Positions 1 through 64,000 of a DNA stretch of 64,000 nt are shown here, in pieces. Each line of letters starts with the position of its first letter. Positions within the stretch are counted from its first letter, which is position 1. The notes under the pieces were generated by a model, which worked only from the letters and a program-made list of their open reading frames with translations, ran no database searches and was not told where the DNA came from. The DNA is from Chloroflexota bacterium (GTDB taxonomy: Bacteria > Chloroflexota > Anaerolineae > UBA1429). A program made the translations under genes and the position numbers. Location of the stretch: contig JAAYDC010000011.1 in assembly GCA_012729455.1 (NCBI GenBank), positions 1 through 64,000 on the forward strand. Direction: 5' to 3'.

Positions 1-107
1 CGAAGCGGAGAGGGCACACCCGGACCCATACCGAACCCGGCAGTTAAGCTCTCCAGCGCCGATGGTACTTCCCTGGTAACGGGGCGGGAGAGTAGGTCAT
101 CGCCAAG
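1..107 (+). rRNA. rrf: 5S ribosomal RNA, 5' end cut by the window
   Basis: The first ~107 bases carry the conserved 5S rRNA core: the CGAACCCGGCAGTTAAG segment at about 33-49, the CGCCGATGGTACT segment at 57-69 and the terminal GGGAGAGTAGG at 86-96. About 10-15 bases of the 5' strand of helix I lie outside the window. The mature 3' end is approximate. It probably ends an rRNA operon lying to the left. Confidence 0.93.
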
Positions 108-143
108 TGGCCTCTTGCTGTTTGGCAAACACCTGTCAAATTC

Positions 144-172
144 TTGACTGGGCACCTGCAGCAGCCTATAAT
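144..172 (+). promoter_or_regulatory. Sigma70-type promoter
   Basis: TTGACT (144-149), a 17-bp spacer and a perfect TATAAT (167-172). It lies 50 bp upstream of the thioredoxin-fold reading frame at 223 and separates that gene from the rRNA operon. Confidence 0.75.
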
Positions 173-222
173 CCGCCTTGGTGTCGATTAAACAATAGTA
201 AGCGTCTAATGATAGGAGCGTG

Positions 223-548
223 ATGGAAGCAGAAAAACTGGTCAAGGTCGTGATCCTCGGTAACAGCGAGGACGAGATCTGCCGAGGTGGTTGAGGGCCA
301 GACGGTCTTCGGAGGAGACCGCAGAGATCACCTGCAACCTGGTAAAACGTCTGTATGGCGACAAGGTCAGGGTCGAGTATTACGACATGGCTATGCCCGA
401 TGAGGCTGCCAGCCAAGCCCATCTCGTAGCCAAAGTGCCCGGCAACCGTCAGTTTTACCCGATGGTCTTTATCAATGACGAATTGAAATCAGTCGGCAGC
501 GCCGAATACCACCAAGTGCTTTACCTGGTGCGCGAAACCATCGACTGA
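223..548 (+). pseudogene. Small thioredoxin-fold (YuzD-like) protein, frameshifted
   Basis: An ATG at 223 preceded by AGGAG (214-218) opens a frame that reads MEAEKLVKVVILGNSEDEIC and stops at 292-294. The rest of the protein continues in the -1 frame from about 285 to 548, ending ...GSAEYHQVLYLVRETID. Joined, this gives about 107 residues. The pattern (an initial beta-strand with a Cys, then a helix, a YYDMA segment, a FYPMVFINDEL strand and a final GSAEYHQV helix) resembles the YuzD/DUF1462 family of thioredoxin-fold proteins, so the assignment rests on pattern only. The break falls just after the Cys, where a CxxC would be expected. Promoter, ribosome site and terminator are all intact, so this may be a sequencing indel rather than true decay. 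No slippery heptamer is visible. Confidence 0.6.
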
Positions 549-561
549 TTCATCCGCAACC

Positions 562-593
562 AACGCCCGTGTGAACCCACACGGGCGTTTTGT
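562..593 (+). terminator. Rho-independent terminator
   Basis: Perfect 12-bp stem AACGCCCGTGTG / CACACGGGCGTT (562-573 and 578-589) with an AACC loop, followed by TTTG. It terminates the thioredoxin-fold gene and abuts the end of the convergent Lon-like gene. Confidence 0.8.
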
Positions 594-3052
594 TATGCCG
601 AGGGAGGTTCCTCAAGCTTGTCCTGCGCGCAATCTCTGAGCGCCTTTTCGGGCGCTGCGTTGGTCTGCTGGGCGATTTTCTCCAGCAAGCCGCGATATTC
701 CTCGAGTTTGGCGCTCACGCGCGCAAAGATGCTCCCTTCCGGATAATTGCCCTGCTCGTCGACTTCGCCGGCGGGTACCCCCGTCAGCAACTCGATACCC
801 TGTTCGATAGTGTCGACCGCGTACACCCGGAACTTGCCCGCCTCGACCGCTTCAACCACATCCTCGCGCAGCATCAGGTGCTGCACGTTGGCCGAAGGAA
901 TCAACACGCCCTGCGTGCCCGTCAGGCCCAGGCGCTGACAGACGTCGAAAAAGCCCTCGACCTTGGCGTTCACCCCGCCGATTGCCTGGATCTGCCCAAA
1001 CTGGTTTACAGAGCCCGTCACCGCCAAATCCTGGCGGATGGGTGCTTCCGCCAGGCTGGAAAGGATCGCATACAGCTCGGTGGATGAAGCGCTATCTCCC
1101 TCCACGCCGGTGTAAAGCTGTTCGAACGTGATGGTGGCTGATATCGAGAGCGGGGATTTCTGGGCAAAACACGCTTCAAGGTACGACGAAAGGATCAGCT
1201 GACCTTTGTCGTGGATCGGTCCGCTCATCTTGACCTCGCGGTCGATGCTGACGACCCCGCGGCGCCCGATAAAGGTTTGCGCGCTCACCCGCGAGGGAAT
1301 GCCAAACTGCCAGCCCAGCGCCTGGATGACCGACAGGCCGTTGATCTGGCCGACATGGCTGCCCTGTACGTCGATCTTGATTACCGCGTCTTCGATCGTC
1401 TCGCGGTAGCGCTCGGCGGTATGGTCTTGCCGATAGATGCGCTCCATCATCGAACGGCGCACATCCTCGACCTCGACCAGGTTGTGCCCGGCTTTTTGGG
1501 CATAGTAGGCCGCCTCGCGGATGATATCCGCCACTTGTGCCATGCGCGTGCTGAGGCGTTTTTGGTCCTCAACCAGGCGGCTGGCAGCATCGATCACATA
1601 CGCCACGGCGTCGCGCGTAAAATGCAACAGACCCTCCTTGCGACACAACCCGGCTACAAAGCGGGCATAATCCTCGAGGATTTCGGCATCTTTGGTGACT
1701 TGCGAGACGAACTGGGCTTTGATCTTGAACAACTCGGCAAAGTCCTCGTCATAGGTATAGAGGAGCTCGTAGAGCTGTTCATCGCCGATGATCACGACCT
1801 TGACATCCAGCGGGATCGGTTCGGGTTCGAGCGAGACGGTGGTGACAACACCATAGAACGAGACCATTTCTTCGATCTTGATCTGGCGTGACCGCAGCGA
1901 GCGCTTGAGGGCATCCCACGCTAACGGATTGGACAGCAGGTTCTTGGCTTCTACTACCAGGTAGCCGCCGTTGGCGCGATGCAGGGAGCCGGCGCGGATC
2001 TGGGTGAAATCTGTCACCATGGTGCCAAACTCGGCACGATGCTCAATGCGGCCGATCAGGTTGGCATAGGTCGGGTTATCCTCGATGACGATCGGTGCAA
2101 AGTCGCAGGTTTGCGATTCGGTGAGCACGTTAACGCGATAGTTTTCCAGGAAGCGATCGCGCGGTGCTTCGCGCCCAAGCAGCAAAGGCTGCGCTTCGGC
2201 AGGGGCGATCAGGTTCTGGGCGTTGCTGATGGCGTCTTCGCGGACAGCCGTGAGGAACTCGGCTACCTTGGTGTTGGCGTACTTGCTCATCAGGTCGGCC
2301 AGGGACTGGTCAACCACGAACCCGGCGATGTCGCGTGTCACCTTTTCCAGAGCCTGGCGGCCGTTGCGTTCCAGCTGGCGCGTCAGGCGCATGGTTTTAC
2401 CAAACTGCTCCTGGATCTCGGGGCGAAAGTTCTCGTACCTGGTTTTTACTTTGTCGGGCAGCTTTTCGTACTGCTCGTCGGTCAGGGGCTGGCCTTCGGC
2501 AATCGGCGCAATCACCATACGCGATTCGCCGCGGATCAACGTAAAGCTGCGTTCACGCAAATAGGCTTCGAGCTCCTGGTAAAGCATCATCTGCTGGCGC
2601 TGCATCGCCAGAATAATCTCACGGCGGCGCTGCTCAAAGACCTCGCCCTCGAACGCCATCGGGATATCGCGGCGCAGCTGCACGATGAGGGCGTCCATCT
2701 CGCTGCGCAATACTTTGGATTCACCGCATAGCAGGGCCAGTGCTTGCGGGTAGCGCGCATCGCGAAAGTTATTGACATAGCACCAATCCTGCGGGGCCGG
2801 ACGCAGGCTGGCACGCTGTTCCAGGAACTGGCGCACTACCGTGGTGCGCCCGGAACCAGCCGGCCCCACTGCAAAAATGTTGTAACCAGCGGAGTCTATG
2901 TCGATGCCGAAATCGATCGCCTGGATGGCACGGTCCTGGCCGATGATGCGGTCGAGCGGCTCGATTTCAGAGGTATTGCCAAAGGCCAGGGCATCCAGGT
3001 TGGTGCGCGGCCGCAGCTGTTGGGGTGTGAGCACGAATTGTTCTTGATCCAC
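593..3052 (-). CDS. Lon-like ATP-dependent protease (AAA_32/LonB type)
   Basis: About 819 residues. After a short N-terminal segment comes an AAA+ module with the P-loop GPAGSGRT at about residues 63-70. A long inserted helical region and a second ATPase-like part follow. The C-terminal S16 protease domain has the nucleophile in GDSASSTELYAILS (about residue 653) and the dyad lysine in GGVNAKVEGF (about residue 695). This is the soluble Lon-like family, distinct from classical LonA, and is expected to be an ATP-dependent cytoplasmic protease. The GTG at 3052 is preferred because GGAGGG (3058-3063) lies 5 bases upstream; the frame stays open 12 codons further. It is the last gene of the yebC-ruvC-ruvA cluster, 22 bp after ruvA. 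Confidence 0.88.
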   Translation of the reverse strand: MDQEQFVLTPQQLRPRTNLDALAFGNTSEIEPLDRIIGQDRAIQAIDFGIDIDSAGYNIFAVGPAGSGRTTVVRQFLEQRASLRPAPQDWCYVNNFRDARYPQALALLCGESKVLRSEMDALIVQLRRDIPMAFEGEVFEQRRREIILAMQRQQMMLYQELEAYLRERSFTLIRGESRMVIAPIAEGQPLTDEQYEKLPDKVKTRYENFRPEIQEQFGKTMRLTRQLERNGRQALEKVTRDIAGFVVDQSLADLMSKYANTKVAEFLTAVREDAISNAQNLIAPAEAQPLLLGREAPRDRFLENYRVNVLTESQTCDFAPIVIEDNPTYANLIGRIEHRAEFGTMVTDFTQIRAGSLHRANGGYLVVEAKNLLSNPLAWDALKRSLRSRQIKIEEMVSFYGVVTTVSLEPEPIPLDVKVVIIGDEQLYELLYTYDEDFAELFKIKAQFVSQVTKDAEILEDYARFVAGLCRKEGLLHFTRDAVAYVIDAASRLVEDQKRLSTRMAQVADIIREAAYYAQKAGHNLVEVEDVRRSMMERIYRQDHTAERYRETIEDAVIKIDVQGSHVGQINGLSVIQALGWQFGIPSRVSAQTFIGRRGVVSIDREVKMSGPIHDKGQLILSSYLEACFAQKSPLSISATITFEQLYTGVEGDSASSTELYAILSSLAEAPIRQDLAVTGSVNQFGQIQAIGGVNAKVEGFFDVCQRLGLTGTQGVLIPSANVQHLMLREDVVEAVEAGKFRVYAVDTIEQGIELLTGVPAGEVDEQGNYPEGSIFARVSAKLEEYRGLLEKIAQQTNAAPEKALRDCAQDKLEEPPSA

Positions 3053-3074
3053 GGTTACCCTCCAAAATAGACGC

Positions 3075-3653
3075 CTAGCGCGACCCAAGGTAGCGCAGCG
3101 CCGTCAGGATGCGTTCATCCAACTGGGAGATGCTGGGCGGGACCTGACTGAGGGCCTGCTGCGCCTCGGCCAGGGTATAGCCCAACGACAGCAGGGCACT
3201 GACGGCGTCATCCTCCGCCGGATTGATCCAGCCGCGTTCCTGGGCGGTGCCCACCTGGATGCGTTCGTTCAGGTCAATCACCAGGCGTTGGGCCGTCTTG
3301 CGTCCGATACCGGGCACGCGTGAAAGGGCGGTCACATCGCCGTGCGCGATGGCGTCGCGCAGTGCTTCGGGCGTAAAGCTGCTTACTATCGCCAACGCTG
3401 TGCGCGGTCCCACCCCTTGCACGCCCAAAAGGGTACGAAAGATCGACAGTTCGTCGCGGGTTAGAAAGCCATACAGGGCTATGTCGGTCTCTGATACCTT
3501 TAAGTGAGTATGCAGAAGCAGCTTGTCGCCCACGCGTATCTGGCTGGCAGTCCCAGTGGCAGGAACGTTGACCAGGTAGCCCACACCGTTCACATCCAGG
3601 ATCAGGACACCCTCATCAACCCACTGAACGATGCCATGCAAGCTGGCTATCAT
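3075..3653 (-). CDS. ruvA: Holliday junction DNA helicase subunit RuvA
   Basis: 192 residues, normal for RuvA. It starts MIASLHGIVQW, has an N-terminal OB fold (VNGVGYLVNV), a tandem helix-hairpin-helix region (LLGVQGVGPRTALAIVS and VPGIGRKTAQRLVIDL) and a small C-terminal domain (ALLSLGYTLAEAQQAL) that contacts RuvB. RuvA tetramers bind four-way junctions and load RuvB. The start codon overlaps the ruvC stop in ATGA, so the two are probably translationally coupled. RuvB is encoded separately at 48048. Confidence 0.96.
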   Translation of the reverse strand: MIASLHGIVQWVDEGVLILDVNGVGYLVNVPATGTASQIRVGDKLLLHTHLKVSETDIALYGFLTRDELSIFRTLLGVQGVGPRTALAIVSSFTPEALRDAIAHGDVTALSRVPGIGRKTAQRLVIDLNERIQVGTAQERGWINPAEDDAVSALLSLGYTLAEAQQALSQVPPSISQLDERILTALRYLGSR

Positions 3654-4156
3654 GGGGCAGCCTCCTCACTGCGCGTGATCGCTTCCCAGCGTGCGCTGTG
3701 GTGGTAACAGATAGCGATCGCCAGAGCGTCGGCAGCATCATCCGGCTTGACGGTGGTGCTGAGGCCCAGCAGGAGCGCGATCATGTGCTGCACCTGCGAT
3801 TTATCGGCCTGGCCATAGCCAGAGATCGCCTGCTTAATCTGCATCGGGGTATATTCAAAAATCGGCAGCTGGTGTTCTGCCAGGGTCAGCAGGATCACCC
3901 CTCTGGCCTGGCCGACTGAGATGGCCGTGCGCGAGTTGTTGCCGAAAAAGAGCTGCTCGACGGCAGCCACATCCGGTGAAAACGAAACCAGCAGCTCGTT
4001 GAGCTGCTGGTGCAGGTGCATCAGGCGTTCAGCAGGTTGCTGGTTAGCGGGTGTGGTGATGACGCCATATTGGACCAGTTCCAACTCCTGATCCTGGTTA
4101 TCGATGATGCCATAACCAGTGATCGCGATCCCCGGATCAATCCCCAATACGCGCAT
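3650..4156 (-). CDS. ruvC: Crossover junction endodeoxyribonuclease RuvC
   Basis: 168 residues starting MRVLGIDPGIAITGYGIID. The first acidic catalytic residue is in GIDPG. AAVEQLFFGNNSRTAISVGQ supplies the second and KPDDAADALAIAICY the C-terminal Asp pair of the RNase H-like fold. It cleaves Holliday junctions symmetrically with Mg2+. ATG 4156 and the adjacent GTG 4159 are both possible starts, and the GTG/ATG directly follows the yebC stop. The 3' end overlaps ruvA by 4 bp. Confidence 0.95.
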   Translation of the reverse strand: MRVLGIDPGIAITGYGIIDNQDQELELVQYGVITTPANQQPAERLMHLHQQLNELLVSFSPDVAAVEQLFFGNNSRTAISVGQARGVILLTLAEHQLPIFEYTPMQIKQAISGYGQADKSQVQHMIALLLGLSTTVKPDDAADALAIAICYHHSARWEAITRSEEAAP

Positions 4157-4159
4157 CAC

Positions 4160-4918
4160 TCATTCGGTTTCGGCTTCGTATTTGGCCGCCAGCTCGTCGG
4201 TGATGTCCAGGTTAGTGTAGACGTTTTGCACATCTTCGAGCTCTTCGAGCTCGTCGATCATGCGCATCGTTTGAAAGGCTTCCTTGTCGCCGAGATTCAT
4301 CAGCGTTGCCGGAACCCAGGCCAACTCGGCGGTTTCAATGGTATAGCTGTCCGCCAGAGCTTCTTGCACGGTTTTGAGGTCGCGCGGGTTGGTGTAAATC
4401 GTCACAACATCGTCGCTGGATTCCACATCCTCGGCTCCGGCATCGATCGCCATCAGCGAGATCTCGTCGGCGTCGGATTCAGAGGCGTCGATCTCGATCA
4501 GCCCCTTGCGGCTGAACATCCAGGCCACGCTGCCGTCGGCGCCGAGGTTGCCCCCATGCCGGCTAAAGCTGCGGCGTACGTCCGAGACGGTACGGTTGCG
4601 GTTATCCGAGAGGGTCTCGACGATCACAGCGGTGCCGTGCGGGCCATACCCCTCGTAGAGCGCCTCAACGAGATCGACGCCGCCGCCAGCTGCCCCCGAA
4701 CCGCGCTTGATTGCACGGTCGATGTTATCCTTGGGCATGTTGGCCTGGCGCGCCTTGTCGAGGATCAGCCGCAGCCTAAAGTTCGATTCCGGGTCAGGGC
4801 CGCTCTCACGTACCGCCACAACAATTTCATGCCCGATCTTGGTAAATAGCTGCCCACGTTTGGCGTCGGCTGCTCCCTTGGAGCGCTTGATCGTTGCCCA
4901 TTTGCTGTGCCCTGACAT
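4160..4918 (-). CDS. yebC: YebC/PmpR family protein (TACO1-like)
   Basis: 252 residues starting MSGHSKWATIKRSKGAADAKRG, the family signature. GESGPDPESNFRLRLI-type and NRTVSDVRRSFSRHGGNLG segments follow. YebC proteins act as transcription regulators and, as shown more recently for some members, help ribosomes translate proline-rich stretches; which role applies here cannot be told from the sequence. The ATG at 4918 is chosen because AGGAGG lies 8 bases upstream; the open frame starts six codons earlier. It is the first gene of the yebC-ruvC-ruvA-Lon unit, a common order around ruvC. Confidence 0.95.
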   Translation of the reverse strand: MSGHSKWATIKRSKGAADAKRGQLFTKIGHEIVVAVRESGPDPESNFRLRLILDKARQANMPKDNIDRAIKRGSGAAGGGVDLVEALYEGYGPHGTAVIVETLSDNRNRTVSDVRRSFSRHGGNLGADGSVAWMFSRKGLIEIDASESDADEISLMAIDAGAEDVESSDDVVTIYTNPRDLKTVQEALADSYTIETAELAWVPATLMNLGDKEAFQTMRMIDELEELEDVQNVYTNLDITDELAAKYEAETE

Positions 4919-4950
4919 CGTTATGTCCTCCTGCAAAAGAATACAACACT

Positions 4951-4979
4951 ATTATATGCTGCAGACCTGTTATGACCAA
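4951..4979 (-). promoter_or_regulatory. Promoter of the yebC-ruvCA-lon operon
   Basis: On the minus strand: TTGGTC (4979-4974), a 17-bp spacer and a perfect TATAAT (4956-4951). Transcription would start about 25 bp before the yebC start codon. It lies in the 67-bp gap after the ftsK stop. Confidence 0.7.
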
Positions 4980-4985
4980 GGTTTT

Positions 4986-6551
4986 TCATGAGAGGTCGAT
5001 GGCATCCTCATCAGAGTCGCCAAAGGGATCGTCCTCTTCATCCGCTTCATCTTTATCTTCCGAATCGTCATCGGCGGTTTCATCAACTTGGATGACTGTG
5101 CGCGTGCGGCCGCCTACCTCGGGCGGACCGACTACGCCGATCTCCTGCAGCTGGTCGATCAGACGAGCGGCGCGCGGGTAACCGATGCGCATCTGGCGCT
5201 GCAGGAAGGAGGCCGACGCCTGGTTGTGCTCGCGCACCAGCTCAGCAGCCTGCTGCAACAGGGCATCGTCACCCTCGGGTTGCTCCAGCTCCATGCCCTC
5301 CCAGGGGGCGGGTGGCTCTTCACTGGGCAGCACGTCCTGCAGTTTGACCTTGCGCCAATACGAAACCAGCGCCTCCAGCTCTTTATCAAATACATAGCAG
5401 CCCTGGATACGCTCGAGTTTGGGCGAATCAGGCGCCATAAAGAGCATGTCGCCGCTTCCGAGCAGCTTTTCGGCACCGGGGGCATCTAGGATCACCCGCG
5501 AATCGACCTGCGAGGTCGCTAAAAAGCTGATGCGCGCTGGAAAGTTGGCCTTGATCAAGCCAGTTACCACATCCACCGACGGGCGCTGTGTGGCGATCAC
5601 CAGGTGGATGCCAGTAGCGCGCGCCATCTGGGCGATGCGGCAGAGGGTCTGCTCGACGTCATCGGGGGCAGCCAGCATCATATCGGCCAGCTCGTCGATG
5701 ATCACCACAATCATCGGCATGTTTTCCAGCTCTTTGGTGGCGGTCAGCTTGTTATAGCTGCCGATATCGCGTACGCCCAACTTGGCAAACTCGGTATAGC
5801 GCCGTTCCATCTCGCGCGTGACCCAGCGCAGCGCCACAATGACCTTGCCGGTATCCACCACCACCGGCGCGATCAGGTGAGGGATGCCGTTATAGTTGGT
5901 CAGCTCGACGCGCTTGGGGTCGACCAGCAGCAGCTTGACCTGCTCGGGCTGGTTAAAGAACAGCAGAGAGGCAATAATAGCGTTCAGGCAGACACTCTTG
6001 CCAGAACTGGTGGCGCCTGCTACCAGCAGATGCGGCATGGCGGCCAGGTTGGCGACCACCGCCTGTCCCGAAACATCGCGCCCTAACGCGATGCGCAGCG
6101 GCGGTTTGGCGTCGTTAAATTGGGGGCTCTCGAGTACACCGCGCAAGCCTACCAGGGCTTTGGCGCTGTTGGGAACCTCGATGCCCACCACCCCGCGGCC
6201 TGGCACGGGCGCCTCCATGCGGATCGGCGAAGCCGCCAGAGCCAGCGCCAAGTCGTTGGAAAGCGACAAAATCTTGCTGACGCGCACCTTGACCTGTTTG
6301 GTGTTGCCGTCACGATCCTGGCTCTCTATAAAGCCGGGTTCCAACCCGAACTGGGTCACAACCGGCCCGCGGTGCCACTCGACCACTTTGACGGGGAGGC
6401 CAAAGGCGTGAAAGGTCTTTTCAATGGTCTCGGCCTGTTGGCGTGCAGAGCGTTCGTCGTCATCCATCCCCTGGTCGGGCATCAGGATATCCAGCGACGG
6501 CAAGCCCTGCGGAGTGGCCTTGGTACGCAGATTAGCAGCGGGTTGGCGCAC
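4986..6551 (-). CDS. ftsK: FtsK/SpoIIIE DNA translocase, motor and gamma part
   Basis: This frame holds the alpha/beta motor and gamma domain: a start region with DEERSARQQ-type helix and VVEWHRGPVVTQFGLEPG, Walker A GATSSGKSVCLN, Walker B PMIVVIIDELADMML, the QRPSVDVVTGLIKANFPARI motif and the C-terminal winged helix (LVREHNQASASFLQRQ...RAARLIDQLQ). The extreme C-terminus is an acidic tail. The first start codon in this frame is a GTG at 6551, but the protein should be continuous with the membrane domain at 6584-7276. The frames are separated by a run of 11 C (minus strand) at 6589-6599. One C more or two fewer would join them. The intact enzyme pumps DNA at the division septum. Confidence 0.9.
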   Translation of the reverse strand: MRQPAANLRTKATPQGLPSLDILMPDQGMDDDERSARQQAETIEKTFHAFGLPVKVVEWHRGPVVTQFGLEPGFIESQDRDGNTKQVKVRVSKILSLSNDLALALAASPIRMEAPVPGRGVVGIEVPNSAKALVGLRGVLESPQFNDAKPPLRIALGRDVSGQAVVANLAAMPHLLVAGATSSGKSVCLNAIIASLLFFNQPEQVKLLLVDPKRVELTNYNGIPHLIAPVVVDTGKVIVALRWVTREMERRYTEFAKLGVRDIGSYNKLTATKELENMPMIVVIIDELADMMLAAPDDVEQTLCRIAQMARATGIHLVIATQRPSVDVVTGLIKANFPARISFLATSQVDSRVILDAPGAEKLLGSGDMLFMAPDSPKLERIQGCYVFDKELEALVSYWRKVKLQDVLPSEEPPAPWEGMELEQPEGDDALLQQAAELVREHNQASASFLQRQMRIGYPRAARLIDQLQEIGVVGPPEVGGRTRTVIQVDETADDDSEDKDEADEEDDPFGDSDEDAIDLS

Positions 6552-6583
6552 CGGTTTAGGCGGTTTAGCCGCGGCGACAGGCT

Positions 6584-7276
6584 TTACAGGGGGGGGGGGC
6601 TTGTCAGAGGCTCAGGGGCAGGGCGTTGTGCTGGGATGCGGTAGGGTGGTTCGGCCACAGGTGCTTCGGGTGGAAAGAATAGCTGGCGGGCCTTGGTGCG
6701 CAATGCGCACACGCCGGATGCCAGATAGCCAAACAACCTCGCGAACAGGCTGCGCGCTTCGCTCCAGCCCGTGCCAGTCGCAATCATCAGTGCCAGGATA
6801 AAGACGATCGCCATCAAGACCAGACCGGCAGCGCGCCCGAACCGGGGCGTGACCAGCGAGGAGATTCCCCAGCCCAGATAACCGCCGCCGCGGCCGGCGC
6901 GTGCCAGCGCCTCTGCATCGGGGCCTGCGGCGGTGTGAATAAAGCCCAGCAGCACCAGGTAGGCCAGCAACCATCCAATCGTACTGCGTACGCGCGGCTG
7001 CAGGTGCGGCTCGCAATAATCCCAGGCGATCAGCATCACAGAGCCTGCCAGCCAGCCGAGCGCCACCAGAAAAGCCCCGATCGGGCCAAACATCTGTCGC
7101 AGGGTACGTGCCCAGCCCTCGCCAATCAGCCCTTGTCCGCTAAAGATCAGGGTGATAAGCGTTACCACGCTGATGAGGCTGAGCAGCACGGCCCACAGTT
7201 CGCGCCTGGCCAGCAGCGAACCGGAACGTGGCTGAGTGCGCCCGCTGGGGCGGCGCACCGTGCGCGGATTTTTCAT
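6584..7276 (-). CDS. ftsK: FtsK N-terminal membrane domain (frame-separated)
   Basis: 230 residues in a different frame from the motor. A basic N-terminus is followed by four hydrophobic segments (LWAVLLSLISVVTLITLIF, IGAFLVALGWLAGSVMLIAW, TIGWLLAYLVLLGFIHTA, GLVLMAIVFILALMIATG). This is the FtsK 4TM anchor. A proline-rich linker (PEAPVAEPPYRIPAQRPAPEP) then runs into the poly-C tract and stops at once. As written, the product would be a membrane anchor without a motor. It starts at ATG 7276, overlapping the stop of the upstream S1-protein gene in ATGA. Confidence 0.85.
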   Translation of the reverse strand: MKNPRTVRRPSGRTQPRSGSLLARRELWAVLLSLISVVTLITLIFSGQGLIGEGWARTLRQMFGPIGAFLVALGWLAGSVMLIAWDYCEPHLQPRVRSTIGWLLAYLVLLGFIHTAAGPDAEALARAGRGGGYLGWGISSLVTPRFGRAAGLVLMAIVFILALMIATGTGWSEARSLFARLFGYLASGVCALRTKARQLFFPPEAPVAEPPYRIPAQRPAPEPLTSPPPL

Positions 7277-8241
7277 GGCAGAACCTGCGGCTGCTCGGAA
7301 AGAGGCATGTCGGCCTGGCGGATACTGAGACCCAGGCGGTTGTTGCGGGCATCGATGCGCATGATGCGCACACGGATCTGGTCGCCAACCTCGACTGTCG
7401 CGGTGGGCGACTCGGGTGGGGTGACTTCGGGCAGCTCCGAAATATGCACCAGGCCTTCGAGGCCATCCTCAATCTGGGCAAAGACGCCAAAATCGACGAT
7501 GTTGGTTACCACCGCCGTGATATCCTGCCCGACATGGTACTTGCTTTCGACTACCGTCCAGGGATTGGGCTGCAGTCGCTTGAGGCTGAGCGCTACGCGA
7601 TGGTTCTCGCGGTCGACATCGATGATATATACCTGCGTCTCCTGACCGATCTCCAGTACCTCGCGCGGGTGCCCGATGCGCCGCCACGACAGCTCGGAGA
7701 GGTGAATCAAGCCGTCGATGCCGCCCAGATCCACAAAGGCGCCAAAATCGCACAGGTTGCTGACACGTCCGCTGCGGGTTTCGCCGGGACGGATCTCAGC
7801 CAGCAGCAGCTCGCCGTCGTGCGGGCCCCAGGCGGTAGCGCGCTCTGAAAAGACCAGGCGGTTACGCTCCTGATCAACCTCGATGACTTTGACATCGAGT
7901 TGCTGGCCGACCCAAGTGGCAAGCTTTTCAATACGCGGCTCATCGCACGAAAACACGGTCACATCGTGCAGTTGCGACGAGGGAATAAAGCCCTGCAGTT
8001 CGTTCCAGCGCACCAACAGTCCGCCGCGATTCCAGCCGATCACCGAGGCGGCAAGGATGTCACCATTGGCCATCGCCTGGTTGGCCAGCTGCCAGTCTTG
8101 TTCGAGAGTGGCAGTGGGAAGAGTATCGGTGGTGCTGGCTATTGAGCGATGTGGGCGCTGGCTGTTTTTTGCCAGTGCTTGGTAGCGCTTTTCGGCTTCG
8201 ATAATAAAGCGCTGCATATTTGCGAGATTACACGTAGCCAC
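7273..8241 (-). CDS. S1 RNA-binding domain protein (RpsA-like, 3-4 S1 repeats)
   Basis: About 322 residues with consecutive S1-type OB folds. The clearest are GETRSGRVSNLCDFGAFVDL (middle) and VGQDITAVVTNIVDFGVFAQI (C-terminal), preceded by one with GWNRGGLLVRWNELQGFIP. Each repeat ends in the IHLSEL/VHISEL strand. Such proteins bind single-stranded RNA and in many bacteria serve as a ribosomal protein S1 equivalent; this copy has fewer repeats than the six of E. coli S1. The GTG at 8241 is preferred: GGGAG lies 6-11 bases upstream and the TATAAT box overlaps the first in-frame ATG (8268), which therefore cannot be used. It is probably co-transcribed with ftsK. Confidence 0.85.
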   Translation of the reverse strand: MATCNLANMQRFIIEAEKRYQALAKNSQRPHRSIASTTDTLPTATLEQDWQLANQAMANGDILAASVIGWNRGGLLVRWNELQGFIPSSQLHDVTVFSCDEPRIEKLATWVGQQLDVKVIEVDQERNRLVFSERATAWGPHDGELLLAEIRPGETRSGRVSNLCDFGAFVDLGGIDGLIHLSELSWRRIGHPREVLEIGQETQVYIIDVDRENHRVALSLKRLQPNPWTVVESKYHVGQDITAVVTNIVDFGVFAQIEDGLEGLVHISELPEVTPPESPTATVEVGDQIRVRIMRIDARNNRLGLSIRQADMPLSEQPQVLP

Positions 8242-8266
8242 CCTAAACTCCCGATTCGGTGTCCAC

Positions 8267-8294
8267 ATTATAGATGCAGCCCTACTTCTGTCAA
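8267..8294 (-). promoter_or_regulatory. Promoter of the S1-protein/ftsK operon
   Basis: Consensus TTGACA (8294-8289), a 16-bp spacer and TATAAT (8272-8267) on the minus strand. This is one of the best promoter matches in the window, and it rules out the upstream start codon of the S1 gene. Confidence 0.8.
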
Positions 8295-8351
8295 CGCCTT
8301 GACAGATCAGCAGAAGCGTGCCAGACTAGCACAAATAAAAGTGAGCCATAT

Positions 8352-9419
8352 ATGCGCACCTACCACATTGCGGTCATTCCCGGCGATGGCATCGGCATCG
8401 AAACAATCGATCAGGCCCTGGCGACCTGCGATACCCTCTGCGCCCTGCATGGTGGCGTCAGCCTGCGCTACACCCGCCTGCCGTGGGGCTGCAGCTACTA
8501 TCTTGAGCATGGCGTGATGATGCCCGAGGACGGTCTGCGCATTCTGGCGGATTGCGACGCCATCCTTCTGGGGGCGGTTGGCTACCCAACCGTGCCGGAT
8601 CACATCTCACTGTGGGGCCTGTTGCTGCCTATCCGTCAGAGCTTTGATCAATACATCAACCTGCGGCCGGTAAAGCTGCTCAAGGGCATCTCCGGCCCAT
8701 TGCGCGAGCGAGCTGACCGAGAGATCGATTTTGTGTGCATCCGCGAGAACACCGAGGGCGAATACAGCGGTGTGGGCGGCTTTAGCCACCGTCACACGCC
8801 CGACGAGGTAGCCGTGCAGACCGCCGTGTTTACCCGCCGCGGTATCGAGCGCGTGATGCGCTACGCCTTTGAGTTGGCGGCCGCACGTCCGCGTAAACTG
8901 CTGATGAGCGCGACTAAATCGAACGCGCTGCAGTACAGCATGGTGTTGTGGGACGAGGTTTTCCGCGAGCTAGCTGCGGAGTTCCCCAGCGTACACTGCA
9001 GCCAAAACCATGTCGACGCATTGGCGGCGCGCTTTATCACCGCACCCGAACAGCTCGATGTGGTGGTGGCTTCCAACCTCTTTGGCGATATCCTCACCGA
9101 CCTGGGCGGCGCCCTGCAGGGTAGTCTGGGGATCCCGCCCTCGGGCAACATCGACCCTTCGCGGCGCTACCCCTCATTGTTCGAGCCGGTGCACGGCTCG
9201 GCGCCCGATATCGCCGGCCGCGGGATCGCCAACCCTATCGCGGCAATCTGGGCAGCCGCCATGATGTTTGAGCACCTCGGTCACCCTGATCTCGCGGTGC
9301 ACATCATGCGGGCCATTGAGCAGGTTACCTCCCAGGGTACTGTGCTGACGCCCGATCTGGGCGGCCGTGCCAGTACCGCCGAGGTGGGCAATGCCATCAG
9401 GGGTGCGCTGGACTCATGA
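8352..9419 (+). CDS. Tartrate/D-malate dehydrogenase family (beta-decarboxylating)
   Basis: 355 residues starting MRTYHIAVIPGDGIG, the IMDH/IDH fold. The DHISLWGLLLPIRQSFDQYINLRP segment is typical of the tartrate dehydrogenase/D-malate dehydrogenase (TtuC/DmlA) branch rather than LeuB. Metal and substrate residues lie in IRENTEGEYSGVGG and NLFGDILTDLGG, and NAD-binding residues in EPVHGSAPDIAG. It should oxidise and decarboxylate a 2-hydroxy-dicarboxylate with NAD+ in the cytoplasm. ATG 8352 matches the family N-terminus, though only a weak purine-rich ribosome site precedes it. An MFS transporter follows 12 bp downstream, probably in the same transcript. The exact substrate is not predictable from sequence. 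Confidence 0.85.
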   Translation: MRTYHIAVIPGDGIGIETIDQALATCDTLCALHGGVSLRYTRLPWGCSYYLEHGVMMPEDGLRILADCDAILLGAVGYPTVPDHISLWGLLLPIRQSFDQYINLRPVKLLKGISGPLRERADREIDFVCIRENTEGEYSGVGGFSHRHTPDEVAVQTAVFTRRGIERVMRYAFELAAARPRKLLMSATKSNALQYSMVLWDEVFRELAAEFPSVHCSQNHVDALAARFITAPEQLDVVVASNLFGDILTDLGGALQGSLGIPPSGNIDPSRRYPSLFEPVHGSAPDIAGRGIANPIAAIWAAAMMFEHLGHPDLAVHIMRAIEQVTSQGTVLTPDLGGRASTAEVGNAIRGALDS

Positions 9420-9431
9420 TACGGACGCGCG

Positions 9432-10727
9432 ATGACTGAGCCAGCAGTACACCCGCGCCCGGTACGCCCGCTGTGGCCGGCGAGCAAGTGGCGCACGGCA
9501 TTCGGGCGGATCCCGCATAACGAACGCGTGATCTACTGGGAGATGGTCTTTCTGTCGGTGATGTCTGCCGCCGCGCTCTCATATCTGGGGGTCTACCTGA
9601 CGCGGCTGGGGGCCAGCGCTTGGCTGGTAACGGCGCTTTCCTCGGCGCCGGCGCTGGTGACGATCGTACTGGCGATTCCGGCCGGCATGGCGGTCGAGCG
9701 CAGCACCAACCTGGTGCGCACAACCAACATCGGACGCTTGATCTTCCGCACCACCCTGGCAAGTTTTGCCTTGTTACCACTCCTGCCCGCCCAAATCGCC
9801 ACCCACCTGATGGTGATTGTCTATACCTTGCTGGCGGTGCCGGGGCTGAGCGCCAACATCGCTTACCTGAACATCCTTGGCAAGGCCACTACAGCCGAAC
9901 GCCGCCCTCAGATGCTCACTACCCGCATGGCCGTCAACGGGCTGGTTGCCAGCCTGACGGGTTTTCTGGCGGGCAAATGGCTGACCAGTGCGGCCTATCC
10001 GCTCAACTACCAAGTGCTCTTTATTGTCAGCGGTCTGGCTGGCATGGCAAGTATCTATGCCCTTACCAAGCTGCGCCTGCCGCCCGAGCCGCCTCCCACC
10101 GTACGCCGAACCGTCACCCTGCGCAGCCTGTTGGATGCTTTTCGCCAGGCACCCGCCTTTCGCCGCTGGGCGCTGGTATCGTTCTTCTTTCGCCTGGCGC
10201 TGGCCATGCCGCAGGCGCTGTACGTCATCTACCGTGTGCGCGTGCTGGGAGCATCGGATTATTGGATCGGTATCCTGATCCTGGTGGATAATGGCCTGAG
10301 CGTGATCACCTATCTGTTGCTGAGCCGACTGATCCGTAACAAGCGCTTTTCGCGTTACCTGTGGATCTCTGGGATGGGCACCATGTTTTATCCGGTACTG
10401 ACTGCCATGGCGACCACGCCGCAGGCACTGGTCATCCCCTCGGTGGTCAACGCCTTTTTTGGCGCCGGCATGAACAGCTTTATAACCAACACCCTCTACG
10501 GCATGCTGCCCCCCGAAAATCATGCCAGTTTCCTGGCTGCCGATACCATGCTGGCGAACGTCGCCCTGGTGCTGGGTCCGCTGCTGGGCACATTGCTAAC
10601 CGACCAGCTGGGTATCCGTGTGGGGTTACTGGCGATCGGCATCATTCGCCTTATAACAGGCTTGATGTTCAAGGTCTTTAAAGTAGGCACTCAGGGGCTG
10701 CCAACAGAAAACGAGCGGACTGTATGA
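9432..10727 (+). CDS. MFS transporter
   Basis: 431 residues with about 12 hydrophobic segments. A two-lobe organisation shows in the first half (VMSAAALSYLGVYLTRLG, APALVTIVLAIPAG) and second half (LALMPQ-like SFFFRLALAMPQALYVIYRV, MLANVALVLGPLLGTLL), with a loop after transmembrane segment 6 containing LRLPPEPPPTVRRT. It is an inner-membrane facilitator of unknown substrate. The preceding dehydrogenase suggests, but does not prove, a small organic acid. The stop codon lies in the loop of a hairpin (10711-10737). Confidence 0.82.
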   Translation: MTEPAVHPRPVRPLWPASKWRTAFGRIPHNERVIYWEMVFLSVMSAAALSYLGVYLTRLGASAWLVTALSSAPALVTIVLAIPAGMAVERSTNLVRTTNIGRLIFRTTLASFALLPLLPAQIATHLMVIVYTLLAVPGLSANIAYLNILGKATTAERRPQMLTTRMAVNGLVASLTGFLAGKWLTSAAYPLNYQVLFIVSGLAGMASIYALTKLRLPPEPPPTVRRTVTLRSLLDAFRQAPAFRRWALVSFFFRLALAMPQALYVIYRVRVLGASDYWIGILILVDNGLSVITYLLLSRLIRNKRFSRYLWISGMGTMFYPVLTAMATTPQALVIPSVVNAFFGAGMNSFITNTLYGMLPPENHASFLAADTMLANVALVLGPLLGTLLTDQLGIRVGLLAIGIIRLITGLMFKVFKVGTQGLPTENERTV

Positions 10728-10737
10728 GCCCGCTCGT
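10711..10737. terminator. Hairpin between convergent genes
   Basis: Inverted repeat ACGAGCGG / CCGCTCGT (10711-10718 and 10730-10737) around the MFS stop codon, 17 bp before the end of the convergent transketolase gene. It has no clear T-tract, so termination is only likely. Confidence 0.45.
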
Positions 10738-10753
10738 TGCGGATGGATAGAAC

Positions 10754-12760
10754 CTACTTGACAAAGGCAAGCACGCGCGCCTTGACCTGTTCGGGGGTAA
10801 AGCCGAACTTTTCGGCCAGCACTTCGGCGGGCGCTGAGGCACCGTAATCGTCCTGGGTGAGGAAGAGCGCATTGTTACCCACGATGCGGTCCCAGCCCTG
10901 GCGTGAAGCCGCCTCAATCACCACCTTTTTGCCCTGCGCGGGGATCACGCGGCGCTGGTAGCTCTTGGGTTGCTGTAAAAAGCGTTCCACGGAGGGCATC
11001 GAAACTACCCGAGCAGCCTTGCCCTGCGCTTCGAGGGCCTGCTTGGCTGCTACGGCCAACTGCAGCTCGGAGCCGGTCGCCACCAGCACTACATCGGGCT
11101 TTTTGCCGGCCGTCTCGCTGATAATGTAACCGCCGCGCGCAAAGGTCGCATAGGTGAGCGGTTCATCGCGCTCGATCACAGGCACATTCTGGCGCGTGAG
11201 GATCAGGCAGACTGGGCCGTCGGTATTACGCAGCGCCAGGGTCCAGGCCTCGGCCACTTCGGCGCCATCCGCCGGTCGCAGCACTGTCAGGCGCGGAATC
11301 ACCCGCAGCGACGCCAGATGCTCGATCGGCTCGTGCGTGGGGCCATCCTCGCCTACAAAGATGCTGTCGTGCGTAAAAATAAAGACCGACTGGATCCCCA
11401 TGATGCTTGCCAGGCGCAAAGTGGGGCGCATGTAATCCGCAAAGACAAGGAAGGTTGCTCCATACGAGATAAACCCGCCGTAGAGAGCTATGCCGTTGAC
11501 CACGCCGCCCATGGCGTGTTCGCGCACCCCAAAGTGCAGGTTGCGGCCGGAACGGTCTTCTGCCGAAAAGTCGCCCATGCCCTTCATCAGGGTCGAGTTG
11601 GAGGGAGCCAGGTCAGCCGAACCGCCAACCACATAGGGCACCAGCGCGGCGATTTTCTGCAGCATGTCTCCGCTCAGGCGGCGGGTGGCAGCCGGTTTGC
11701 CCGGTACAGCGCTCAGCAGCTGAGCTTCGAGGTCGGCCGGCAGCTTTTTATCTAAAGCGGCTTGACGTTCCTGCGCCAGCGCGGGGTTGGCCTTTTTCCA
11801 GGCTGCCAGACGGCGCTTCCAGCGGTTATAGTCGCTCTTTAGTTCCTGGACGCGCTGGGCGAACAGCTCACGCACCTCGTCGGGCACGTAGAAAGTGGGT
11901 TCGAGCGGCCAGTTGAGGTTCTTTTTGGTGGCGATGACTTCATCGCTACCCAACGGTGCCCCGTGTGAGGCGGCCGTGCCGACCTTGTTGGGGCTGCCGT
12001 AGGCGATCTGGGTGCGCGCGACGATCAGGCTGGGGCGCTCGGTCTCCTGCTGAGCAGCCTCGACAGCCCGGGCGACGGCTTCGCAGTCGTGTCCGTCAAT
12101 GGTGATCACCTGCCAGCCATAGGACTCAAAGCGCTTGGCACGGTCTTCGGTAAAGGCCAGATCGGTCGAGCCTTCGATGGAAATCTTGTTATCGTCATAG
12201 ATATAGATCAGATTGCCGAGTTTCAGGTGCCCGGCGAGCGAAGCGGCTTCAGAAGCGACGCCTTCCATCAGGTCGCCATCCGAGACCAGTGCATAGATAT
12301 AGTGGTCGACAATGGTGTGTTCTGCGGTGTTGTAGCGCGCCGCGGCCATCTTTTCGGCGATAGCCATGCCCACGCCGTTCGAAAAACCTGCGCCCAACGG
12401 CCCGGTGGTGGTCTCCACCCCAACGGTGTGGCCATATTCGGGGTGCCCGGGGGTCTTGCTGCCCCACTGACGGAACTGCTGCAGTTCCTCGATCGGCAGG
12501 TTAAAGCCGGCCAGGTGTAGCATGCTGTAAAGCAGCATCGAGCCATGCCCGGCGGAAAGGATAAAGCGGTCGCGGTTGGGCCAGGCAGGATCCTGCGGGT
12601 TGTAGCGCAAATAGCGTGACCAGAGAGTAAACGTAAAGTTGGCAGCGCCCATCGGCAAGCCTGGATGGCCGGAATTGGCCTTTTCGACGCCATCCACCGC
12701 CAGCATGCGAATGGTGTTGACGGCTAATTCGGTAAGCTCGGGGCTGATTGTTTTCGGCAT
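10754..12760 (-). CDS. tkt: Transketolase
   Basis: 668 residues, full length. Residues near the N-terminus, [18 protein letters not shown], and the ThDP motif [20 protein letters not shown] with [11 protein letters not shown] mark the PP domain. The central Pyr domain has [23 protein letters not shown] (catalytic Glu) and [19 protein letters not shown]. The C-terminal domain ends RVLAFVK. It moves two-carbon units between sugar phosphates in the pentose phosphate pathway. AGGAG precedes ATG 12760. A promoter lies just upstream. Confidence 0.97.
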
Positions 12761-12796
12761 GCTTAAACTCCTGCTTGAATGATGATTGATATGATT

Positions 12797-12825
12797 ATTC
12801 TAGGCCAAGCCGGGCGGCCGGACAA
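12797..12825 (-). promoter_or_regulatory. Promoter of tkt
   Basis: Minus strand TTGTCC (12825-12820), a 17-bp spacer and TAGAAT (12802-12797), about 37 bp before the tkt start codon. Confidence 0.55.
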
Positions 12826-12833
12826 ACACGCCT

Positions 12834-13574
12834 TCAGTCAGACGCGCTCCTGACCACGCCGGCATCGTTGCTGGGCTCAATCGCCTGTCCCGGCTGCACC
12901 ACCAGGTAGCGTTCATCGTCCCAGCGGCCGTCGATCAGATCGCGGATGAGGAGCAGGCTGCCGGCCATCTCGACATAGTTCCAACCGCGCCGTTCGGCGG
13001 TCTCACGTACGACAGCCGAAAGGTCGGGGAAGGTTGCCTCGCAGGTGCGGATGTACACCGCACGGTCGTAATGGGCTGTCCAGGCGCCCATCACCTCCAT
13101 GAGATAGTCGGCGTTATCCTGGCCATATTTCTCGACATATTCGGCATAGACGCCCTGCATATCCTCGATACCGCTTGACCCGAGGGCCACCACATCCGTG
13201 GCTGCCCTGCCGCGCTCGATATAATCGGGCGTGTACCAGTAGGTGCCGGGGTGTTCGCGCGCCTCCTGTGCATATTGGGCCGCTGAGCCTAAAAAGAGGG
13301 TGATGCAATCGTGAGCGCGTGGGATCACCAGCGGCAACTCACCGGCGCGCAGGCCGACTACCGAGTTGCCGCACAGCCCATAAGCCAGCAGGATGGCATC
13401 GTAGACAGCAGGATCCACCGCATTGATGTGCGCGTTGAGCTCACTACGCAAATTGGCCGGCTCGACGTGCAGGCCTTTTTCAAGGAACTCGATATCGATC
13501 AGGTTCGGCGAGAGCGCGGCGCAGTAATAGGCGAGGCGGGCAAACACGTCGCAGGCGATCAGTTTATAGCGCAT
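12834..13574 (-). CDS. DUF1638 family protein
   Basis: 246 residues starting MRYKLIACDVFARLAYYCAA. The segment LLAYGLCGNSVVGL...PLVIPRAHDCITLFLGS is the core of DUF1638. In other organisms these proteins are often encoded with corrinoid methyltransferase components; that is family knowledge, and the biochemical role is not established. The conserved Cys in GLCGN and the His/Asp/Cys in RAHDC could bind a metal (inference). It starts 8 bp after the upstream STAND ATPase gene, with AAGGA as a ribosome site, so the two are probably one operon. Confidence 0.75.
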   Translation of the reverse strand: MRYKLIACDVFARLAYYCAALSPNLIDIEFLEKGLHVEPANLRSELNAHINAVDPAVYDAILLAYGLCGNSVVGLRAGELPLVIPRAHDCITLFLGSAAQYAQEAREHPGTYWYTPDYIERGRAATDVVALGSSGIEDMQGVYAEYVEKYGQDNADYLMEVMGAWTAHYDRAVYIRTCEATFPDLSAVVRETAERRGWNYVEMAGSLLLIRDLIDGRWDDERYLVVQPGQAIEPSNDAGVVRSASD

Positions 13575-13582
13575 AGGGTGCT

Positions 13583-16522
13583 TTATCCTTGATCATCAGG
13601 CGCTGACGGTGGCTGCTCGGGTTGTTCGAGGGCCTCGAGCAGTGCCGCGATCACGCGCCCTAATTCGTCGGGAAGTTTTTCAGCCAGCTCGGCGCCACGT
13701 TCGCCAGCCATAATGCGGCGGATCACGTCCGCCAGGTCTTTCAGCGTCGCCGGCGCCTGGTCGCTTTCGAGCAGGCTGATGAATTCCTCGGTGGTTTTGA
13801 GCGCTTCTTCATCACCGCGCAGGGCTGCCTGGGTGGTGGCAATGAACTGATCGGCCGAAAAGCCGCCCGAAAGCGGCCCTTTGCGGGCATCCGCAGGGGG
13901 CTGGTCGGCCAACACGGCGGGGTTCTCGATGCCCTTTAACAGGTAGATGATCACGACTGCCTCGCCCGGGCCGAGCGCCTCGTAGAGCGCGCTGCCGCGT
14001 TCGCCGTTCAGGATCTGCCAAATGGTGCTAAAGAGCGCCGGGTTATCGACCGAGGCTTCCATCTCTTCCAGGGCAGCCACGGTTTCGGCGCTGAGGGCCT
14101 CGCCATTGGCAGCCGCAGTCAGTTTTTGCAGCAATGGACGCCATCTCATCAGGATCGGCGCGGCCTGCGGAGCCTGCGCCAGGCTCTCGCGTGATTTGCG
14201 GCGCCACACCAAGGCGCGCGCCTCATCCTGTTCGGCCAGAGCGATGCGCTCCAGCAGGTCATAGACCACCCAGGGCTGTGCAGCCGGGCCGATCCCCTCG
14301 GCCAGCGCACGCGCGGCTTCGGCATGCACCCTGGCATTGGCATACTGCCCTTCGCGCAAGAGCAGCTCGCTCAACAGCACTTCAGTAGAGGCCTGCGCGG
14401 GTTTGACATGCTGAGACTCGTAAAGCACCAGCGCGCGCATATAGGCATCCTGTGCAGCTGACAGGTCACTTGCCTGGGCGGCCAGCGACCCCAGGCGCAC
14501 CAGCAAATCGGCTTCGAGCAGCACCGCGTCGGCCTGGCTGGCCAACTCGAGGGCGCGTTCCAAGCTGGTGCGTGCAGCAGGTACATCACCAGCATTCATG
14601 TCCATCATGGCCAGGTGGCGCAGCATTTCAGCCTGCCCGACGGCATCATCGACCGTCTGATACTGTGCCAAGGCATCCTGTGCGTGCTGGCGAGAAGCGG
14701 GCTCATCGCCGCGCGCGGCAGCCAGCATCGCCAGGCGATTGTGCAGCGTGCCTGAGGCGCTATGATCCTCCATCTCGGCGGCCAGGAGCAGCCCACGGCT
14801 GGCGAGTGCCTGAGCCTGGTCGAGCTGGCGCACTGCCAGCAGAAGGTCGGTTGTGGCAAGCTGAACCTGCAGCAGCTCTGGCCTGGCTGCGTCTGGCGTA
14901 CTGAGCCGCTCATAGTAGGCGAGGCTGGTCATGTAGGCTTTGAGCGCCAGGGCCGGTTGGCGTGCATCCTGCAGCAGTTTACCCAACAGCTGGTAGGCTT
15001 GACCGCGGTCCTGGTCGGCGTCATCACCCTGGTAGGTGAGCTGCTCGGGGTTATCGATGCGCTGGCTAAAGGGCTGCAGAATCGCCAGCGCCTGCCGGGC
15101 TTTGCCATCCTCTTGCAGCTTCTGCACCTGCCCGAGCAGATAACGCACACCAGGGCGTGAAAGCGGCCCCTCTTTGGGCAGCGCCACCTGGATCAGTTCC
15201 TGCAGGATGGAACCGACCGCGGCTTGTTCGCGCTGCAGGCCGAACTTGGCCAGCGCATAGTTCAGCGCTTCGGCGTAATCCTGGATTAACCCGAGCTGCT
15301 GGCTGCTGAGCAGGATGCGAAAGGCATGCCTAAAGTTGGGCAGCTCGGCCCACAGCAACTGGCTCAGGTCGCGTTTGGGGTGAGATTCCTGCTCGCGGAT
15401 CCACTCGAGTAGCGCCAGATAGCTGGAGCAATACCAGGCATGCAGGCTGGCTATGGCACCGCGGTCGAAATGCCGCATGCAATAATGTGTCAGTACGCTT
15501 TTAAAGTGCATATACGGGATCGCCAGCGGCGGGATCGGCCGCTCGTCGACCAGGCCGGATTGGGTGGCCAGCAGATAAAAACGCTGCCACGATTCGCCGT
15601 CTTCGGCATCGGTCAGGTTAGCCAACCGCTGCATGGCGCCGCTGCGAAAGATGCTCAAGCCGTACAGTTTCTCGCGTGCGCCCGGGCTGAGGGCCTGCCA
15701 GAGGGTGTTGAGCGCCACATCATGTGCCTGCAGGCTGCTCCATACGCCGCGCTCCAGCACGCCCGGCATGGCACGCTCGACCAGGGTGTAGAAGTCCTCG
15801 GGCACAAAATGGTGCGCAAGCGCGGCATAGGCCTGGATCGCCAGCGGCAGGTTGGCGCTCAGCGAAAGGATGCGCTCAGCCAGCTCGCTATCGAGTTCAG
15901 GCGGTTGGACACTCTCCAGTAGGGCACGCGCGTCGGATTCTGTCAGCACCTGCAATTCAGGAAAAGTTACCATACCGCCAGGTGCAGCGGCGGCTGGCAT
16001 GGGGCTATCCGATATCATCAGCAGCCGGCAGTTGCCCGTTGCGCTCAGCTCAGCGCCCATCATCAGCAGCAACCGCAGCTCGTCAGGCTCAAGCGGGGTG
16101 TCGCCCTCGGGCAGTAAGGACTCGAGGTGGTCCCAGATGATCAACACGGCATGCTCAGTGAGGTACTCCCTCAGGGCGGACTCAAACTCAGGCCGCGATG
16201 TAGCCGGCTCGGGGAGCAGTTGGCCCAGCTCATAGAGGACGCTGTCGACATCGCCGCCGCCCGCAAACGAGCTATAGAGCACCTGATCGACATGATGGCT
16301 GGCCAACAGGTCGAGCGCAACCTGGCGTGCGAGGCAGCTCTTGCCTACCCCCTCGCTGCCCGTCAGGCTGACCAGGCGTTCGCCTGCGTCGCCGAGGCGC
16401 TGCGTCAGAGCCTGGCGCTCGGCCGTGCGCCCTACAAAGGCGCGCAACGGCGTGGCCGGCGGGTTGCCCATAATGGCGGGCAGTTCTTGTACCAAGCTGG
16501 AGGAATCCGCTATACTGGGCAC
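13583..16522 (-). CDS. STAND-type ATPase with tetratricopeptide repeats
   Basis: About 979 residues. An N-terminal P-loop module starts FVGRTAERQALTQRL, with Walker A GSEGVGKS (about residues 55-62), Walker B VLIIWDHLESLL (about 126) and a sensor strand CRLLMISDSP. A winged-helix-like segment and a long array of helix-turn-helix repeats (about residues 480-800; A-rich TPR-like units such as ALAILQPFSQ) follow, then a C-terminal helical domain repeating an EFISLLESDQ-type unit. Such proteins act as ligand-gated scaffolds or regulators. The partner is unknown; the next gene encodes a DUF1638 protein. GTG 16522 has AAGGA 5-9 bases upstream; the open frame starts at TTG 16552, too close to the predicted transcription start. 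Confidence 0.78.
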   Translation of the reverse strand: MPSIADSSSLVQELPAIMGNPPATPLRAFVGRTAERQALTQRLGDAGERLVSLTGSEGVGKSCLARQVALDLLASHHVDQVLYSSFAGGGDVDSVLYELGQLLPEPATSRPEFESALREYLTEHAVLIIWDHLESLLPEGDTPLEPDELRLLLMMGAELSATGNCRLLMISDSPMPAAAAPGGMVTFPELQVLTESDARALLESVQPPELDSELAERILSLSANLPLAIQAYAALAHHFVPEDFYTLVERAMPGVLERGVWSSLQAHDVALNTLWQALSPGAREKLYGLSIFRSGAMQRLANLTDAEDGESWQRFYLLATQSGLVDERPIPPLAIPYMHFKSVLTHYCMRHFDRGAIASLHAWYCSSYLALLEWIREQESHPKRDLSQLLWAELPNFRHAFRILLSSQQLGLIQDYAEALNYALAKFGLQREQAAVGSILQELIQVALPKEGPLSRPGVRYLLGQVQKLQEDGKARQALAILQPFSQRIDNPEQLTYQGDDADQDRGQAYQLLGKLLQDARQPALALKAYMTSLAYYERLSTPDAARPELLQVQLATTDLLLAVRQLDQAQALASRGLLLAAEMEDHSASGTLHNRLAMLAAARGDEPASRQHAQDALAQYQTVDDAVGQAEMLRHLAMMDMNAGDVPAARTSLERALELASQADAVLLEADLLVRLGSLAAQASDLSAAQDAYMRALVLYESQHVKPAQASTEVLLSELLLREGQYANARVHAEAARALAEGIGPAAQPWVVYDLLERIALAEQDEARALVWRRKSRESLAQAPQAAPILMRWRPLLQKLTAAANGEALSAETVAALEEMEASVDNPALFSTIWQILNGERGSALYEALGPGEAVVIIYLLKGIENPAVLADQPPADARKGPLSGGFSADQFIATTQAALRGDEEALKTTEEFISLLESDQAPATLKDLADVIRRIMAGERGAELAEKLPDELGRVIAALLEALEQPEQPPSAPDDQG

Positions 16523-16557
16523 TATGGTTCCTTGGGCTCGAGTGTAGATCAACCCAC

Positions 16558-16585
16558 ATTATAGTGCTGCACTTGGCAGGGGCAA
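16558..16585 (-). promoter_or_regulatory. Promoter of the STAND ATPase/DUF1638 unit
   Basis: Minus strand TTGCCC (16585-16580), a 16-bp spacer and a perfect TATAAT (16563-16558). Transcription would start near 16551. Confidence 0.6.
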
Positions 16586-16625
16586 GTTGCCAGGTAATCT
16601 GGCAGTCAAGCAACGGAGAACGCAC

Positions 16626-17321
16626 ATGATTCCTATCGGAGACAATACACCCCGCAGGCGTTTGCCTATCGTGACATGGGCGATCATTTTGCTCAATGTC
16701 CTGGTGTGGCTGTACGAGGTCAGGTTGCCCGAACAGTCGCTCAACCAGTTTATTGGTCTCTTTGGCGCAACCCCTGCGCGCTTTTTTTCGGGCGATGTGA
16801 GTGCCTTTATTACCATCTTTACTTCTATGTTTATACATAGCAGCTGGATGCACATCATCGGCAACATGCTCTACCTGTTCATCTTTGGTGATAACGTCGA
16901 AGACCGGCTGGGGCATGTGCTGTATCTGATCTTTTACCTGGCGGGAGGCTTTGCTGCCCTGGTGCTGCAGACGCTGGTCAACCCGGGCTCTAACGTGCCT
17001 ATGGTGGGAGCTTCCGGGGCGATCGCAGCCGTGCTGGGAGCCTATCTGGTGCTCTTCCCCGGCCAGCGCGTCAAGACGCTGGTGATCTTTGTGGGGATTG
17101 TGCGCGTCGCCTATCTGCCGGCGATCATCATGCTGGGGCTATGGTTTGTAACGCAGCTCTTTTCGGGCTTTGCGGCGATCACCCAGACTTCGGCTTCGGC
17201 GGGCGGCGTTGCCTTTTTCGCCCATATCGGAGGCTTTATCTTTGGCGCGCTGGCCGGCCTGATCGCCCGCGCTGTGGACGGGGGCAACCAGGCCGTAGTA
17301 ACCGAACGTCACTGGAACTAG
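16626..17321 (+). CDS. Rhomboid family intramembrane serine protease
   Basis: 231 residues with six to seven membrane segments. SSWMHIIGNMLYLFIFGDNVED is the rhomboid L1/TM2 region (HxxxN). The catalytic serine is in MVGASGAIAAVLGAY (about residue 129) and the catalytic histidine in FAHIGGFIFGALAG (about residue 200). It cleaves transmembrane substrates within the bilayer. ATG 16626 is preceded by GGAG; the open frame begins 13 codons earlier at a TTG. The stop codon overlaps that of the convergent trpS in CTAG. Confidence 0.92.
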   Translation: MIPIGDNTPRRRLPIVTWAIILLNVLVWLYEVRLPEQSLNQFIGLFGATPARFFSGDVSAFITIFTSMFIHSSWMHIIGNMLYLFIFGDNVEDRLGHVLYLIFYLAGGFAALVLQTLVNPGSNVPMVGASGAIAAVLGAYLVLFPGQRVKTLVIFVGIVRVAYLPAIIMLGLWFVTQLFSGFAAITQTSASAGGVAFFAHIGGFIFGALAGLIARAVDGGNQAVVTERHWN

Positions 17322-18373
17322 CTCTGCGAGCTCTGAGCTTCGCGCGCACGGCGTGAGATACGGTTCCACATGCCCGCCAGGCCCATCGCCTTGCGCATCA
17401 GACTGACGGTCTCGGCCCCCTCTTCGGAGGCGCGCCGCGTACCGTCATAAATGATCTGCTCGACCAAACCCTTTTGCGCCTCGAACTTGGCGCGGCGGTC
17501 GCGCATCGGTTGCATAAAGTCGTTGAGCGCCTTGACCAGCTTTTCCTTGACCTCGACATCGCCCACCTTGCCGGCGCGGTAACGCGTCTTTAAATCCTCA
17601 ACTTCGGCGTGGTTGGGGTTGAATACGTCGTGGTAGATAAACACGGGGTTGCCCTCGACCGTGCCAGGGATATCGGCGCTGACACGCTTGGGGTCGGTAT
17701 ACATGCTCATGACCTTGCGGGAGACCGTCTTGGCGTCGTCCGAAAGAAAGATGGCATTACCGAGGCTCTTGGACATCTTGGCCTGGCCATCTGTGCCGAC
17801 CAGCGAGGGCACGTCGCCGACCAGCGCGTCGGGGATCGGAAAGACCTCGCCATACAAAAAGTTAAAGCGCCGCGCGATCTCCCGCGTTACTTCAACGTGC
17901 GCCTCGTTATCGCGCCCAACCGGCACCAGGTCGGCGCGCGGCATGAGGATGTCGGCCGCCTGCAGCACGGGGTAGCCCATCAGGCCAAAGGGAACCGATT
18001 CATCGCCCAGGTTGGCGGCGCGCGCCATGTCCTTGATGCTTGGCACGCGCTGCAGCCGCGGCAGAGTGATGAGCATCTCAAAGATCAGGTTCATCTCGTA
18101 AACCGCCGGCACGGCCGATTGTAAATAGATCACGCTGTGCGCCGGGTCGATGCCGGCTGCCAGATAATCCAGTACCACGTCGTTGACGTTCTGGCGCAGC
18201 GCGTCGATGTGTTCCTTTTCAGGGCGCGTGGTAAGGGTGTGCAGATCGGCGATGATGAAAAAGCACTCGTATTCATCCTGCAGCCTGACGCGGTTTGCGA
18301 GGCTGCCCACATAGTGCCCCAGATGCAGTTTGCCGGTCGGGCGATCTCCGGTAAGGATACGTTTACGTGCCAT
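17318..18373 (-). CDS. trpS: Tryptophanyl-tRNA synthetase
   Basis: 351 residues starting MARKRILTGDRPTGKLHLGHYVGS. HLGHY is the class I HIGH motif (about residue 17) and GQAKMSKSLGNAI holds KMSKS (about residue 196). MARAANLGDESVPFGLMGYPVLQAADIL gives the tryptophan pocket region. It charges tRNA-Trp. GGAG precedes ATG 18373. The gene is controlled by a T-box leader (18394-18616) with a readable UGG specifier. Confidence 0.97.
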   Translation of the reverse strand: MARKRILTGDRPTGKLHLGHYVGSLANRVRLQDEYECFFIIADLHTLTTRPEKEHIDALRQNVNDVVLDYLAAGIDPAHSVIYLQSAVPAVYEMNLIFEMLITLPRLQRVPSIKDMARAANLGDESVPFGLMGYPVLQAADILMPRADLVPVGRDNEAHVEVTREIARRFNFLYGEVFPIPDALVGDVPSLVGTDGQAKMSKSLGNAIFLSDDAKTVSRKVMSMYTDPKRVSADIPGTVEGNPVFIYHDVFNPNHAEVEDLKTRYRAGKVGDVEVKEKLVKALNDFMQPMRDRRAKFEAQKGLVEQIIYDGTRRASEEGAETVSLMRKAMGLAGMWNRISRRAREAQSSQS

Positions 18374-18393
18374 CTTGCTCCTTGTTAAATAAT

Positions 18394-18616
18394 AACCTCT
18401 CGTCCTGCCAGCTGCAGGGACGAGAGGTTTTCTCGCGGTACCACCCTGGTTAGGAACGTATGAGGCGCTCCTCACTCAATGAGCGTAACGGACTCAGACC
18501 GGCAGAGGATTGCCCCTCAGCGGCTTCACGGTCCATTCACCAGCCTATAGGCGGCTCCCTTTCCAGCGCCGGGAACTCTCTGCGCGTCGACAGGTTACTC
18601 TCCGTTTCAATGCCTT
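18394..18616 (-). promoter_or_regulatory. T-box leader of trpS, tryptophan specifier
   Basis: On the minus strand the leader has the T-box sequence GGTGGTACCGCG (18445-18434), then a strong terminator: 12-bp stem AACCTCTCGTCC / GGACGAGAGGTT (18429-18418 and 18405-18394) followed by ATTATTT. An upstream stem I region contains GTGAATGGACC; TGG at 18535-18533 aligns with the specifier positions of the serS and ileS leaders in this window. Uncharged tRNA-Trp should pair with UGG and the T-box bulge and favour the antiterminator. Confidence 0.9.
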
Positions 18617-18622
18617 TTGTGT

Positions 18623-18651
18623 AATGTACGCTTCAGGTCCCTTTTTGTCAA
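18623..18651 (-). promoter_or_regulatory. Promoter of trpS
   Basis: Minus strand TTGACA (18651-18646), a 17-bp spacer and TACATT (18628-18623). The -35 box overlaps the stop codon of the upstream aminotransferase gene. Confidence 0.7.
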
Positions 18652-19913
18652 AGCAGGGCAGCCGCCACCTTGCGGATTGCCTCGATCACCTGGTCGGCAT
18701 CCTGGACGGTAAAGGTCTGGTCGATAAACATCATCACGGCGCGCCCCAAATACCCCAGCGATTGCGGACACTGCTCGCGGGTATAGTCGCGCACATCGCC
18801 CTTGTAAAAGGGGCTCATCCATGGGGCGCGGCGTTCCTCGGCCTTGCCACTGGTCATGAATGCCCAGTTCGAATAAATGTGCCGGTCGGGGATGGTGTTG
18901 TCGTAAATCGTCCCGCAGGGGATGCCCTCGGCCTTTAGTGCCTCAGCAAAGCGCTGGGCCAGCTCGGTATCTGGCGCGAAAAAGACGTTCGAGATGCCGC
19001 AGTCGCCTTCCGGGTCGGGCACATCCTGCAGCTCGAGCCCGCGGATATCGCGGATGCCCGCCACGATGCGCTTTTTAATGGCACGGAAGGTCTTCAGCAG
19101 TGGATCCAGCCGGCCGCACTGTGCCAAAACCAGGGCAGCCGAGAGCTCGGAAATGCGATAGTTCTCACCCGAGACGGCATATTCGTGCGGGTTCGAGTCG
19201 ACTCCCGGCCAAAAACCGACCGCGCAATCGTGCTGCATGCGCCCGCGGAAATAAACATCAGGGTCGTCGGTTAAAAAGATGCCGCCCTCGCCCGAGGTGA
19301 TGATCTTGTATTGCTGAAAGCTGAATGCCGCAGCCTTGCCAAACGATCCCAGCGCCTTGCCGCGATAGGATCCTCCATTGGATTGCGCCACGTCTTCGAG
19401 CACCGGGATGCCGTGCTTGTCGGCTATCGCCATTACCTCGGCCATACGCGCCGGGATGCCGCGCATGTGCACCGGCACGATCGCACGCGTGTAAGGGGTG
19501 ATCTTTTTCTCGGTATCCAGCGGATCAATGTTCAGCGAGTTGTCGATCTCGGCGATCACGGGCACCGCACCGGTAGCGATCACCGCGGCAGCGGTGGCCA
19601 CATAGGTGTGTGCCGGCACGATCACCTCGTCGCCGGGGCCCAGATTCAGGCCGTACATGGCGCAGATCAGCGCCGACGTGCCGGCGTTGACTGCCAGGGC
19701 GTATTCGCGCCCAAGGCGCGCTTTGTAAAAAGCCTCTACCTTGGCTGCCTCGGATTCTTCTTCGTTGCCCAGGAAGCGAAACAGGCGCTTTTTGCGCAGC
19801 ACGTTAGTGACGGCGTTGATCTCGGTCTCATCCATCACCGAAGAGCCATGAAAGCCTGCCGCCAGGGGTTTGCTGCGGACCGGGGTCCCGCCATCGATTG
19901 CCAGTTTGCTCAT
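18648..19913 (-). CDS. DegT/DnrJ/EryC1-family PLP aminotransferase
   Basis: 421 residues starting MSKLAIDGGTPVRSKPLAAG, as in the AHBA-synthase/NTD-type branch of DegT proteins. NAGTSALICAMYGLNLGPGDEV binds the cofactor phosphate. The PLP lysine is in AAFSFQQYKIITSGEGG (about residue 200), and EDVAQSNGGSYRGK precedes it. Family members aminate sugar or cyclitol ketones; the substrate here is not predictable. GGAG precedes ATG 19913; the open frame runs back into the upstream gene. It follows the homocysteine methyltransferase gene by 14 bp, so an operon is likely. Confidence 0.85.
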   Translation of the reverse strand: MSKLAIDGGTPVRSKPLAAGFHGSSVMDETEINAVTNVLRKKRLFRFLGNEEESEAAKVEAFYKARLGREYALAVNAGTSALICAMYGLNLGPGDEVIVPAHTYVATAAAVIATGAVPVIAEIDNSLNIDPLDTEKKITPYTRAIVPVHMRGIPARMAEVMAIADKHGIPVLEDVAQSNGGSYRGKALGSFGKAAAFSFQQYKIITSGEGGIFLTDDPDVYFRGRMQHDCAVGFWPGVDSNPHEYAVSGENYRISELSAALVLAQCGRLDPLLKTFRAIKKRIVAGIRDIRGLELQDVPDPEGDCGISNVFFAPDTELAQRFAEALKAEGIPCGTIYDNTIPDRHIYSNWAFMTSGKAEERRAPWMSPFYKGDVRDYTREQCPQSLGYLGRAVMMFIDQTFTVQDADQVIEAIRKVAAALL

Positions 19914-19927
19914 TGTGTTTGCTCCTT

Positions 19928-20815
19928 TTATTCCAGCCGATACCTTGAGGCGACGTCGGCCATAGCACGGATAAAAGCGGGATTGGTGCCGCAGCAGCCT
20001 GCTAGGATGCGGGCACCCAGCTCCAGAAAGCCCCGCGCGGCGACGGCCAGCTCTTCGGGCGCCACGTCCCACTCGGTCACACCGCCCTCACCCAGGTGCG
20101 GGATACCGGCGTTGGATTGCGCCGCCAGCGGCAGGTCGGTCTCGGGGCGCATGGCGCGCAGGGCCGCCTCGATGGCGGCAGGACCCTCGCCGCAGTTGGC
20201 CCCTACGATGTCAGCACCCTCTTCCTGCAGACGACGGGCTGCATCCGCTGCGCGCACGCCCATCAGGGTGCGCCCGCGCAGGTCGAACGAAAGCGTGCAC
20301 CACACCGGCAGTTTGGTGTAGCGCTTGGCCATGCGCACGCCGGCGCTGGCTTCTTCGATATCCTGATGGGTTTCGAATTTAATGAAATCGACCCCGCTGG
20401 CCTCCAGCGCCTCGACCTGCTCGCGGAAGTCGGCTTCTATCTCGTCGACCGTCATGTCGCCATAGGGCTCCAGCAGCTGGCCGGTCGATCCCACCGAAGC
20501 ACCCACCCAGGCCTGGTCCGCGGCGGCCGTACGCGCCACCTCGACCCCGGCACGCAAGAGCTCGAGGCGGGAATCCAACAGCCCGGCCTCACGCATTTGC
20601 GGGCGGTTGCAGTTGAGCGTGTTGGTGGTGATAAACTGCGCGCCGGCGGCAATGTAATCACGATGGATGCGCGCGATCTCTTCGGGATGCTGCAGGTTCC
20701 ACAATTCAGAGGGCGTGCCAGGCACCAGCCCCAGCTTGAGCAAAGTGGTGCCCATGGCGCCATCGCCGATGATGATCTCGCCGCTGTGCAGGGCTTCCAG
20801 GATGGTTCGTTGCAT
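19928..20815 (-). CDS. Homocysteine S-methyltransferase family protein
   Basis: 295 residues forming a pterin-free methyltransferase barrel: GDGAMGTTLLKLGL at the N-terminus, TNTLNCNRPQ, GASVGSTGQLLEPYG, then the zinc ligands in GANCGEGP and ILAGCCGTNP. It resembles BHMT/MmuM and the N-terminal homocysteine domain of MetH. The methyl donor is not evident. It carries only this one domain, so any corrinoid partner would be a separate protein such as the one at 47304. GAGGTG precedes ATG 20815. Confidence 0.85.
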   Translation of the reverse strand: MQRTILEALHSGEIIIGDGAMGTTLLKLGLVPGTPSELWNLQHPEEIARIHRDYIAAGAQFITTNTLNCNRPQMREAGLLDSRLELLRAGVEVARTAAADQAWVGASVGSTGQLLEPYGDMTVDEIEADFREQVEALEASGVDFIKFETHQDIEEASAGVRMAKRYTKLPVWCTLSFDLRGRTLMGVRAADAARRLQEEGADIVGANCGEGPAAIEAALRAMRPETDLPLAAQSNAGIPHLGEGGVTEWDVAPEELAVAARGFLELGARILAGCCGTNPAFIRAMADVASRYRLE

Positions 20816-20943
20816 GCTAACACCTCACGGATAGGTGTGGGCATTGTAGCAGAATCACCCAAGCTGTGCCAAGTACCCGGCGATGATTGCATCCGCAGAG
20901 TGCCTCAGTTAAAATGACCAGGCTAGTATCCGGGGGGCTGGAC

Positions 20944-21969
20944 ATGATCAACCTGGTAACCGGTGCCAGTGGTTTTATCGGTCAGCACCTGGTCGAGGCG
21001 CTTTTACTGCGCGGCGAGCGCGTGCACGCCCTGGTACGCCCCAGCAGCAGCGTTCATCAGCTCGACAAACTGGGCGCCGATGTGCGCGTGGGAATCCTTT
21101 CCGACCAGGCCACCCTGATGTCGGCGGCCGAGGGTGTCGAGCGCATCTGGCACTGCGCCGGCCTGGTGGGCGATTGGGGCCAGCCGGACGCCTTTGTGCA
21201 GGCTAACGTCGACGGGGTGCGCAATATTCTGGCGGTAGCTACGCGGGTAGGCATCAAACGTCTCGTGCACCTTAGCACCACCGATGTGTATGGCTTCCCG
21301 GGGCGTACTACCGACGAACGCGGGTCGCTCGCTCCGCGCGGCTTTGCCTATGTCGATACCAAAGTTGAAGGCGAAAAGCTAGTGATGTCGCATTATCAGC
21401 GCGTCGGCCTGCCTGTTACCATCATTCGCCCAGGCACCGTCTACGGTCCGGGAAGCGCGTTCCTGGCACAACTGGCCGACCAACTGCTCCGCCGCGAAGC
21501 CTATACCATCGATGGCGGCAAACATCGCGCCGGGCTCACCTATATCAGCAACCTGATCGGCGCGATGCTGCTGGCGGGCGATGCGCCGGACTCCGTCGGT
21601 CAGGCCTACAATATCACCGATGGATCGGCTGTGACCTGGCGCGAGTTTATCGAGGCGCTCGCTAACGCGCTCAACATGCCCTTTCCGGAGCGCAACTATC
21701 GCCACTGGTACGCCTATGCCTTGGCAACTGGTCTGGAGAGCCTCTATACCCTGCGGGGCAAGCTCGAAGCGCCGCGCCTGACGCGCATGGGTGTGGAACG
21801 GATGGGTTCTGAGCAGGATTACCCAATCGCCAAAGCCCAGCGCGAGCTTGGGTATCGCCCCAGCGTGGGGCTGTCGGAAGGCATCCGCGCCAGTGTGGCC
21901 TGGTTGCGCAAGTCGGGGCGGGTAGAACTAGAGAGTGATGTTTGGCGCAAAGGGGTGGAAAAACACTGA
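20944..21969 (+). CDS. NAD(P)-dependent epimerase/dehydratase (extended SDR)
   Basis: About 341 residues. The Rossmann motif TGASGFIGQHL is at the N-terminus, then VERIWHCAGLVGDWG, the serine strand LVHLSTTDVYG and the catalytic pair in YVDTKVEGEK. IIRPGTVYGPG is the usual extended-SDR strand. It resembles 3-beta-HSD/sugar epimerase members. ATG 20944 gives the correct family start; an in-frame ATG at 20911 and the open frame from 20887 are alternatives, and no strong ribosome site separates them. The stop overlaps the next gene in TGATG. Confidence 0.85.
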   Translation: MINLVTGASGFIGQHLVEALLLRGERVHALVRPSSSVHQLDKLGADVRVGILSDQATLMSAAEGVERIWHCAGLVGDWGQPDAFVQANVDGVRNILAVATRVGIKRLVHLSTTDVYGFPGRTTDERGSLAPRGFAYVDTKVEGEKLVMSHYQRVGLPVTIIRPGTVYGPGSAFLAQLADQLLRREAYTIDGGKHRAGLTYISNLIGAMLLAGDAPDSVGQAYNITDGSAVTWREFIEALANALNMPFPERNYRHWYAYALATGLESLYTLRGKLEAPRLTRMGVERMGSEQDYPIAKAQRELGYRPSVGLSEGIRASVAWLRKSGRVELESDVWRKGVEKH

Positions 21970-23093
21970 TGCAGAACGCTCACCAGTCGCGTGCGGCCGT
22001 GATGACAGGCGCGGACCAGCCATTACGGGTTGCCTCGTTCGATCTGCCCGAGCTGGAGGAGGGCGCTATCCTCTTGCGCACCATCTACAGCGAGGTGTGC
22101 GGCACTGATGTGCACCTGCATCATGGGCGTCTGGCGGGGGTACCCTATCCGATCATCCCCGGGCACGTCAACGTGGGCGAGATCGCGGCGCTGGGTGGGC
22201 ATCCCACCGATCCGGAGGGTCTGCCCCTGAAGGTAGGCCAGCGCGTCACCTTTTTGGATGTGCACGAGACCTGCGGGCGCTGCTGGTATTGCACAGTGGC
22301 CAAAGCCACTACGCGCTGCCCGCATCGCAAGGTGTATGGCATCACCTACAGTGCTGAGGATGGCCTGCTGGGCGGCTGGTCGCAATTCATTTACCTGAAG
22401 CCGGGCGTCAAGGTGCTGCCCCTGCCCGATGCGGTGCCAGCCGAGCGCTTTATCGGGGCTGGCTGCGGCCTGCCGACGGCCGTGCATGCCATCGAGCTGG
22501 CCAAGATCATGCTGGGCGATACCGTGGTGGTGCAGGGCGCCGGCCCGGTAGGCTTGACGGCAGCTATTCTGGCGCAGCTCTCGGGCGCTACCCGTGTGAT
22601 CGTCATTGGAGCATCCGCCGAACGCCTGAAGCAGGCTGAGCGCATCGGCGCTGATACGGTGATCGACATTACCCAGGTTGATGAGGCAGAGCGGCGTGCG
22701 CGCGTCCTGGAGCTCACCGCCGGACGCGGTGCCGATGTGACGATCGAGGCCAGCGGGGCGCCGCGGGCCGTGCACGAAGGTTTTGGCTTTACGCGCGACG
22801 CCGGGCGTTATGTGATCGTCGGGCAATATACCGACCATGGCGAGATCGGGCTTAACCCTCACCTGGAGATCAACAAAAAGCACCTGGAGGTGCGCGGCTG
22901 CTGGGGCAGCGATTATTCACACCTGTGGCGCGGCGTGCGTGTGCTGGCCAAACATGGCGATCAGTTTCAGTGGGAGCTCTTTATCTCGCGCTCCTATGGC
23001 TTGGATGAGGCTAACCAGGCCCTCGCCGATGTCGAGGCTTGGCGCACCGTCAAAGCCCTGATCGACCCCTGGAAAGGAACCAGCGGTTCATGA
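21969..23093 (+). CDS. Zinc-dependent alcohol dehydrogenase (MDR family)
   Basis: 374 residues. The catalytic zinc region shows SEVCGTDVHLHHG and PGHVNVGEIAALGG, with the usual GHE replaced by GHV and the acid two residues on. The structural zinc lobe has four cysteines in CGRCWYCTVAKATTRC. The Rossmann motif is VVVQGAGPVGLTAAILA, followed by EASGAPRAV. It should oxidise an alcohol or sugar alcohol with NAD(P). Its ATG overlaps the stop of the upstream epimerase gene and its stop overlaps the start of the following gene (ATGA), so the three are translated as a unit. Confidence 0.9.
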   Translation: MQNAHQSRAAVMTGADQPLRVASFDLPELEEGAILLRTIYSEVCGTDVHLHHGRLAGVPYPIIPGHVNVGEIAALGGHPTDPEGLPLKVGQRVTFLDVHETCGRCWYCTVAKATTRCPHRKVYGITYSAEDGLLGGWSQFIYLKPGVKVLPLPDAVPAERFIGAGCGLPTAVHAIELAKIMLGDTVVVQGAGPVGLTAAILAQLSGATRVIVIGASAERLKQAERIGADTVIDITQVDEAERRARVLELTAGRGADVTIEASGAPRAVHEGFGFTRDAGRYVIVGQYTDHGEIGLNPHLEINKKHLEVRGCWGSDYSHLWRGVRVLAKHGDQFQWELFISRSYGLDEANQALADVEAWRTVKALIDPWKGTSGS

Positions 23094-23629
23094 GCAGCGA
23101 GCTGGGGCTGTACCTGTGCGCCGCGCGCGAGATGGATAGCGCATGCGAGCTGATCAGCCGCATCCTGGCCCAACAGGTGCGTTCGCTGCGTTGGCGCATC
23201 AAGCGCACCCCGCATGCTGGCGACCTCACGCCGGATGCTGAAGCCCTGGCGTCCAGCCAGTTCCTGGTGCTGCTCCTGGGCAGCGACCTGGTGGCGCCCA
23301 TGGGGGTCGAATACCAGCAGGCTCTGCGGCAGGGTACCTTTGTCATCGCCCTGCACGACGCGACGCGCATACCCTCGCCCTCAGCCGATTACATTACCCA
23401 CCTCGGACGTCAGCGGTGGCTCGAATACAAGAGCGCGGCGCATCTGGCTCTGCTGTTTGAGCGCAACCTGCTGCGCCAGTTGATCGACGGCACCCCGGGT
23501 TACGGGCTCGACCTCGAGCAGATTGAGGCGATCAGCGCACGCCTGAGTGAGCTGGAAGCGGGACCAGAAGCTGCCCCCGAACAGCCGCGCGGCGCCGGAG
23601 AAGGCGGCGTGATCCTGCCCGGCTACTAG
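23090..23629 (+). CDS. Unknown protein, possibly TIR/DUF4062-like fold
   Basis: 179 residues starting [20 protein letters not shown], with no family I can name firmly. An alternating pattern of a short strand (LGLYLCAA), helix, [20 protein letters not shown], then TFVIALHD and RQRWLEYKS suggests a TIR- or DUF4062-like alpha/beta fold that recognises nucleotides. This is weak inference. The C-terminus is a low-complexity Glu/Pro/Gly tail ending ILPGY. It overlaps the alcohol dehydrogenase gene by 4 bp, and its stop overlaps that of the convergent galT in CTAG. Confidence 0.6.
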
Positions 23630-24672
23630 GCCTGGTCGAAACGTACTTCGCTTTGGGCACGCAGGCGCTCGGCGGCAGTTTCGGCCGTCAGGTCGCGCTG
23701 CGGGTTGGCCAGCATCTCGTATCCCACCATAAACTTGCGCACCTCTGCCGAACGCAACAGCGGCGGGTAAAAGTGCATGTGCCAGTGCCAGGCAGCGTGC
23801 GCGCGCCCGTCAGTGGGCTGCTGATGCATCCCCATGGTATAGGGGAACGATACGCTAAAGAGGTTGTCGTAGCGCGTGGTCATGCGCTTGAGGATCTCGG
23901 CCAGGTCAGCCATCTGGCGCGCGTCGAACTGGTCGATCGAGGCGACATGCGCGTGCGCCAGGATCATTACCTCAAAGGGCCAGACCGCCCAAAAGGGCAC
24001 TACGGCGATGAACGAATCGTTGGCACATACCGTGCGTTCACCACTGCCCAGCTCAAGGGCGGTATATTCGCATAGCAGGCACTTGCCGTGCTGCGCAAGG
24101 TAGCGTTCCTGCTGAGCCTGCTCCTGGGCGGGTAACTGCGGAACAGTGGCGGAGGCCCAGATCTGCCCATGCGGATGCGGGTTGCTGCAGCCCATGATGG
24201 CGCCCTTGTTCTCAAAGATCTGCACGTACCCGATCTCGGGCATGCTGCCGATCTCGCGGTACTGCGTTTGCCACACCTTGACCACCTGCTCGATCGCCTG
24301 CACAGACATCTGCGGCAGCGTCAGAGCGTGATCGGGCGAAAAGCAGATCACCCGGCAGATGCCAGGCTCCGCCTGCGCCAGCAGCAGATTGCCCTGGCGG
24401 AATTCACCGGCGGGTGTATCAGGCAGGAGCGCCATAAAGTCGTTATCAAACACATAGGTAGACGTATAGTCCGGGTTAACCTCACCGCTGGCGCGCGTGT
24501 TGCCCGGGCACAGATAGCAGGTGGGATCGTAGCTGGGGCGTGTTTCAGCTACCGGCGCCTCGCGCGCGCCCTGCCAGGGGCGCTTGGCACGGTGCGGCGA
24601 CACCAGCACCCACTCGTCCGTGAGCGGGTTGTAGCGCCGATGGGGGTGATCCGACATATTGAATGCAGCCAT
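23626..24672 (-). CDS. galT: Galactose-1-phosphate uridylyltransferase
   Basis: 348 residues. [24 protein letters not shown] opens the first HIT-like half, [16 protein letters not shown] binds zinc, and the catalytic histidine triad is in [13 protein letters not shown] (about residue 164). The second half includes [13 protein letters not shown] and [17 protein letters not shown]. It exchanges UDP-glucose and galactose-1-phosphate in the Leloir pathway. GAGGG precedes ATG 24672. No galK or galE lies beside it; an SDR gene is nearby at 20944. Confidence 0.95.
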
Positions 24673-24704
24673 TCCAGCCCTCTGGTATGCAGTTTGGTAT
24701 GTCT

Positions 24705-24732
24705 AGCATAAACTCGCCCTGTCGGCTGTCAA
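24705..24732 (-). promoter_or_regulatory. Promoter of galT
   Basis: Minus strand TTGACA (24732-24727), a 16-bp spacer and TATGCT (24710-24705). It is back to back with the plus-strand promoter at 24742. Confidence 0.6.
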
Positions 24733-24741
24733 GCTGATCTT

Positions 24742-24770
24742 TTGACGCTTCTTAACAGTATGTTTACAAT
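24742..24770 (+). promoter_or_regulatory. Promoter of the zinc-ribbon membrane protein gene
   Basis: TTGACG (24742-24747), a 17-bp spacer and TACAAT (24765-24770), 30 bp before the GTG start at 24801. Confidence 0.65.
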
Positions 24771-24800
24771 GGGCATGGATGTAGGCGAGGTTCATTAAAA

Positions 24801-25415
24801 GTGCGCTGCCCCGAGTGCCAGATTGCCGTAGCCGGCGGGACCACCTGCCCGGCATGCCATCAACCAGTGCCCGAACGAGAAACGTTTGGTGGGCAGGGTG
24901 CCTACTACCTGCGAGTCCTCTTAGGCGTCAGCGCTGTGGTCGTGGCGCTCTTTTTTACCCTCTCGATTCTTGGCTGGGGATGGGGAAGGACCGTTTACCG
25001 CTTTACCGTCAGCCAATGGCGCTGGCTCTACCTGGCGCTCATCGCCCTGCCGATCGGCATCGGCATCTATAACTGGGTAGAGATGCACAACGACGAGATC
25101 ACCGTCACCGATGAATACATCGAGCGCCGTTCACGCTGGGGGGTGCAGCGCCTGGCCTGGCGCGACGTAAAGGGATTTCACAGCCACTCGATCGTCCCGC
25201 GCCGCAGCTGGCTGTGGCGGACATTCGCGGTCAAGCGCTGGCTCTCGCGCGAGTACCTGATGTGGCATCTGCCCTGGCAAAGCTATGAGCTGGTAGGCCC
25301 GCCCGACGCCAAAGGCGGAGACCTGGTGATTTTACTCGAGCCGGGCACCATCGATGAATTTCCGTGGCTGTTGAGCCTGATTAACGAGCGCATCGGCGAG
25401 CCCGAAGAAGGCTAG
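24801..25415 (+). CDS. Zinc-ribbon membrane protein of unknown function
   Basis: 204 residues. The N-terminus has two CxxC knuckles (RCPECQ and TCPACHQ) forming a short zinc ribbon. Two membrane segments (YYLRVLLGVSAVVVALFFTL and WLYLALIALPIGIGIYNW) follow. A beta-rich domain with ITVTDEYIERRSRWGVQRLAWRDVKGF looks like a bacterial PH-type domain (inference). The protein should sit in the cytoplasmic membrane. GTG 24801 is preceded by GAGG. It converges with the M23-like gene. Confidence 0.65.
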   Translation: MRCPECQIAVAGGTTCPACHQPVPERETFGGQGAYYLRVLLGVSAVVVALFFTLSILGWGWGRTVYRFTVSQWRWLYLALIALPIGIGIYNWVEMHNDEITVTDEYIERRSRWGVQRLAWRDVKGFHSHSIVPRRSWLWRTFAVKRWLSREYLMWHLPWQSYELVGPPDAKGGDLVILLEPGTIDEFPWLLSLINERIGEPEEG

Positions 25416-25437
25416 ATTCTGCGCGCTACTCGGTGAC

Positions 25438-26979
25438 TCACTGTGCTGAGCGGCTCGTCTCCAGCCTGCCGGATGCCAGCGGCACCAGGTCGAACGGGTA
25501 GTAATTCCCCTCCAGCCAGTAACCACCGGCGATAAAGCGCAGCCCCGTGTTGCCCAGCGGCAGGCGTATTGATGTGACGGTGCTATCGCCGGGCTCCAGC
25601 TGCAGCTCGGCGTTGTTGCTGACGTTGAGCAGGGTGCCTGTCTCGGGGCTGAACACCAGTAGCTCGACCCGTTCGGCAAGGGCAGTACGCGTACCGCTGT
25701 TGGTGAGGGTGAGCTGCGCTACCCAGTCATAGGGCATACGGATGGTATCGAGCTCGAGCTGCGGCCCTTTAACCTCGAACGACATCCCCGGCAACCCCAG
25801 CACCATCTCGGCGCCATTGACGTTGGTGAGCAGCTGGTCGATCTGCCAGCTGCCCGTCCGCTTGAGAGGAGCGGTCTCGACCTGGATGGCGGTGCGCTCC
25901 AGCGGCGCCAGGGTAATGGCATCCGGCGAGCTGGCTTCCCACACCCTGCCATCAGGGACGTGGCCGCGCACCAGCATGCCCTCCAGCACCTGCGGCTGAT
26001 TGGTGGTGTTTTCGAGCCATACCGAAAGGAAGGCCTGCTCGCCGATCTGGTAACCCGGCAGCAGCCCGATGCCCACATAGGCGATGCTCGCCGGCTCGAC
26101 TTCCCAGCTGATGGCGACATCAGATTGCCAGTAGCTCTGATCACCGACAAGCGCCACCTGTACAAGCTGCCAGGTACCGGCCTGGTCGGGCCGGTAGGGC
26201 ATCTCAAAACGCAGCGGAGCCCGCGGTTCGAGCGACCACGCGCCGGTATAATGCTCGATGCGCCGCTGCCCGCAAGGATCCTGCAGGGTAAGTTGAATAT
26301 CGTTGATCGCAAACGGCTCGCCCTCGGCCAGGAATGTGAGCGCGATGTTCAACTCTTCACCATACGCCACGCGTTCAGCGGAGAGAGCGGGGGCGGCGTA
26401 AAGCCGGACGCCGCTGTGCGGTGCGGCGTTGGTGACCAGGGCGTCTTCTACTAGGTCTTCCTGATCGATGCCAAAAAAGGTGTTCAGATCACCCGGCTGT
26501 GCCAATGCCCAGGCATCATCGCGCCGGATAAAGAGCTCGAGGTGCAAGTGCGCTGCCGCAGCACCGCTGCTGCCCGAATAACCGATCGGGTCGCCCTGGG
26601 CTAGCTCGACCGTGCCGATACGGGCATCCTGCAGGTGTGCCAGGCGGATCTTCCAACTGCCCGAAACCAGGTCGACATAGTTGCCGTAACCGTACTGGTA
26701 GGGGCGTGTATCGACCATAAACGTGGCGGTGCCATCGGCGGGGGCGTAAAGAGGCATGCCGGCGCTCAGGCCAAAATCGACCGAAAAGCCCAGGCGCTGG
26801 TTGCCCTCCCAGTGGTCGTAGGGTCCCCAGGTGATGCGGTAGGTCTCGTCGTCCGCCCAGGGCAGGCGAAATCGGTCGGCCGCCTGCCAGGCAGGCTCTT
26901 CAGCTTGCGCGGCCAATGGCAGCCAGCCGGCCAGGATCAGGCAACCTGTCAACAGCAACACAACCCAGCGGCGCACCAT
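25438..26979 (-). CDS. Secreted M23-like (LytM) protein with degenerate zinc site
   Basis: 513 residues. A signal peptide (MVRRWVVLLLTGCLILAGWLPLAAQA) leads to an M23/LytM fold: LGFSVDFGLSAGMPLYAPADG, GYGNYVDLVSGSWKIRLAHLQDA, GDPIGYSGSSG and AAAHLHLELF. The HxH of the family is present (about residue 143), but the first zinc ligand His of HxxxD is Gly in GFSVD, so peptidase activity is doubtful. The remaining ~340 residues are beta-sandwich-like repeats typical of cell-surface domains. It should act outside the cytoplasmic membrane, probably as a wall-binding or regulatory protein. It lies 4 bp downstream of the ParB/USP gene. Confidence 0.8.
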   Translation of the reverse strand: MVRRWVVLLLTGCLILAGWLPLAAQAEEPAWQAADRFRLPWADDETYRITWGPYDHWEGNQRLGFSVDFGLSAGMPLYAPADGTATFMVDTRPYQYGYGNYVDLVSGSWKIRLAHLQDARIGTVELAQGDPIGYSGSSGAAAAHLHLELFIRRDDAWALAQPGDLNTFFGIDQEDLVEDALVTNAAPHSGVRLYAAPALSAERVAYGEELNIALTFLAEGEPFAINDIQLTLQDPCGQRRIEHYTGAWSLEPRAPLRFEMPYRPDQAGTWQLVQVALVGDQSYWQSDVAISWEVEPASIAYVGIGLLPGYQIGEQAFLSVWLENTTNQPQVLEGMLVRGHVPDGRVWEASSPDAITLAPLERTAIQVETAPLKRTGSWQIDQLLTNVNGAEMVLGLPGMSFEVKGPQLELDTIRMPYDWVAQLTLTNSGTRTALAERVELLVFSPETGTLLNVSNNAELQLEPGDSTVTSIRLPLGNTGLRFIAGGYWLEGNYYPFDLVPLASGRLETSRSAQ

Positions 26980-26983
26980 GCTC

Positions 26984-28744
26984 CTAACGACAGATCAGCA
27001 CGGGAAACCACGCCTCGCGCACCATGCGGTCGACCGTGCTCCCTAAAAAAGCCTTCAGGAAAGGCTTGTAGCCATAACCGCCCATAATCAGCATGCTGGC
27101 CTGCTCTTCCTGCATCACACGCAGCAGCACATCCGCCGGATCTCCGCTTTCGTAGCGTGAGATCACCGAGCTGGACGTGCTGTGCTGCACATACTGCCAG
27201 GCTGAATCGAGCATCTCGCGGTTGGTGCGAGAGGTCGCCACCGTCACCACCACACCCGAGACATGCCAGCGCGATACCAGGTCGCGCATGATAAAGAGCG
27301 CCTCCTGCGACTTGGCACTGCCATCATAAGCCAGGAGCAGCTTTTCGATGCGCTGAACCGAGGTGCCCGGTACTGCCAGCAGGGGGCGGGTGGCCTGCTC
27401 AGCCACAGCGTAAAAGATCGAGCCCAGCGGTGCATCGGGCAAGGCACCGGTGCGCACCCGCTGATTGATGACGATCAGATCGGCCCAGCGGCCGTGCTCG
27501 ATGATCACCTGTTCGATGTTGCCCTGCTCGATCTTAAAGGTATAGGTTGCTCCCATACTCTGGCAGCGAAAGGCGTACTCTTCCTGGATCTGGTCCGCTT
27601 CCTGTTGGGCCTCGAGCGAACCGTTGGGCAGCACGTGCAGGCCATGCAAGACGCCCTGTTCACGCCGCGCGATCTCGCCAGCCTGGCTGAGTGCCAGCCA
27701 GCCCGAGGGGGCGCCCGAGATGGTTACCAGGATGTTTCCAAACAGGCGCTCGCGCCCGCTTTCTTCGAGTTTTTCGGTGCGATAGATGCCGGTACGCGGC
27801 GCAAACTCGATGCGTGCGGCGCGGAACCGGTCACGCAGGGCGACCAGCATGCGCGAAATGACGCGCCCGGGCTGGCGGCTAAAGCGCGCGATGAAATCCG
27901 AGACGGCCTTTTGCGGCGGCACCTCGTGCTGCAGCTTTTGCGAGAGAAAGTAGGCGTGGTCGATCACCCACAGGTATAGATCGGCCTCAGAGAGGCCGGG
28001 GAACTCGCGCTGCATGTGCTTTTTGCGGATCGCCTTGACGATCGGCATGTAGATATCGTCATACCAGCTCAGCACGGCTTCCTGCCAGGTGGCTGGCTGG
28101 CTGCGATCCAGGTTCATCATGTAGCGGTGCACATTGATGTGTTCCTGCAGGCGCTTGAAATATTCGGGGCGGGTGACGCGTAGGTTGGTATCCGGGCGCA
28201 GCAGGTCGAGCCCGGTATGGTTTAAAAAGTCGCGATACTCACCCAGCAGGTCCAGGTCGGCCAGGGTGAGGTCGGCGGTGACGGGCACACGGCTGGCGAC
28301 CTCGGTCACCAGGGCGTCGATGTAATCCTGCCCCTTGTAGCGCGCTACTGATACGCGGTGGTGGCCATCGACCACGAAATAGGCTTCGCCCACTTTGTAA
28401 AGCATAATCGGCGGCAGGCTGATGTCCTGCAGGTTGGCAATGTCGACGCGTTGCCACTTGCTTCTGGAATGACCTTGGGTGGGGTTAAAGATGCGGTCAA
28501 AGTCGCCGCTGCGGTCGAGGCTGCCGATGATCTTGTCGAGCGGCACGGCCTGCAGACCGCGATATTGCTGGTTAGTGGATTCGACAATGCGCTGCAGGTA
28601 ACGGTAAGGGATCAGCGCGTTTTCCTGCTTGGTAAAGCGCTGAAACAGGCGGCGCCACTTGCCGGTGCGCAAGGCCTCGTCAAAGTGGCGCTGCGCTGTC
28701 ATCTCGGCAGAGTAGCGCTCCTGGCGCGGATTCTGAGGTTCCAT
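26984..28744 (-). CDS. ParB-like domain fused to two universal stress domains
   Basis: About 586 residues. The N-terminal part has a ParB/Srx-like core: AVPLDKIIGSL, LPPIMLYKVGEAYFVVDGHH and RVSVARYKGQDYI (about residues 123-140). A helical middle follows (about 150-320). Two UspA-type domains make up the C-terminal half: FGNILVTISGAPSGWLAL...ADLIVINQ (about 325-445) and EKLLLAYDGSAKSQEAL...ASMLIMGGYGYKPFLKAFLGS (about 470-586). The second keeps the ATP-binding GxxGx9GS-like pattern; the first is partly degenerate. The ParB-like part may bind nucleotide or DNA. ATG 28744 or GTG 28750 could start; no ribosome site is visible and a TATACT lies just upstream, so the mRNA may be leaderless. Confidence 0.75.
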   Translation of the reverse strand: MEPQNPRQERYSAEMTAQRHFDEALRTGKWRRLFQRFTKQENALIPYRYLQRIVESTNQQYRGLQAVPLDKIIGSLDRSGDFDRIFNPTQGHSRSKWQRVDIANLQDISLPPIMLYKVGEAYFVVDGHHRVSVARYKGQDYIDALVTEVASRVPVTADLTLADLDLLGEYRDFLNHTGLDLLRPDTNLRVTRPEYFKRLQEHINVHRYMMNLDRSQPATWQEAVLSWYDDIYMPIVKAIRKKHMQREFPGLSEADLYLWVIDHAYFLSQKLQHEVPPQKAVSDFIARFSRQPGRVISRMLVALRDRFRAARIEFAPRTGIYRTEKLEESGRERLFGNILVTISGAPSGWLALSQAGEIARREQGVLHGLHVLPNGSLEAQQEADQIQEEYAFRCQSMGATYTFKIEQGNIEQVIIEHGRWADLIVINQRVRTGALPDAPLGSIFYAVAEQATRPLLAVPGTSVQRIEKLLLAYDGSAKSQEALFIMRDLVSRWHVSGVVVTVATSRTNREMLDSAWQYVQHSTSSSVISRYESGDPADVLLRVMQEEQASMLIMGGYGYKPFLKAFLGSTVDRMVREAWFPVLICR

Positions 28745-28790
28745 ATGCACCGCAAGTATAGCACGTTGTCAACACGATATATAACCCAGG

Positions 28791-28818
28791 TTGACTCTGC
28801 AGTGATTTCGTGTATCAT
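28791..28818 (+). promoter_or_regulatory. Promoter of serS
   Basis: TTGACT (28791-28796), a 16-bp spacer and TATCAT (28813-28818), driving the T-box leader and serS. Confidence 0.65.
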
Positions 28819-28824
28819 GCAGCC

Positions 28825-29060
28825 AACAGGCAGCGAAGGGAAAAGTAATCCGTGTCGGCCGCGCAGCGAGTTGCCGCCAGTGTGAGGGCAGCCGGTAACT
28901 TGGATGAAATCCACCCCAGAGCCGGGCATGATGAATGCTCCCGGATGCTCCCGTTAACGAGCATGGCCTATACGGGCCGATGAGGCTGGTTTATCCAGCG
29001 AACCTAGGTGGCACCACGAAAGCGAACGCTTCTCGTCCTAACAGGCGGGCGGCGTTTTTA
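28825..29060 (+). promoter_or_regulatory. T-box leader of serS, serine UCC specifier
   Basis: The leader contains TTGGATGAAATCCACC at 28900-28915, which aligns with the matching segment of the ileS leader. TCC (28910-28912), a serine codon, sits at the specifier position. The T-box core GTGGCACCAC (29008-29017) is a variant of GTGGTACC. The terminator is an imperfect stem of about 13 bp between 29025-29039 and 29044-29055, followed by TTTTTA. It should control serS by sensing uncharged tRNA-Ser. Confidence 0.85.
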
Positions 29061-29077
29061 TTTACGAAGGGAGCATC

Positions 29078-30349
29078 ATGATTGATCTGAGCTATATCCG
29101 CGAGCATCCCGAGACGGTGCGTCAGGCCTTGGTGGATCTGAACACCACTGGACCGCTGGACGAGATCCTTAAACTCGATGAGCAGCGCCGGTCGGTGCTG
29201 GCGGCCATTGAGAGCAGCCGCGCAGAGCGCAACCGCGTCTCGAAAATGATTCCGACCATCGAGGATAACACCGAACGCCAGGCACTGGTCGCCTCCATGC
29301 GCCAGGTGGGTGACCAAATCAAGCAGATGGAAGAGAGCCTTAACCCGATCCAGGAGCGCCTCGACCAGGCACTCCTCGAAATGCCCAATATGCCGGATGC
29401 TTCTGTGCCGATCGGCCCCGACGAGAGCCACAACATCGTGGTGCGCCAGCCAGAGGTGCTGCCCTCGTTTGCCTTTGAGCCCAAGCCGCACTGGGAGCTG
29501 GGCGAGGCGCTGGGGATCATCGATTTCGAGCGCGGCGTCAAGGTCAGCGGTTCGCGTTTTTATGTGCTCAAGGGCGACGGCGCCCGGCTGCAGCGCGCGC
29601 TGATCGCCTTTATGCTGGATACACATACCCGTTACCACGGCTATAGCGAGGTGTATCCGCCCTATATGGTGCGGCGCGAATGCCTGGTGGGCACCGGCAA
29701 CCTGCCCAAATTCGCCGAAAACCTGTACATGGATACCGAAGACGATCTGTGGCTGATCCCAACTGCTGAGGTACCCGTCACCAACCTCTATCGCGAGGAA
29801 ATCCTCGAGGAGGCGCAACTGCCGGTCAAGCACTGCGCCTATACCGCCTGCTTCCGCCGTGAAAAGATGTCGGCTGGGCGCGACACACGCGGCATTAAAC
29901 GCGGACATCAGTTTGATAAAGTCGAGATGGTCAAGTTCGTCAAGCCCGAAAACTCTCTGGATGAGCTGATGAGCCTGCTGGATAACGCCGAGGATATCTG
30001 CCGGCGCCTCGGCTTGCCGCACCGTGTGGTTCAGATGTGCACCGGCGATCTTTCCTTTACGGCAGCGGTGAAATACGATGTCGAGATCTGGGCGGGTGGC
30101 TGCCAGGAGTGGCTGGAAGTTTCGTCGTGCAGCAATTTCAAGGATTTCCAGGCCCGGCGCGCCAATATCCGCTACCGACCGGCCGATGGCAGCCGGCCGC
30201 GGTGGGTGCACACCCTTAACGGCTCGGGGCTGGCGCTGCCAAGGGTACTGATCGGCGTGCTGGAAAACAACCAGCTCCCCGATGGCACCATTGCGGTGCC
30301 CGAGGCGCTGCAGCCCTACCTGGGAGGCCAGCAGGTCATCGGGCGCTGA
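29078..30349 (+). CDS. serS: Seryl-tRNA synthetase
   Basis: 423 residues starting MIDLSYIREHPETVRQAL. The N-terminal antiparallel coiled coil (about residues 25-105) includes SRAERNRVSKMIPTIEDN and recognises the long variable arm of tRNA-Ser. Class II motif 2 is CFRREKMSAGRDTRGIKRGH (about residue 257) and motif 3 is NGSGLALPRVLIGVLEN (about residue 387). It charges tRNA-Ser and tRNA-Sec. GGGAG lies before ATG 29078. Two serine tRNA genes follow directly downstream on their own promoter. Confidence 0.97.
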   Translation: MIDLSYIREHPETVRQALVDLNTTGPLDEILKLDEQRRSVLAAIESSRAERNRVSKMIPTIEDNTERQALVASMRQVGDQIKQMEESLNPIQERLDQALLEMPNMPDASVPIGPDESHNIVVRQPEVLPSFAFEPKPHWELGEALGIIDFERGVKVSGSRFYVLKGDGARLQRALIAFMLDTHTRYHGYSEVYPPYMVRRECLVGTGNLPKFAENLYMDTEDDLWLIPTAEVPVTNLYREEILEEAQLPVKHCAYTACFRREKMSAGRDTRGIKRGHQFDKVEMVKFVKPENSLDELMSLLDNAEDICRRLGLPHRVVQMCTGDLSFTAAVKYDVEIWAGGCQEWLEVSSCSNFKDFQARRANIRYRPADGSRPRWVHTLNGSGLALPRVLIGVLENNQLPDGTIAVPEALQPYLGGQQVIGR

Positions 30350-30360
30350 AAGGAGTGTGA

Positions 30361-30389
30361 TTGACAGCCGGCCCTCGATGGGTTATACT
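30361..30389 (+). promoter_or_regulatory. Promoter of the tRNA cluster
   Basis: TTGACA (30361-30366), a 17-bp spacer and TATACT (30384-30389), about 37 bp before the first tRNA and 12 bp after the serS stop. Confidence 0.75.
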
Positions 30390-30425
30390 CTGCCGACTGG
30401 ACGGAGAGGGCCATCTGGCTGTGAT

Positions 30426-30508
30426 GGAGGGATGGCAGAGCGGTTTATTGCGGCGGTCTTGAAAACCGTTGATCGCAAGATCCGGGGGTTCGAATCCCTC
30501 TCCCTCCG
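30426..30508 (+). tRNA. tRNA-Ser (UGA)
   Basis: Acceptor stem GGAGGGA / TCCCTCC (30426-30432 and 30501-30507), discriminator G at 30508, T-arm GGGGGTTCGAATCCCTC and a long class II variable arm. The anticodon loop CTTGAAA gives anticodon TGA at 30460-30462. The CCA end is not encoded. Confidence 0.96.
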
Positions 30509-30529
30509 CTCCTAACAGTGCTACGATCA

Positions 30530-30620
30530 GGGGAGGTGCCGGAGAGGCCGATCGGGGCCGCCTGCTAAGCGGTTGTAGGGTCTTTAAGCTCTACCCAGGG
30601 TTCGAATCCCTGCCTCCCCG
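30530..30620 (+). tRNA. tRNA-Ser (GCU)
   Basis: Acceptor stem GGGGAGG / CCTCCCC (30530-30536 and 30613-30619), discriminator G at 30620, anticodon loop CTGCTAA with anticodon GCT at 30564-30566, a long variable arm and the T-loop GGTTCGAATCC. It reads AGC/AGU codons. Confidence 0.96.
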
Positions 30621-30668
30621 CTGTTGCCGATTTGTGCGACGGGCAACACGGTATTATTATTAGGCCAT

Positions 30669-30741
30669 GCGCCCGTACCTCAATGGATAGAGGGCCGGAC
30701 TACGAATCCGTCTGTTGAGCGTTCGACCCGCTCCGGGCGCA
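30669..30741 (+). tRNA. tRNA-Arg (ACG)
   Basis: Acceptor stem GCGCCCG / CGGGCGC (30669-30675 and 30734-30740), discriminator A at 30741, anticodon loop CTACGAA with anticodon ACG at 30702-30704. A34 is normally deaminated to inosine by TadA to read CGU/CGC/CGA. Confidence 0.96.
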
Positions 30742-30745
30742 CAAA

Positions 30746-30778
30746 AACAGCCGCCAAACACTTGGCGGCTGTTTTGTT
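30746..30778. terminator. Bidirectional rho-independent terminator
   Basis: Perfect 12-bp stem AACAGCCGCCAA / TTGGCGGCTGTT (30746-30757 and 30762-30773) with an ACAC loop. T-rich runs follow on both strands (TTTGTTTG on plus, TTTTTG on minus). It ends the tRNA operon and the convergent GHL6-like gene. Confidence 0.9.
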
Positions 30779-30788
30779 TGTTGCTGTG

Positions 30789-32843
30789 TCAGAACTCGAT
30801 TGCGATTACGCGGTGAATGTGCACCTGCGGCACCTGTACCGTGAGCACGCCCTCGGCATAGACCCACTGCGCAAAAGCGCCATCCGGCTCGAGCGTCACC
30901 CGAGTGGGGCGCTCTTCAAGGCGCAGAGCCACCTGGATATCCTTCACCGGCAGGATCACCTCGCTGCAGCGCCCGTTGCCATCTACGGCGCGGTCGCCGT
31001 GCTGGTTGACCAGGTGTACCAGGGTGCGCGCTCGGCTGCGCGGTGCATCCGCAGCGCTCTGATGCATCAGCGTCACTTCCACCCAGGCCGGCGCCGTCAC
31101 CTGCACCAGCGGGTCGGCCACCATCTTGTGCAGCAGGTTGGAGACCAGTGGTTTGAGCACCCACTGGTTCTTGACCTGGTAGGCGTGAAAGATGTCGTTG
31201 GCGATGTAGCAGGCATAGCCGCGCCCCACTGCACGCAGCGTGATGGCCGGGTGCCCCAATGGCTCGCCCACCGGCGACCAGCGCAGGAGCAGCTTGCCGT
31301 CGCTGCGCAGATAGATGCCATAGAGATCAGCCAGCACCTGCACATCCTCAGCGACGAGCTCGACCAGTGCCGTGACGGCTTCGACCAGATGCGGCATATC
31401 GAGCAAGCCGGCCTTCAGGCCAGGATCGGTGATCGCCAGATAGGCATGCGTCTGCTCATAGGTGCCCATGTAGCGCACGCCGCATAGCTTGCCCAGTGCC
31501 ATCTCGCCAGTGGGGTTCAGGGCATCGTCGAGGGTGCCCGTCAGGCCGGTGGCGATCAGCACCCCGCCGGCCTCGACCCAGGCTTCCAGCGCGGCAACCA
31601 TTTCAGTGCTCAGGTGGCGCTGGTCGGGCAAGATCGCCACGCGCACCTTGTCCAGGTGTGCCAAAAAGGCGTCTTCGGTATACATGTGGTAGGGGATCAT
31701 CTCTTCTGTCAGCAGGCGGTGTGCCCCGCGCGCCGAGACCTCGTCGGCTAAAATCCTCGGCTCGTTACGCATCAGCATCTTATCGGTAGCGTGCAGTACC
31801 GCTGCGTAGGGGATCGGTTTGGCGCCCACCAGCAGATCCTCGCGCTCTTTGACAAACGCAAGAGCCTTGCCCATCTCGTTCATCACAGCGGACTCGACAT
31901 CAAATGCCTGATTCATCTGGTAGCCCAGCCACACCAACCCGCCGTTGGCGATCACGCTGGCTTCTTCCTGCTGCATGGCGATGGCGGGCTTACAGCCCCA
32001 GTCGCCCCACCACTGTAAAAACGCCACGTTCATCACATCAAAGGGGCGGTCGTGAGTGGCCCAGTAGCGCGAAAAGTAGCTGCCGTCAAAGACCTGGTCG
32101 TCGGTGTAGATGTCGGCCACCAGGTTGCCGGTTCCGGGCGGCACTGCTTCGGGAGAGCGCGGCGCATGCATCCAGTTGTACGAGACGACTACCTCCGGGC
32201 GGATGGCGTGGATCGTATCAGCCATCTTTTTGCGGAGCTCATCGTAAACATCCAGCCGCCACCGAATATAATCGCGCGCGTTGAGGTCATCATAGCTGGC
32301 CGGCATCTCCTTGCCGCCCGAGGCCGCCGCATAGCGTGCCCGGCAGAAACCACAGTAACAGGGCGAATAGGCATAGGTGCCATCAAAGAACATGCTGTCG
32401 ACATCATAGTTGGAGACGATCTCGGCGATGTGCGGCAGCATCCATTCTTCCAACAGCGGGCTGAACATGCAGATAGAGATGCCGCGCGGCTTGCCCTGGC
32501 TGTCGATCTCGACCCACTCGGGGTGCTCGCGCGCGATCGGCTCGCTTCCAAAGGTGTGATAGTAACCCAGCGCTTTGAGTCCGCGGTGGTGCAGGGCATC
32601 GATCTGCTCGCCCAGCATGTCGAGCCCCTCGGGCAGCTGCGGATGTACATAGCGGACCGATCCGCGCCGGTAATACGAATAGCCAAAACCGCACTTTGTA
32701 ATCACCGAGACGGCCTGGGCGTTGGCCTCTTCCACACGCTTTGCCCATTCCTTGGCATCAAAGCGGCTGGCCAGCCCGACGGTGGTGCCGGGGCTGTGAA
32801 AGTCGAAAAACAGCTTGCGAAAACTCGTGTCATACCAGGACAT
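30789..32843 (-). CDS. GHL6-like putative glycoside hydrolase
   Basis: 684 residues starting MSWYDTSFRKLFFDFHSPGT. The N-terminal half looks like a (beta/alpha)8 barrel of the hypothetical glycosyl hydrolase 6/alpha-fucosidase-like type: ARFDAKEWAKRVEEANAQAV-like region, GEQIDALHHRGLKALGYYH, VDSMFFDGTYAYSPCYCG with a CxxC pair, and SYNWMHAPRSPE. The C-terminal half (about residues 380-684) resembles the beta-galactosidase trimerisation/GATase-like domain (VRVAILPDQRHLSTEMVAAL, GGVLIATGLTGTLDD). No signal peptide is seen, so it is probably cytoplasmic. GAGGAGG (32850-32856) fixes ATG 32843; the frame's upstream extension is a shadow of the sulfatase. One base separates it from the sulfatase stop. 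Confidence 0.75.
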   Translation of the reverse strand: MSWYDTSFRKLFFDFHSPGTTVGLASRFDAKEWAKRVEEANAQAVSVITKCGFGYSYYRRGSVRYVHPQLPEGLDMLGEQIDALHHRGLKALGYYHTFGSEPIAREHPEWVEIDSQGKPRGISICMFSPLLEEWMLPHIAEIVSNYDVDSMFFDGTYAYSPCYCGFCRARYAAASGGKEMPASYDDLNARDYIRWRLDVYDELRKKMADTIHAIRPEVVVSYNWMHAPRSPEAVPPGTGNLVADIYTDDQVFDGSYFSRYWATHDRPFDVMNVAFLQWWGDWGCKPAIAMQQEEASVIANGGLVWLGYQMNQAFDVESAVMNEMGKALAFVKEREDLLVGAKPIPYAAVLHATDKMLMRNEPRILADEVSARGAHRLLTEEMIPYHMYTEDAFLAHLDKVRVAILPDQRHLSTEMVAALEAWVEAGGVLIATGLTGTLDDALNPTGEMALGKLCGVRYMGTYEQTHAYLAITDPGLKAGLLDMPHLVEAVTALVELVAEDVQVLADLYGIYLRSDGKLLLRWSPVGEPLGHPAITLRAVGRGYACYIANDIFHAYQVKNQWVLKPLVSNLLHKMVADPLVQVTAPAWVEVTLMHQSAADAPRSRARTLVHLVNQHGDRAVDGNGRCSEVILPVKDIQVALRLEERPTRVTLEPDGAFAQWVYAEGVLTVQVPQVHIHRVIAIEF

Positions 32844-32844
32844 G

Positions 32845-34482
32845 TTATGCCTCCTCGTTAATGTGGTATGGCTGGATGGAACGGTTACTCTGTAAACGCC
32901 AGCTGCGTTCGCTGCTGGCGGTAAACCCAATGCGGATGGCGCAGGCGCGCAACGTGCTGGCACCCACTGGCACCGCCAGCGGCGAGTGGTAGAGCAGCCA
33001 GCGCGGTGAATCGCCTGCCTCCCAAGTATAGGCGATCGAGGCGCCCTGGGTAGAGCAGTGCAGCTGGATCCGTGCCGGCAGATCGACGCTCGCCTCTGCG
33101 GGAGCAGGCTCCACGCCGGGCTGCTCCTCGCTGTAGAGCACGGCAATCGGTGCTTGCGTGGCGGGTTGGGTGCCGTCGGGGTACCAGCGCCGCACCAGCT
33201 GGTATTCGTCGAGATCACCCAGGTCACCGGTGACATGCCGCCATTCGTCCAGAGCGGAGCGCAGGCGTGCCAGCTCGGGCTGGTACGCCGCATCACAGGC
33301 CAGGTTGTGGAGCTCATGCGGATTGGAAAGGGTGTCATAAAGCTCTTCAGGGGCGCGCTCGTCCGCAAACAAGAGCCGCTGGGGACCCTCGAGTTTACCC
33401 TGAAGGTGCAGTCGCCACATCTCGCGCATAATTGGGTGGCGGTTGAGGTAGGGGATCCACTGGGTGGGCGGCTGCAGATGGTTATAGTGGCGGATGTACT
33501 TCCAGCGCCTGTCGCGCACGGCGCGCACCATGTCATAGGTCTCATCGTGGCGGTCGCGGCTGGCATAGACATACTCCCGCGGCGGCGCGGCGTGATCGCC
33601 CAGAAAGGCTTGGCCCTGCATATAGGCCGGTATCGGCAGCCCCGCCAACGAGAGCATGGTAGGCGCCAGGTCGACGGTGCTCACCAGCTGGTCGCTGCGC
33701 GTGCCAGCAGTCACGCCCGGCGCGCCGCGTACGATCAGAGGCACGTGGATGCCGGCATCATACGGCCAGCGTTTGCCGCGCGGCAGCGGGCCGTGGTCGC
33801 TCCAGTGAAACACGACCGTGTTCTCAGCCAGGCCATCTTCATCCAGCGCCTGCAGGATGCGCCCCAACTCGCTGTCGCTTTCCTCGATATGGGTATACAT
33901 GCGCGCCATCGCCAGGCGCACAGCTGGTGTATCGGGCAGGTAGGGCGGCACCACCATTTGCCCAGGGTCAAGGCGGATTTCGGAGCAGTTCGCCTCCCAC
34001 ATGCCGCTTTCGTGGGTGCGGATGGGGTTGAATACCGCGAAAAAGGGCTGGTCGGGGTCGGGGCGGTTACGCCAATGCGCCTGCGGACCGAGCTCGTCCC
34101 AGGCGGTGAGAGGCGGATCGAACTGGTAGTCGGTTTTGTGGTTATTGGTGCAATAATACCCGGCCGCACGCAGATATTCGCTAAAGCATTTTACATAATG
34201 CGGAATAACGGCCGAATAAGGCGTCGGCAAGCCAGGGGCCTGCGGATGGGTGTGGGTGGTGCGCATATGATGGGTACCGATCGACGTCGGGTACATGCCG
34301 GTGATGACGGCTGAGCGCGCCGGCGCGCACACGCCGGCTGTCGAAAAGCAGTGGGTCCACAGGCAGCCCTCAGCCGCCAGGCGATCGAGCACCGGCGTAC
34401 GGGCGATCTGGTCACCATAGCAGCCGTGAAAGGGGTTGGTATCTTCGAACGAGACCCACAAAAAGTTGAGCGGCTTGGGCAT
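32845..34482 (-). CDS. Sulfatase (formylglycine-dependent, S1 family)
   Basis: 545 residues. N-terminal metal region FLWVSFEDTNPFHGCYGD, then the sulfatase signature CAPARSAVITG with Cys52 as the formylglycine precursor (CxPxR), GTHHMR, and the metal motif VFHWSDHGPLPRGKRWPYDAG. The overall pattern resembles heparan N-sulfatase/arylsulfatase A-like members. The C-terminal ~100 residues (ARIQLHCSTQGASIAYTWE...) look like a chitobiase/hexosaminidase-type C-terminal beta domain. No signal peptide. It is translated just before the GHL6-like gene, suggesting joint degradation of a sulfated oligosaccharide (inference). Activation needs a formylglycine-generating enzyme, not in this window. Confidence 0.9.
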   Translation of the reverse strand: MPKPLNFLWVSFEDTNPFHGCYGDQIARTPVLDRLAAEGCLWTHCFSTAGVCAPARSAVITGMYPTSIGTHHMRTTHTHPQAPGLPTPYSAVIPHYVKCFSEYLRAAGYYCTNNHKTDYQFDPPLTAWDELGPQAHWRNRPDPDQPFFAVFNPIRTHESGMWEANCSEIRLDPGQMVVPPYLPDTPAVRLAMARMYTHIEESDSELGRILQALDEDGLAENTVVFHWSDHGPLPRGKRWPYDAGIHVPLIVRGAPGVTAGTRSDQLVSTVDLAPTMLSLAGLPIPAYMQGQAFLGDHAAPPREYVYASRDRHDETYDMVRAVRDRRWKYIRHYNHLQPPTQWIPYLNRHPIMREMWRLHLQGKLEGPQRLLFADERAPEELYDTLSNPHELHNLACDAAYQPELARLRSALDEWRHVTGDLGDLDEYQLVRRWYPDGTQPATQAPIAVLYSEEQPGVEPAPAEASVDLPARIQLHCSTQGASIAYTWEAGDSPRWLLYHSPLAVPVGASTLRACAIRIGFTASSERSWRLQSNRSIQPYHINEEA

Positions 34483-34486
34483 TTAG

Positions 34487-34663
34487 TCACCTGACCGATG
34501 CATCATGAGCGGGTGTGGTACCAGAGGCAATGCGCATGGTCTCGTCATACCCTGGGCTGATGTGCGCCAGGATCCAGGCGCGCGCCGCAGCGGACGGCGA
34601 ACACTGCTGGGCATCGGGCTCAGACAGGTATGTATGAACGCTGGCAGCCTTGCTGGTGACCAT
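34487..34663 (-). CDS. Possible small ORF upstream of the sulfatase gene
   Basis: 58 residues starting MVTSKAASVHTYLSEPDAQQ and ending GTTPAHDASVR. ATG 34663 has GGAG 6 bases upstream, and the stop is 4 bp before the sulfatase ATG. It has no recognisable domain. The frame continues upstream antisense to nagA, which is a shadow. It could be a real leader peptide or chance. Confidence 0.3.
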   Translation of the reverse strand: MVTSKAASVHTYLSEPDAQQCSPSAAARAWILAHISPGYDETMRIASGTTPAHDASVR

Positions 34664-34754
34664 CCTGTGCTCCACACAGAACAAGTGATGGCAAATCCAC
34701 GGTCGGACACATGCTATCATAGTAGAAGCGCACCAGTCTGTCATCCGACAGAGG

Positions 34755-34783
34755 TTGCCGCACCCGCCCAAGTGTGCTATATA
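34755..34783 (+). promoter_or_regulatory. Promoter of nagA
   Basis: TTGCCG (34755-34760), a 17-bp spacer and TATATA (34778-34783), 58 bp before the nagA start. The ~360-bp gap between the divergent sulfatase and nagA genes holds this and the small ORF; I see no other feature in it. Confidence 0.5.
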
Positions 34784-34841
34784 TGCCCCAATAAGACCAC
34801 CAATCGGCGCGGCAGGCGCGTATCCCTGCCAAAGACGAGAG

Positions 34842-36002
34842 ATGACTGACAACAATACCCACCTGTTTATCAATGCAACCATCCACACTGCCAGCGGTAT
34901 TTGGCCAAACAGCTGGCTGCTGGTACAAGCTGGGCGCATCGTCGCTATCGGAACGGATGCCGCGCCTACCGTCGGCGCCCCTGTCACCGATCTGGCCGGG
35001 GAGTACCTGATCCCGGGCCTGATCGATATGCACGTGCATGGCGCCCTCGGGCACGACACCATGCGTGTCTCAGCGGATGGCCTGGGCGAGATGGCGCGCT
35101 TTTTCGCGCGCCACGGGGTGACCAGCTTTCTGGCGAGCACGATCACGGCGTCTGGCGACGAGATCGAGGCCGCTTTGGGCGCTGTCGAACAGGCCATGCG
35201 GCAGCCCAATGGCGGGGCCAACCTGCTGGGAGCGCACCTCGAGGGCCCCTACATCGAAGAGGGCCGCCGCGGGGCGCACGACGCTGCCCAGGTGCGTCTA
35301 GCACAGCCGGCCGAATATCTCGCCTACCTCGATTCGGGGCTCATCAAAATGGTCACGGTAGCGCCCGATTTTTCCGAAAACCTGACCTTTATCCGTGCGG
35401 CTGCCGAGCGCGGCATCATCGCCGCCATCGGTCACGGGCAAGCCACCTATCAGCAGGCGCGCGAGGCCGTCAACCTGGGTGCCACCCAGGTGACGCACTG
35501 CTTCAACGCCATGAATCCACTGCATCATCGCCAGCCAGGGCTGCTCGGGGCAGCCCTGGCCCTGCCGGCCCTCACCTGCGAGTTGATTGCCGACCTGGTA
35601 CATCTGGATGCCGTTGTGCTGCGCCTGGCGTATGCCGCCAAGGGCGCTGACCGCATCGTCCTGGTGACGGATGCCGTCAGCGGTACCGGCCTGGCGGATG
35701 GCGACTATGACCTGTGGGGCACGCGCATCAGTGTGCGCCAGGGTGAGGCACGCACCGCCTCAGGGGCGCTGGCGGGCTCTACGTTGACCCTCGAATATGG
35801 CATGCAGCGCATGATGCAAGCGTGCGACATCACCCTAGAGCAGGTTCTGCCGATGGTCACGCTCAACCCCGCTCGGCAACTCGGTCTGACGCACAAGGGG
35901 CGCATTGCCGTGGGATGCGATGCCGACCTGGCCGTCTGGGATGGCAACCAGATTACCCTCACCATGGTGGGTGGGAAGATCGTCTATGACCGATCTGCCT
36001 GA
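34842..36002 (+). CDS. nagA: N-acetylglucosamine-6-phosphate deacetylase
   Basis: 386 residues starting MTDNNTHLFINATIHTASG. IPGLIDMHVHGALGHDT carries the first metal histidines, GAHLEGPYIEEGRRGAHDA the metal Glu, IAAIGHGQATYQQA and THCFNAMNPLHHRQPG further ligands, and VTDAVSGTGL the catalytic Asp. It removes the acetyl group of GlcNAc-6-P in amino-sugar catabolism. No nagB is adjacent. ATG 34842 is chosen over the upstream open frame on family length. The double-cupin gene follows 6 bp downstream. Confidence 0.92.
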   Translation: MTDNNTHLFINATIHTASGIWPNSWLLVQAGRIVAIGTDAAPTVGAPVTDLAGEYLIPGLIDMHVHGALGHDTMRVSADGLGEMARFFARHGVTSFLASTITASGDEIEAALGAVEQAMRQPNGGANLLGAHLEGPYIEEGRRGAHDAAQVRLAQPAEYLAYLDSGLIKMVTVAPDFSENLTFIRAAAERGIIAAIGHGQATYQQAREAVNLGATQVTHCFNAMNPLHHRQPGLLGAALALPALTCELIADLVHLDAVVLRLAYAAKGADRIVLVTDAVSGTGLADGDYDLWGTRISVRQGEARTASGALAGSTLTLEYGMQRMMQACDITLEQVLPMVTLNPARQLGLTHKGRIAVGCDADLAVWDGNQITLTMVGGKIVYDRSA

Positions 36003-36008
36003 GAGCCA

Positions 36009-36701
36009 ATGATCTACCAGGTATATGACCTCGCCGCCATGGGCAGCTCCGACGCTGACGCGCTGGCGGTGCGTCAGCTCGGTACGATTGACCACTTTGC
36101 TCTGACTTGGATGTCGATGCGCGGCGAAATAATGTCGCATAAGCACCCTCTGCACGACGAGCTGTTGTTGCTCATCAGCGGGCAAGTCACGCTCTCCACC
36201 GCCGGGCAAGAACTGGCGCTCGCCCAACAGGATGTCGTCTATATCCCGCAGGGGTTGGGGCACCAGGTGATCGCACCAGAGGGCGGCTCTATGCTGGTGA
36301 TGGCGGTGCAGGGCAACCCCGAGCGCCGCAATGGGCATGGCGGTGCCAACCCCAGCCAGCGTGTGGTGGTGCGCCGACCGCGCGAGGAGCTGGTGCGCGC
36401 GACAGGGTATCCCTTTTTCTCTATAACGGTTGCCCAGGCGGATGACATGGTGATGCGCGCCGGCTGGTGGCAGGGGGTCGTCAACTGGCACCGTCACGGC
36501 GAGCACGATGAGCTGCTGCTGGTACTGGATGGTCAGGTAGAGGTGGGTACCGAAGCCGGGCCGATTCAGCTAATGCCCAACATGGCTACCATCGTGCCGC
36601 GCAAGCGCGTGCATAACCTGATTGCGCGCCGGCAATCATTGTTGCTGGCACTGATCAATAATGCCGTCCCTGCCAGCGCCCAGATGGGGCGCGAAGGCTA
36701 G
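36009..36701 (+). CDS. Double-cupin (bicupin) protein
   Basis: 230 residues with two cupin barrels. The first has SHKHPLHDELLLLISGQVTL and VYIPQGLGHQVI. The second has NWHRHGEHDELLLVLDGQVEVG and TIVPRKRVHNLIA. Each keeps the paired histidines and Glu of a metal site. Function unknown; it may be a sugar isomerase-like enzyme or regulator. It is almost certainly co-transcribed with nagA. Its stop overlaps that of the convergent kinase gene in CTAG. Confidence 0.8.
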   Translation: MIYQVYDLAAMGSSDADALAVRQLGTIDHFALTWMSMRGEIMSHKHPLHDELLLLISGQVTLSTAGQELALAQQDVVYIPQGLGHQVIAPEGGSMLVMAVQGNPERRNGHGGANPSQRVVVRRPREELVRATGYPFFSITVAQADDMVMRAGWWQGVVNWHRHGEHDELLLVLDGQVEVGTEAGPIQLMPNMATIVPRKRVHNLIARRQSLLLALINNAVPASAQMGREG

Positions 36702-38410
36702 CTCTGGCTCTTTGGCAGGCTCAGGGCGAAATCCTCAAATATCGACCCGCCAATAAACTCGCGTAGGAGCGAGGTGCGCGGCACCAGGTCGCTTGCCAAT
36801 GGCTGTACCCAACGCAGGATACCCAACAACCTATCGACCGCGCTGATGGAGGGTGAATCGGGCGGCAATGCCTCCAGGAGCGGTAGCGCCAGCGGCTTTA
36901 GCACTGCCAGTTCATAGACCAGCGCGGTATTGAGCATGGCGTCGGCATTTTCCTGGTAGGGGAAGATGTGCTGTTCTTCGCCGCGGCGCACGCTTTCCCA
37001 GCGCTGCAGGGTGGCCTCAGCCGGGTAGCCGCGGAACTGGGCATCGCGCACCATACGCCGCAGCAGGCGCGAATCGGCCGTGGAGACCCGGTTGTGGTCG
37101 TCGATATTGAGCTGCGTCAGCGCTGAGACGTATATCTTGAACGTCTGCGCCTGGATATCCTCCGCCAATAAGCCCGGATTGAGCCCGTGGATGCCCTCGA
37201 TGACCAGCACAGCATCGCGCGGCAGCGTTACCGTCTCGCCAGCCAGTCCCTGGCCACGGATAAAGTCATAGCGGCGCAACTCGACCGCCTCGCCGGCCAA
37301 CAGCTTGCGCACTTGATCGTTAAAGATCTCGGAATTGACGGCTTCAAACGCCTCATAGTCACGCTCTCCGTCTGCATCCAGAGGGGTGTCGTCGCGATCG
37401 ACAAAATAGTCATCCAGCCCCAATGGGAAGGGCTGCAGGCCGTTCACGCGCAGCTGGATCGAGAGGCGCCGCGCAAAGGTAGTTTTGCCGGAAGAGGATG
37501 GCCCGGCGACCAGCACGATGCGCGCCTGACGCCTGGCAAGGATCTCGTCAGCGATCTGTGAGATCGATTTCTCATGCAGGGCCTCGGATACCAGGATGAT
37601 CTCGCGCGCCAAGCCCTTGTTGATCGCCTTGTTCAGCGAGGTGATATCCTGCAGGCCGAGGATATCCAGCCACTCGCCATAACTGCGAAACACGCGCATG
37701 ATCTTGTTGCGTTCATAGCGCGGCGGCAGCTCGGTCGGGCGGTGCGGCATGGGCAGATAGAGGATAAATCCCTGATGACTGGGGTGCAGGCTGAACCAGT
37801 GCAGCCCGCCAGTACGGGCTGCCAGGGTGCCGTGCATCAGGTCGGAGACGCTGCGCAGCGTCACGACCATGACATTGGCGGTGCTGTCGTTGCTCAGGAG
37901 GGCTACCTTGTCGAGCCAGCCCTGGGCTTCAAAGAGGGTGAGGGCTTTGTCGCGCGCTAGCCGGCGGCGGGCGATGGGCTCATCCGCCGCGACGATCTCG
38001 CGCATACGCGCTTCGATGGCTTCCAGCTCGCTCTGGGTAAAGTTCGGCCGCCCTTCGACCATGCAGAAAAAACCGCCATAGGGCACCGAATGGTCGATAC
38101 GCAGGCGATATTCTGGATAGAGCTCCTGCACTGCTACGATCAATACCAGGCAGACCGTGTGCTGATAGATGCGCATGCCCTCCGGGTCGATCATATCGAG
38201 GGGCTCGAGGGTGCTGCTCTCCTCTGGCACCGTATCGAGTGCCACCGTGCGATGGTTGAGCAGGGCGCCCATCAGCTGCTGAGAAGGCTGAATCCCGTTG
38301 GCAGCCAGGATCTCGGCGATGCTAGCGCCGCGTTTAAAGGCAATGCGCGTACCATCCGGCAGGGTCAGGTACAGCCTGTCTGTGCAGCGAGAGGACTCAT
38401 TTTTGGCCAT
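36698..38410 (-). CDS. TGS-domain nucleoside (uridine-like) kinase
   Basis: 570 residues. An N-terminal TGS-like domain (YLTLPDGTRIAFKRGASIAEILA) and an HxxxH-type threonyl-tRNA-synthetase-like second domain (IDHSVPYGGFFCMVEGRP) lead to a P-loop kinase module with Walker A VAGPSSSGKTTFARRL (about residue 305), GLDDYFVDRDDTPLDADGERD and VLVIEGIHGLNPGL. This is the uridine kinase/phosphoribulokinase family arranged as in the Udk-like proteins with TGS found in many anaerobes. The exact substrate is unknown. ATG 38410 overlaps the end of the aldolase gene by 14 bp. Confidence 0.82.
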   Translation of the reverse strand: MAKNESSRCTDRLYLTLPDGTRIAFKRGASIAEILAANGIQPSQQLMGALLNHRTVALDTVPEESSTLEPLDMIDPEGMRIYQHTVCLVLIVAVQELYPEYRLRIDHSVPYGGFFCMVEGRPNFTQSELEAIEARMREIVAADEPIARRRLARDKALTLFEAQGWLDKVALLSNDSTANVMVVTLRSVSDLMHGTLAARTGGLHWFSLHPSHQGFILYLPMPHRPTELPPRYERNKIMRVFRSYGEWLDILGLQDITSLNKAINKGLAREIILVSEALHEKSISQIADEILARRQARIVLVAGPSSSGKTTFARRLSIQLRVNGLQPFPLGLDDYFVDRDDTPLDADGERDYEAFEAVNSEIFNDQVRKLLAGEAVELRRYDFIRGQGLAGETVTLPRDAVLVIEGIHGLNPGLLAEDIQAQTFKIYVSALTQLNIDDHNRVSTADSRLLRRMVRDAQFRGYPAEATLQRWESVRRGEEQHIFPYQENADAMLNTALVYELAVLKPLALPLLEALPPDSPSISAVDRLLGILRWVQPLASDLVPRTSLLREFIGGSIFEDFALSLPKSQS

Positions 38411-39041
38411 AGTGCTCCCGGTAACGGCGATGTCCGCGGGCCGCCTCTTCTGGCGGGATCTCGAACGGTTCGCCGAGCTGCAGGGCATAGTAAACGGTGC
38501 GGGCGACATCTTCGGTCATTACCGCGGCTTTGACGGCCGACATCACATCGGGACCGATGGTGAACACGCCGTGATTCTGCATCAGGATGGCTGGCGAGCT
38601 GCCGATCGAGCGCAGTACTTCTTGGCCGATGGCCTCTTCGCCGATGGGGGCATAGGCGCCCACCGGGATCGCTTGGCCGAACTCGTCAGCGATAGCGGTG
38701 AGGTAAACGGGGATGGGTTTGCCCACCGCAGCAAAGGCGGTCGCAAAGGTCGAATGGGTGTGGGTGATGCCCATGACATCGGGCCGACCGCGGTATATCA
38801 CCAGATGGGTGGGCGCATCCACCGAGGGGGCCAGGTCACCTTCCAGCTTGTGGCCGTCGAGGTCGAGCACCACCATTTTGTCGGGCGTCAGGTCACTGTA
38901 GCGCACCCCGCTGGGTTTGATCACTACCAGGCCGCTGTGCGGGTCGCGAGCGGACACATTACCGCTCGTCCAGGTAACGAGCCCTGAAGCTGGCAGCAGT
39001 ATGTTGCCCTCATAGACCTTGATCTTGAGCTCTTCCAGCAT
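38397..39041 (-). CDS. Class II aldolase/L-ribulose-5-phosphate 4-epimerase family
   Basis: 214 residues starting MLEELKIKVYEGNILLPASG. TWTSGNVSARDPHSGLVVIKPSG, the metal histidines in GITHTHSTFATAFAAVG, and LMQNHGVFTIGPDVMSAVKA (third His) are typical of AraD rather than FucA. It should epimerise L-ribulose-5-phosphate or cleave a related ketose phosphate with divalent zinc. GAGG precedes ATG 39041 and a promoter lies just upstream. It is the first gene of a two-gene unit with the kinase. Confidence 0.88.
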   Translation of the reverse strand: MLEELKIKVYEGNILLPASGLVTWTSGNVSARDPHSGLVVIKPSGVRYSDLTPDKMVVLDLDGHKLEGDLAPSVDAPTHLVIYRGRPDVMGITHTHSTFATAFAAVGKPIPVYLTAIADEFGQAIPVGAYAPIGEEAIGQEVLRSIGSSPAILMQNHGVFTIGPDVMSAVKAAVMTEDVARTVYYALQLGEPFEIPPEEAARGHRRYREHYGQK

Positions 39042-39058
39042 TGCACACCTCACCAACC

Positions 39059-39086
39059 ATTATTGGGTGCCACGCGTGTGTGTCAA
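39059..39086 (-). promoter_or_regulatory. Promoter of the aldolase/kinase unit
   Basis: Minus strand TTGACA (39086-39081), a 16-bp spacer and AATAAT (39064-39059). Confidence 0.6.
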
Positions 39087-39154
39087 CTCTTGCTCTCGCT
39101 TGGCGCTCTGCGATTTGGCACTAAGATAAGTGTTACTCGATTAAGGAGCATCAT

Positions 39155-39996
39155 ATGCGCCTACTGGAAGGTATTATCGTCCCAATCGTCATCCCCTTCA
39201 ACCAGGGCAGTGCGCTTGACCTCGCCGCTCTGCGCCATCTTGCCAGCCATCTGGTGGATATGGGCGTGCAAGGCATCTTTCCGTGCGGTAGCCAGGGCGA
39301 GTTTCATGTCATGTCGCTGGACGAGCGAAAACGCGTGCTTGAAGCCGTGATCGACGAGGTGGCGGCGCGGGTGCCCGTTGTGGCACATACCGGTGCCATC
39401 ACTACCGCAGATGCGATCGACCTGACCAAACATGCCGCGGCTGCCGGCGCCGAGGCGGTGGCAGTGATCGCACCATATTATATAAAGCCCAGCAACGAAG
39501 AACTCTACCGCCATTTCATGGCCGTTGCCGAGTGCACCGACTTGCAGATCCTGGCCTAAAACAACCCCGATCGCTCGGGCTATGGCATGCCGGCGGCGGT
39601 AGTAGGACGCCTGGCTGTGCAGGGCGCGCTGATTGGCATGAAGGATTCGAGCGGCGACCTGGGACAGACGATCGCCTACCAGGAAGCCTGCCCGGAGGGA
39701 TTCCGTACCTTTATGGGGCGCGACACCCTGATTTATGCGTGGCGCCTGAGCTGGCTGTGGGTATCTTTGATGCCATGCGCCGCGACGATCCGGAGGCGGC
39801 GCGCGCCCTGCAGAAGTGGCTTACTCCGCTGCGCAATGCCTTTACCTTGGGCACATTTCTTCAGGTCATCAAAGAGGCGCTGGCGCTGGCAGGCTACCCG
39901 GTGGGCGACGCGCGTGCACCGGTGCTGCCGCTTGAGGCGGCTGCGCATGCCGAACTGCGCGGCATCCTGGGCAGGATGGGCAAGCTGGCGAGTTAG
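39155..39996 (+). pseudogene. DapA-like (DHDPS/NAL family) pseudogene
   Basis: The frame starts MRLLEGIIVPIVIPFNQGSA at 39155 and carries GIFPCGSQGEFHVMS and PVVAHTGAITTADA. It meets an in-frame TAA at 39557-39559 where the family has the Schiff-base-region tyrosine (AYNNP; one base change TAC to TAA). The same frame resumes NNPDRSGYG...GALIGMKDSSGDL (catalytic Lys) up to GRDTLIYA near 39738. There the sequence jumps to another frame, VAPELAVGIFDAM, which ends ...RGILGRMGKLAS at 39996. About 15 residues, the segment before the NVAP helix, are missing, consistent with a deletion. Two independent lesions argue for a real pseudogene of an aldolase of the dihydrodipicolinate synthase family. Confidence 0.85.
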
Positions 39997-40790
39997 TAGA
40001 GCAGCTCTTCTTCGAGGAGCGAACGCAGGCGGATCACCAGAAAGACAGAGACGACCGCAAAGAGAAAGTTAACCGTCTCGGCTACCACAAAACCGTACAG
40101 GCGCGCCAAACCCGGTACCGCTACGGCAATCACCAGGTGGTAGATGACCGCAAAGACGAACCAGCGCTTGCGGTGCGCAATGTGCGACATCATCACCAAC
40201 AACGACCAGGCTAGCTGGTGCCCAACCATCAGGACGCGTTCGAGCGCCACCACTGCTGGGCGCGCCCACGAGGTGTTCATGATCTCGACCATGTTTTCGT
40301 TAAAGAGCGCTACCTGCGAAGGGTCGAGCGACTGGATCAGCATTCCCTGGCTGATTAACCCGTGCACCAGATAGACAATGAAATAGATCAGGGTGATGCC
40401 GGCAAAAAGCAGCATCGATTCCATGCTGGCATAGCCCAGACCATACATGACGCCGTTTTCCCAGGTCAGCCCAAGTTTATTACGGGGAAATAGATACTTG
40501 TAACCCAGCCAGCGGGCACCTTCCGTCCACAGGCTGGTGGCCAGGGCCATCACGACAAGCCAAAAAAAGGCACCAATGTGGCTGGTGATCTGGTTGCCGA
40601 CGACGCCATCGAGGAAAAAGTTGATAGGCAGCCAGGTGAAAATCTGTGAGACTGCAAAGACGATCAACCCATAGCCAAAGACTTTCCAGCGCGCGCGCGA
40701 ATGGTTGCGAAAGTAAAGCGTCAACGCCAAAGGAAAGCTGACCTGTACGAGGATCGCCGCGATATACGCGAGGATGGTTGTAGTTCTCAT
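39993..40790 (-). CDS. YhfC family membrane protein
   Basis: 265 residues with seven or eight hydrophobic segments. TEGARWLGYKYLFP and YGLGYASMESMLLFAG, then ERVLMVGHQLAWSLLVMM, are the conserved core of the YhfC (putative intramembrane metalloprotease/CPBP-related) family, in which Glu/His residues sit within membrane helices. Function unknown. ATG 40790 (MRTTTILAYIAAIL) is preferred on hydrophobicity; the open frame starts 26 codons earlier with no membrane character. The stop overlaps that of the dapA-like pseudogene in TTAG. Confidence 0.75.
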   Translation of the reverse strand: MRTTTILAYIAAILVQVSFPLALTLYFRNHSRARWKVFGYGLIVFAVSQIFTWLPINFFLDGVVGNQITSHIGAFFWLVVMALATSLWTEGARWLGYKYLFPRNKLGLTWENGVMYGLGYASMESMLLFAGITLIYFIVYLVHGLISQGMLIQSLDPSQVALFNENMVEIMNTSWARPAVVALERVLMVGHQLAWSLLVMMSHIAHRKRWFVFAVIYHLVIAVAVPGLARLYGFVVAETVNFLFAVVSVFLVIRLRSLLEEELLY

Positions 40791-40890
40791 TTCCGCGTGA
40801 TTCTGATTTCCGTTTCTCGGCGCCAGGATTATACTCAGGAGCATAGCGGGTTGGCAAACACGATGCATCCGGCATCCAGAGGTTGAACAA

Positions 40891-41046
40891 GTGAACGACG
40901 GAACCCGTCGGATTTTCTGGCTCGATATACTACTGGTGCTGCTGATGGCGGCTCTGGCGATTACTGGTCAGTGGGATTGGGTGCTGGCGGCGTTGATCGG
41001 CACGTTGATGCTCAACATCATTATGCTGTTGCGTCTGCGAAAGTAG
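40891..41046 (+). CDS. Small membrane protein (51 aa)
   Basis: VNDGTRRIFWLDILLVLLMA... ends MLLRLRK after 51 codons. It has two short hydrophobic spans (LDILLVLLMAALAITG and VLAALIGTLMLNIIMLL) separated by QWDW, so a hairpin membrane protein is likely. GTG 40891 has AGAGG 8 bases upstream. It lies 39 bp before rel, on the same strand, and reads divergently from the YhfC gene. Function unknown. Confidence 0.55.
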   Translation: MNDGTRRIFWLDILLVLLMAALAITGQWDWVLAALIGTLMLNIIMLLRLRK

Positions 41047-41051
41047 ACAGG

Positions 41052-41080
41052 TTGGATATTTGCCGAATCGCCCTTATACT
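41052..41080 (+). promoter_or_regulatory. Promoter of rel, probably leaderless
   Basis: TTGGAT (41052-41057), a 17-bp spacer and TATACT (41075-41080). Only 5 bp separate the -10 box from ATG 41086, so transcription should start at or near the A of the start codon. No ribosome site is present. Confidence 0.6.
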
Positions 41081-41085
41081 GAGCT

Positions 41086-43245
41086 ATGGCAACTGTAACC
41101 ACATCAACTGACAGGCAGGAATTCCTCACCCAGGTCGCCGATCTCTACCCCGAATCGGTTGAACTGGTTGAACGCGTCCTGGACTATGCCGACACCGCGC
41201 ATGCTGCCCAGGTACGCTCTTCGGGCGAGCCCTATATCCTGCACCCCATTGAAGTAGCCAAGATCCTGGCGGATCTGCACATGGATGTGCCTACCATCAT
41301 CGCAGGCTTGCTGCACGATACCATCGAGGATACCGCCGTCACCCTGGATGACCTCAAACTCGAATTTGGCCCGGTGGTGGCTAAACTAGTCGATGGCGTC
41401 AGCAAGCTGCAGCATGTCAGGGCCAAGAGCGGTTCCGAGGGCCGCGCGCTATCCGAGCAGCAAGCCGAAAACATGCGCAAGATGTTCCTGGCAATGGTGG
41501 ATGATATCCGCGTGATCATCATCAAGCTGGCTGACCGGCTGCACAACATGCGCACCCTGCAGTATTTGTCTGAAGAACGCCAGCAGCGCATCGCGCGTGA
41601 GACACTCGAGATCTTTGCCCCGCTTGCGAGCCGTCTGGGCATCTGGCAACTAAAGTGGCAGCTCGAGGATCTGGCGTTTCGTTACTTGGATACCGAGACC
41701 TACCATCGTATCGCCCAGCTGGTGGCCGAGCGGCGCGGTGAGCGCGCGGCTTATCTGGAGCAGGTCATCGAGCAGCTGCGCCAACGTCTGGCGGCTGAGG
41801 GCATCACCGCGCACATTACCGGCCGGCCCAAGCACCTGTATTCCATCTATGCCAAGATGGAAGAAAAGAACCGCGACTTTGACCAGATCTATGATGTGCG
41901 CGGGGTGCGCATCATTGTTGATTCGATACCGACCTGCTACCACGTGCTGGGCATCGTGCACAGCATGTGGCGGCCGATCCCTGGCGAGATTGACGACTAT
42001 ATCGCCTCGCCCAAGAACAACTTTTATCAGTCGCTGCACACCGCCGTGGTGGCCTACCAGGGTAAGCCGCTGGAGGTGCAGATCCGTACCCAGGAGATGC
42101 ACCAGGTGGCCGAATATGGCATCGCCGCTCACTGGCGCTACAAAGAGGGGTGGCTGCGCAAGGATGAAGCGCTCGATTCCAAGATCGAGTGGCTGCGCAC
42201 CTCGACCGACTGGCGCGATGAAGTGGACGACGCCTCGCAGTTTGTGGCCGGCATGCGCACCGATGTGTTTGCAGAAAGGGTGTTTGTGTTTACGCCCAAA
42301 GGCGATATTGTCGACCTGCCTCAGGGGGCCACACCGGTCGATTTCGCCTATACGATCCACTCTGAAATTGGGCATCGCTGCCGCGGCGCCAAAGTCGATG
42401 GCCGTCTGGTGGCGCTGGATTACCAGCTGCACAGTGGCGAACAGGTCGATATCCTTACCGCCAAGCAGGGCGGTCCCAGCCGTGACTGGCTCAACCCACA
42501 CCTCAACTATGTGGCTACCCAAAAGGCGCGGCAAAAGATCCGTCAGTGGTTCCGCCACGAACAGCGCGACGAGAACATTGCCGAAGGGCGCGCTATCCTC
42601 GACCGCGAACTGCGCCGCCTGGGCTTTGACCACGAGTCGTACGAGGATATTGGCAACCTGTTTAGGTTCAGCCGGGTTGAGGACTTTATGGCCGAGGTGG
42701 GCTTTGGCAGTATTACGCCTGCCCAGATCGCGGCCAAGATCGACGAATCGGCCGGCGATAAAAGCGACGCCTTAAAGATCAAGGCCATCCCGGAAAGCCC
42801 CGTCTCAGAAGTGACGGTGGCCGGCGTGGGTGATCTGTATACCCGCATGGGCAACTGCTGCAACCCTGTCCCGGGTGATCTGATCGTGGGTTATATCACG
42901 CGCGGCAAAGGCATTACCGTGCATCGCGGGGATTGTCCCAACATTATCAACATGCGTGATACCGAGCGGCTGATCCCGCTCTCTTGGGGCAAGACGGCGC
43001 AGGCATATCCGGTGATGGTGCGCATCGAGGCCTTTGACCGTAGCGGCCTGCTGCGCGACATTACCTCGGTTATGGCAGACCTGGGGATCAACATGAGCTC
43101 GGCCAGTGTTGTCACTAATGCTGACCATACCGCTACGATCATTGCCACGGTTGGAATCCGCAGCGTGACGCAGCTTTCGGAGCTGTTCACCAAGCTCTTG
43201 AACGTGCGCGACGTGATCGAAGCCCGCCGCGAGGGCACCAACTAA
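41086..43245 (+). CDS. rel: Bifunctional (p)ppGpp synthetase/hydrolase (Rel)
   Basis: 719 residues, full length. The HD hydrolase domain has HAAQVRSSGEPYILHPIEVA and LLHDTIEDTAV (about residue 76), plus KLADRLHNMRTL. The synthetase domain has YDVRGVRIIVDSIPTCYHVLG and DDYIASPKNNFYQSLHTAVV. A TGS domain (VFTPKGDIVDLPQGATPVDFAY), a zinc-finger-like region (MGNCCNPVPGD) and a C-terminal ACT domain (MVRIEAFDRSGLLRDITSVM) follow. Both catalytic domains look intact. It makes and degrades the stringent-response alarmone. Confidence 0.96.
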   Translation: MATVTTSTDRQEFLTQVADLYPESVELVERVLDYADTAHAAQVRSSGEPYILHPIEVAKILADLHMDVPTIIAGLLHDTIEDTAVTLDDLKLEFGPVVAKLVDGVSKLQHVRAKSGSEGRALSEQQAENMRKMFLAMVDDIRVIIIKLADRLHNMRTLQYLSEERQQRIARETLEIFAPLASRLGIWQLKWQLEDLAFRYLDTETYHRIAQLVAERRGERAAYLEQVIEQLRQRLAAEGITAHITGRPKHLYSIYAKMEEKNRDFDQIYDVRGVRIIVDSIPTCYHVLGIVHSMWRPIPGEIDDYIASPKNNFYQSLHTAVVAYQGKPLEVQIRTQEMHQVAEYGIAAHWRYKEGWLRKDEALDSKIEWLRTSTDWRDEVDDASQFVAGMRTDVFAERVFVFTPKGDIVDLPQGATPVDFAYTIHSEIGHRCRGAKVDGRLVALDYQLHSGEQVDILTAKQGGPSRDWLNPHLNYVATQKARQKIRQWFRHEQRDENIAEGRAILDRELRRLGFDHESYEDIGNLFRFSRVEDFMAEVGFGSITPAQIAAKIDESAGDKSDALKIKAIPESPVSEVTVAGVGDLYTRMGNCCNPVPGDLIVGYITRGKGITVHRGDCPNIINMRDTERLIPLSWGKTAQAYPVMVRIEAFDRSGLLRDITSVMADLGINMSSASVVTNADHTATIIATVGIRSVTQLSELFTKLLNVRDVIEARREGTN

Positions 43246-43246
43246 G

Positions 43247-44413
43247 CTAGTAGCGCTTGATGGTGGGCGCGGCCATCTGCACCTGCAGCCAGGTGTTAAA
43301 AGCGGCGGACTTGGCTCTGGCCAACGCATCGGGCGAAAGCTCGCGTGACTGGTCGTGTCCCAGCACCTTGATAATGTGGAAGCCTGCCTGGGTCATGACC
43401 ACCGGCGAGAGCGTGCCGGGTGCGGTGCTAAAGGCGGCCTGCTCGAACTCGGGCAACATCTGTCCGCGCGCAAACCAGCCCAAATCGCCGCCCTCTTCCT
43501 TGGATCCAGGGTCGGCAGAGACCTCTTTGGCCACGGTGGCGAAATCCTCACCAGCCTGCAGGCGCTTTAATACCGCGTCGGCTTCTTCCGGCGTCGCTAC
43601 CAGGATATGCTGGGCGTGAACCTGCTCGGTGCTGGTGGGCACTTCATCGCCTATGGCTGTCTGCAGACGGCTGCGCAGCAGGGCGGTCTCGATCAGCCGG
43701 CGCAGATCCGCTTCGCTAAAATCCGCTCCCTGCTTCAAGCTGCGCAACCAATTGCTCAGCAGCTGATCGAACTGCTCCTTGGTCATAACCGTGGCAGTTG
43801 GTAGGGGTTCCGCGGTGGCTACCGGAGTGGGGCTGGCCTCTGCGGTGGCCTCAGGTGTCGGCGTGGCCGTCGCGGGGGGGGCTGAGGTGGGTGAGGGCGT
43901 CGGCGTTACCGACGTGTACCCGAGCTGCTGCTCGAGGCTGTATTGCACATCCTCGGGGCTGGCGGTGAGCCCACGGCGGGCGGCTTCCTGCCGGATGACC
44001 TCGTCGGTGATCAGCTCCTCGGTGATGGTGGTTGGCAGGGTACCGAGCTGCCCCTCGATAGAGCTGATCTGCTGGTCGATCAGCTGCACCATAAAATCCT
44101 GATCAGGATCGTTCTGGTAGACGGCGCGCTGCTGCTGCAACTCAGCCAAGTAGGATTCGAAATCCCACTGGCGGTAGCGCAGGCGTTTATCGTAATCACG
44201 CTGGGTGATGGTGACACCGTTAACCACCGCGATAGGCTTGTTGGGGGCCACCACAAACTGGTTGATCAGTCCCCAGGCGAGCACCAGCACCACCAACCCA
44301 ACTACGGCAATGGTGCCATAGAGGATATAGCGCCGCGCGCGCTCATCGCGAGCCCGGCGTGAAAGCTGCTTACGGGTCAGCTCAGGCTTGACGGCTGGTT
44401 TTTGCTTGGACAT
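43247..44413 (-). CDS. Membrane-anchored peptidyl-prolyl isomerase (parvulin/SurA-like)
   Basis: 388 residues. A basic N-terminus, one membrane span (YGTIAVVGLVVLVLAWGLI, about 32-50) and an outward SurA-N-like helical domain (AVVNGVTITQRDYDKRLR) precede a Thr/Pro linker of about 35 residues (PTPSPTSAPP...). The PpiC rotamase domain has VHAQHILVATPEEADAVLKR and GGDLGWFARGQMLPEFEQAA (about 262-355). It should help fold exported proteins. It follows rpsR after a strong hairpin. Confidence 0.88.
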   Translation of the reverse strand: MSKQKPAVKPELTRKQLSRRARDERARRYILYGTIAVVGLVVLVLAWGLINQFVVAPNKPIAVVNGVTITQRDYDKRLRYRQWDFESYLAELQQQRAVYQNDPDQDFMVQLIDQQISSIEGQLGTLPTTITEELITDEVIRQEAARRGLTASPEDVQYSLEQQLGYTSVTPTPSPTSAPPATATPTPEATAEASPTPVATAEPLPTATVMTKEQFDQLLSNWLRSLKQGADFSEADLRRLIETALLRSRLQTAIGDEVPTSTEQVHAQHILVATPEEADAVLKRLQAGEDFATVAKEVSADPGSKEEGGDLGWFARGQMLPEFEQAAFSTAPGTLSPVVMTQAGFHIIKVLGHDQSRELSPDALARAKSAAFNTWLQVQMAAPTIKRY

Positions 44414-44441
44414 GAACCCACCTGTTAGTTGCGCATTAGCA

Positions 44442-44469
44442 AGGGGGCATAGGCAGCGCCTAGCCCCCT
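44442..44469. terminator. Strong hairpin between rpsR and the parvulin gene
   Basis: Near-perfect inverted repeat AGGGGGCATAGGC / GCCTAGCCCCCT (44442-44454 and 44458-44469, one bulged base). The T-run is weak, so it may attenuate rather than stop transcription from rpsF-rpsR. Confidence 0.5.
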
Positions 44470-44491
44470 CAAGATTCGGTGATGGCGGGCC

Positions 44492-44824
44492 TTAGCGTGC
44501 GCGGGTGTGGTCGGCGCTGTAGGGCAGCAGGGCGATCTGGCGGGCGCGTTTGATGGCCGTCGAAATCATACGCTGATGCTTGGCGCAGGCCGCCGTGCGG
44601 CGCCGCGGCAGAATGCGTCCGCGCTCCGAGATAAAACGGCGCAGGGCGGGCACATCTTTGTAATCCAGCGGACCCATCTTTTCGGCGCAAAAGGGGCACA
44701 CACGCGGGCGGCGCTGAAAGTCGCGGCGCGGACGGAATGGCCGCCGGCCGCCGGCATCACCGCCGCGGCTCTCGCCGGATGAACTGCTCTCGCTCTCACG
44801 GCTGCGATTGGTGTAGTCTGTCAA
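44492..44824 (-). CDS. rpsR: 30S ribosomal protein S18
   Basis: About 110 residues. The core [37 protein letters not shown] and [22 protein letters not shown] is S18. Its N-terminal extension of ~45 residues is rich in Ser/Gly/Arg ([18 protein letters not shown]), longer than the E. coli protein. TTG 44824 is chosen because GGAGG lies 5 bases upstream; the ATG four codons earlier contains that ribosome site. Zinc-binding CxxC...C...H residues are kept. It follows rpsF. Confidence 0.93.
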
Positions 44825-44890
44825 GGTAACCTCCACATAGCTTGGTCAATGGCGGTGGGTCAGCACCTGGCCACCTGCACCGCTCGAGTA

Positions 44891-45277
44891 TTATTCGTCC
44901 GCTTCGGTCGTATCGTCCGTAGTTTCAGGCTCTGCCTCGCCGGCGAGCTCATCTGCCGAGATGGTCTCGGGCATGGCGTCATCACCCTCGGCGTCATCCA
45001 GGCGCACCATCATATAGCGCAGCACATCCTCAGATATGCGCAGCGAGCGCTCCAGTTCTTTGATGACGGCAGGCGTAAAGGTGGCCTTGACGAGCATATA
45101 GTAGCCTTCCTTGCGGCGCTTGATCGGATAGGCCAGGGTGCGGCGGCCCATCAGCTCCGAGCTGGCGACACGTCCGCCGTTAGCGGTGATCACCTGCTGG
45201 ATCCGTTCGTTTTGGGCGGCCAAGGCGACTTCGTCGAGGTCAGGCTGCAGGACATAGATCAGTTCATAATGACTCAA
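44891..45277 (-). CDS. rpsF: 30S ribosomal protein S6
   Basis: 128 residues, starting at a TTG codon (45277) with GGAG 9 bases upstream; SHYELIYVLQPDL then matches S6. TLAYPIKRRKEGYYMLVKATF and KELERSLRISEDVLRYMMVRL complete the fold. The C-terminus is a long acidic tail (about 30 residues, many D/E/T). S6 dimerises with S18 on the ribosome platform. rpsR follows after 66 bp, without an ssb gene between them. Confidence 0.94.
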   Translation of the reverse strand: MSHYELIYVLQPDLDEVALAAQNERIQQVITANGGRVASSELMGRRTLAYPIKRRKEGYYMLVKATFTPAVIKELERSLRISEDVLRYMMVRLDDAEGDDAMPETISADELAGEAEPETTDDTTEADE

Positions 45278-45400
45278 GGGAATATTCTCCTTCCTCTGGG
45301 TTTGCTCTCGGTCGTGCAGGTGCGGCCCACATGCCGGGGCAGAAAGGTTGTTCCCGTAATGGGTGTGACGGGAGACACTATTCTGTTGTTTAGCTTGCCA

Positions 45401-45429
45401 ATTATATCCCAACTAGTTGGGTTTGCCAA
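45401..45429 (-). promoter_or_regulatory. Promoter of rpsF-rpsR
   Basis: Minus strand TTGGCA (45429-45424), a 17-bp spacer and a perfect TATAAT (45406-45401). The spacer contains the palindrome CCCAACTAGTTGGG (45408-45421), a possible operator (inference). About 115 bases of 5' leader follow. Confidence 0.7.
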
Positions 45430-45451
45430 AATGCACACTCCCACCAAAGGT

Positions 45452-45479
45452 TTGACGCAATAGGGCCCTGTCTTATAAT
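45452..45479 (+). promoter_or_regulatory. Promoter of the PH-like membrane protein gene
   Basis: TTGACG (45452-45457), a 16-bp spacer and TATAAT (45474-45479), divergent from the rpsF promoter and 28 bp before ATG 45508. Confidence 0.7.
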
Positions 45480-45507
45480 CACAACATACCCCTTACACGA
45501 GCAGCCG

Positions 45508-46398
45508 ATGATCTGGAAGCCTGACAAGCGCCTGGGATTGCTGGTTGGCGGCGGGATCGTGCTGGTGATCTCTGCGCTGATCATTTATTTGGGTTACACC
45601 ATCGTGCGTCTGCCCTTTAGCCCCAGCATGGTACTGATCGGGCTGTTTATCATGCTGCTGGCCTATGTGTGGGGCGCAGCCCTCTACCACCTGCTGGATC
45701 TGCTGACCCTCTCCTACTACCTGGATCGCTCTCAGCTGGCAATCAACAGCCTGTATGCGCGCACTACAATCCCGCTCTCATCCGTTACCGGGGTGATGGA
45801 GGGCAGCCAGGCGCCGGCTGAGACTAACTTTCGCGGGGTCGAGTGGCCAGGCTTTATCCACGGGCGCTACTGGCTCGCGGACAGTACACAGGTGGGTACG
45901 CATTCTACCCAACCGCTGGCCTCCCAACTGATCGTTTCCACCCCGCGCGGCACGTTTGGCATCTCGCCGGCTGAGCAGGGCGCCTTCCTGGCTGAGCTGC
46001 GCCTGATGCTTTCGGAAGGCTCTACCCGTGTCGTCACCGAGGAACGGGTGCGTAACCCGGTCACCGCATTGCCGCTGTGGGGCGATCGGTGGGTGTGGGC
46101 AGCTATTGCGCTGACGCTGGCATTGAACTTTGCTCTGTGGGCATTCATGAGTTTCGTCTATGGCGGCTTACCCGAGCGGTTGCCGATCCAATACAACCCC
46201 AGCGGACGCGTTGAAGTGATTGGGCCGAAATCCAGCCTGCTGATGATCCCGCTGATCGGTGCGATGACCTGGCTGGTCAACAGCCTGCTGGGGATGGTGC
46301 TGCACGCTTCAGAGCGATTTGCGGCCGGACTGTTGCAGCTCGCTAACCTGGGCGTGCAGGTTATGTGCTGGATCGCAGCACTCAGCGTGATCTATTAA
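45508..46398 (+). CDS. Membrane protein with PH-like domain
   Basis: 296 residues. Two N-terminal spans (LLVGGGIVLVISALIIYLGY and MVLIGLFIMLLAYVWGAAL) precede a beta-rich domain that resembles bacterial PH domains (YYLDRSQLAINSLYARTTIPLSSV, QLIVSTPRGTFGISPAEQ). Two or three C-terminal spans follow, with LPERLPIQYNPSGRVE between them resembling a DUF1648-type loop. Function unknown. The DUF92 gene begins 8 bp downstream. Confidence 0.65.
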   Translation: MIWKPDKRLGLLVGGGIVLVISALIIYLGYTIVRLPFSPSMVLIGLFIMLLAYVWGAALYHLLDLLTLSYYLDRSQLAINSLYARTTIPLSSVTGVMEGSQAPAETNFRGVEWPGFIHGRYWLADSTQVGTHSTQPLASQLIVSTPRGTFGISPAEQGAFLAELRLMLSEGSTRVVTEERVRNPVTALPLWGDRWVWAAIALTLALNFALWAFMSFVYGGLPERLPIQYNPSGRVEVIGPKSSLLMIPLIGAMTWLVNSLLGMVLHASERFAAGLLQLANLGVQVMCWIAALSVIY

Positions 46399-46405
46399 CT
46401 CTACT

Positions 46406-47239
46406 ATGCACTGTTCCACTCTGGCGCTTTTGCTGGTCGTGATTTTGGCAGCTTTTCTGGCTTACCGCCGCGGCATCTATACCGCAGACGGTGCCGCCGC
46501 CGGGGTGGCGGTGTATGCGGCTGCCAGCCTGGCTGGTACCGTCTGGGCGGTGCTGACGGCGCTATATGTGGTGGCGAGTATCCTCCTGAGCGGGTACGGT
46601 GCCGAGGTCAAGGCCAGTCGGCTCGGGAGGCTGCAGGGGCGTGCTTATCACACCTGGCGGCATCTGGCTGGGCGCCTTGGCTGGGGAATGGTGCTGGTGA
46701 TTCTGGTACAGCTACAGCACACCGATGTGCTGGATTACGCCTTTGTCGGTGTCATCGCCACCGCTCTGGCGGATGTGGCTGCTACCGAACTGGGTACTCT
46801 TAGCGCTCAGCCACCGCGGCGCCTGAGCGATGGCGTGGCGACTTCATACGGCGCTCCGGGGGCCGTCTCGCAGATCGGGCTGGTGGCGGCTGCGGCCGGC
46901 TCCTGGTTGGCCGGGTTGGCAGCCCTGGTTGGCTACTTTATAGTGGCGTTGAGGGCGCGAGCACTATGGAACGATGCCCTCTTGTGGCTGCCAATGGCTG
47001 CCCTGGCGGGCGGTTTTATCGGCACTCTGAGCGACAGCCTGCTTGGCGCCGTGGCACAATCGCGCTATTATTGTGAGCACTGCCGCATGATATCGCGCAG
47101 TGCCACGCATTGGTGCGGCCTGAATGCCTCGCACACCGGCGGTTTACGCTGGGTGACGGGCGAACTGGTCGGCTTGGTTGGGTCGTTGGTAGGGGGCTCG
47201 GTGACAGTCCTGATAATGCTGCTTGCAAGCAACATTTAG
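46406..47239 (+). CDS. DUF92 family membrane protein
   Basis: 277 residues with about seven membrane spans. GVIATALADVAATELGTLSAQPPRRL and GVATSYGAPGAVSQIGLVAAAAGS are the DUF92 core, and FIGTLSDSLLGAVAQSRYYCEHC continues it. DUF92 proteins are related to plant VTE6 (phytyl-phosphate kinase); bacterial members may phosphorylate isoprenoid alcohols (family inference). It is probably co-transcribed with the PH-like gene. No good ribosome site is seen before ATG 46406. Confidence 0.8.
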   Translation: MHCSTLALLLVVILAAFLAYRRGIYTADGAAAGVAVYAAASLAGTVWAVLTALYVVASILLSGYGAEVKASRLGRLQGRAYHTWRHLAGRLGWGMVLVILVQLQHTDVLDYAFVGVIATALADVAATELGTLSAQPPRRLSDGVATSYGAPGAVSQIGLVAAAAGSWLAGLAALVGYFIVALRARALWNDALLWLPMAALAGGFIGTLSDSLLGAVAQSRYYCEHCRMISRSATHWCGLNASHTGGLRWVTGELVGLVGSLVGGSVTVLIMLLASNI

Positions 47240-47251
47240 ACGTGTTACAAT
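47223..47251 (+). promoter_or_regulatory. Promoter of the corrinoid protein gene
   Basis: TTGCAA (47223-47228), a 17-bp spacer and TACAAT (47246-47251), overlapping the end of the DUF92 gene. Confidence 0.55.
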
Positions 47252-47303
47252 CGCTTGTAAGTGTCAGTGCATCCGCTAACAATTAGCACGTAGGAGGGCT
47301 GTA

Positions 47304-47939
47304 ATGGCTCAGAAAGAAACGATCTTTAACGGTATCTTGAACGGTAAGATGAAGGATGTGGAAGAGGCTACCAAGAGCGCCCTGGCTGAGGGTGTGCCAG
47401 CGGGTGAGCTGCTCAACGACGCCATGATTCCGGCAATGGCCGAGGTTGGCCGCTTGTTCGAGGCCAACGAGTATTATGTGCCCGAGATGCTCATCGCCGC
47501 CCGCGCGATGAAAGCCGGGCTAAGCCTGGTCCGCCCCAAGCTGGTTGATGAAAAAATCGAGCCGTTTGGTAAAGTGGCCCTCGGTACCGTTAAAGGCGAC
47601 CTGCACGATATCGGCAAGAACCTGGTAGCGATCATGATCGAAGGTGCCGGGTTCGAGATCCTCGATCTGGGCGTCGATGTCAGCCCTGAAAAATTTGTCG
47701 ATTCGGTCAAGAATCAGGGTGCGCAGGTGATCGGTCTCTCTGCTCTGCTGACGACCACCATGCCCAGCATGAAGGCCACCATCGATGCGCTCAAGGAAGC
47801 CGGCTTGCGCGACAAGGTCAAGGTCATTATCGGCGGCGCACCCGTTACCCAAAAGTATGCCGATGAGATAGGTGCGGATGGTTATTCGCGCGATGCGGCT
47901 GGTGCTGCCACCCTCGTCAAGAAGTTGATGGGAGTCTAA
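47304..47939 (+). CDS. Corrinoid (B12-binding) methyltransferase protein
   Basis: 211 residues. A helical cap domain (residues ~1-85, with VGRLFEANEYYVPEMLIAARAMKAGL) precedes a Rossmann-like B12 domain. DLHDIGKNLVAIMIEGAGFEI holds the DxHxxG cobalt-ligand motif, and LSALLTTTMPSMKATIDAL and IIGGAPVTQKYADEIGADGY follow. It resembles MtbC/MttC shuttle proteins that carry a methyl group between methyltransferases. No methyltransferase subunit is adjacent; the homocysteine methyltransferase-like gene is at 19928. GGAGG precedes ATG 47304, and a terminator follows directly, so it is monocistronic. Confidence 0.93.
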   Translation: MAQKETIFNGILNGKMKDVEEATKSALAEGVPAGELLNDAMIPAMAEVGRLFEANEYYVPEMLIAARAMKAGLSLVRPKLVDEKIEPFGKVALGTVKGDLHDIGKNLVAIMIEGAGFEILDLGVDVSPEKFVDSVKNQGAQVIGLSALLTTTMPSMKATIDALKEAGLRDKVKVIIGGAPVTQKYADEIGADGYSRDAAGAATLVKKLMGV

Positions 47940-47957
47940 CTCACGCTTGATATATCC

Positions 47958-47988
47958 AGCTCCTGCGGGTATCCGCAGGAGCTTTTTT
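47958..47988 (+). terminator. Rho-independent terminator
   Basis: Perfect 11-bp stem AGCTCCTGCGG / CCGCAGGAGCT (47958-47968 and 47973-47983) with a GTAT loop and a T-run. Confidence 0.9.
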
Positions 47989-48047
47989 GGCGTCTCGGAT
48001 TGGCGCGCCGTTTGGGGTATAATAGCCCCAGCGAGTGAGGAGGAACG

Positions 48048-49076
48048 ATGAGCGATCGGGTGATCTCGCCGACCAGCCGGCCGGAGGAGGGTGCTGGCGA
48101 ACAGAGCCTGCGGCCGCGTTCCCTGGCGGAATACATCGGCCAGGAGCAGGTGGTTGATAGCCTGCGCGTCTTTATTGAGGCGGCCCGCGCCCGCCGCGAG
48201 GCTCTCGACCATATCCTGCTATATGGCCCTCCAGGCCTTGGCAAGACCACGCTGGCCAACGTGATCGCCGTCGAGATGGGCGTGAGCATCAAGGTCACTT
48301 CGGGCCCCGTGATCGAGCGCCCGGGCGACCTGGCAGCCATCCTCACCAACCTGCGCGAAGGCGATGTGCTCTTTATCGACGAGGTCCACCGTCTGAGCCG
48401 CATCATCGAGGAAGTGCTCTACCCCACCATGGAAGATTACGCCTTGGATGTGGTGATCGGCAAAGGGCCGGCAGCGCGCAGCATTCGGCTCAAGCTGCCG
48501 CGCTTTACCCTCATCGGCGCTACCACGCGCATCGCCCTGATGACTTCCCCCTTGCGAGACCGTTTTGGCGCGACCTTTCGGCTGGATTTCTACAGCATGG
48601 AAGCCATGAAGCTGATCGTGGCGCGCTCGGCCGAAATTTTGCAGATCGGCATTGATGAGAGCGGGGTTGAAGAGATCGCTCTGCGGGCACGCGGCACCCC
48701 GCGCGTGGCCAACCGCTTGCTGCGGCGCGTGCGCGACTATGCCCAGGTGCGAGGAGCCGGACACATCGATCAGCCGACTGCCATGGAAGCCCTGCGCATG
48801 CTCGAGGTGGATGAGCTGGGGCTGGATAACGCCGACCGCCGCTTGCTCATCTCGCTGATCGACAAATTCGACGGCGGACCGGTAGGCCTCGACACCCTGT
48901 CGGCGTCGATGAGCGAAGATGCCGATACGATTATGGATGTCTACGAGCCCTATCTGTTGCAGTTGGGCTTTATCGACCGCACCCCACGCGGAAGAGTAGC
49001 CACCCGCCGCGCCTATGAGCACCTTTCACGCCCCTTTGTGGATAAACAAGACCTGCAAAAGTCGCTCTTTGGTTGA
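48048..49076 (+). CDS. ruvB: Holliday junction branch migration helicase RuvB
   Basis: 342 residues. [19 protein letters not shown] opens the AAA+ domain, Walker A is [15 protein letters not shown] (about residue 60), Walker B/sensor regions are [14 protein letters not shown] and [21 protein letters not shown], and the C-terminal winged helix is [21 protein letters not shown]. It drives branch migration with RuvA (encoded at 3075). GAGGAGG precedes ATG 48048 and a TATAAT lies at 48018-48023 with only a weak -35. It heads the queH-queA unit. Confidence 0.97.
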
Positions 49077-49086
49077 TGTTGCCCTC

Positions 49087-49777
49087 ATGACAGCGCGCAA
49101 TGACCCGCGTTACGGCAGCCCGGAGCAAATCCGCGCGGCGCATCGGCGTGCCGTCGAACGTGCGCAAGACGATGCCGCACAGCGTGCTCGTAGCGCCGCT
49201 CAACTGGCTGCGCGTCTTTCGCAGCCAAGGGGCGAACCGCTCCTGGTGCACATTTGCTGCGGCCCTTGTGCGCTCTATCCACTCTACTACCTGGCAGAAC
49301 GCGGCTGGGATATTACTGGGTTTTGGTATAACCCCAATATCGCCCCAGCCGGGGAATATCGCGAGCGCCAGGCGAGCGCCGCGCTGCTGGCTGAGCTGGT
49401 GCCATTGCGAGTTGTGGAGCCGGACGACGAGGGCATCTTTGCGCGCGCGATCCAAGGCCAGGAGCGCTTTGGCGAGCGTTGTGCCATCTGTTACCAGCTG
49501 CGGCTCGAGCGCACTGCCCAGGAGGCCGCACAGCTGGGGCTCGGTGTGTTTTCCACCAGCCTGCTGATCAGCCCCTACCAGGATATCGAGCGCATCCGTG
49601 CAGCCGGGACAGCGGCTGCCGCCCGTCACGGCGTGCAGTTTTACGACGAAAACCTGCGGCGAGGCTATGCTCAGCGAGGCCCCCTGGCTCGTGTCTGGGG
49701 CATGTATCTGCAGAATTACTGCGGTTGCGCATGGAGCGCACGCGAGGCCGCCGAACGCCGCGGCGCGGTGAAGACCA

Positions 49778-49791
<14 letters not shown>
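49087..49791 (+). CDS. queH: Epoxyqueuosine reductase QueH
   Basis: 234 residues. LLVHICCGPCALYPLYYLAERG holds the CCxxC-type cysteines, FWYNPNIAP and RCAICYQLRLERTA a second Cys pair, and YLQNYCGCAWS the last pair, the iron-sulfur/metal ligands of the DUF208/QueH family. It converts epoxyqueuosine to queuosine in tRNA, an alternative to QueG. The ATG at 49087 is 10 bp after ruvB; the frame is open further upstream inside ruvB. It overlaps queA by 14 bp, which fixes its pathway. Confidence 0.92.
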
Positions 49792-50803
<1,012 letters not shown>

Positions 50804-50817
50804 GCCAGGAGGAGGCA

Positions 50818-52215
50818 ATGAGAAACGTACGACTCGGTTTTGTACCGGCCCATCGCTACCCCTTTGACGAGCCGTGGGCCATCACGCTGCGGGAGCGCTG
50901 CATCCGGGCACTCGAGGGCGTTCCGGCTGTTGAGCTGGTTTATCCCTCGACGGATCTGATCCTCAATGGCCTGGTGCGTGATGATGCCACCGCAGAGGCC
51001 ACCATCGCGCTGTTTCGCGAGCAGCAGGTCGAGGGCGTGGTGATTGGCACGATGACCTTTGGCGATGAAGTGTCTGCCGTCAGCGTGGCCGAGGCGTTGG
51101 GCGTGCCGGTGCTGGTGTTTGGCACCAAGGAACCGCCCTTTACCACGGATGGCAAGCGCCATTCGGATTCGTTCTGCGGCACGCTCTCGGTCACTTCGGG
51201 GTTGTATCGCCACAAGATACCCTACCAGTTCGCCGGCATCTTCTTTCCCGAGGAAGAGGCGTTTCTGGCGAGCATCGCCGATTTCGCACGCAGCTGCGCG
51301 GCGGTGGAATCCTTTATGGGGACGCGCGTCGGCATGGTGGGCTTGCGTCCCGAGCGCTTTGAGACCTGTATCACCAACGAAGTCGCCCTGATCAACGCCT
51401 TTGGCCAGCGCGTGGTACCGCTCAACCTGACGGACCTCTTTGCCCAGGCCAACGCTCTGCCCGAATCCGACCCCGCCGTACAGGCAGCAATGAACGTCAT
51501 GCAGGCCGAGTCGAACTGCTCAAGCTGCCGGCCGGGGGCATTGCTCAAGGCTGCGCGGCTGGAGGCAGCTCTGACAGCCTTTGCCAAACGCAAGAGCCTG
51601 AGTGGCATGGGCATCTCGTGCTGGAACGACATCCAGGAGCAGTACGGCATCTGTGCCTGCACCACTGTGGCACGCCTGACACAAAACGGCATCATGGCGG
51701 CCTGTGAAGTGGATGTACTGGGCGCGCTTACCATGCTGGTGCAATATCAGGCTGCTCTTACCGAGCAAGTACCGCACTTTATAGACTGGACGATCCAGCA
51801 TCAGGAGCTGGACAACGTCTTTCTGGCGTGGCACTGCGGCAATGCCTCAGCCTGTCTGGCAGCGGATCCGGCGCAGGTGACCCTGCGCGACCAGGCTATC
51901 ATGTCTGAGGTGGTTGGCGCAGAGCGCGCCGGCATGGCGCAGGAGTTCCAGTTGGCACCCGGACGCGTGACTCTTTGCCGCCTGGTTGAGTACGACGGCC
52001 TATTCAAGATGTTGGTCACCACTGGTGAGATCCTGCCCTCCAACGACGATCTGCGCGGCTCGTGGGCGTGGGTGAGGGTGGATGACCTGGCTGTGCTTTA
52101 CCGCACTCTGGCTGAGGAAGGCTTTACGCATCACGCTAGTATGATCCACGGCGATCTGGCAGATCCCATCACGGGCTTTTGCCACTTTGCCGGCATCGAG
52201 GTTGTGCGCGTCTAA
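50818..52215 (+). CDS. L-fucose/L-arabinose isomerase-like protein
   Basis: 465 residues. GTMTFGDEVSAVSVAEALGVPVLVFGTKEP, FAGIFFPEEEAFLASIADFA, LSGMGISCWNDIQEQYGICACT and FLAWHCGNASACLAADP match the FucI/AraA fold, including a buried Glu/His metal-site pattern. Many Chloroflexota encode such proteins of unproven substrate. GGAGGAGG precedes ATG 50818, 14 bp after queA, so it may be co-transcribed. A second sugar enzyme (AraD-like) is at 38397. Confidence 0.82.
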   Translation: MRNVRLGFVPAHRYPFDEPWAITLRERCIRALEGVPAVELVYPSTDLILNGLVRDDATAEATIALFREQQVEGVVIGTMTFGDEVSAVSVAEALGVPVLVFGTKEPPFTTDGKRHSDSFCGTLSVTSGLYRHKIPYQFAGIFFPEEEAFLASIADFARSCAAVESFMGTRVGMVGLRPERFETCITNEVALINAFGQRVVPLNLTDLFAQANALPESDPAVQAAMNVMQAESNCSSCRPGALLKAARLEAALTAFAKRKSLSGMGISCWNDIQEQYGICACTTVARLTQNGIMAACEVDVLGALTMLVQYQAALTEQVPHFIDWTIQHQELDNVFLAWHCGNASACLAADPAQVTLRDQAIMSEVVGAERAGMAQEFQLAPGRVTLCRLVEYDGLFKMLVTTGEILPSNDDLRGSWAWVRVDDLAVLYRTLAEEGFTHHASMIHGDLADPITGFCHFAGIEVVRV

Positions 52216-52221
52216 GAAGAA

Positions 52222-52251
52222 GCGGGGGGCGTGATAAATGCCCCCGCGGCC
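52222..52251. terminator. GC-rich hairpin between convergent genes
   Basis: Inverted repeat GCGGGGGGC / GCCCCCGC (about 52223-52231 and 52241-52248) between the isomerase-like gene and the convergent alpha-oxoamine synthase gene. No T-tract; weak evidence for termination. Confidence 0.4.
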
Positions 52252-52264
52252 TGTTTAAGACAGT

Positions 52265-53440
52265 CTAGATCACCCCGACCTGCTTGCCCACCTTGGCAAA
52301 GGTCTCCAGCACGCGGTTGAGCTGCGCGTCGGTGTGAGTGGCCATATAGCTGGTGCGCAGCAGTGTCTGGTCGGCCGGTACGCCCGGCGAAAGCACCGGG
52401 TTGACATAGATGCCGGCTTCCTGCAGGGCACGCCAAAAGATCAGGGTCTTGATCTCATCGCCGATAAAGATCGGGATGATCGGAGTCTGGCTGTTGCCGG
52501 TGTTAAAGCCCAGTGACTGGTAGCCCTTGCGCATATAGTCGGCAATCTGATGCAGACGCTCGATGCGTTCGGGCTCGTCTTTCATCACCTGCAGGGCAGC
52601 TGCGGCGGCCGCCACGTTGGAAGGCGGCATGCTGGCCGAAAAGATCAACGCGCGAGCCGCGTGCTTGATATAATCGATCACGCGCGCGTCGCCCACGATC
52701 ACTCCGCCCAACGAAGCGAATGACTTGCTAAAGGTGCCCATCACCAGGTCGACCTTGTCCGTCAGGCCAAAGTGCGCCGCCGTGCCGCGGCCTCCGCCCA
52801 GCACGCCCAGCGAATGGGCATCGTCCACCATCAGGCGCGCGCCATAGCGCTCGCACAGCGTAACGATCTCGGGCAGCGGGGCGATATCACCGCCCATGCT
52901 AAAGACGCCATCTACCACCACCAGCTTGGCACGCTCGCCGCACACTTTCAGAGTCTCTTCGAGGTGTGCCAGGTCGTTATGGCGGAAGCGCCGCATCTCG
53001 CCGAACGAGAGCCGGCAGCCATCGATGATGCTGGCGTGGTCTTCGAGGTCGGCGATCACGCATTCGCCGCGCCCGACAATGGCCGAGATGGTGCCCAGGT
53101 TCACTGACATGCCCGTCGAGAACACCAGCCCAGCTTCCTTGCCAATATATTCGGCCAGGTCATGCTCAAGCTGGTTGTGCAGTTCGAGGTTGCCGTTCAA
53201 AAAACGTGAACCAGTGCAGCTCGGGCCATAACGCTTGATAGCATCAATGGCGGCCTCACGCACCTTGGGATGTGTCGTCAGACCAAGATAGTTGTTGGAG
53301 CCGATCATGATCAGGCGCTTGCCATTGATCACTACTTCGGTGCCCTCGGTATCTTCGAGGGGGATAAAATACGGATAAAACCCTTTGGTACGCGCTTCGT
53401 CGGCGCGCGAAGGTGCATAGCATTTGGCAAATATATCCAT
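52265..53440 (-). CDS. Alpha-oxoamine synthase, serine palmitoyltransferase-like
   Basis: 391 residues starting MDIFAKCYAPSRADEA. LIMIGSNNYLGLTTHPKVRE and CTGSRFLNGNLELHNQLEHDLA are closer to bacterial serine palmitoyltransferase and KBL than to BioF. DDAHSLGVLGGGRG holds the PLP Asp, and the PLP lysine is in MGTFSKSFASLGG. The reaction joins an acyl-CoA to an amino acid (serine or glycine). Which acyl-CoA and amino acid is not determined by sequence. AGGAGG precedes ATG 53440; a promoter is just upstream. Confidence 0.85.
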   Translation of the reverse strand: MDIFAKCYAPSRADEARTKGFYPYFIPLEDTEGTEVVINGKRLIMIGSNNYLGLTTHPKVREAAIDAIKRYGPSCTGSRFLNGNLELHNQLEHDLAEYIGKEAGLVFSTGMSVNLGTISAIVGRGECVIADLEDHASIIDGCRLSFGEMRRFRHNDLAHLEETLKVCGERAKLVVVDGVFSMGGDIAPLPEIVTLCERYGARLMVDDAHSLGVLGGGRGTAAHFGLTDKVDLVMGTFSKSFASLGGVIVGDARVIDYIKHAARALIFSASMPPSNVAAAAAALQVMKDEPERIERLHQIADYMRKGYQSLGFNTGNSQTPIIPIFIGDEIKTLIFWRALQEAGIYVNPVLSPGVPADQTLLRTSYMATHTDAQLNRVLETFAKVGKQVGVI

Positions 53441-53486
53441 CCTGCCTCCTGGGTTGGCATGCAGCTTGACGACCACATACAATCCT

Positions 53487-53514
53487 ATTGTAGCGTGTGC
53501 AGCGCCTTTGTCTA
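53487..53514 (-). promoter_or_regulatory. Promoter of the oxoamine synthase gene
   Basis: Minus strand TAGACA (53514-53509), a 16-bp spacer and TACAAT (53492-53487). Confidence 0.6.
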
Positions 53515-53535
53515 GCGGAGATTTAAGTGCGTTGT

Positions 53536-53563
53536 TTGCACTTATGGCAAGCTGTGCTACAAT
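53536..53563 (+). promoter_or_regulatory. Promoter of the xer recombinase unit
   Basis: TTGCAC (53536-53541), a 16-bp spacer and TACAAT (53558-53563), divergent from the oxoamine synthase promoter and 44 bp before ATG 53608. Confidence 0.6.
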
Positions 53564-53607
53564 CATCGCTACTCAAGACGGTTCGGGCTGGTGAAAAGGA
53601 GAACGTT

Positions 53608-54459
53608 ATGAGGGAAGTGATCGATCGTTTCTTGGATGCTTTGCAACAGAATAAAAAGTATTCGGCGAATACGATCGTCGCTTACCGTAACGACCTGGGG
53701 CAGTTTGCTGACCATTTTCAAAACCTGGCTGGCGCCCATGAGGCTATCACCGACGAACAACTGCTGCAGTACGTCAATAGCCTCAAGGGCGAACGCGAGT
53801 ACGCTTCAGCCACGGTGGCTCGTAAAGTAGCGGCGATCAAATCGTTCTATAATTATCTGCAAAACCAAGGGTTGATCGCCCATAACCCGAGCGATGAGCT
53901 TGGTACCCCGCACGTTCGCAAATCGCTGCCCAACGCCATTACCGAAGAAGAGGTCGAAAAGCTGCTGGCTGCTCCGGATACGAGCGACCAGGTGCGCGGC
54001 TTGCGCGATAGCGCCCTGCTCGAGTTGCTCTATGCCACCGGCATGCGCGTTTCGGAAGTCGTGGCGCTCAACATTGGCGACATCAACTGGGAGCGCGCCA
54101 ACGTGATGTGTGTCCACGAAAATGGCAAGGAGCGCAGCATCCCGCTGGCCGAACGCCCCCTGCAGGTGCTGCGCGCCTATGTGGATATCAGCCGCAAGCG
54201 CCTGTTGGTGGATGAAGACGAGCAGGCACTCTTCCTGAACCATCGCGGGCAGCGCTTGACGCGCCAGGGACTATGGCTGATTATTAAAAAGCAGGTCGAG
54301 AAGGTGGGCATCAACCGCAATGTGACGCCCCACACACTGCGCCATTCGTTCGCGGCTCATCGGCTCAACAACGGGTCGGATGTCCGCCAGGTACAAGAGC
54401 TCCTGGGGCACGCGAACTTGTCGACCACGCAAGTCTATACCCAAGTGACCGCCAAATAA
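53608..54459 (+). CDS. Tyrosine recombinase XerC/XerD family
   Basis: 283 residues. The N-terminal SAM-like DNA-binding domain (IDRFLDALQQNKKYSANTIVAYRND) is followed by the catalytic domain with all six key residues: Arg in LYATGMRVSEVV, Lys in NGKERSIPL, His-x-x-Arg in TPHTLRHSFAAH, His in LLGHANLSTTQ and the Tyr nucleophile in VYTQV at the C-terminus. It may resolve chromosome dimers with a dif site. AAAGGAG precedes ATG 53608. No attachment site, integrase-associated repeat or cassette is visible beside it, so a housekeeping role is more likely than mobility. Confidence 0.9.
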   Translation: MREVIDRFLDALQQNKKYSANTIVAYRNDLGQFADHFQNLAGAHEAITDEQLLQYVNSLKGEREYASATVARKVAAIKSFYNYLQNQGLIAHNPSDELGTPHVRKSLPNAITEEEVEKLLAAPDTSDQVRGLRDSALLELLYATGMRVSEVVALNIGDINWERANVMCVHENGKERSIPLAERPLQVLRAYVDISRKRLLVDEDEQALFLNHRGQRLTRQGLWLIIKKQVEKVGINRNVTPHTLRHSFAAHRLNNGSDVRQVQELLGHANLSTTQVYTQVTAK

Positions 54460-54531
54460 ACCAGCTGTGTTGGATTTGTGCCGCACGACCAGGCACCCAT
54501 TCGGCAGGTTCATGAGGACTGTGAACCGTCC

Positions 54532-55398
54532 ATGGTGAGTAACCAACTGAGAGACGCTTTTGCGGAAGCCTGCGCCTTTATTCGGGGCTTGTATACGGCT
54601 GCCCCTCAAGTTGCCTGCATCCTCGGTTCCGGCCTCTCCGGCTTTGCCGACCAGGTTGAGGATGCCCAGGTTATTCCCTATGATGAGATCCCGCACTTTC
54701 CGCGCCTGACGGTGCCTGGCCACCAGGGACGCCTGGTATTGGGGCACATCCACCGGGTGCCAGTGGCAATACTGCAGGGGCGTGCGCACTTTTACGAGGG
54801 GTATGACCTGCGCGAGCTAACTTTACCAGTGCGGGTGCTACGTGCCCTCGGAGCGCACAGCTTGGTGGTTACCAACGCGGCTGGGTCGCTGCATACCGAT
54901 TGGTCGGTCGGTGACCTGATGTTGATTACCGACCACCTCAACATGCCGGGTCTGGCGGGCCACAATCCGCTGCGCGGACCTAACGATGATGCTCTTGGCG
55001 AGCGCTTCCCAGCTATGTCGGATGCCTACGATGTCCAGTATCGCCGCATTGTGTGCGAGTTGGCTTCTGAGCAGCAGCTGACGCTGCGTCAGGGCGTGTA
55101 TGCTATGGTGGGCGGTCCGAATTTTGAGACGCCGGCCGAAATCCGCGCGCTGCGTATCCTGGGCGCTGATGCGGTGGGCATGTCGACGGTGCCCGAGGTA
55201 CTTGTGGCGCGCCACGGAGGTATGCGCGTGCTGGGGCTTTCGATGTTGAGTAACATCTGTGTAGATGCTGTCGATTCGAAAATGCCCCCGGCCAATCACG
55301 CTGAAGTGCTCGCCAGCGGCAAGCTTGCAGCTGAAAAGCTGAGCAGGCTGCTGGAGGGTTTTTTCGCACAATTACAAGAGAGAACGTTCAATGGGTAA
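54532..55398 (+). CDS. punA: Purine nucleoside phosphorylase (family II, trimeric)
   Basis: 288 residues. VACILGSGLSGFADQV, RAHFYEGYDLREL, VVTNAAGSLHTDWSVGDLMLITDHLN, GPNFETPAEIRALRILGADAVGMSTVPEVLVARHGG are the PNP/MTAP family core. It splits purine nucleosides with phosphate. ATG 54532 or the upstream GTG 54478 could start; neither has a clear ribosome site. It overlaps the next gene by 8 bp and precedes the amidohydrolase-CYTH gene, a nucleoside-deaminase-like enzyme. Confidence 0.92.
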   Translation: MVSNQLRDAFAEACAFIRGLYTAAPQVACILGSGLSGFADQVEDAQVIPYDEIPHFPRLTVPGHQGRLVLGHIHRVPVAILQGRAHFYEGYDLRELTLPVRVLRALGAHSLVVTNAAGSLHTDWSVGDLMLITDHLNMPGLAGHNPLRGPNDDALGERFPAMSDAYDVQYRRIVCELASEQQLTLRQGVYAMVGGPNFETPAEIRALRILGADAVGMSTVPEVLVARHGGMRVLGLSMLSNICVDAVDSKMPPANHAEVLASGKLAAEKLSRLLEGFFAQLQERTFNG

Positions 55399-56209
55399 TG
55401 TCGTAACCTTCCTGGTAACGGTCCTCGACCGTTATACCGTGTGGCTATATGTGCTGCTTGGCCTGATCAGTCTTTATTACCTGCGCCGCCTAATTATGGC
55501 CCGCCGCGGACGCGGTCGCTCGACCTATACCATTGAACGCGAAGTGGCAGCGCATAAAGAGTGGCAAGCCTTAGTTGGGATCGGGGTCGTGCTGGCAGTG
55601 GCAGCTGTGATCGTTTCGATCAAGATGTTTGTGCTGCCCGAGATCGATATCACCAAACTCAGCGAACCGACCCCCACTCTCACGCTACCGCCTGCTACCA
55701 AGGTGTTTGCAACCCTCACCGGCTCGCCGCCGGCGGCTTCCGAGACGGACTCTGGCACGCCAAGCGCTGAGGGCACCCCCTCACAAACGGCTACGCCGTC
55801 ACAGAACGACACCACCGCCCCAGATATGATGGATCCGCAGCCGGCTGAAGTTCCCGAGCCAACCATGGAACCTCAGCCGACAGCTGCGCCCATCGCCAGC
55901 TCGGCTCAGGTGGGCGTGGCGATCCTATCGCCGGGATATGATGCCACCATCAGCGGGTCTACTATCATCTATGGGATAGCTACCCATCCACAGTTCCAGT
56001 TCTACAAGCTCGAGTATTCCGCCGGTGACCAGCCCGAAAACTGGAATGTGTTTGGCAGTCTGCACTATCAGCAGGTGGATGGCGGCACACTCGATTCGCT
56101 CAACACCACCGCCCTGCCTAACGGCGTGGTGTGGTTGCGCCTGACGGTCGTAGACCAGGAAGGCAACTACCCCGAACCTGCTTTGGTACGAGTCAACATC
56201 CAGAACTAG
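55391..56209 (+). CDS. Membrane protein with Thr/Pro-rich linker and outer beta domain
   Basis: 272 residues. Two membrane segments (LDRYTVWLYVLLGLISLYYL and ALVGIGVVLAVAAVIVSIKMF) flank a basic RRGRGRSTYT stretch. A disordered linker of about 90 residues (TPTLTLPPATK...EPTMEPQPTAAP) follows, then a beta-rich C-terminal domain (VAILSPGYDATISGSTIIYG, FQFYKLEYSAGDQP). The C-terminal domain is predicted outside the cell. Function unknown; the overlap with punA suggests co-translation. Confidence 0.65.
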   Translation: MGNVVTFLVTVLDRYTVWLYVLLGLISLYYLRRLIMARRGRGRSTYTIEREVAAHKEWQALVGIGVVLAVAAVIVSIKMFVLPEIDITKLSEPTPTLTLPPATKVFATLTGSPPAASETDSGTPSAEGTPSQTATPSQNDTTAPDMMDPQPAEVPEPTMEPQPTAAPIASSAQVGVAILSPGYDATISGSTIIYGIATHPQFQFYKLEYSAGDQPENWNVFGSLHYQQVDGGTLDSLNTTALPNGVVWLRLTVVDQEGNYPEPALVRVNIQN

Positions 56210-56236
56210 GCGTCCAACGCGCCAGAGGCGGCCAGT

Positions 56237-58240
56237 ATGCACTCAGCCAACCTCGATGGTGTCCCCGAGGCAGCCGACCTGATCCTCGATAAAGGCCACG
56301 TGCTCTGCATGGATGCCCTTTGGACGAGCTATCCGCAGGGAGCGGTGGCGATCCGCGGCGAAGAAATCGTCGCGGTTGGCCCACGCAAGGACGTGCTGGC
56401 ACACTACAGCACCGCCCAGCGCATCGATTGCAGCGGATGCGCTGTCATCCCCGGGCTGGTTAACGCCCACACCCATCTGCCGATGAGCCTGCTGCGCGGC
56501 TTGGCTGATGATCTGCGCCTGGATGTCTGGCTGCACGGCTATATCCTGCCCGTCGAACAGCACTTTGTGGACCCCGATTTCTGCTACCTGGGTACCCAGT
56601 TGGCGTGCGCCGAGTTGATCCGCGGCGGGGTGACCTGTTTTGCCGACATGTACTACTTCGAGCACGACGTGGCGCGCGCCGCCGCCGAGGCCGGCATGCG
56701 CGGAGTGTGTGCCGAGACGATTATGAAGTTCCCCACCCCCGACGCGCCCGACTATGAGACCAGCCTGCGCTATGTGGCTGATCTGGTGGATCACTGGCAG
56801 GGGCATGAGCTGATCGTGCCGGCGATCGCGCCGCACTCGCTGTACATGTGCACTGAGACGATCCTGAACGAGATCCAGCAGCTGGCGGTGGCAAAGCATT
56901 CCCCGATCCTGATTCACATCTCAGAGACCGAAGATGAAGTGCAGAACTGGGTGGCTGGCACTGGAAGTCGTCCGTTGGTGTGGCTGCATGATCACGGCTT
57001 GTTGGAGGTCCCTTCAAGTGCAGCACATTGTGTGCATGTTTCGGAAGAAGAGATACGTATCATGCGCCAACACCAGGTTGGCGTGGCACATAACCCCACC
57101 AGCAACCTAAAGCTGGCCAGCGGTATTGCGCCTGTGGCGAACTTTCTGCGGCAGGATATCGCTGTGGGCATCGGCACCGATGGCGCGGCCAGCAATAATG
57201 ACCTCGACATGTTCGAAGAGCTGCGCCTGGCGGCGCTCTTGCCCAAAGCGCTGGGCAGCGACCCAACCGCCGTGCCGGCGCGCATCGCGCTGGCGATGGC
57301 CACTAGCATGGGCGCGCGCAGCCTGCATCTGGATAGCGCGATCGGGTCGCTGGAGGTCGGCAAGCGCGCCGATGTGGCGGTAGTGCGCATGCAGGAGCTG
57401 CATCAGCTGCCGCATTACGAGACCACCGACCAAAATAGCTATTCCAGGCTGGTGTATGCCTCCAAAAGCCAGGATGTGCGCGATGTGGTGATCAACGGCC
57501 AACTGGTGCTGCGCGATGGCAAGCTGCTGACGATCGACCAAAAGGCTGTGCTGAGCGAGATCAACGCGGTGGCTTCTGACGTGACGCGCTTTTTCATCGA
57601 ACGTGAAACCAACGTCTTTGGCAAGCTGGTAGCCATCGGTGGTCAGCTCGAACTGCACGAGACCTATGAGGTGCAAGCCAAAGGGGTTATCAAATCGCAC
57701 GACGATTTCCTCCGCCGCTTGGAGGATTCTGGCCTGGAGGTACTCCTGAACACCTCGCGCGACCAGTACGATGTCTACTTTTTCTTTGCGGATGCCAGGC
57801 AGGGACGCCTGCGCTACCGCGAAGACAATGTGCTGCGCGACGATGGCAGCATCGAGCCGATCTATACCCTGACCCTGGTGGGCCTGGTGGCGGAAGCCGA
57901 ATACGAGCACAGCGTGATCCTTTCGCGCTCACGCTTTACCGCCAACGCCGACCGCAGCCTGCGCTTTTACCGCGAGTATTTCAAGCCTGAGGCGATACGC
58001 GAGATCGCCAAGCATCGCGAACGCTACCACATCCGTTACCAGGGCACCGAGTTTGCTGTGAATATCGATACCATTACGCAGCCTGCCCAGGATGCCGCCT
58101 TCCTTGAGATCAAGAGCCGTACCTGGTCGCAGCAGGATGCAGTGCGCAAGGCCGCCCAGATCGGCGAGATGCTGGCCATATTGGGCGCACACCCCGACGA
58201 TATGCGCACGGATGGTTACATCGACCTTTTGCACGACTAG
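56237..58240 (+). CDS. Amidohydrolase (nucleoside-deaminase-like) fused to a CYTH domain
   Basis: 667 residues with two domains. Residues ~10-450 form an amidohydrolase of the MtaD/SsnA type: VIPGLVNAHTHLPMSLLRGLADDLRLD (first metal His pair), APHSLYMC, ILIHISETEDEV, and IGTDGAASNNDLDMFEEL (metal Asp). These enzymes deaminate 5'-methylthioadenosine, S-adenosylhomocysteine or related compounds. Residues ~475-667 look like a CYTH/triphosphate tunnel domain: TYEVQAKG (ExExK-like, second Glu replaced by Gln), FFADARQGRLRYREDN, RERYHIRYQGTEFAVNIDTI, and AAFLEIKSRTWS. CYTH proteins hydrolyse triphosphates or cyclise ATP. The fusion is unusual and sits after punA. ATG 56237 has GAGGCGG upstream. Confidence 0.85.
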   Translation: MHSANLDGVPEAADLILDKGHVLCMDALWTSYPQGAVAIRGEEIVAVGPRKDVLAHYSTAQRIDCSGCAVIPGLVNAHTHLPMSLLRGLADDLRLDVWLHGYILPVEQHFVDPDFCYLGTQLACAELIRGGVTCFADMYYFEHDVARAAAEAGMRGVCAETIMKFPTPDAPDYETSLRYVADLVDHWQGHELIVPAIAPHSLYMCTETILNEIQQLAVAKHSPILIHISETEDEVQNWVAGTGSRPLVWLHDHGLLEVPSSAAHCVHVSEEEIRIMRQHQVGVAHNPTSNLKLASGIAPVANFLRQDIAVGIGTDGAASNNDLDMFEELRLAALLPKALGSDPTAVPARIALAMATSMGARSLHLDSAIGSLEVGKRADVAVVRMQELHQLPHYETTDQNSYSRLVYASKSQDVRDVVINGQLVLRDGKLLTIDQKAVLSEINAVASDVTRFFIERETNVFGKLVAIGGQLELHETYEVQAKGVIKSHDDFLRRLEDSGLEVLLNTSRDQYDVYFFFADARQGRLRYREDNVLRDDGSIEPIYTLTLVGLVAEAEYEHSVILSRSRFTANADRSLRFYREYFKPEAIREIAKHRERYHIRYQGTEFAVNIDTITQPAQDAAFLEIKSRTWSQQDAVRKAAQIGEMLAILGAHPDDMRTDGYIDLLHD

Positions 58241-58258
58241 TCTGCCAACAAGGCATGT

Positions 58259-58286
58259 TTGCCGGGTAGGGCGAACGCGCTATAAT
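58259..58286 (+). promoter_or_regulatory. Promoter of ileS
   Basis: TTGCCG (58259-58264), a 16-bp spacer and a perfect TATAAT (58281-58286), just after the amidohydrolase-CYTH gene. Confidence 0.7.
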
Positions 58287-58292
58287 AGCCGT

Positions 58293-58545
58293 TACAGGTG
58301 TTGACGGAGACGAGTGGTTCAACCGCTGCGCAAAGCGAGCCTGGGATGGTGTGAGCCAGGCGCTGTCATGTTGGACGAAAATCCCTTCCGAGCCGGCCGC
58401 CCAGACCGAGTAAGCGTGCACGGGATTGTTCCCGTTATCATAACAAGCCTCTGAACAGTATAGTTCGCAGGCAGAGTGGGCAGATCGCCAATCGGGGTGG
58501 TACCACGGGAGGCAGCTCTCGTCCTCACAGGACGGGAGTTTTTTA
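58293..58545 (+). promoter_or_regulatory. T-box leader of ileS, isoleucine AUC specifier
   Basis: T-box core GGGTGGTACCACGG (58495-58508). The terminator is a 10-bp stem CTCTCGTCCT / AGGACGGGAG (58516-58525 and 58529-58538) with a CAC loop and TTTTTT. The upstream segment GGACGAAAATCCC (58373-58385) places ATC (58381-58383) at the specifier position that aligns with TCC in the serS and TGG in the trpS leader. It should sense uncharged tRNA-Ile. Confidence 0.92.
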
Positions 58546-58559
58546 TATGGAGGCCAACT

Positions 58560-61500
58560 ATGTCGTTTCGTCCAGTTCCGAGCAGTGTCGATTTCGTGGC
58601 GCAAGAACATGAGATCCTCGACTTTTGGCGCGAGCAGAACTCTTTTGAAAAATCGCGCGCGCTGCGCCGTGGCTGCGAGCACTGGTCGTTCATTGATGGC
58701 CCCATTACCGCCAACAACCCCATGGGCGTGCACCACGGCTGGGGACGTACCTACAAGGACCTCTACAACCGCTACTGGACCATGCGACGCCGCGAGCTGC
58801 GCTATCAAAACGGTTTTGATTGCCAGGGGCTATGGGTCGAGGTCGAGGTCGAAAAAGACCTGGCTTTTACTTCCAAGCGGGATATTGAGACTTATGGTAT
58901 GGCGGATTTCGTCAGCAAGTGCAAGCAACGCGTCCTTAAATATGCCGCCTTTCAGACGGAGCAATCAGTGCGGCTGGGCTACTGGATGGACTGGAACGAT
59001 CCCGACACGCTGCGCATGCTGGCCGAAAAGCTGGACGAGGATCCGCAGCAACAGCTGACGCTGCAGGGCCTCGAGGGTCCTGTTACCGATAACGTCGAGG
59101 CTCTCATCGGCCGCCTGGGCATGCCCGAGCTTGGCGGCAGCTACTTTACTTTTTCGACCGAAAACAACTATATGATCTGGACATTCCTCAAAAAGTGCTG
59201 GGAGCGCGGCTGGCTGTATCGCGGGGCCGACTCGATGCCGTGGTGTCCGCGCTGCTCCACGGGCATCAGCCAGCATGAGATCGTCACTGATGGGTACCAG
59301 ACGGTGACGCACAACTCGGTCATCGTGCGCTTCCGCCTGCGTGGGCGTCCTAATGAGTCGCTGCTGGTGTGGACCACCACCCCTTGGACGCTATCGAGCA
59401 ATGTGGCGGCTGCGGTGGGCGCCGGGTTGACGTACGCACGGGTACAACAGGGCGACGAGATCTATTATCTATCCAAGGGCACCATGCACCTCCTGCAGGG
59501 CGATTATACCCTTTTGGGCGAGCTCAGCGGCGCCGAAATGGAGGGCTGGACCTACGACGGGCCCTATGACGAGTTGGAGGCTGTCAACCAGCCCGGCGGA
59601 CACGTGCACATCAAAGAGTTGCAGCACACTACCGATCTCACCAGCCGCGGGGCGCACCGCGTGGTGCTGTGGGATTTAGTCGGCGAAGAAGAGGGTACCG
59701 GCATTGTACACATCGCCCCGGGGTGCGGTGCCGAAGACTATCAGCTTGGCAGAGAGCTCAAGCTGCCCCTGCTAGCCCCGCTCGATGACGAGGGTTACTT
59801 TGTCGAGGGCTTTGGCTGGCTTTCGGACATGCACGTTTCTGAGGTTGACGAGCCGATCTTTCACAACCTCGAGGCTAAAGGCCTGCTCTACCAGATCCTG
59901 CCCTATACCCACCGCTATCCTGTGTGTTGGCGCTGCAAGACCGAGCTGGTCTTTCGCCTGGTCGACGAGTGGTTTATCAGTATGGACGAGCTGCGTCACG
60001 ACATGATGCGGGTTACCCAGCAGATCCGCTGGATCCCCTCGTTTGGCCTGGATCGCGAGCTTGACTGGCTGCGCAACATGCACGACTGGATGATCAGTAA
60101 AAAGCGCTTCTGGGGCCTGGCACTGCCCTTTTGGGTATGCGATACCTGCCACGCTTATGAGGTGATCGGCGACGACCACGAGCTCGAGCAGCGCGCCGTG
60201 GCCGGCTGGGAGACCTTTAAGGGGCATACCCCGCATCGGCCTTATATCGACGCCGTCAAGCTGCGCTGCAAATGCGGCGGCGAGATGAGCCGCGTGGCGG
60301 ATGTGGGCAACCCCTGGTTGGATGCCGGCATCGTCAGCTTTAGCACGCTGCAATACCGCCAGAATCCGAGCTACTGGGAAGAATGGTTCCCGGCTAACTG
60401 GATCAGCGAGTCGTTCCCCGGGCAGTTCCGCAACTGGTTCTATAGCCTGCTCGCGATGGGCACCGTCATCGAGAACCGTCCGCCCTTCCTGGAATGCTTT
60501 AGCTATGCCACGCTGCTGGCCGAAGATGGCCAGCCGATGCACAAAAGCGCCGGCAACTCGATCGAGTTCAACGAGGCAGCCGACCGCATGGGCGTGGACG
60601 TGATGCGCTGGATGTATTGCTGCCAGAATCCCGAACAGAACCTGCTCTTTGGCTATGGCCACGCCGACGAAACGCGGCGCCGCTTTATCATCCCGCTGTG
60701 GAACATCTATAGCTTTTTCGTAACTTATGCCCTGCTGGATGGCTGGCAACCCGACCTGACCACCTTTGACCCAGCCCAACCGCAAGGCCAGCGCCCGTCA
60801 AGCGAAAACCTGCTGGATCGCTGGCTGCTGGAACGTCAAGATCAGGTGCTCGCGCAGGTGACCGACTATCTGACCAACTCGGAGGCCGAAAAGGCTACCG
60901 CTGTGCTCGAGGCGTTTGTCGACGACCTCTCGAACTGGTATATCCGCCGCAGCCGGCGCCGCTTCTGGAAGAGCGAGCATGACGGCGACAAGCAATCTGC
61001 CTATAGCGTGCTCTACTATGTGCTGGTGCGGCTGATCGAGATGCTGGCGCCATTCATACCCTTTATCACTGAGACGATCTACCAGAATCTGGTGCGCACA
61101 GTCTGCCCGAAGGCTTATGAAAGCGTACACCACTGCGACTGGCCCGAGGCCGAACCTTTGGAGGATTCCAGCCTGCTGGATGAGATGAGCCTGGCACGCA
61201 GTGCCGCCAGTCTCGGTTTGGGGGCACGTGCCAGCGTCAACATCAAGGTGCGCCAGCCGCTCGCCAAGGCGTTGATTTTCTCGGACGCGCGCACCCTGAT
61301 ACGCCCCGAGCTGGCCGAGTTGGTGGCTGATGAACTCAACGTCAAGGTGATCGAGTTTGTCACCGACGAAACCGAGCTGGTACGCTACCAGCTCAAGCCC
61401 GAGAACCGCTCGCTGGGCCCCAAGTTTGGGGCGTTGTTCCCTAAAGTGCGCGCGGCGCTGGCGCAAGCGGATGCTCTGGCGGTAGTGCGCGAGCTGCGCA

Positions 61501-61925
61501 CCAACGGCAGCACTACCCTGATAGTCGAGGGCCAGCCGGTCGAGCTGGCGGCTTCCGAGGTGCTGGTGGATTCGCAGCCCATCGCGGGGCTGGCGATCAG
61601 CTCCGAGCAGGGTGTAACGGTGGCGGTGGATGCTACCATCACGCCAGAACTGCGCAACGAGGGCATCACGCGTGACCTGGTGCGCGTCGTTCAGACAATG
61701 CGCAAGGATGCCGGCTACCAGCTGGATCAGCGCATCCTGGTGGGGGTGCTGGGCGCCTCAGACGAAGTGATCTCTGCTCTAGAGCACAATATGGCGTATT
61801 TTAAACAGGAAACGCTGGCCGACGAGGTGCGCTTTGAGGATGATGGCAGTGCGTGGGACGCAAATGCCGAGACCGCAGCCGTCGAAACAAGCCTGCTCTT
61901 GGCAATCCGTCGCAGCCAGAGATAA
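58560..61925 (+). CDS. ileS: Isoleucyl-tRNA synthetase
   Basis: 1121 residues, full length. The N-terminal HIGH motif appears as HHGWG in NPMGVHHGWGRTYKD (about residue 55). The editing (CP1) domain spans about 200-400, with VWTTTPWTLSSNVAAAVG. A zinc knuckle is in VCWRCKTEL (about 456). The KMSKS position reads MHKSAGNSIEFNEAADRMG (about 660), with K-M-S-K-S replaced by a P-M-H-K-S variant that keeps the second Lys and Ser. The C-terminal anticodon-binding region follows. GGAGG precedes ATG 58560. Confidence 0.95.
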   Translation: MSFRPVPSSVDFVAQEHEILDFWREQNSFEKSRALRRGCEHWSFIDGPITANNPMGVHHGWGRTYKDLYNRYWTMRRRELRYQNGFDCQGLWVEVEVEKDLAFTSKRDIETYGMADFVSKCKQRVLKYAAFQTEQSVRLGYWMDWNDPDTLRMLAEKLDEDPQQQLTLQGLEGPVTDNVEALIGRLGMPELGGSYFTFSTENNYMIWTFLKKCWERGWLYRGADSMPWCPRCSTGISQHEIVTDGYQTVTHNSVIVRFRLRGRPNESLLVWTTTPWTLSSNVAAAVGAGLTYARVQQGDEIYYLSKGTMHLLQGDYTLLGELSGAEMEGWTYDGPYDELEAVNQPGGHVHIKELQHTTDLTSRGAHRVVLWDLVGEEEGTGIVHIAPGCGAEDYQLGRELKLPLLAPLDDEGYFVEGFGWLSDMHVSEVDEPIFHNLEAKGLLYQILPYTHRYPVCWRCKTELVFRLVDEWFISMDELRHDMMRVTQQIRWIPSFGLDRELDWLRNMHDWMISKKRFWGLALPFWVCDTCHAYEVIGDDHELEQRAVAGWETFKGHTPHRPYIDAVKLRCKCGGEMSRVADVGNPWLDAGIVSFSTLQYRQNPSYWEEWFPANWISESFPGQFRNWFYSLLAMGTVIENRPPFLECFSYATLLAEDGQPMHKSAGNSIEFNEAADRMGVDVMRWMYCCQNPEQNLLFGYGHADETRRRFIIPLWNIYSFFVTYALLDGWQPDLTTFDPAQPQGQRPSSENLLDRWLLERQDQVLAQVTDYLTNSEAEKATAVLEAFVDDLSNWYIRRSRRRFWKSEHDGDKQSAYSVLYYVLVRLIEMLAPFIPFITETIYQNLVRTVCPKAYESVHHCDWPEAEPLEDSSLLDEMSLARSAASLGLGARASVNIKVRQPLAKALIFSDARTLIRPELAELVADELNVKVIEFVTDETELVRYQLKPENRSLGPKFGALFPKVRAALAQADALAVVRELRTNGSTTLIVEGQPVELAASEVLVDSQPIAGLAISSEQGVTVAVDATITPELRNEGITRDLVRVVQTMRKDAGYQLDQRILVGVLGASDEVISALEHNMAYFKQETLADEVRFEDDGSAWDANAETAAVETSLLLAIRRSQR

Positions 61926-61934
61926 GGAACGCTC

Positions 61935-62831
61935 ATGTCTTCCGAAGTGCTCGGAATGATCTTTGCGCTCTTGCAGAGCATATGTTGGGCAGCTACCAGC
62001 ATAATGTTACGCATCCTCTCGCGGTACCTGGATGCCTACATGGTCAATGCGCTGCGTGCTGCAGCGGGCTGGGTTGTGGTGCTGCTGATCACCCTGCTCA
62101 CCGGTGGCTTTGCCGACTGGCACATGCTCACCTGGCAGCGCATGCTCCTGCTGGTGGTGCCCGGCGTGCTGGGCGGCGTCTTTGGAGATGCCGTCTATGT
62201 TACTGCTTTGAAAAAGATCGGCATCAACCGAGCTTTTCCGATCTCTAACACCTATCCATTTTTTACTGTGCTGCTGAGTACCCTGATGCTGCATGAACGC
62301 ATTACCTGGTTGATGATCCTGGGGATGCTGCTGGTGTTGGTAGGGGTGTATCTGTTGGCTAGGCCGCGCGGCAAGGTGGTGGGTGAACCCGATGTGCTGA
62401 CGCGCCCCGAGCTGGTCAAGGGTATCCTGCTGGCGTTGGGCGCTGCCATCATCTGGGGCAGCACAGCCGTCATGCTCACCTTTGGAGTGCAAGGCATCAA
62501 TTCGGCGCTGGCCAACACGGTGCGCATTCCGCTGGTGGCAGGCATCGGTATGGCCATAGCCTGGCGGCGAGGCGGCTTTGAGCAGGCGCGCACGATGTCG
62601 CGCGACTCGTGGCTGATGGTGATCCTGGCCGGCATCCTCGGCTGGGGAGCAGGAAGCTGGTTCTTTACCAACGCACTGCAACTCGCCGGAGCCAGCCGCA
62701 CTACCATCCTGGGGGCTGCGGCGCCGCTATTTGCCGTGCCGATGAGCATCGTATTTCTGCACGAACGTCCCAGCCGCCAGACACTGATGGGCACCTTTCT
62801 GACGGTACTGGGAATTGCATTGGTCGTATGA
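61935..62831 (+). CDS. EamA/DMT family transporter
   Basis: 298 residues with ten hydrophobic segments in two EamA repeats. The first has ALLQSICWAATSIMLRILSR and LLLVVPGVLGGVFGDAVYVTAL; the second has AAIIWGSTAVMLTFGVQGIN and ILAGILGWGAGSWFFTNAL with AAPLFAVPMSIVFLHERPS. It is an inner-membrane metabolite exporter/importer of unknown substrate. It starts 10 bp after ileS, so it probably shares its transcript and T-box control. Confidence 0.85.
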   Translation: MSSEVLGMIFALLQSICWAATSIMLRILSRYLDAYMVNALRAAAGWVVVLLITLLTGGFADWHMLTWQRMLLLVVPGVLGGVFGDAVYVTALKKIGINRAFPISNTYPFFTVLLSTLMLHERITWLMILGMLLVLVGVYLLARPRGKVVGEPDVLTRPELVKGILLALGAAIIWGSTAVMLTFGVQGINSALANTVRIPLVAGIGMAIAWRRGGFEQARTMSRDSWLMVILAGILGWGAGSWFFTNALQLAGASRTTILGAAAPLFAVPMSIVFLHERPSRQTLMGTFLTVLGIALVV

Positions 62832-63204
62832 GTTTTTAAAAAATTCCGGTTTGTTTGAAAACATCTTTCAGGTTCCCTATATAGCCAGGCAGCCGGTTCG
62901 CTGGTGCGTATCTAGTGCCTGTAACGGCTAGTGTCAAATGTTAACAAACATCCTCTAAATTGGGGCTTGTCATTGCCAGAGGGTGATGCTAGAATGGCTC
63001 TACTCGTTCGGTATGGCGAGTGATAACAAGAGAGCCTCAGCACCTGGGTTCGCACTCGTCGGCCAACAACAGTTTGTCAGATCCCGAAATCTTGACCATA
63101 CGGGCTTGGCCGTAAAACTTGCCCGCAAGGTTAGCGTTTTCCTGTACTTTGCTTCCGGCAAGCTGCATGTGTTCGACTCGTTTGGTCAGGACAGGAGTAG
63201 GTGA
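62832..63204 (+). other. Intergenic region upstream of dnaA, possible origin-proximal
   Basis: About 370 bp with no convincing gene. The start (62830-62850) is AT-rich. Short repeats AAACATC occur at 62860 and 62946, and a palindromic TGTTAAC lies at 62939-62945. No consensus DnaA boxes (TTATCCACA) are visible. A short frame at 62983-63204 overlaps the promoter -10 box and is judged non-coding. Confidence 0.5.
62967..62995 (+). promoter_or_regulatory. Promoter of dnaA
   Basis: TTGTCA (62967-62972), a 17-bp spacer and TAGAAT (62990-62995). This leaves a long leader of about 200 bp before ATG 63205. Confidence 0.55.
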
Positions 63205-64000
63205 ATGAACGTGCGCCAACTTTGGCAGACAGCACTCGGGCGGTTGCAAGTGCAGCTGGCCAGGCCCGTCTATGATACCTGGCTCAGCTCGTCGGTGGGG
63301 ATCTCGTACGAAGACGGGGTGCTGGTAGTCGGAGTGCAGACCGCCTATGTCAAGGATTGGCTCGAGAACCGCCTGTATGGCGCCATCCAAAAGGCAGTGT
63401 CCGATATTGCCCAGCGCACCTGTGTGATCCGCTTTATCGTCTCGCGCAATAACCACACCGTCGAGATGGTCGAGTTGTTGGAAGGTCAGGAACCTTTGTC
63501 CGAAGCAGAAGTGTCCGCAGATACCAACCAGGTCAACCAGCGCTATACCTTTGATACCTTTATTGTGGGGCAATCCAACCGGCTGGCGCACGCCGGCAGC
63601 TTGGCAGTCGCCGAGAACCCGGGCGTATCTTACAACCCCTTGTTCATTTATGGCGGGGCAGGTCTGGGTAAGACCCATCTCTTGCATGCCATCGGCAATA
63701 CCATCCGCGCGCAAAACAAACGCGTGGTTTATGTCTCGGCCGAGACCTTTACCAATGAGCTGGTTAATGCCATCCGCACCTATACTACCGAGGAATTTCG
63801 CGCCAAATATCGCACCATGGATGCCCTGCTTTTGGATGATGTCCAGTTCATCATCAGCAAGGAACGCACCCAGGAAGAGTTCTTTCACACCTTTAACGAC
63901 CTCTACCAGGAAAACCGCCAGATCGTCCTCACCAGCGACCGCGCGCCCAAGGCCTTTGACGGGCTTGAAGAGCGTCTGCGCTCGCGCTTTGAGTGGGGGC
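63205..64000 (+). CDS. dnaA: Chromosomal replication initiator DnaA (3' end outside window)
   Basis: The window holds the first 265 codons. It starts MNVRQLWQTALGRLQVQ (domain I), followed by a short linker around residues 95-110. The AAA+ domain has YTFDTFIVGQSNRLAHAGS, Walker A PLFIYGGAGLGKTHLLHAIG (about residue 153), and Walker B MDALLLDDVQFI, then RSRFEWG at the end. AGGAG (63193-63197) precedes ATG 63205. It binds DnaA boxes and opens oriC. The C-terminal DNA-binding domain is cut off. Confidence 0.97.
   Translation, partial: MNVRQLWQTALGRLQVQLARPVYDTWLSSSVGISYEDGVLVVGVQTAYVKDWLENRLYGAIQKAVSDIAQRTCVIRFIVSRNNHTVEMVELLEGQEPLSEAEVSADTNQVNQRYTFDTFIVGQSNRLAHAGSLAVAENPGVSYNPLFIYGGAGLGKTHLLHAIGNTIRAQNKRVVYVSAETFTNELVNAIRTYTTEEFRAKYRTMDALLLDDVQFIISKERTQEEFFHTFNDLYQENRQIVLTSDRAPKAFDGLEERLRSRFEWG

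Follow-up and report, generated by a model that had tools for sequence, protein, structure and literature searches.

A nucleoside-deaminase-type amidohydrolase fused to a CYTH barrel with an altered second metal site in Chloroflexota

CYTH domains are usually taken for hydrolases or cyclases. What, then, might such a domain do at the C-terminal end of an amidohydrolase? The question is raised by one frame in the window analyzed here, a 64,000-nucleotide stretch of DNA from a Chloroflexota genome of 30 contigs (2.64 Mb, 99.2% complete). A first-pass annotation made from the letters alone had described a single 667-residue frame that joins a complete amidohydrolase (AH) to a CYTH domain, and the open reading frame, the Pfam matches, and the predicted fold bear this out. 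All of the motifs that it listed are present in the translated ORF: NAHTH, APHS, HISET, and GTDG in the AH half, and TYEVQAK, RLRYRED, and FLEIKSR in the CYTH half. Table 1 gives the layout of the locus.

Table 1. Features of the fusion gene and its neighbors, with positions in the window
Feature	Position	Strand	Remarks
Purine nucleoside phosphorylase (pnp), inosine/guanosine type	54478-55398	+	TIGR01700 above cut-off
Membrane-anchored protein, Pro/Thr-rich stretch, between pnp and fusion	55391-56209	+	no Pfam match
Fusion ORF	56237-58240	+	667 aa, ATG start
AH domain, MTA/SAH/adenosine-deaminase type, cog0402-like	56270..57556	+	residues 12-440
Helical linker joining AH and CYTH	57557..57649	+	residues 441-471; two helices in predicted models
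CYTH/TTM barrel, degenerate metal site 2	57650..58237	+	residues 472-667
Altered ExExK, E478-x-Q480-x-K482	57668..57682	+	Q480 in 79/79 rows
DxY motif, D512-x-Y514	57770..57778	+	79/79 rows
Triphosphate-binding RxR, R526-x-R528	57812..57820	+	79/79 rows
Altered ExE, E624-x-K626	58106..58114	+	M1 Glu kept, M2 Glu to Lys; 79/79 rows
Genomes with MTA phosphorylase near the fusion			G015, G030, G032, G034, G035, G040, G044, G053

The AH half matches Amidohydro_1 (PF01979) over residues 70-424 with an E value of 2e-65 (Pfam). Among the named NCBIfam families, the TRZ/ATZ hydrolase model NF006549 scores highest, with 459 bits against a cut-off of 540. The equivalog cut-offs of NF005557 (344 versus 522) and NF012037 (278 versus 779) are likewise not reached, and the models for 5'-deoxyadenosine and MTA/SAH deaminases rank lower than NF006549. 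The exact deaminase specificity is therefore not fixed by the profiles. The full-length predicted model has a pLDDT of 91.4, and its AH part (model residues 1-444) superimposes on 4dzh, 4dyk, 4f0r, and 4gbd with Z scores of 58-59 and rmsd values of 1.2-1.6 (VIA-align). The MTA/SAH deaminase TM0936 of T. maritima gives Z 51.6, and atrazine hydrolases and guanine deaminases score lower (Z 44-49, with guanine deaminases at about 44). The MTA/adenosine deaminases from P. aeruginosa (4dyk/4gbd), X. campestris (4dzh), and C. violaceum (4f0r/4f0s) are alike in fold at 38% identity and share every metal and catalytic residue with the AH domain; their chains, in contrast, stand alone, with no CYTH domain attached. 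In every aligned row that covers them, those residues (H78, H80, E107, H200, H227, E230, H264, and D315) are the same. The structural matches and this invariance uphold the earlier reading of the first domain as nucleoside-deaminase-like. Judged from sequence and model, the AH half is probably a metal-dependent nucleoside deaminase of the MTA/SAH/adenosine group, and its substrate is probably adenosine or a SAM-derived adenosine by-product (MTA, 5'-deoxyadenosine, or SAH).

The CYTH half is recognized more readily by fold than by profile. PF01928 scores 20.5 bits with the whole protein, 24.0 with the domain alone, and 23.9 in a whole-genome scan, in which the fusion protein is the sole match in the source genome. 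Against the cut-off of 23.2, the whole protein falls below and the latter two scores exceed it, so the CYTH assignment passes this profile marginally. The profile also matches 27 of 38 relatives at E <= 0.1, with a best value of 2.2e-9. An AlphaFold2 prediction of the C-terminal 228 residues, made with a 38-row homologue alignment, has a mean pLDDT of 88.9 and a pTM of 0.82 and takes the form of the eight-stranded CYTH/TTM tunnel barrel, the outcome on which the first-pass assignment had been made to depend. Foldseek and VIA-align agree in ranking CYTH enzymes first. The top PDB match is PH1819 (2een; Z 17.9, rmsd 2.3 over 168 residues, VIA-align), and it is accompanied by CyaB (Z 16-17), SaTTM (Z 16), AtTTM1 (Z 14.5), and ThTPase (Z 14). 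PDB sequence searches with the CYTH part alone or with the 38-row profile returned no CYTH chain; only the fold comparison found them.

To define which residues are fixed, tallies were made over 79 distinct rows gathered by phmmer and HMM searches only. This motif-independent set was used because the scan of named genomes had picked relatives partly on ExQxK itself. Within the CYTH domain, E478, Q480, K482, D512, Y514, R526, R528, R566, R576, K592, R594, R596, D611, E624, and K626 are invariant in 79/79 rows, and the linker residues F452, E457, and K463 are nearly so. The register relative to canonical CYTHs was set by global hhalign and by MAFFT, which are concordant: both pair EVQVK with EVEVK and FLEIK with FVELE or FVEVE. 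ExQxK replaces ExExK in all 79 rows, and ExK replaces ExE in all 79; the hallmarks of catalytic CYTH tripolyphosphatases and ThTPases are thus absent from every row. The first-pass annotation had seen the Glu-to-Gln change, which proves universal; the second substitution, Glu to Lys in the C-terminal ExE, is missing from it.

The consequence of these changes can be read from characterized enzymes. In SaTTM, metal 1 sits on E7 and E135, the two-metal state also involves E5, E7, and E137, and the second Glu of ExE is a ligand of metal 2 (PMC8233210). In ygiF, metal 2 is bound by E4, E6, and E162, and PPPi hydrolysis is impaired by mutating ygiF E6/E160 or AtTTM3 E2/E4/E169 (PMC4641920). By alignment, Q480 occupies the position of SaTTM E7 and ygiF E6, and K626 that of SaTTM E137 and ygiF E162; the equivalents of SaTTM E5 and E135 are kept as E478 and E624, the latter being the metal 1 (M1) ligand. 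Of the three Glu that coordinate catalytic metal site 2 (M2), every copy has thereby lost two. With these ligands lost, the CYTH half is unlikely to act as an ordinary triphosphatase, ThTPase, or cyclase. The phosphate-handling motifs of catalytic CYTHs are present, however, with RxR (R526, R528) and DxY (D512, Y514) in 79/79 rows; in SaTTM and CyaB, DxY positions the β-phosphate water (PMC8233210). RxR and DxY are, with the M1 Glu and ten basic residues that point inward, invariant or nearly so. On the eight predicted strands the invariant residues alternate: 19 of 21 lie on the same face (P = 0.004 if placed at random), and ten of those on that face are basic, a pattern that fits a tunnel lining. 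Because the phosphate-binding side is wholly retained, the CYTH half likely binds a phosphate ligand.

Comparison with known TTM proteins shows what is shared and what is particular to the fusion. SaTTM (7ns9), PH1819, and CyaB (3n0z) share its fold (Z 16-18), DxY, the M1 Glu, and the Lys of ExExK, and RxR is as in the TTMs; the fused copies differ in the Gln of ExExK, the Lys of ExE, and their C-terminal place in a large enzyme. E. coli ygiF (CYTH+CHAD) is likewise a two-domain protein with a CYTH part, but it has both metal sites, is an active tripolyphosphatase, carries its CYTH domain at the N terminus, and has CHAD as its partner. Plant TTM1/TTM2 (7z67) also have a TTM without ExExK and ExE, which follows a nucleotide-type enzyme (a phosphoribulokinase/uridine-kinase-like domain) in the fused chain. 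They differ in partner enzyme and lineage, and the structural alignment shows 14% identity. Known CYTH fusions include HD hydrolase, exopolyphosphatase, nucleotidyl kinase, CHAD, and plant phosphoribulokinase, and amidohydrolase is not among them (PMC8233210). Our literature search found no paper describing a CYTH-amidohydrolase fusion, a weak negative since most subscription papers lay outside the search.

The first-pass annotation had proposed a search for the same fusion in other Chloroflexota, and it is found there. The CYTH part occurs in 39 of 60 class genomes (the source genome counted, and one copy, in G035, split over two contigs), and in each of the 37 relatives whose locus was read completely it is fused to an amidohydrolase, which makes 38 genomes with that of the window. 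In a phylum sample, 62 of 301 Chloroflexota genomes carry the fusion, Chloroflexia included. Matches in this sample are all-or-none (E <= 7e-79 or absent), with frames of ~650 residues or longer except in G196, where the contig ends within the gene. Nowhere in the 301 phylum genomes did a CYTH of this type stand alone; contig-edge fragments aside, all sampled copies are fused. A scan of named genomes confirmed 521 relatives. Among the best 80 of these 521, 79 are fused, the exception (L089) sitting at a contig end, and the labels are nearly all Chloroflexota/Anaerolineae, in keeping with the Chloroflexota source implied by the first-pass annotation. These relatives include the cultured Longilinea arvoryzae KOME-1 (L117) and Levilinea saccharolytica KIBI-1 (L131), as well as assemblies labelled Herpetosiphon and Roseiflexaceae. 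Viral contigs searched with six short patterns gave no relative, and none of 1245 plasmid hits covers 80% of the query; the five best span the amidohydrolase part only.

Some individual copies stand apart. Two carry foreign labels, L127 (Deltaproteobacteria) and L141 (Vicinamibacteraceae), with 53% and 66% identity, respectively, to their nearest Chloroflexota copies; misbinning or transfer may account for them. Genome G345 has two copies, each in a full-length frame, on contigs C121 and C53, and one in-frame TGA was counted in the copy near 6271-6945 of G280:C57.

The history of the fusion was examined with a tree built from 39 fused AH domains and 20 further amidohydrolases from the class. 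The fused domains form one branch with 100/100 support when L324, the sole "unfused" row inside it, which runs off a contig end, is set aside. The branch has as its sister group L322 and L323, two proteins of 443 and 515 aa that lack the fusion and may show the state before it. Pairwise distances in the AH and CYTH halves are correlated (r = 0.88; means of 0.43 and 0.51, respectively). A single fused clade and correlated distances indicate that the fusion arose once and that the halves stayed together, which is the simplest reading of the sequences. The fusion architecture is real, old, and strongly constrained.

Does the gene neighborhood name a substrate? The upstream neighbors are those that the first-pass annotation had reported, a purine nucleoside phosphorylase and a membrane protein. 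The pnp and membrane genes overlap by 8 bases, and a gap of 27 bases separates the latter from the fusion; the three likely form one operon. The proposed link to punA holds to the extent of this apparent operon, but the adjacency is limited to the source genome and its nearest genus (locus L032), which makes the link weak as evidence for the fusion in general. A homologue of the membrane protein lies at the equivalent place in L032, with weaker matches in L051, L104, and L142. An operon conserved beyond the nearest genus was rejected, as the neighborhoods of the other loci differ, and since the neighborhood is not conserved, gene context does not name the substrate. Beyond the nearest genus, the commoner nucleoside-enzyme neighbor is a convergent, not co-oriented, MTA phosphorylase (TIGR01694 above cut-off), found near the fusion in 8 genomes from 7 families (Table 1); the source genome has its own copy, located away from the fusion. 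Neighbor clustering also places near 8 loci what reads, by its sequence, as a pyrimidine-nucleoside phosphorylase. Matches to classical adenosine deaminase (PF00962) and MTA/SAH nucleosidase are absent from the source genome. An alternation between PF00962 and the fusion was considered and is not clear, with 13 of 39 fusion genomes (G035 counted) having the classical enzyme versus 9 of 21 others.

The simplest pathway would run from SAH to adenosine (AdoHcyase), to inosine (AH domain), and to hypoxanthine (PNP); MTA or 5'-deoxyadenosine is a possible substrate of the AH domain as well. A different proposal, which concerns the deaminase half only, is that it serves the route from SAH to S-inosylhomocysteine (SIH) of Methanocaldococcus and Thermotoga. 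The AH group does contain TM0936, and the source genome combines the lack of an MTA/SAH nucleosidase with a short AdoHcyase (L266; G000:C7:26700-28000) in which profile positions of about 141-175 are unmatched. However, the nucleobase motif of this AdoHcyase, read from the printed sequences, is HVTSE, that is, HxTxE, the signature of SAH-type enzymes, and not the HxExK of SIH-preferring ones (PMC10978960). AdoHcyase is also present in 58 of 60 genomes and does not track the fusion (39 of 60). The motif disfavors the S-inosylhomocysteine route, which we consider unlikely. The short form of AdoHcyase occurs in most class relatives; G050, which lacks the fusion, has one uninterrupted strong match.

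For the protein as a whole, we propose that a nucleoside deaminase has been fused to a TTM barrel that lost metal site 2 and kept its basic phosphate tunnel and metal-site-1 Glu. The barrel would bind a phosphate compound (PPPi, polyphosphate, or a nucleotide) and leave it intact, and would regulate the deaminase or place or tether it, a design comparable to that of plant TTM1/2. That the protein is a working deaminase regulated or tethered by a phosphate- or nucleotide-binding degenerate TTM seems to us about evenly balanced between right and wrong. The first-pass annotation had instead supposed that the CYTH domain acts on a triphosphate or makes a signal, as an ordinary hydrolase or cyclase alongside the deaminase. 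The CYTH fold, RxR, DxY, and the M1 Glu are what such an enzyme would retain, but all copies have other residues at two of the three M2 Glu positions. The HFxxxxExExK motif of class IV cyclases is also absent, residues 472-473 of the window protein being EL and no HF appearing at that position in the printed rows, and R526 is kept, whereas these cyclases swap the first Arg of RxR (PMC8233210). The aromatic residue of the ThTPase W/YxRxR is likewise absent in the window protein, where residue 524 is Arg. Taken with the double substitution, these features make an ordinary hydrolase or cyclase very improbable.

Loss of M2 alone does not prove that catalysis is lost, given two precedents: plant TTM2, without ExExK and ExE, reportedly acts on pyrophosphate (PMC8233210), and yeast Vtc4 uses site 1 only, yet is a polymerase that transfers phosphate. 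The CYTH half could therefore still be enzymatic, as a single-metal Vtc4-like phosphotransferase or TTM2-like pyrophosphatase in which Lys626 replaces the second metal. The invariance of the tunnel residues over 79 rows suggests chemistry or very specific binding, and the polyphosphate polymerase Vtc4 (3g3r) has the TTM fold and, like the fused CYTH, basic side chains at the acidic-patch positions of AtTTM3. However, Vtc4 matches with Z 9.2, far below the archaeal and CyaB-type CYTHs (Z 16-18), and gives no sequence match. Pfam finds CYTH only and no VTC-family profile, the SPX and membrane parts of Vtc4 have no counterpart in the fusion protein, which is without a membrane segment, and no polyphosphate gene was recognized beside it. 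A single-metal enzyme is possible but doubtful. Could the barrel instead be a mere oligomerization scaffold, like the noncatalytic TTM-like fold of Mediator Med18? Med18 structures do match the model (Z 11-13.5), and SaTTM crystallizes as a dimer (PMC8233210), but a scaffold has no need for 19 invariant strand residues on one face, ten of them basic, and this explanation is improbable.

Under the preferred reading, a phosphate- or nucleotide-binding barrel that regulates or tethers the deaminase, the fusion would be a bacterial counterpart of the degenerate plant TTM1/2 in a soluble two-domain enzyme. It has been kept over two Chloroflexota classes with the same two substitutions, which should put the standard two-metal mechanism out of action, and with its phosphate grip retained; this cautions against annotating such fusion proteins as adenylate cyclases or triphosphatases. 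A more speculative extension, rather unlikely in our estimation, is a novel phosphate sensor in which the one-metal TTM responds to PPPi, polyphosphate, or a nucleotide by setting the rate of deamination of SAM-derived adenosine by-products, or else carries out one-metal phosphate transfer on the nucleoside product. The sensor, if real, would connect phosphate or energy status with the SAM cycle.

Two other frames in the window were seen along the way. A second Amidohydro_1 protein (35004-35984, + strand; 96 bits) is separate from the fusion, and the product of 50800-52215 (+ strand) has an L-fucose-isomerase C-terminal domain with a distant match to the sulfoquinovose isomerase SftI (154 bits, cut-off 700).
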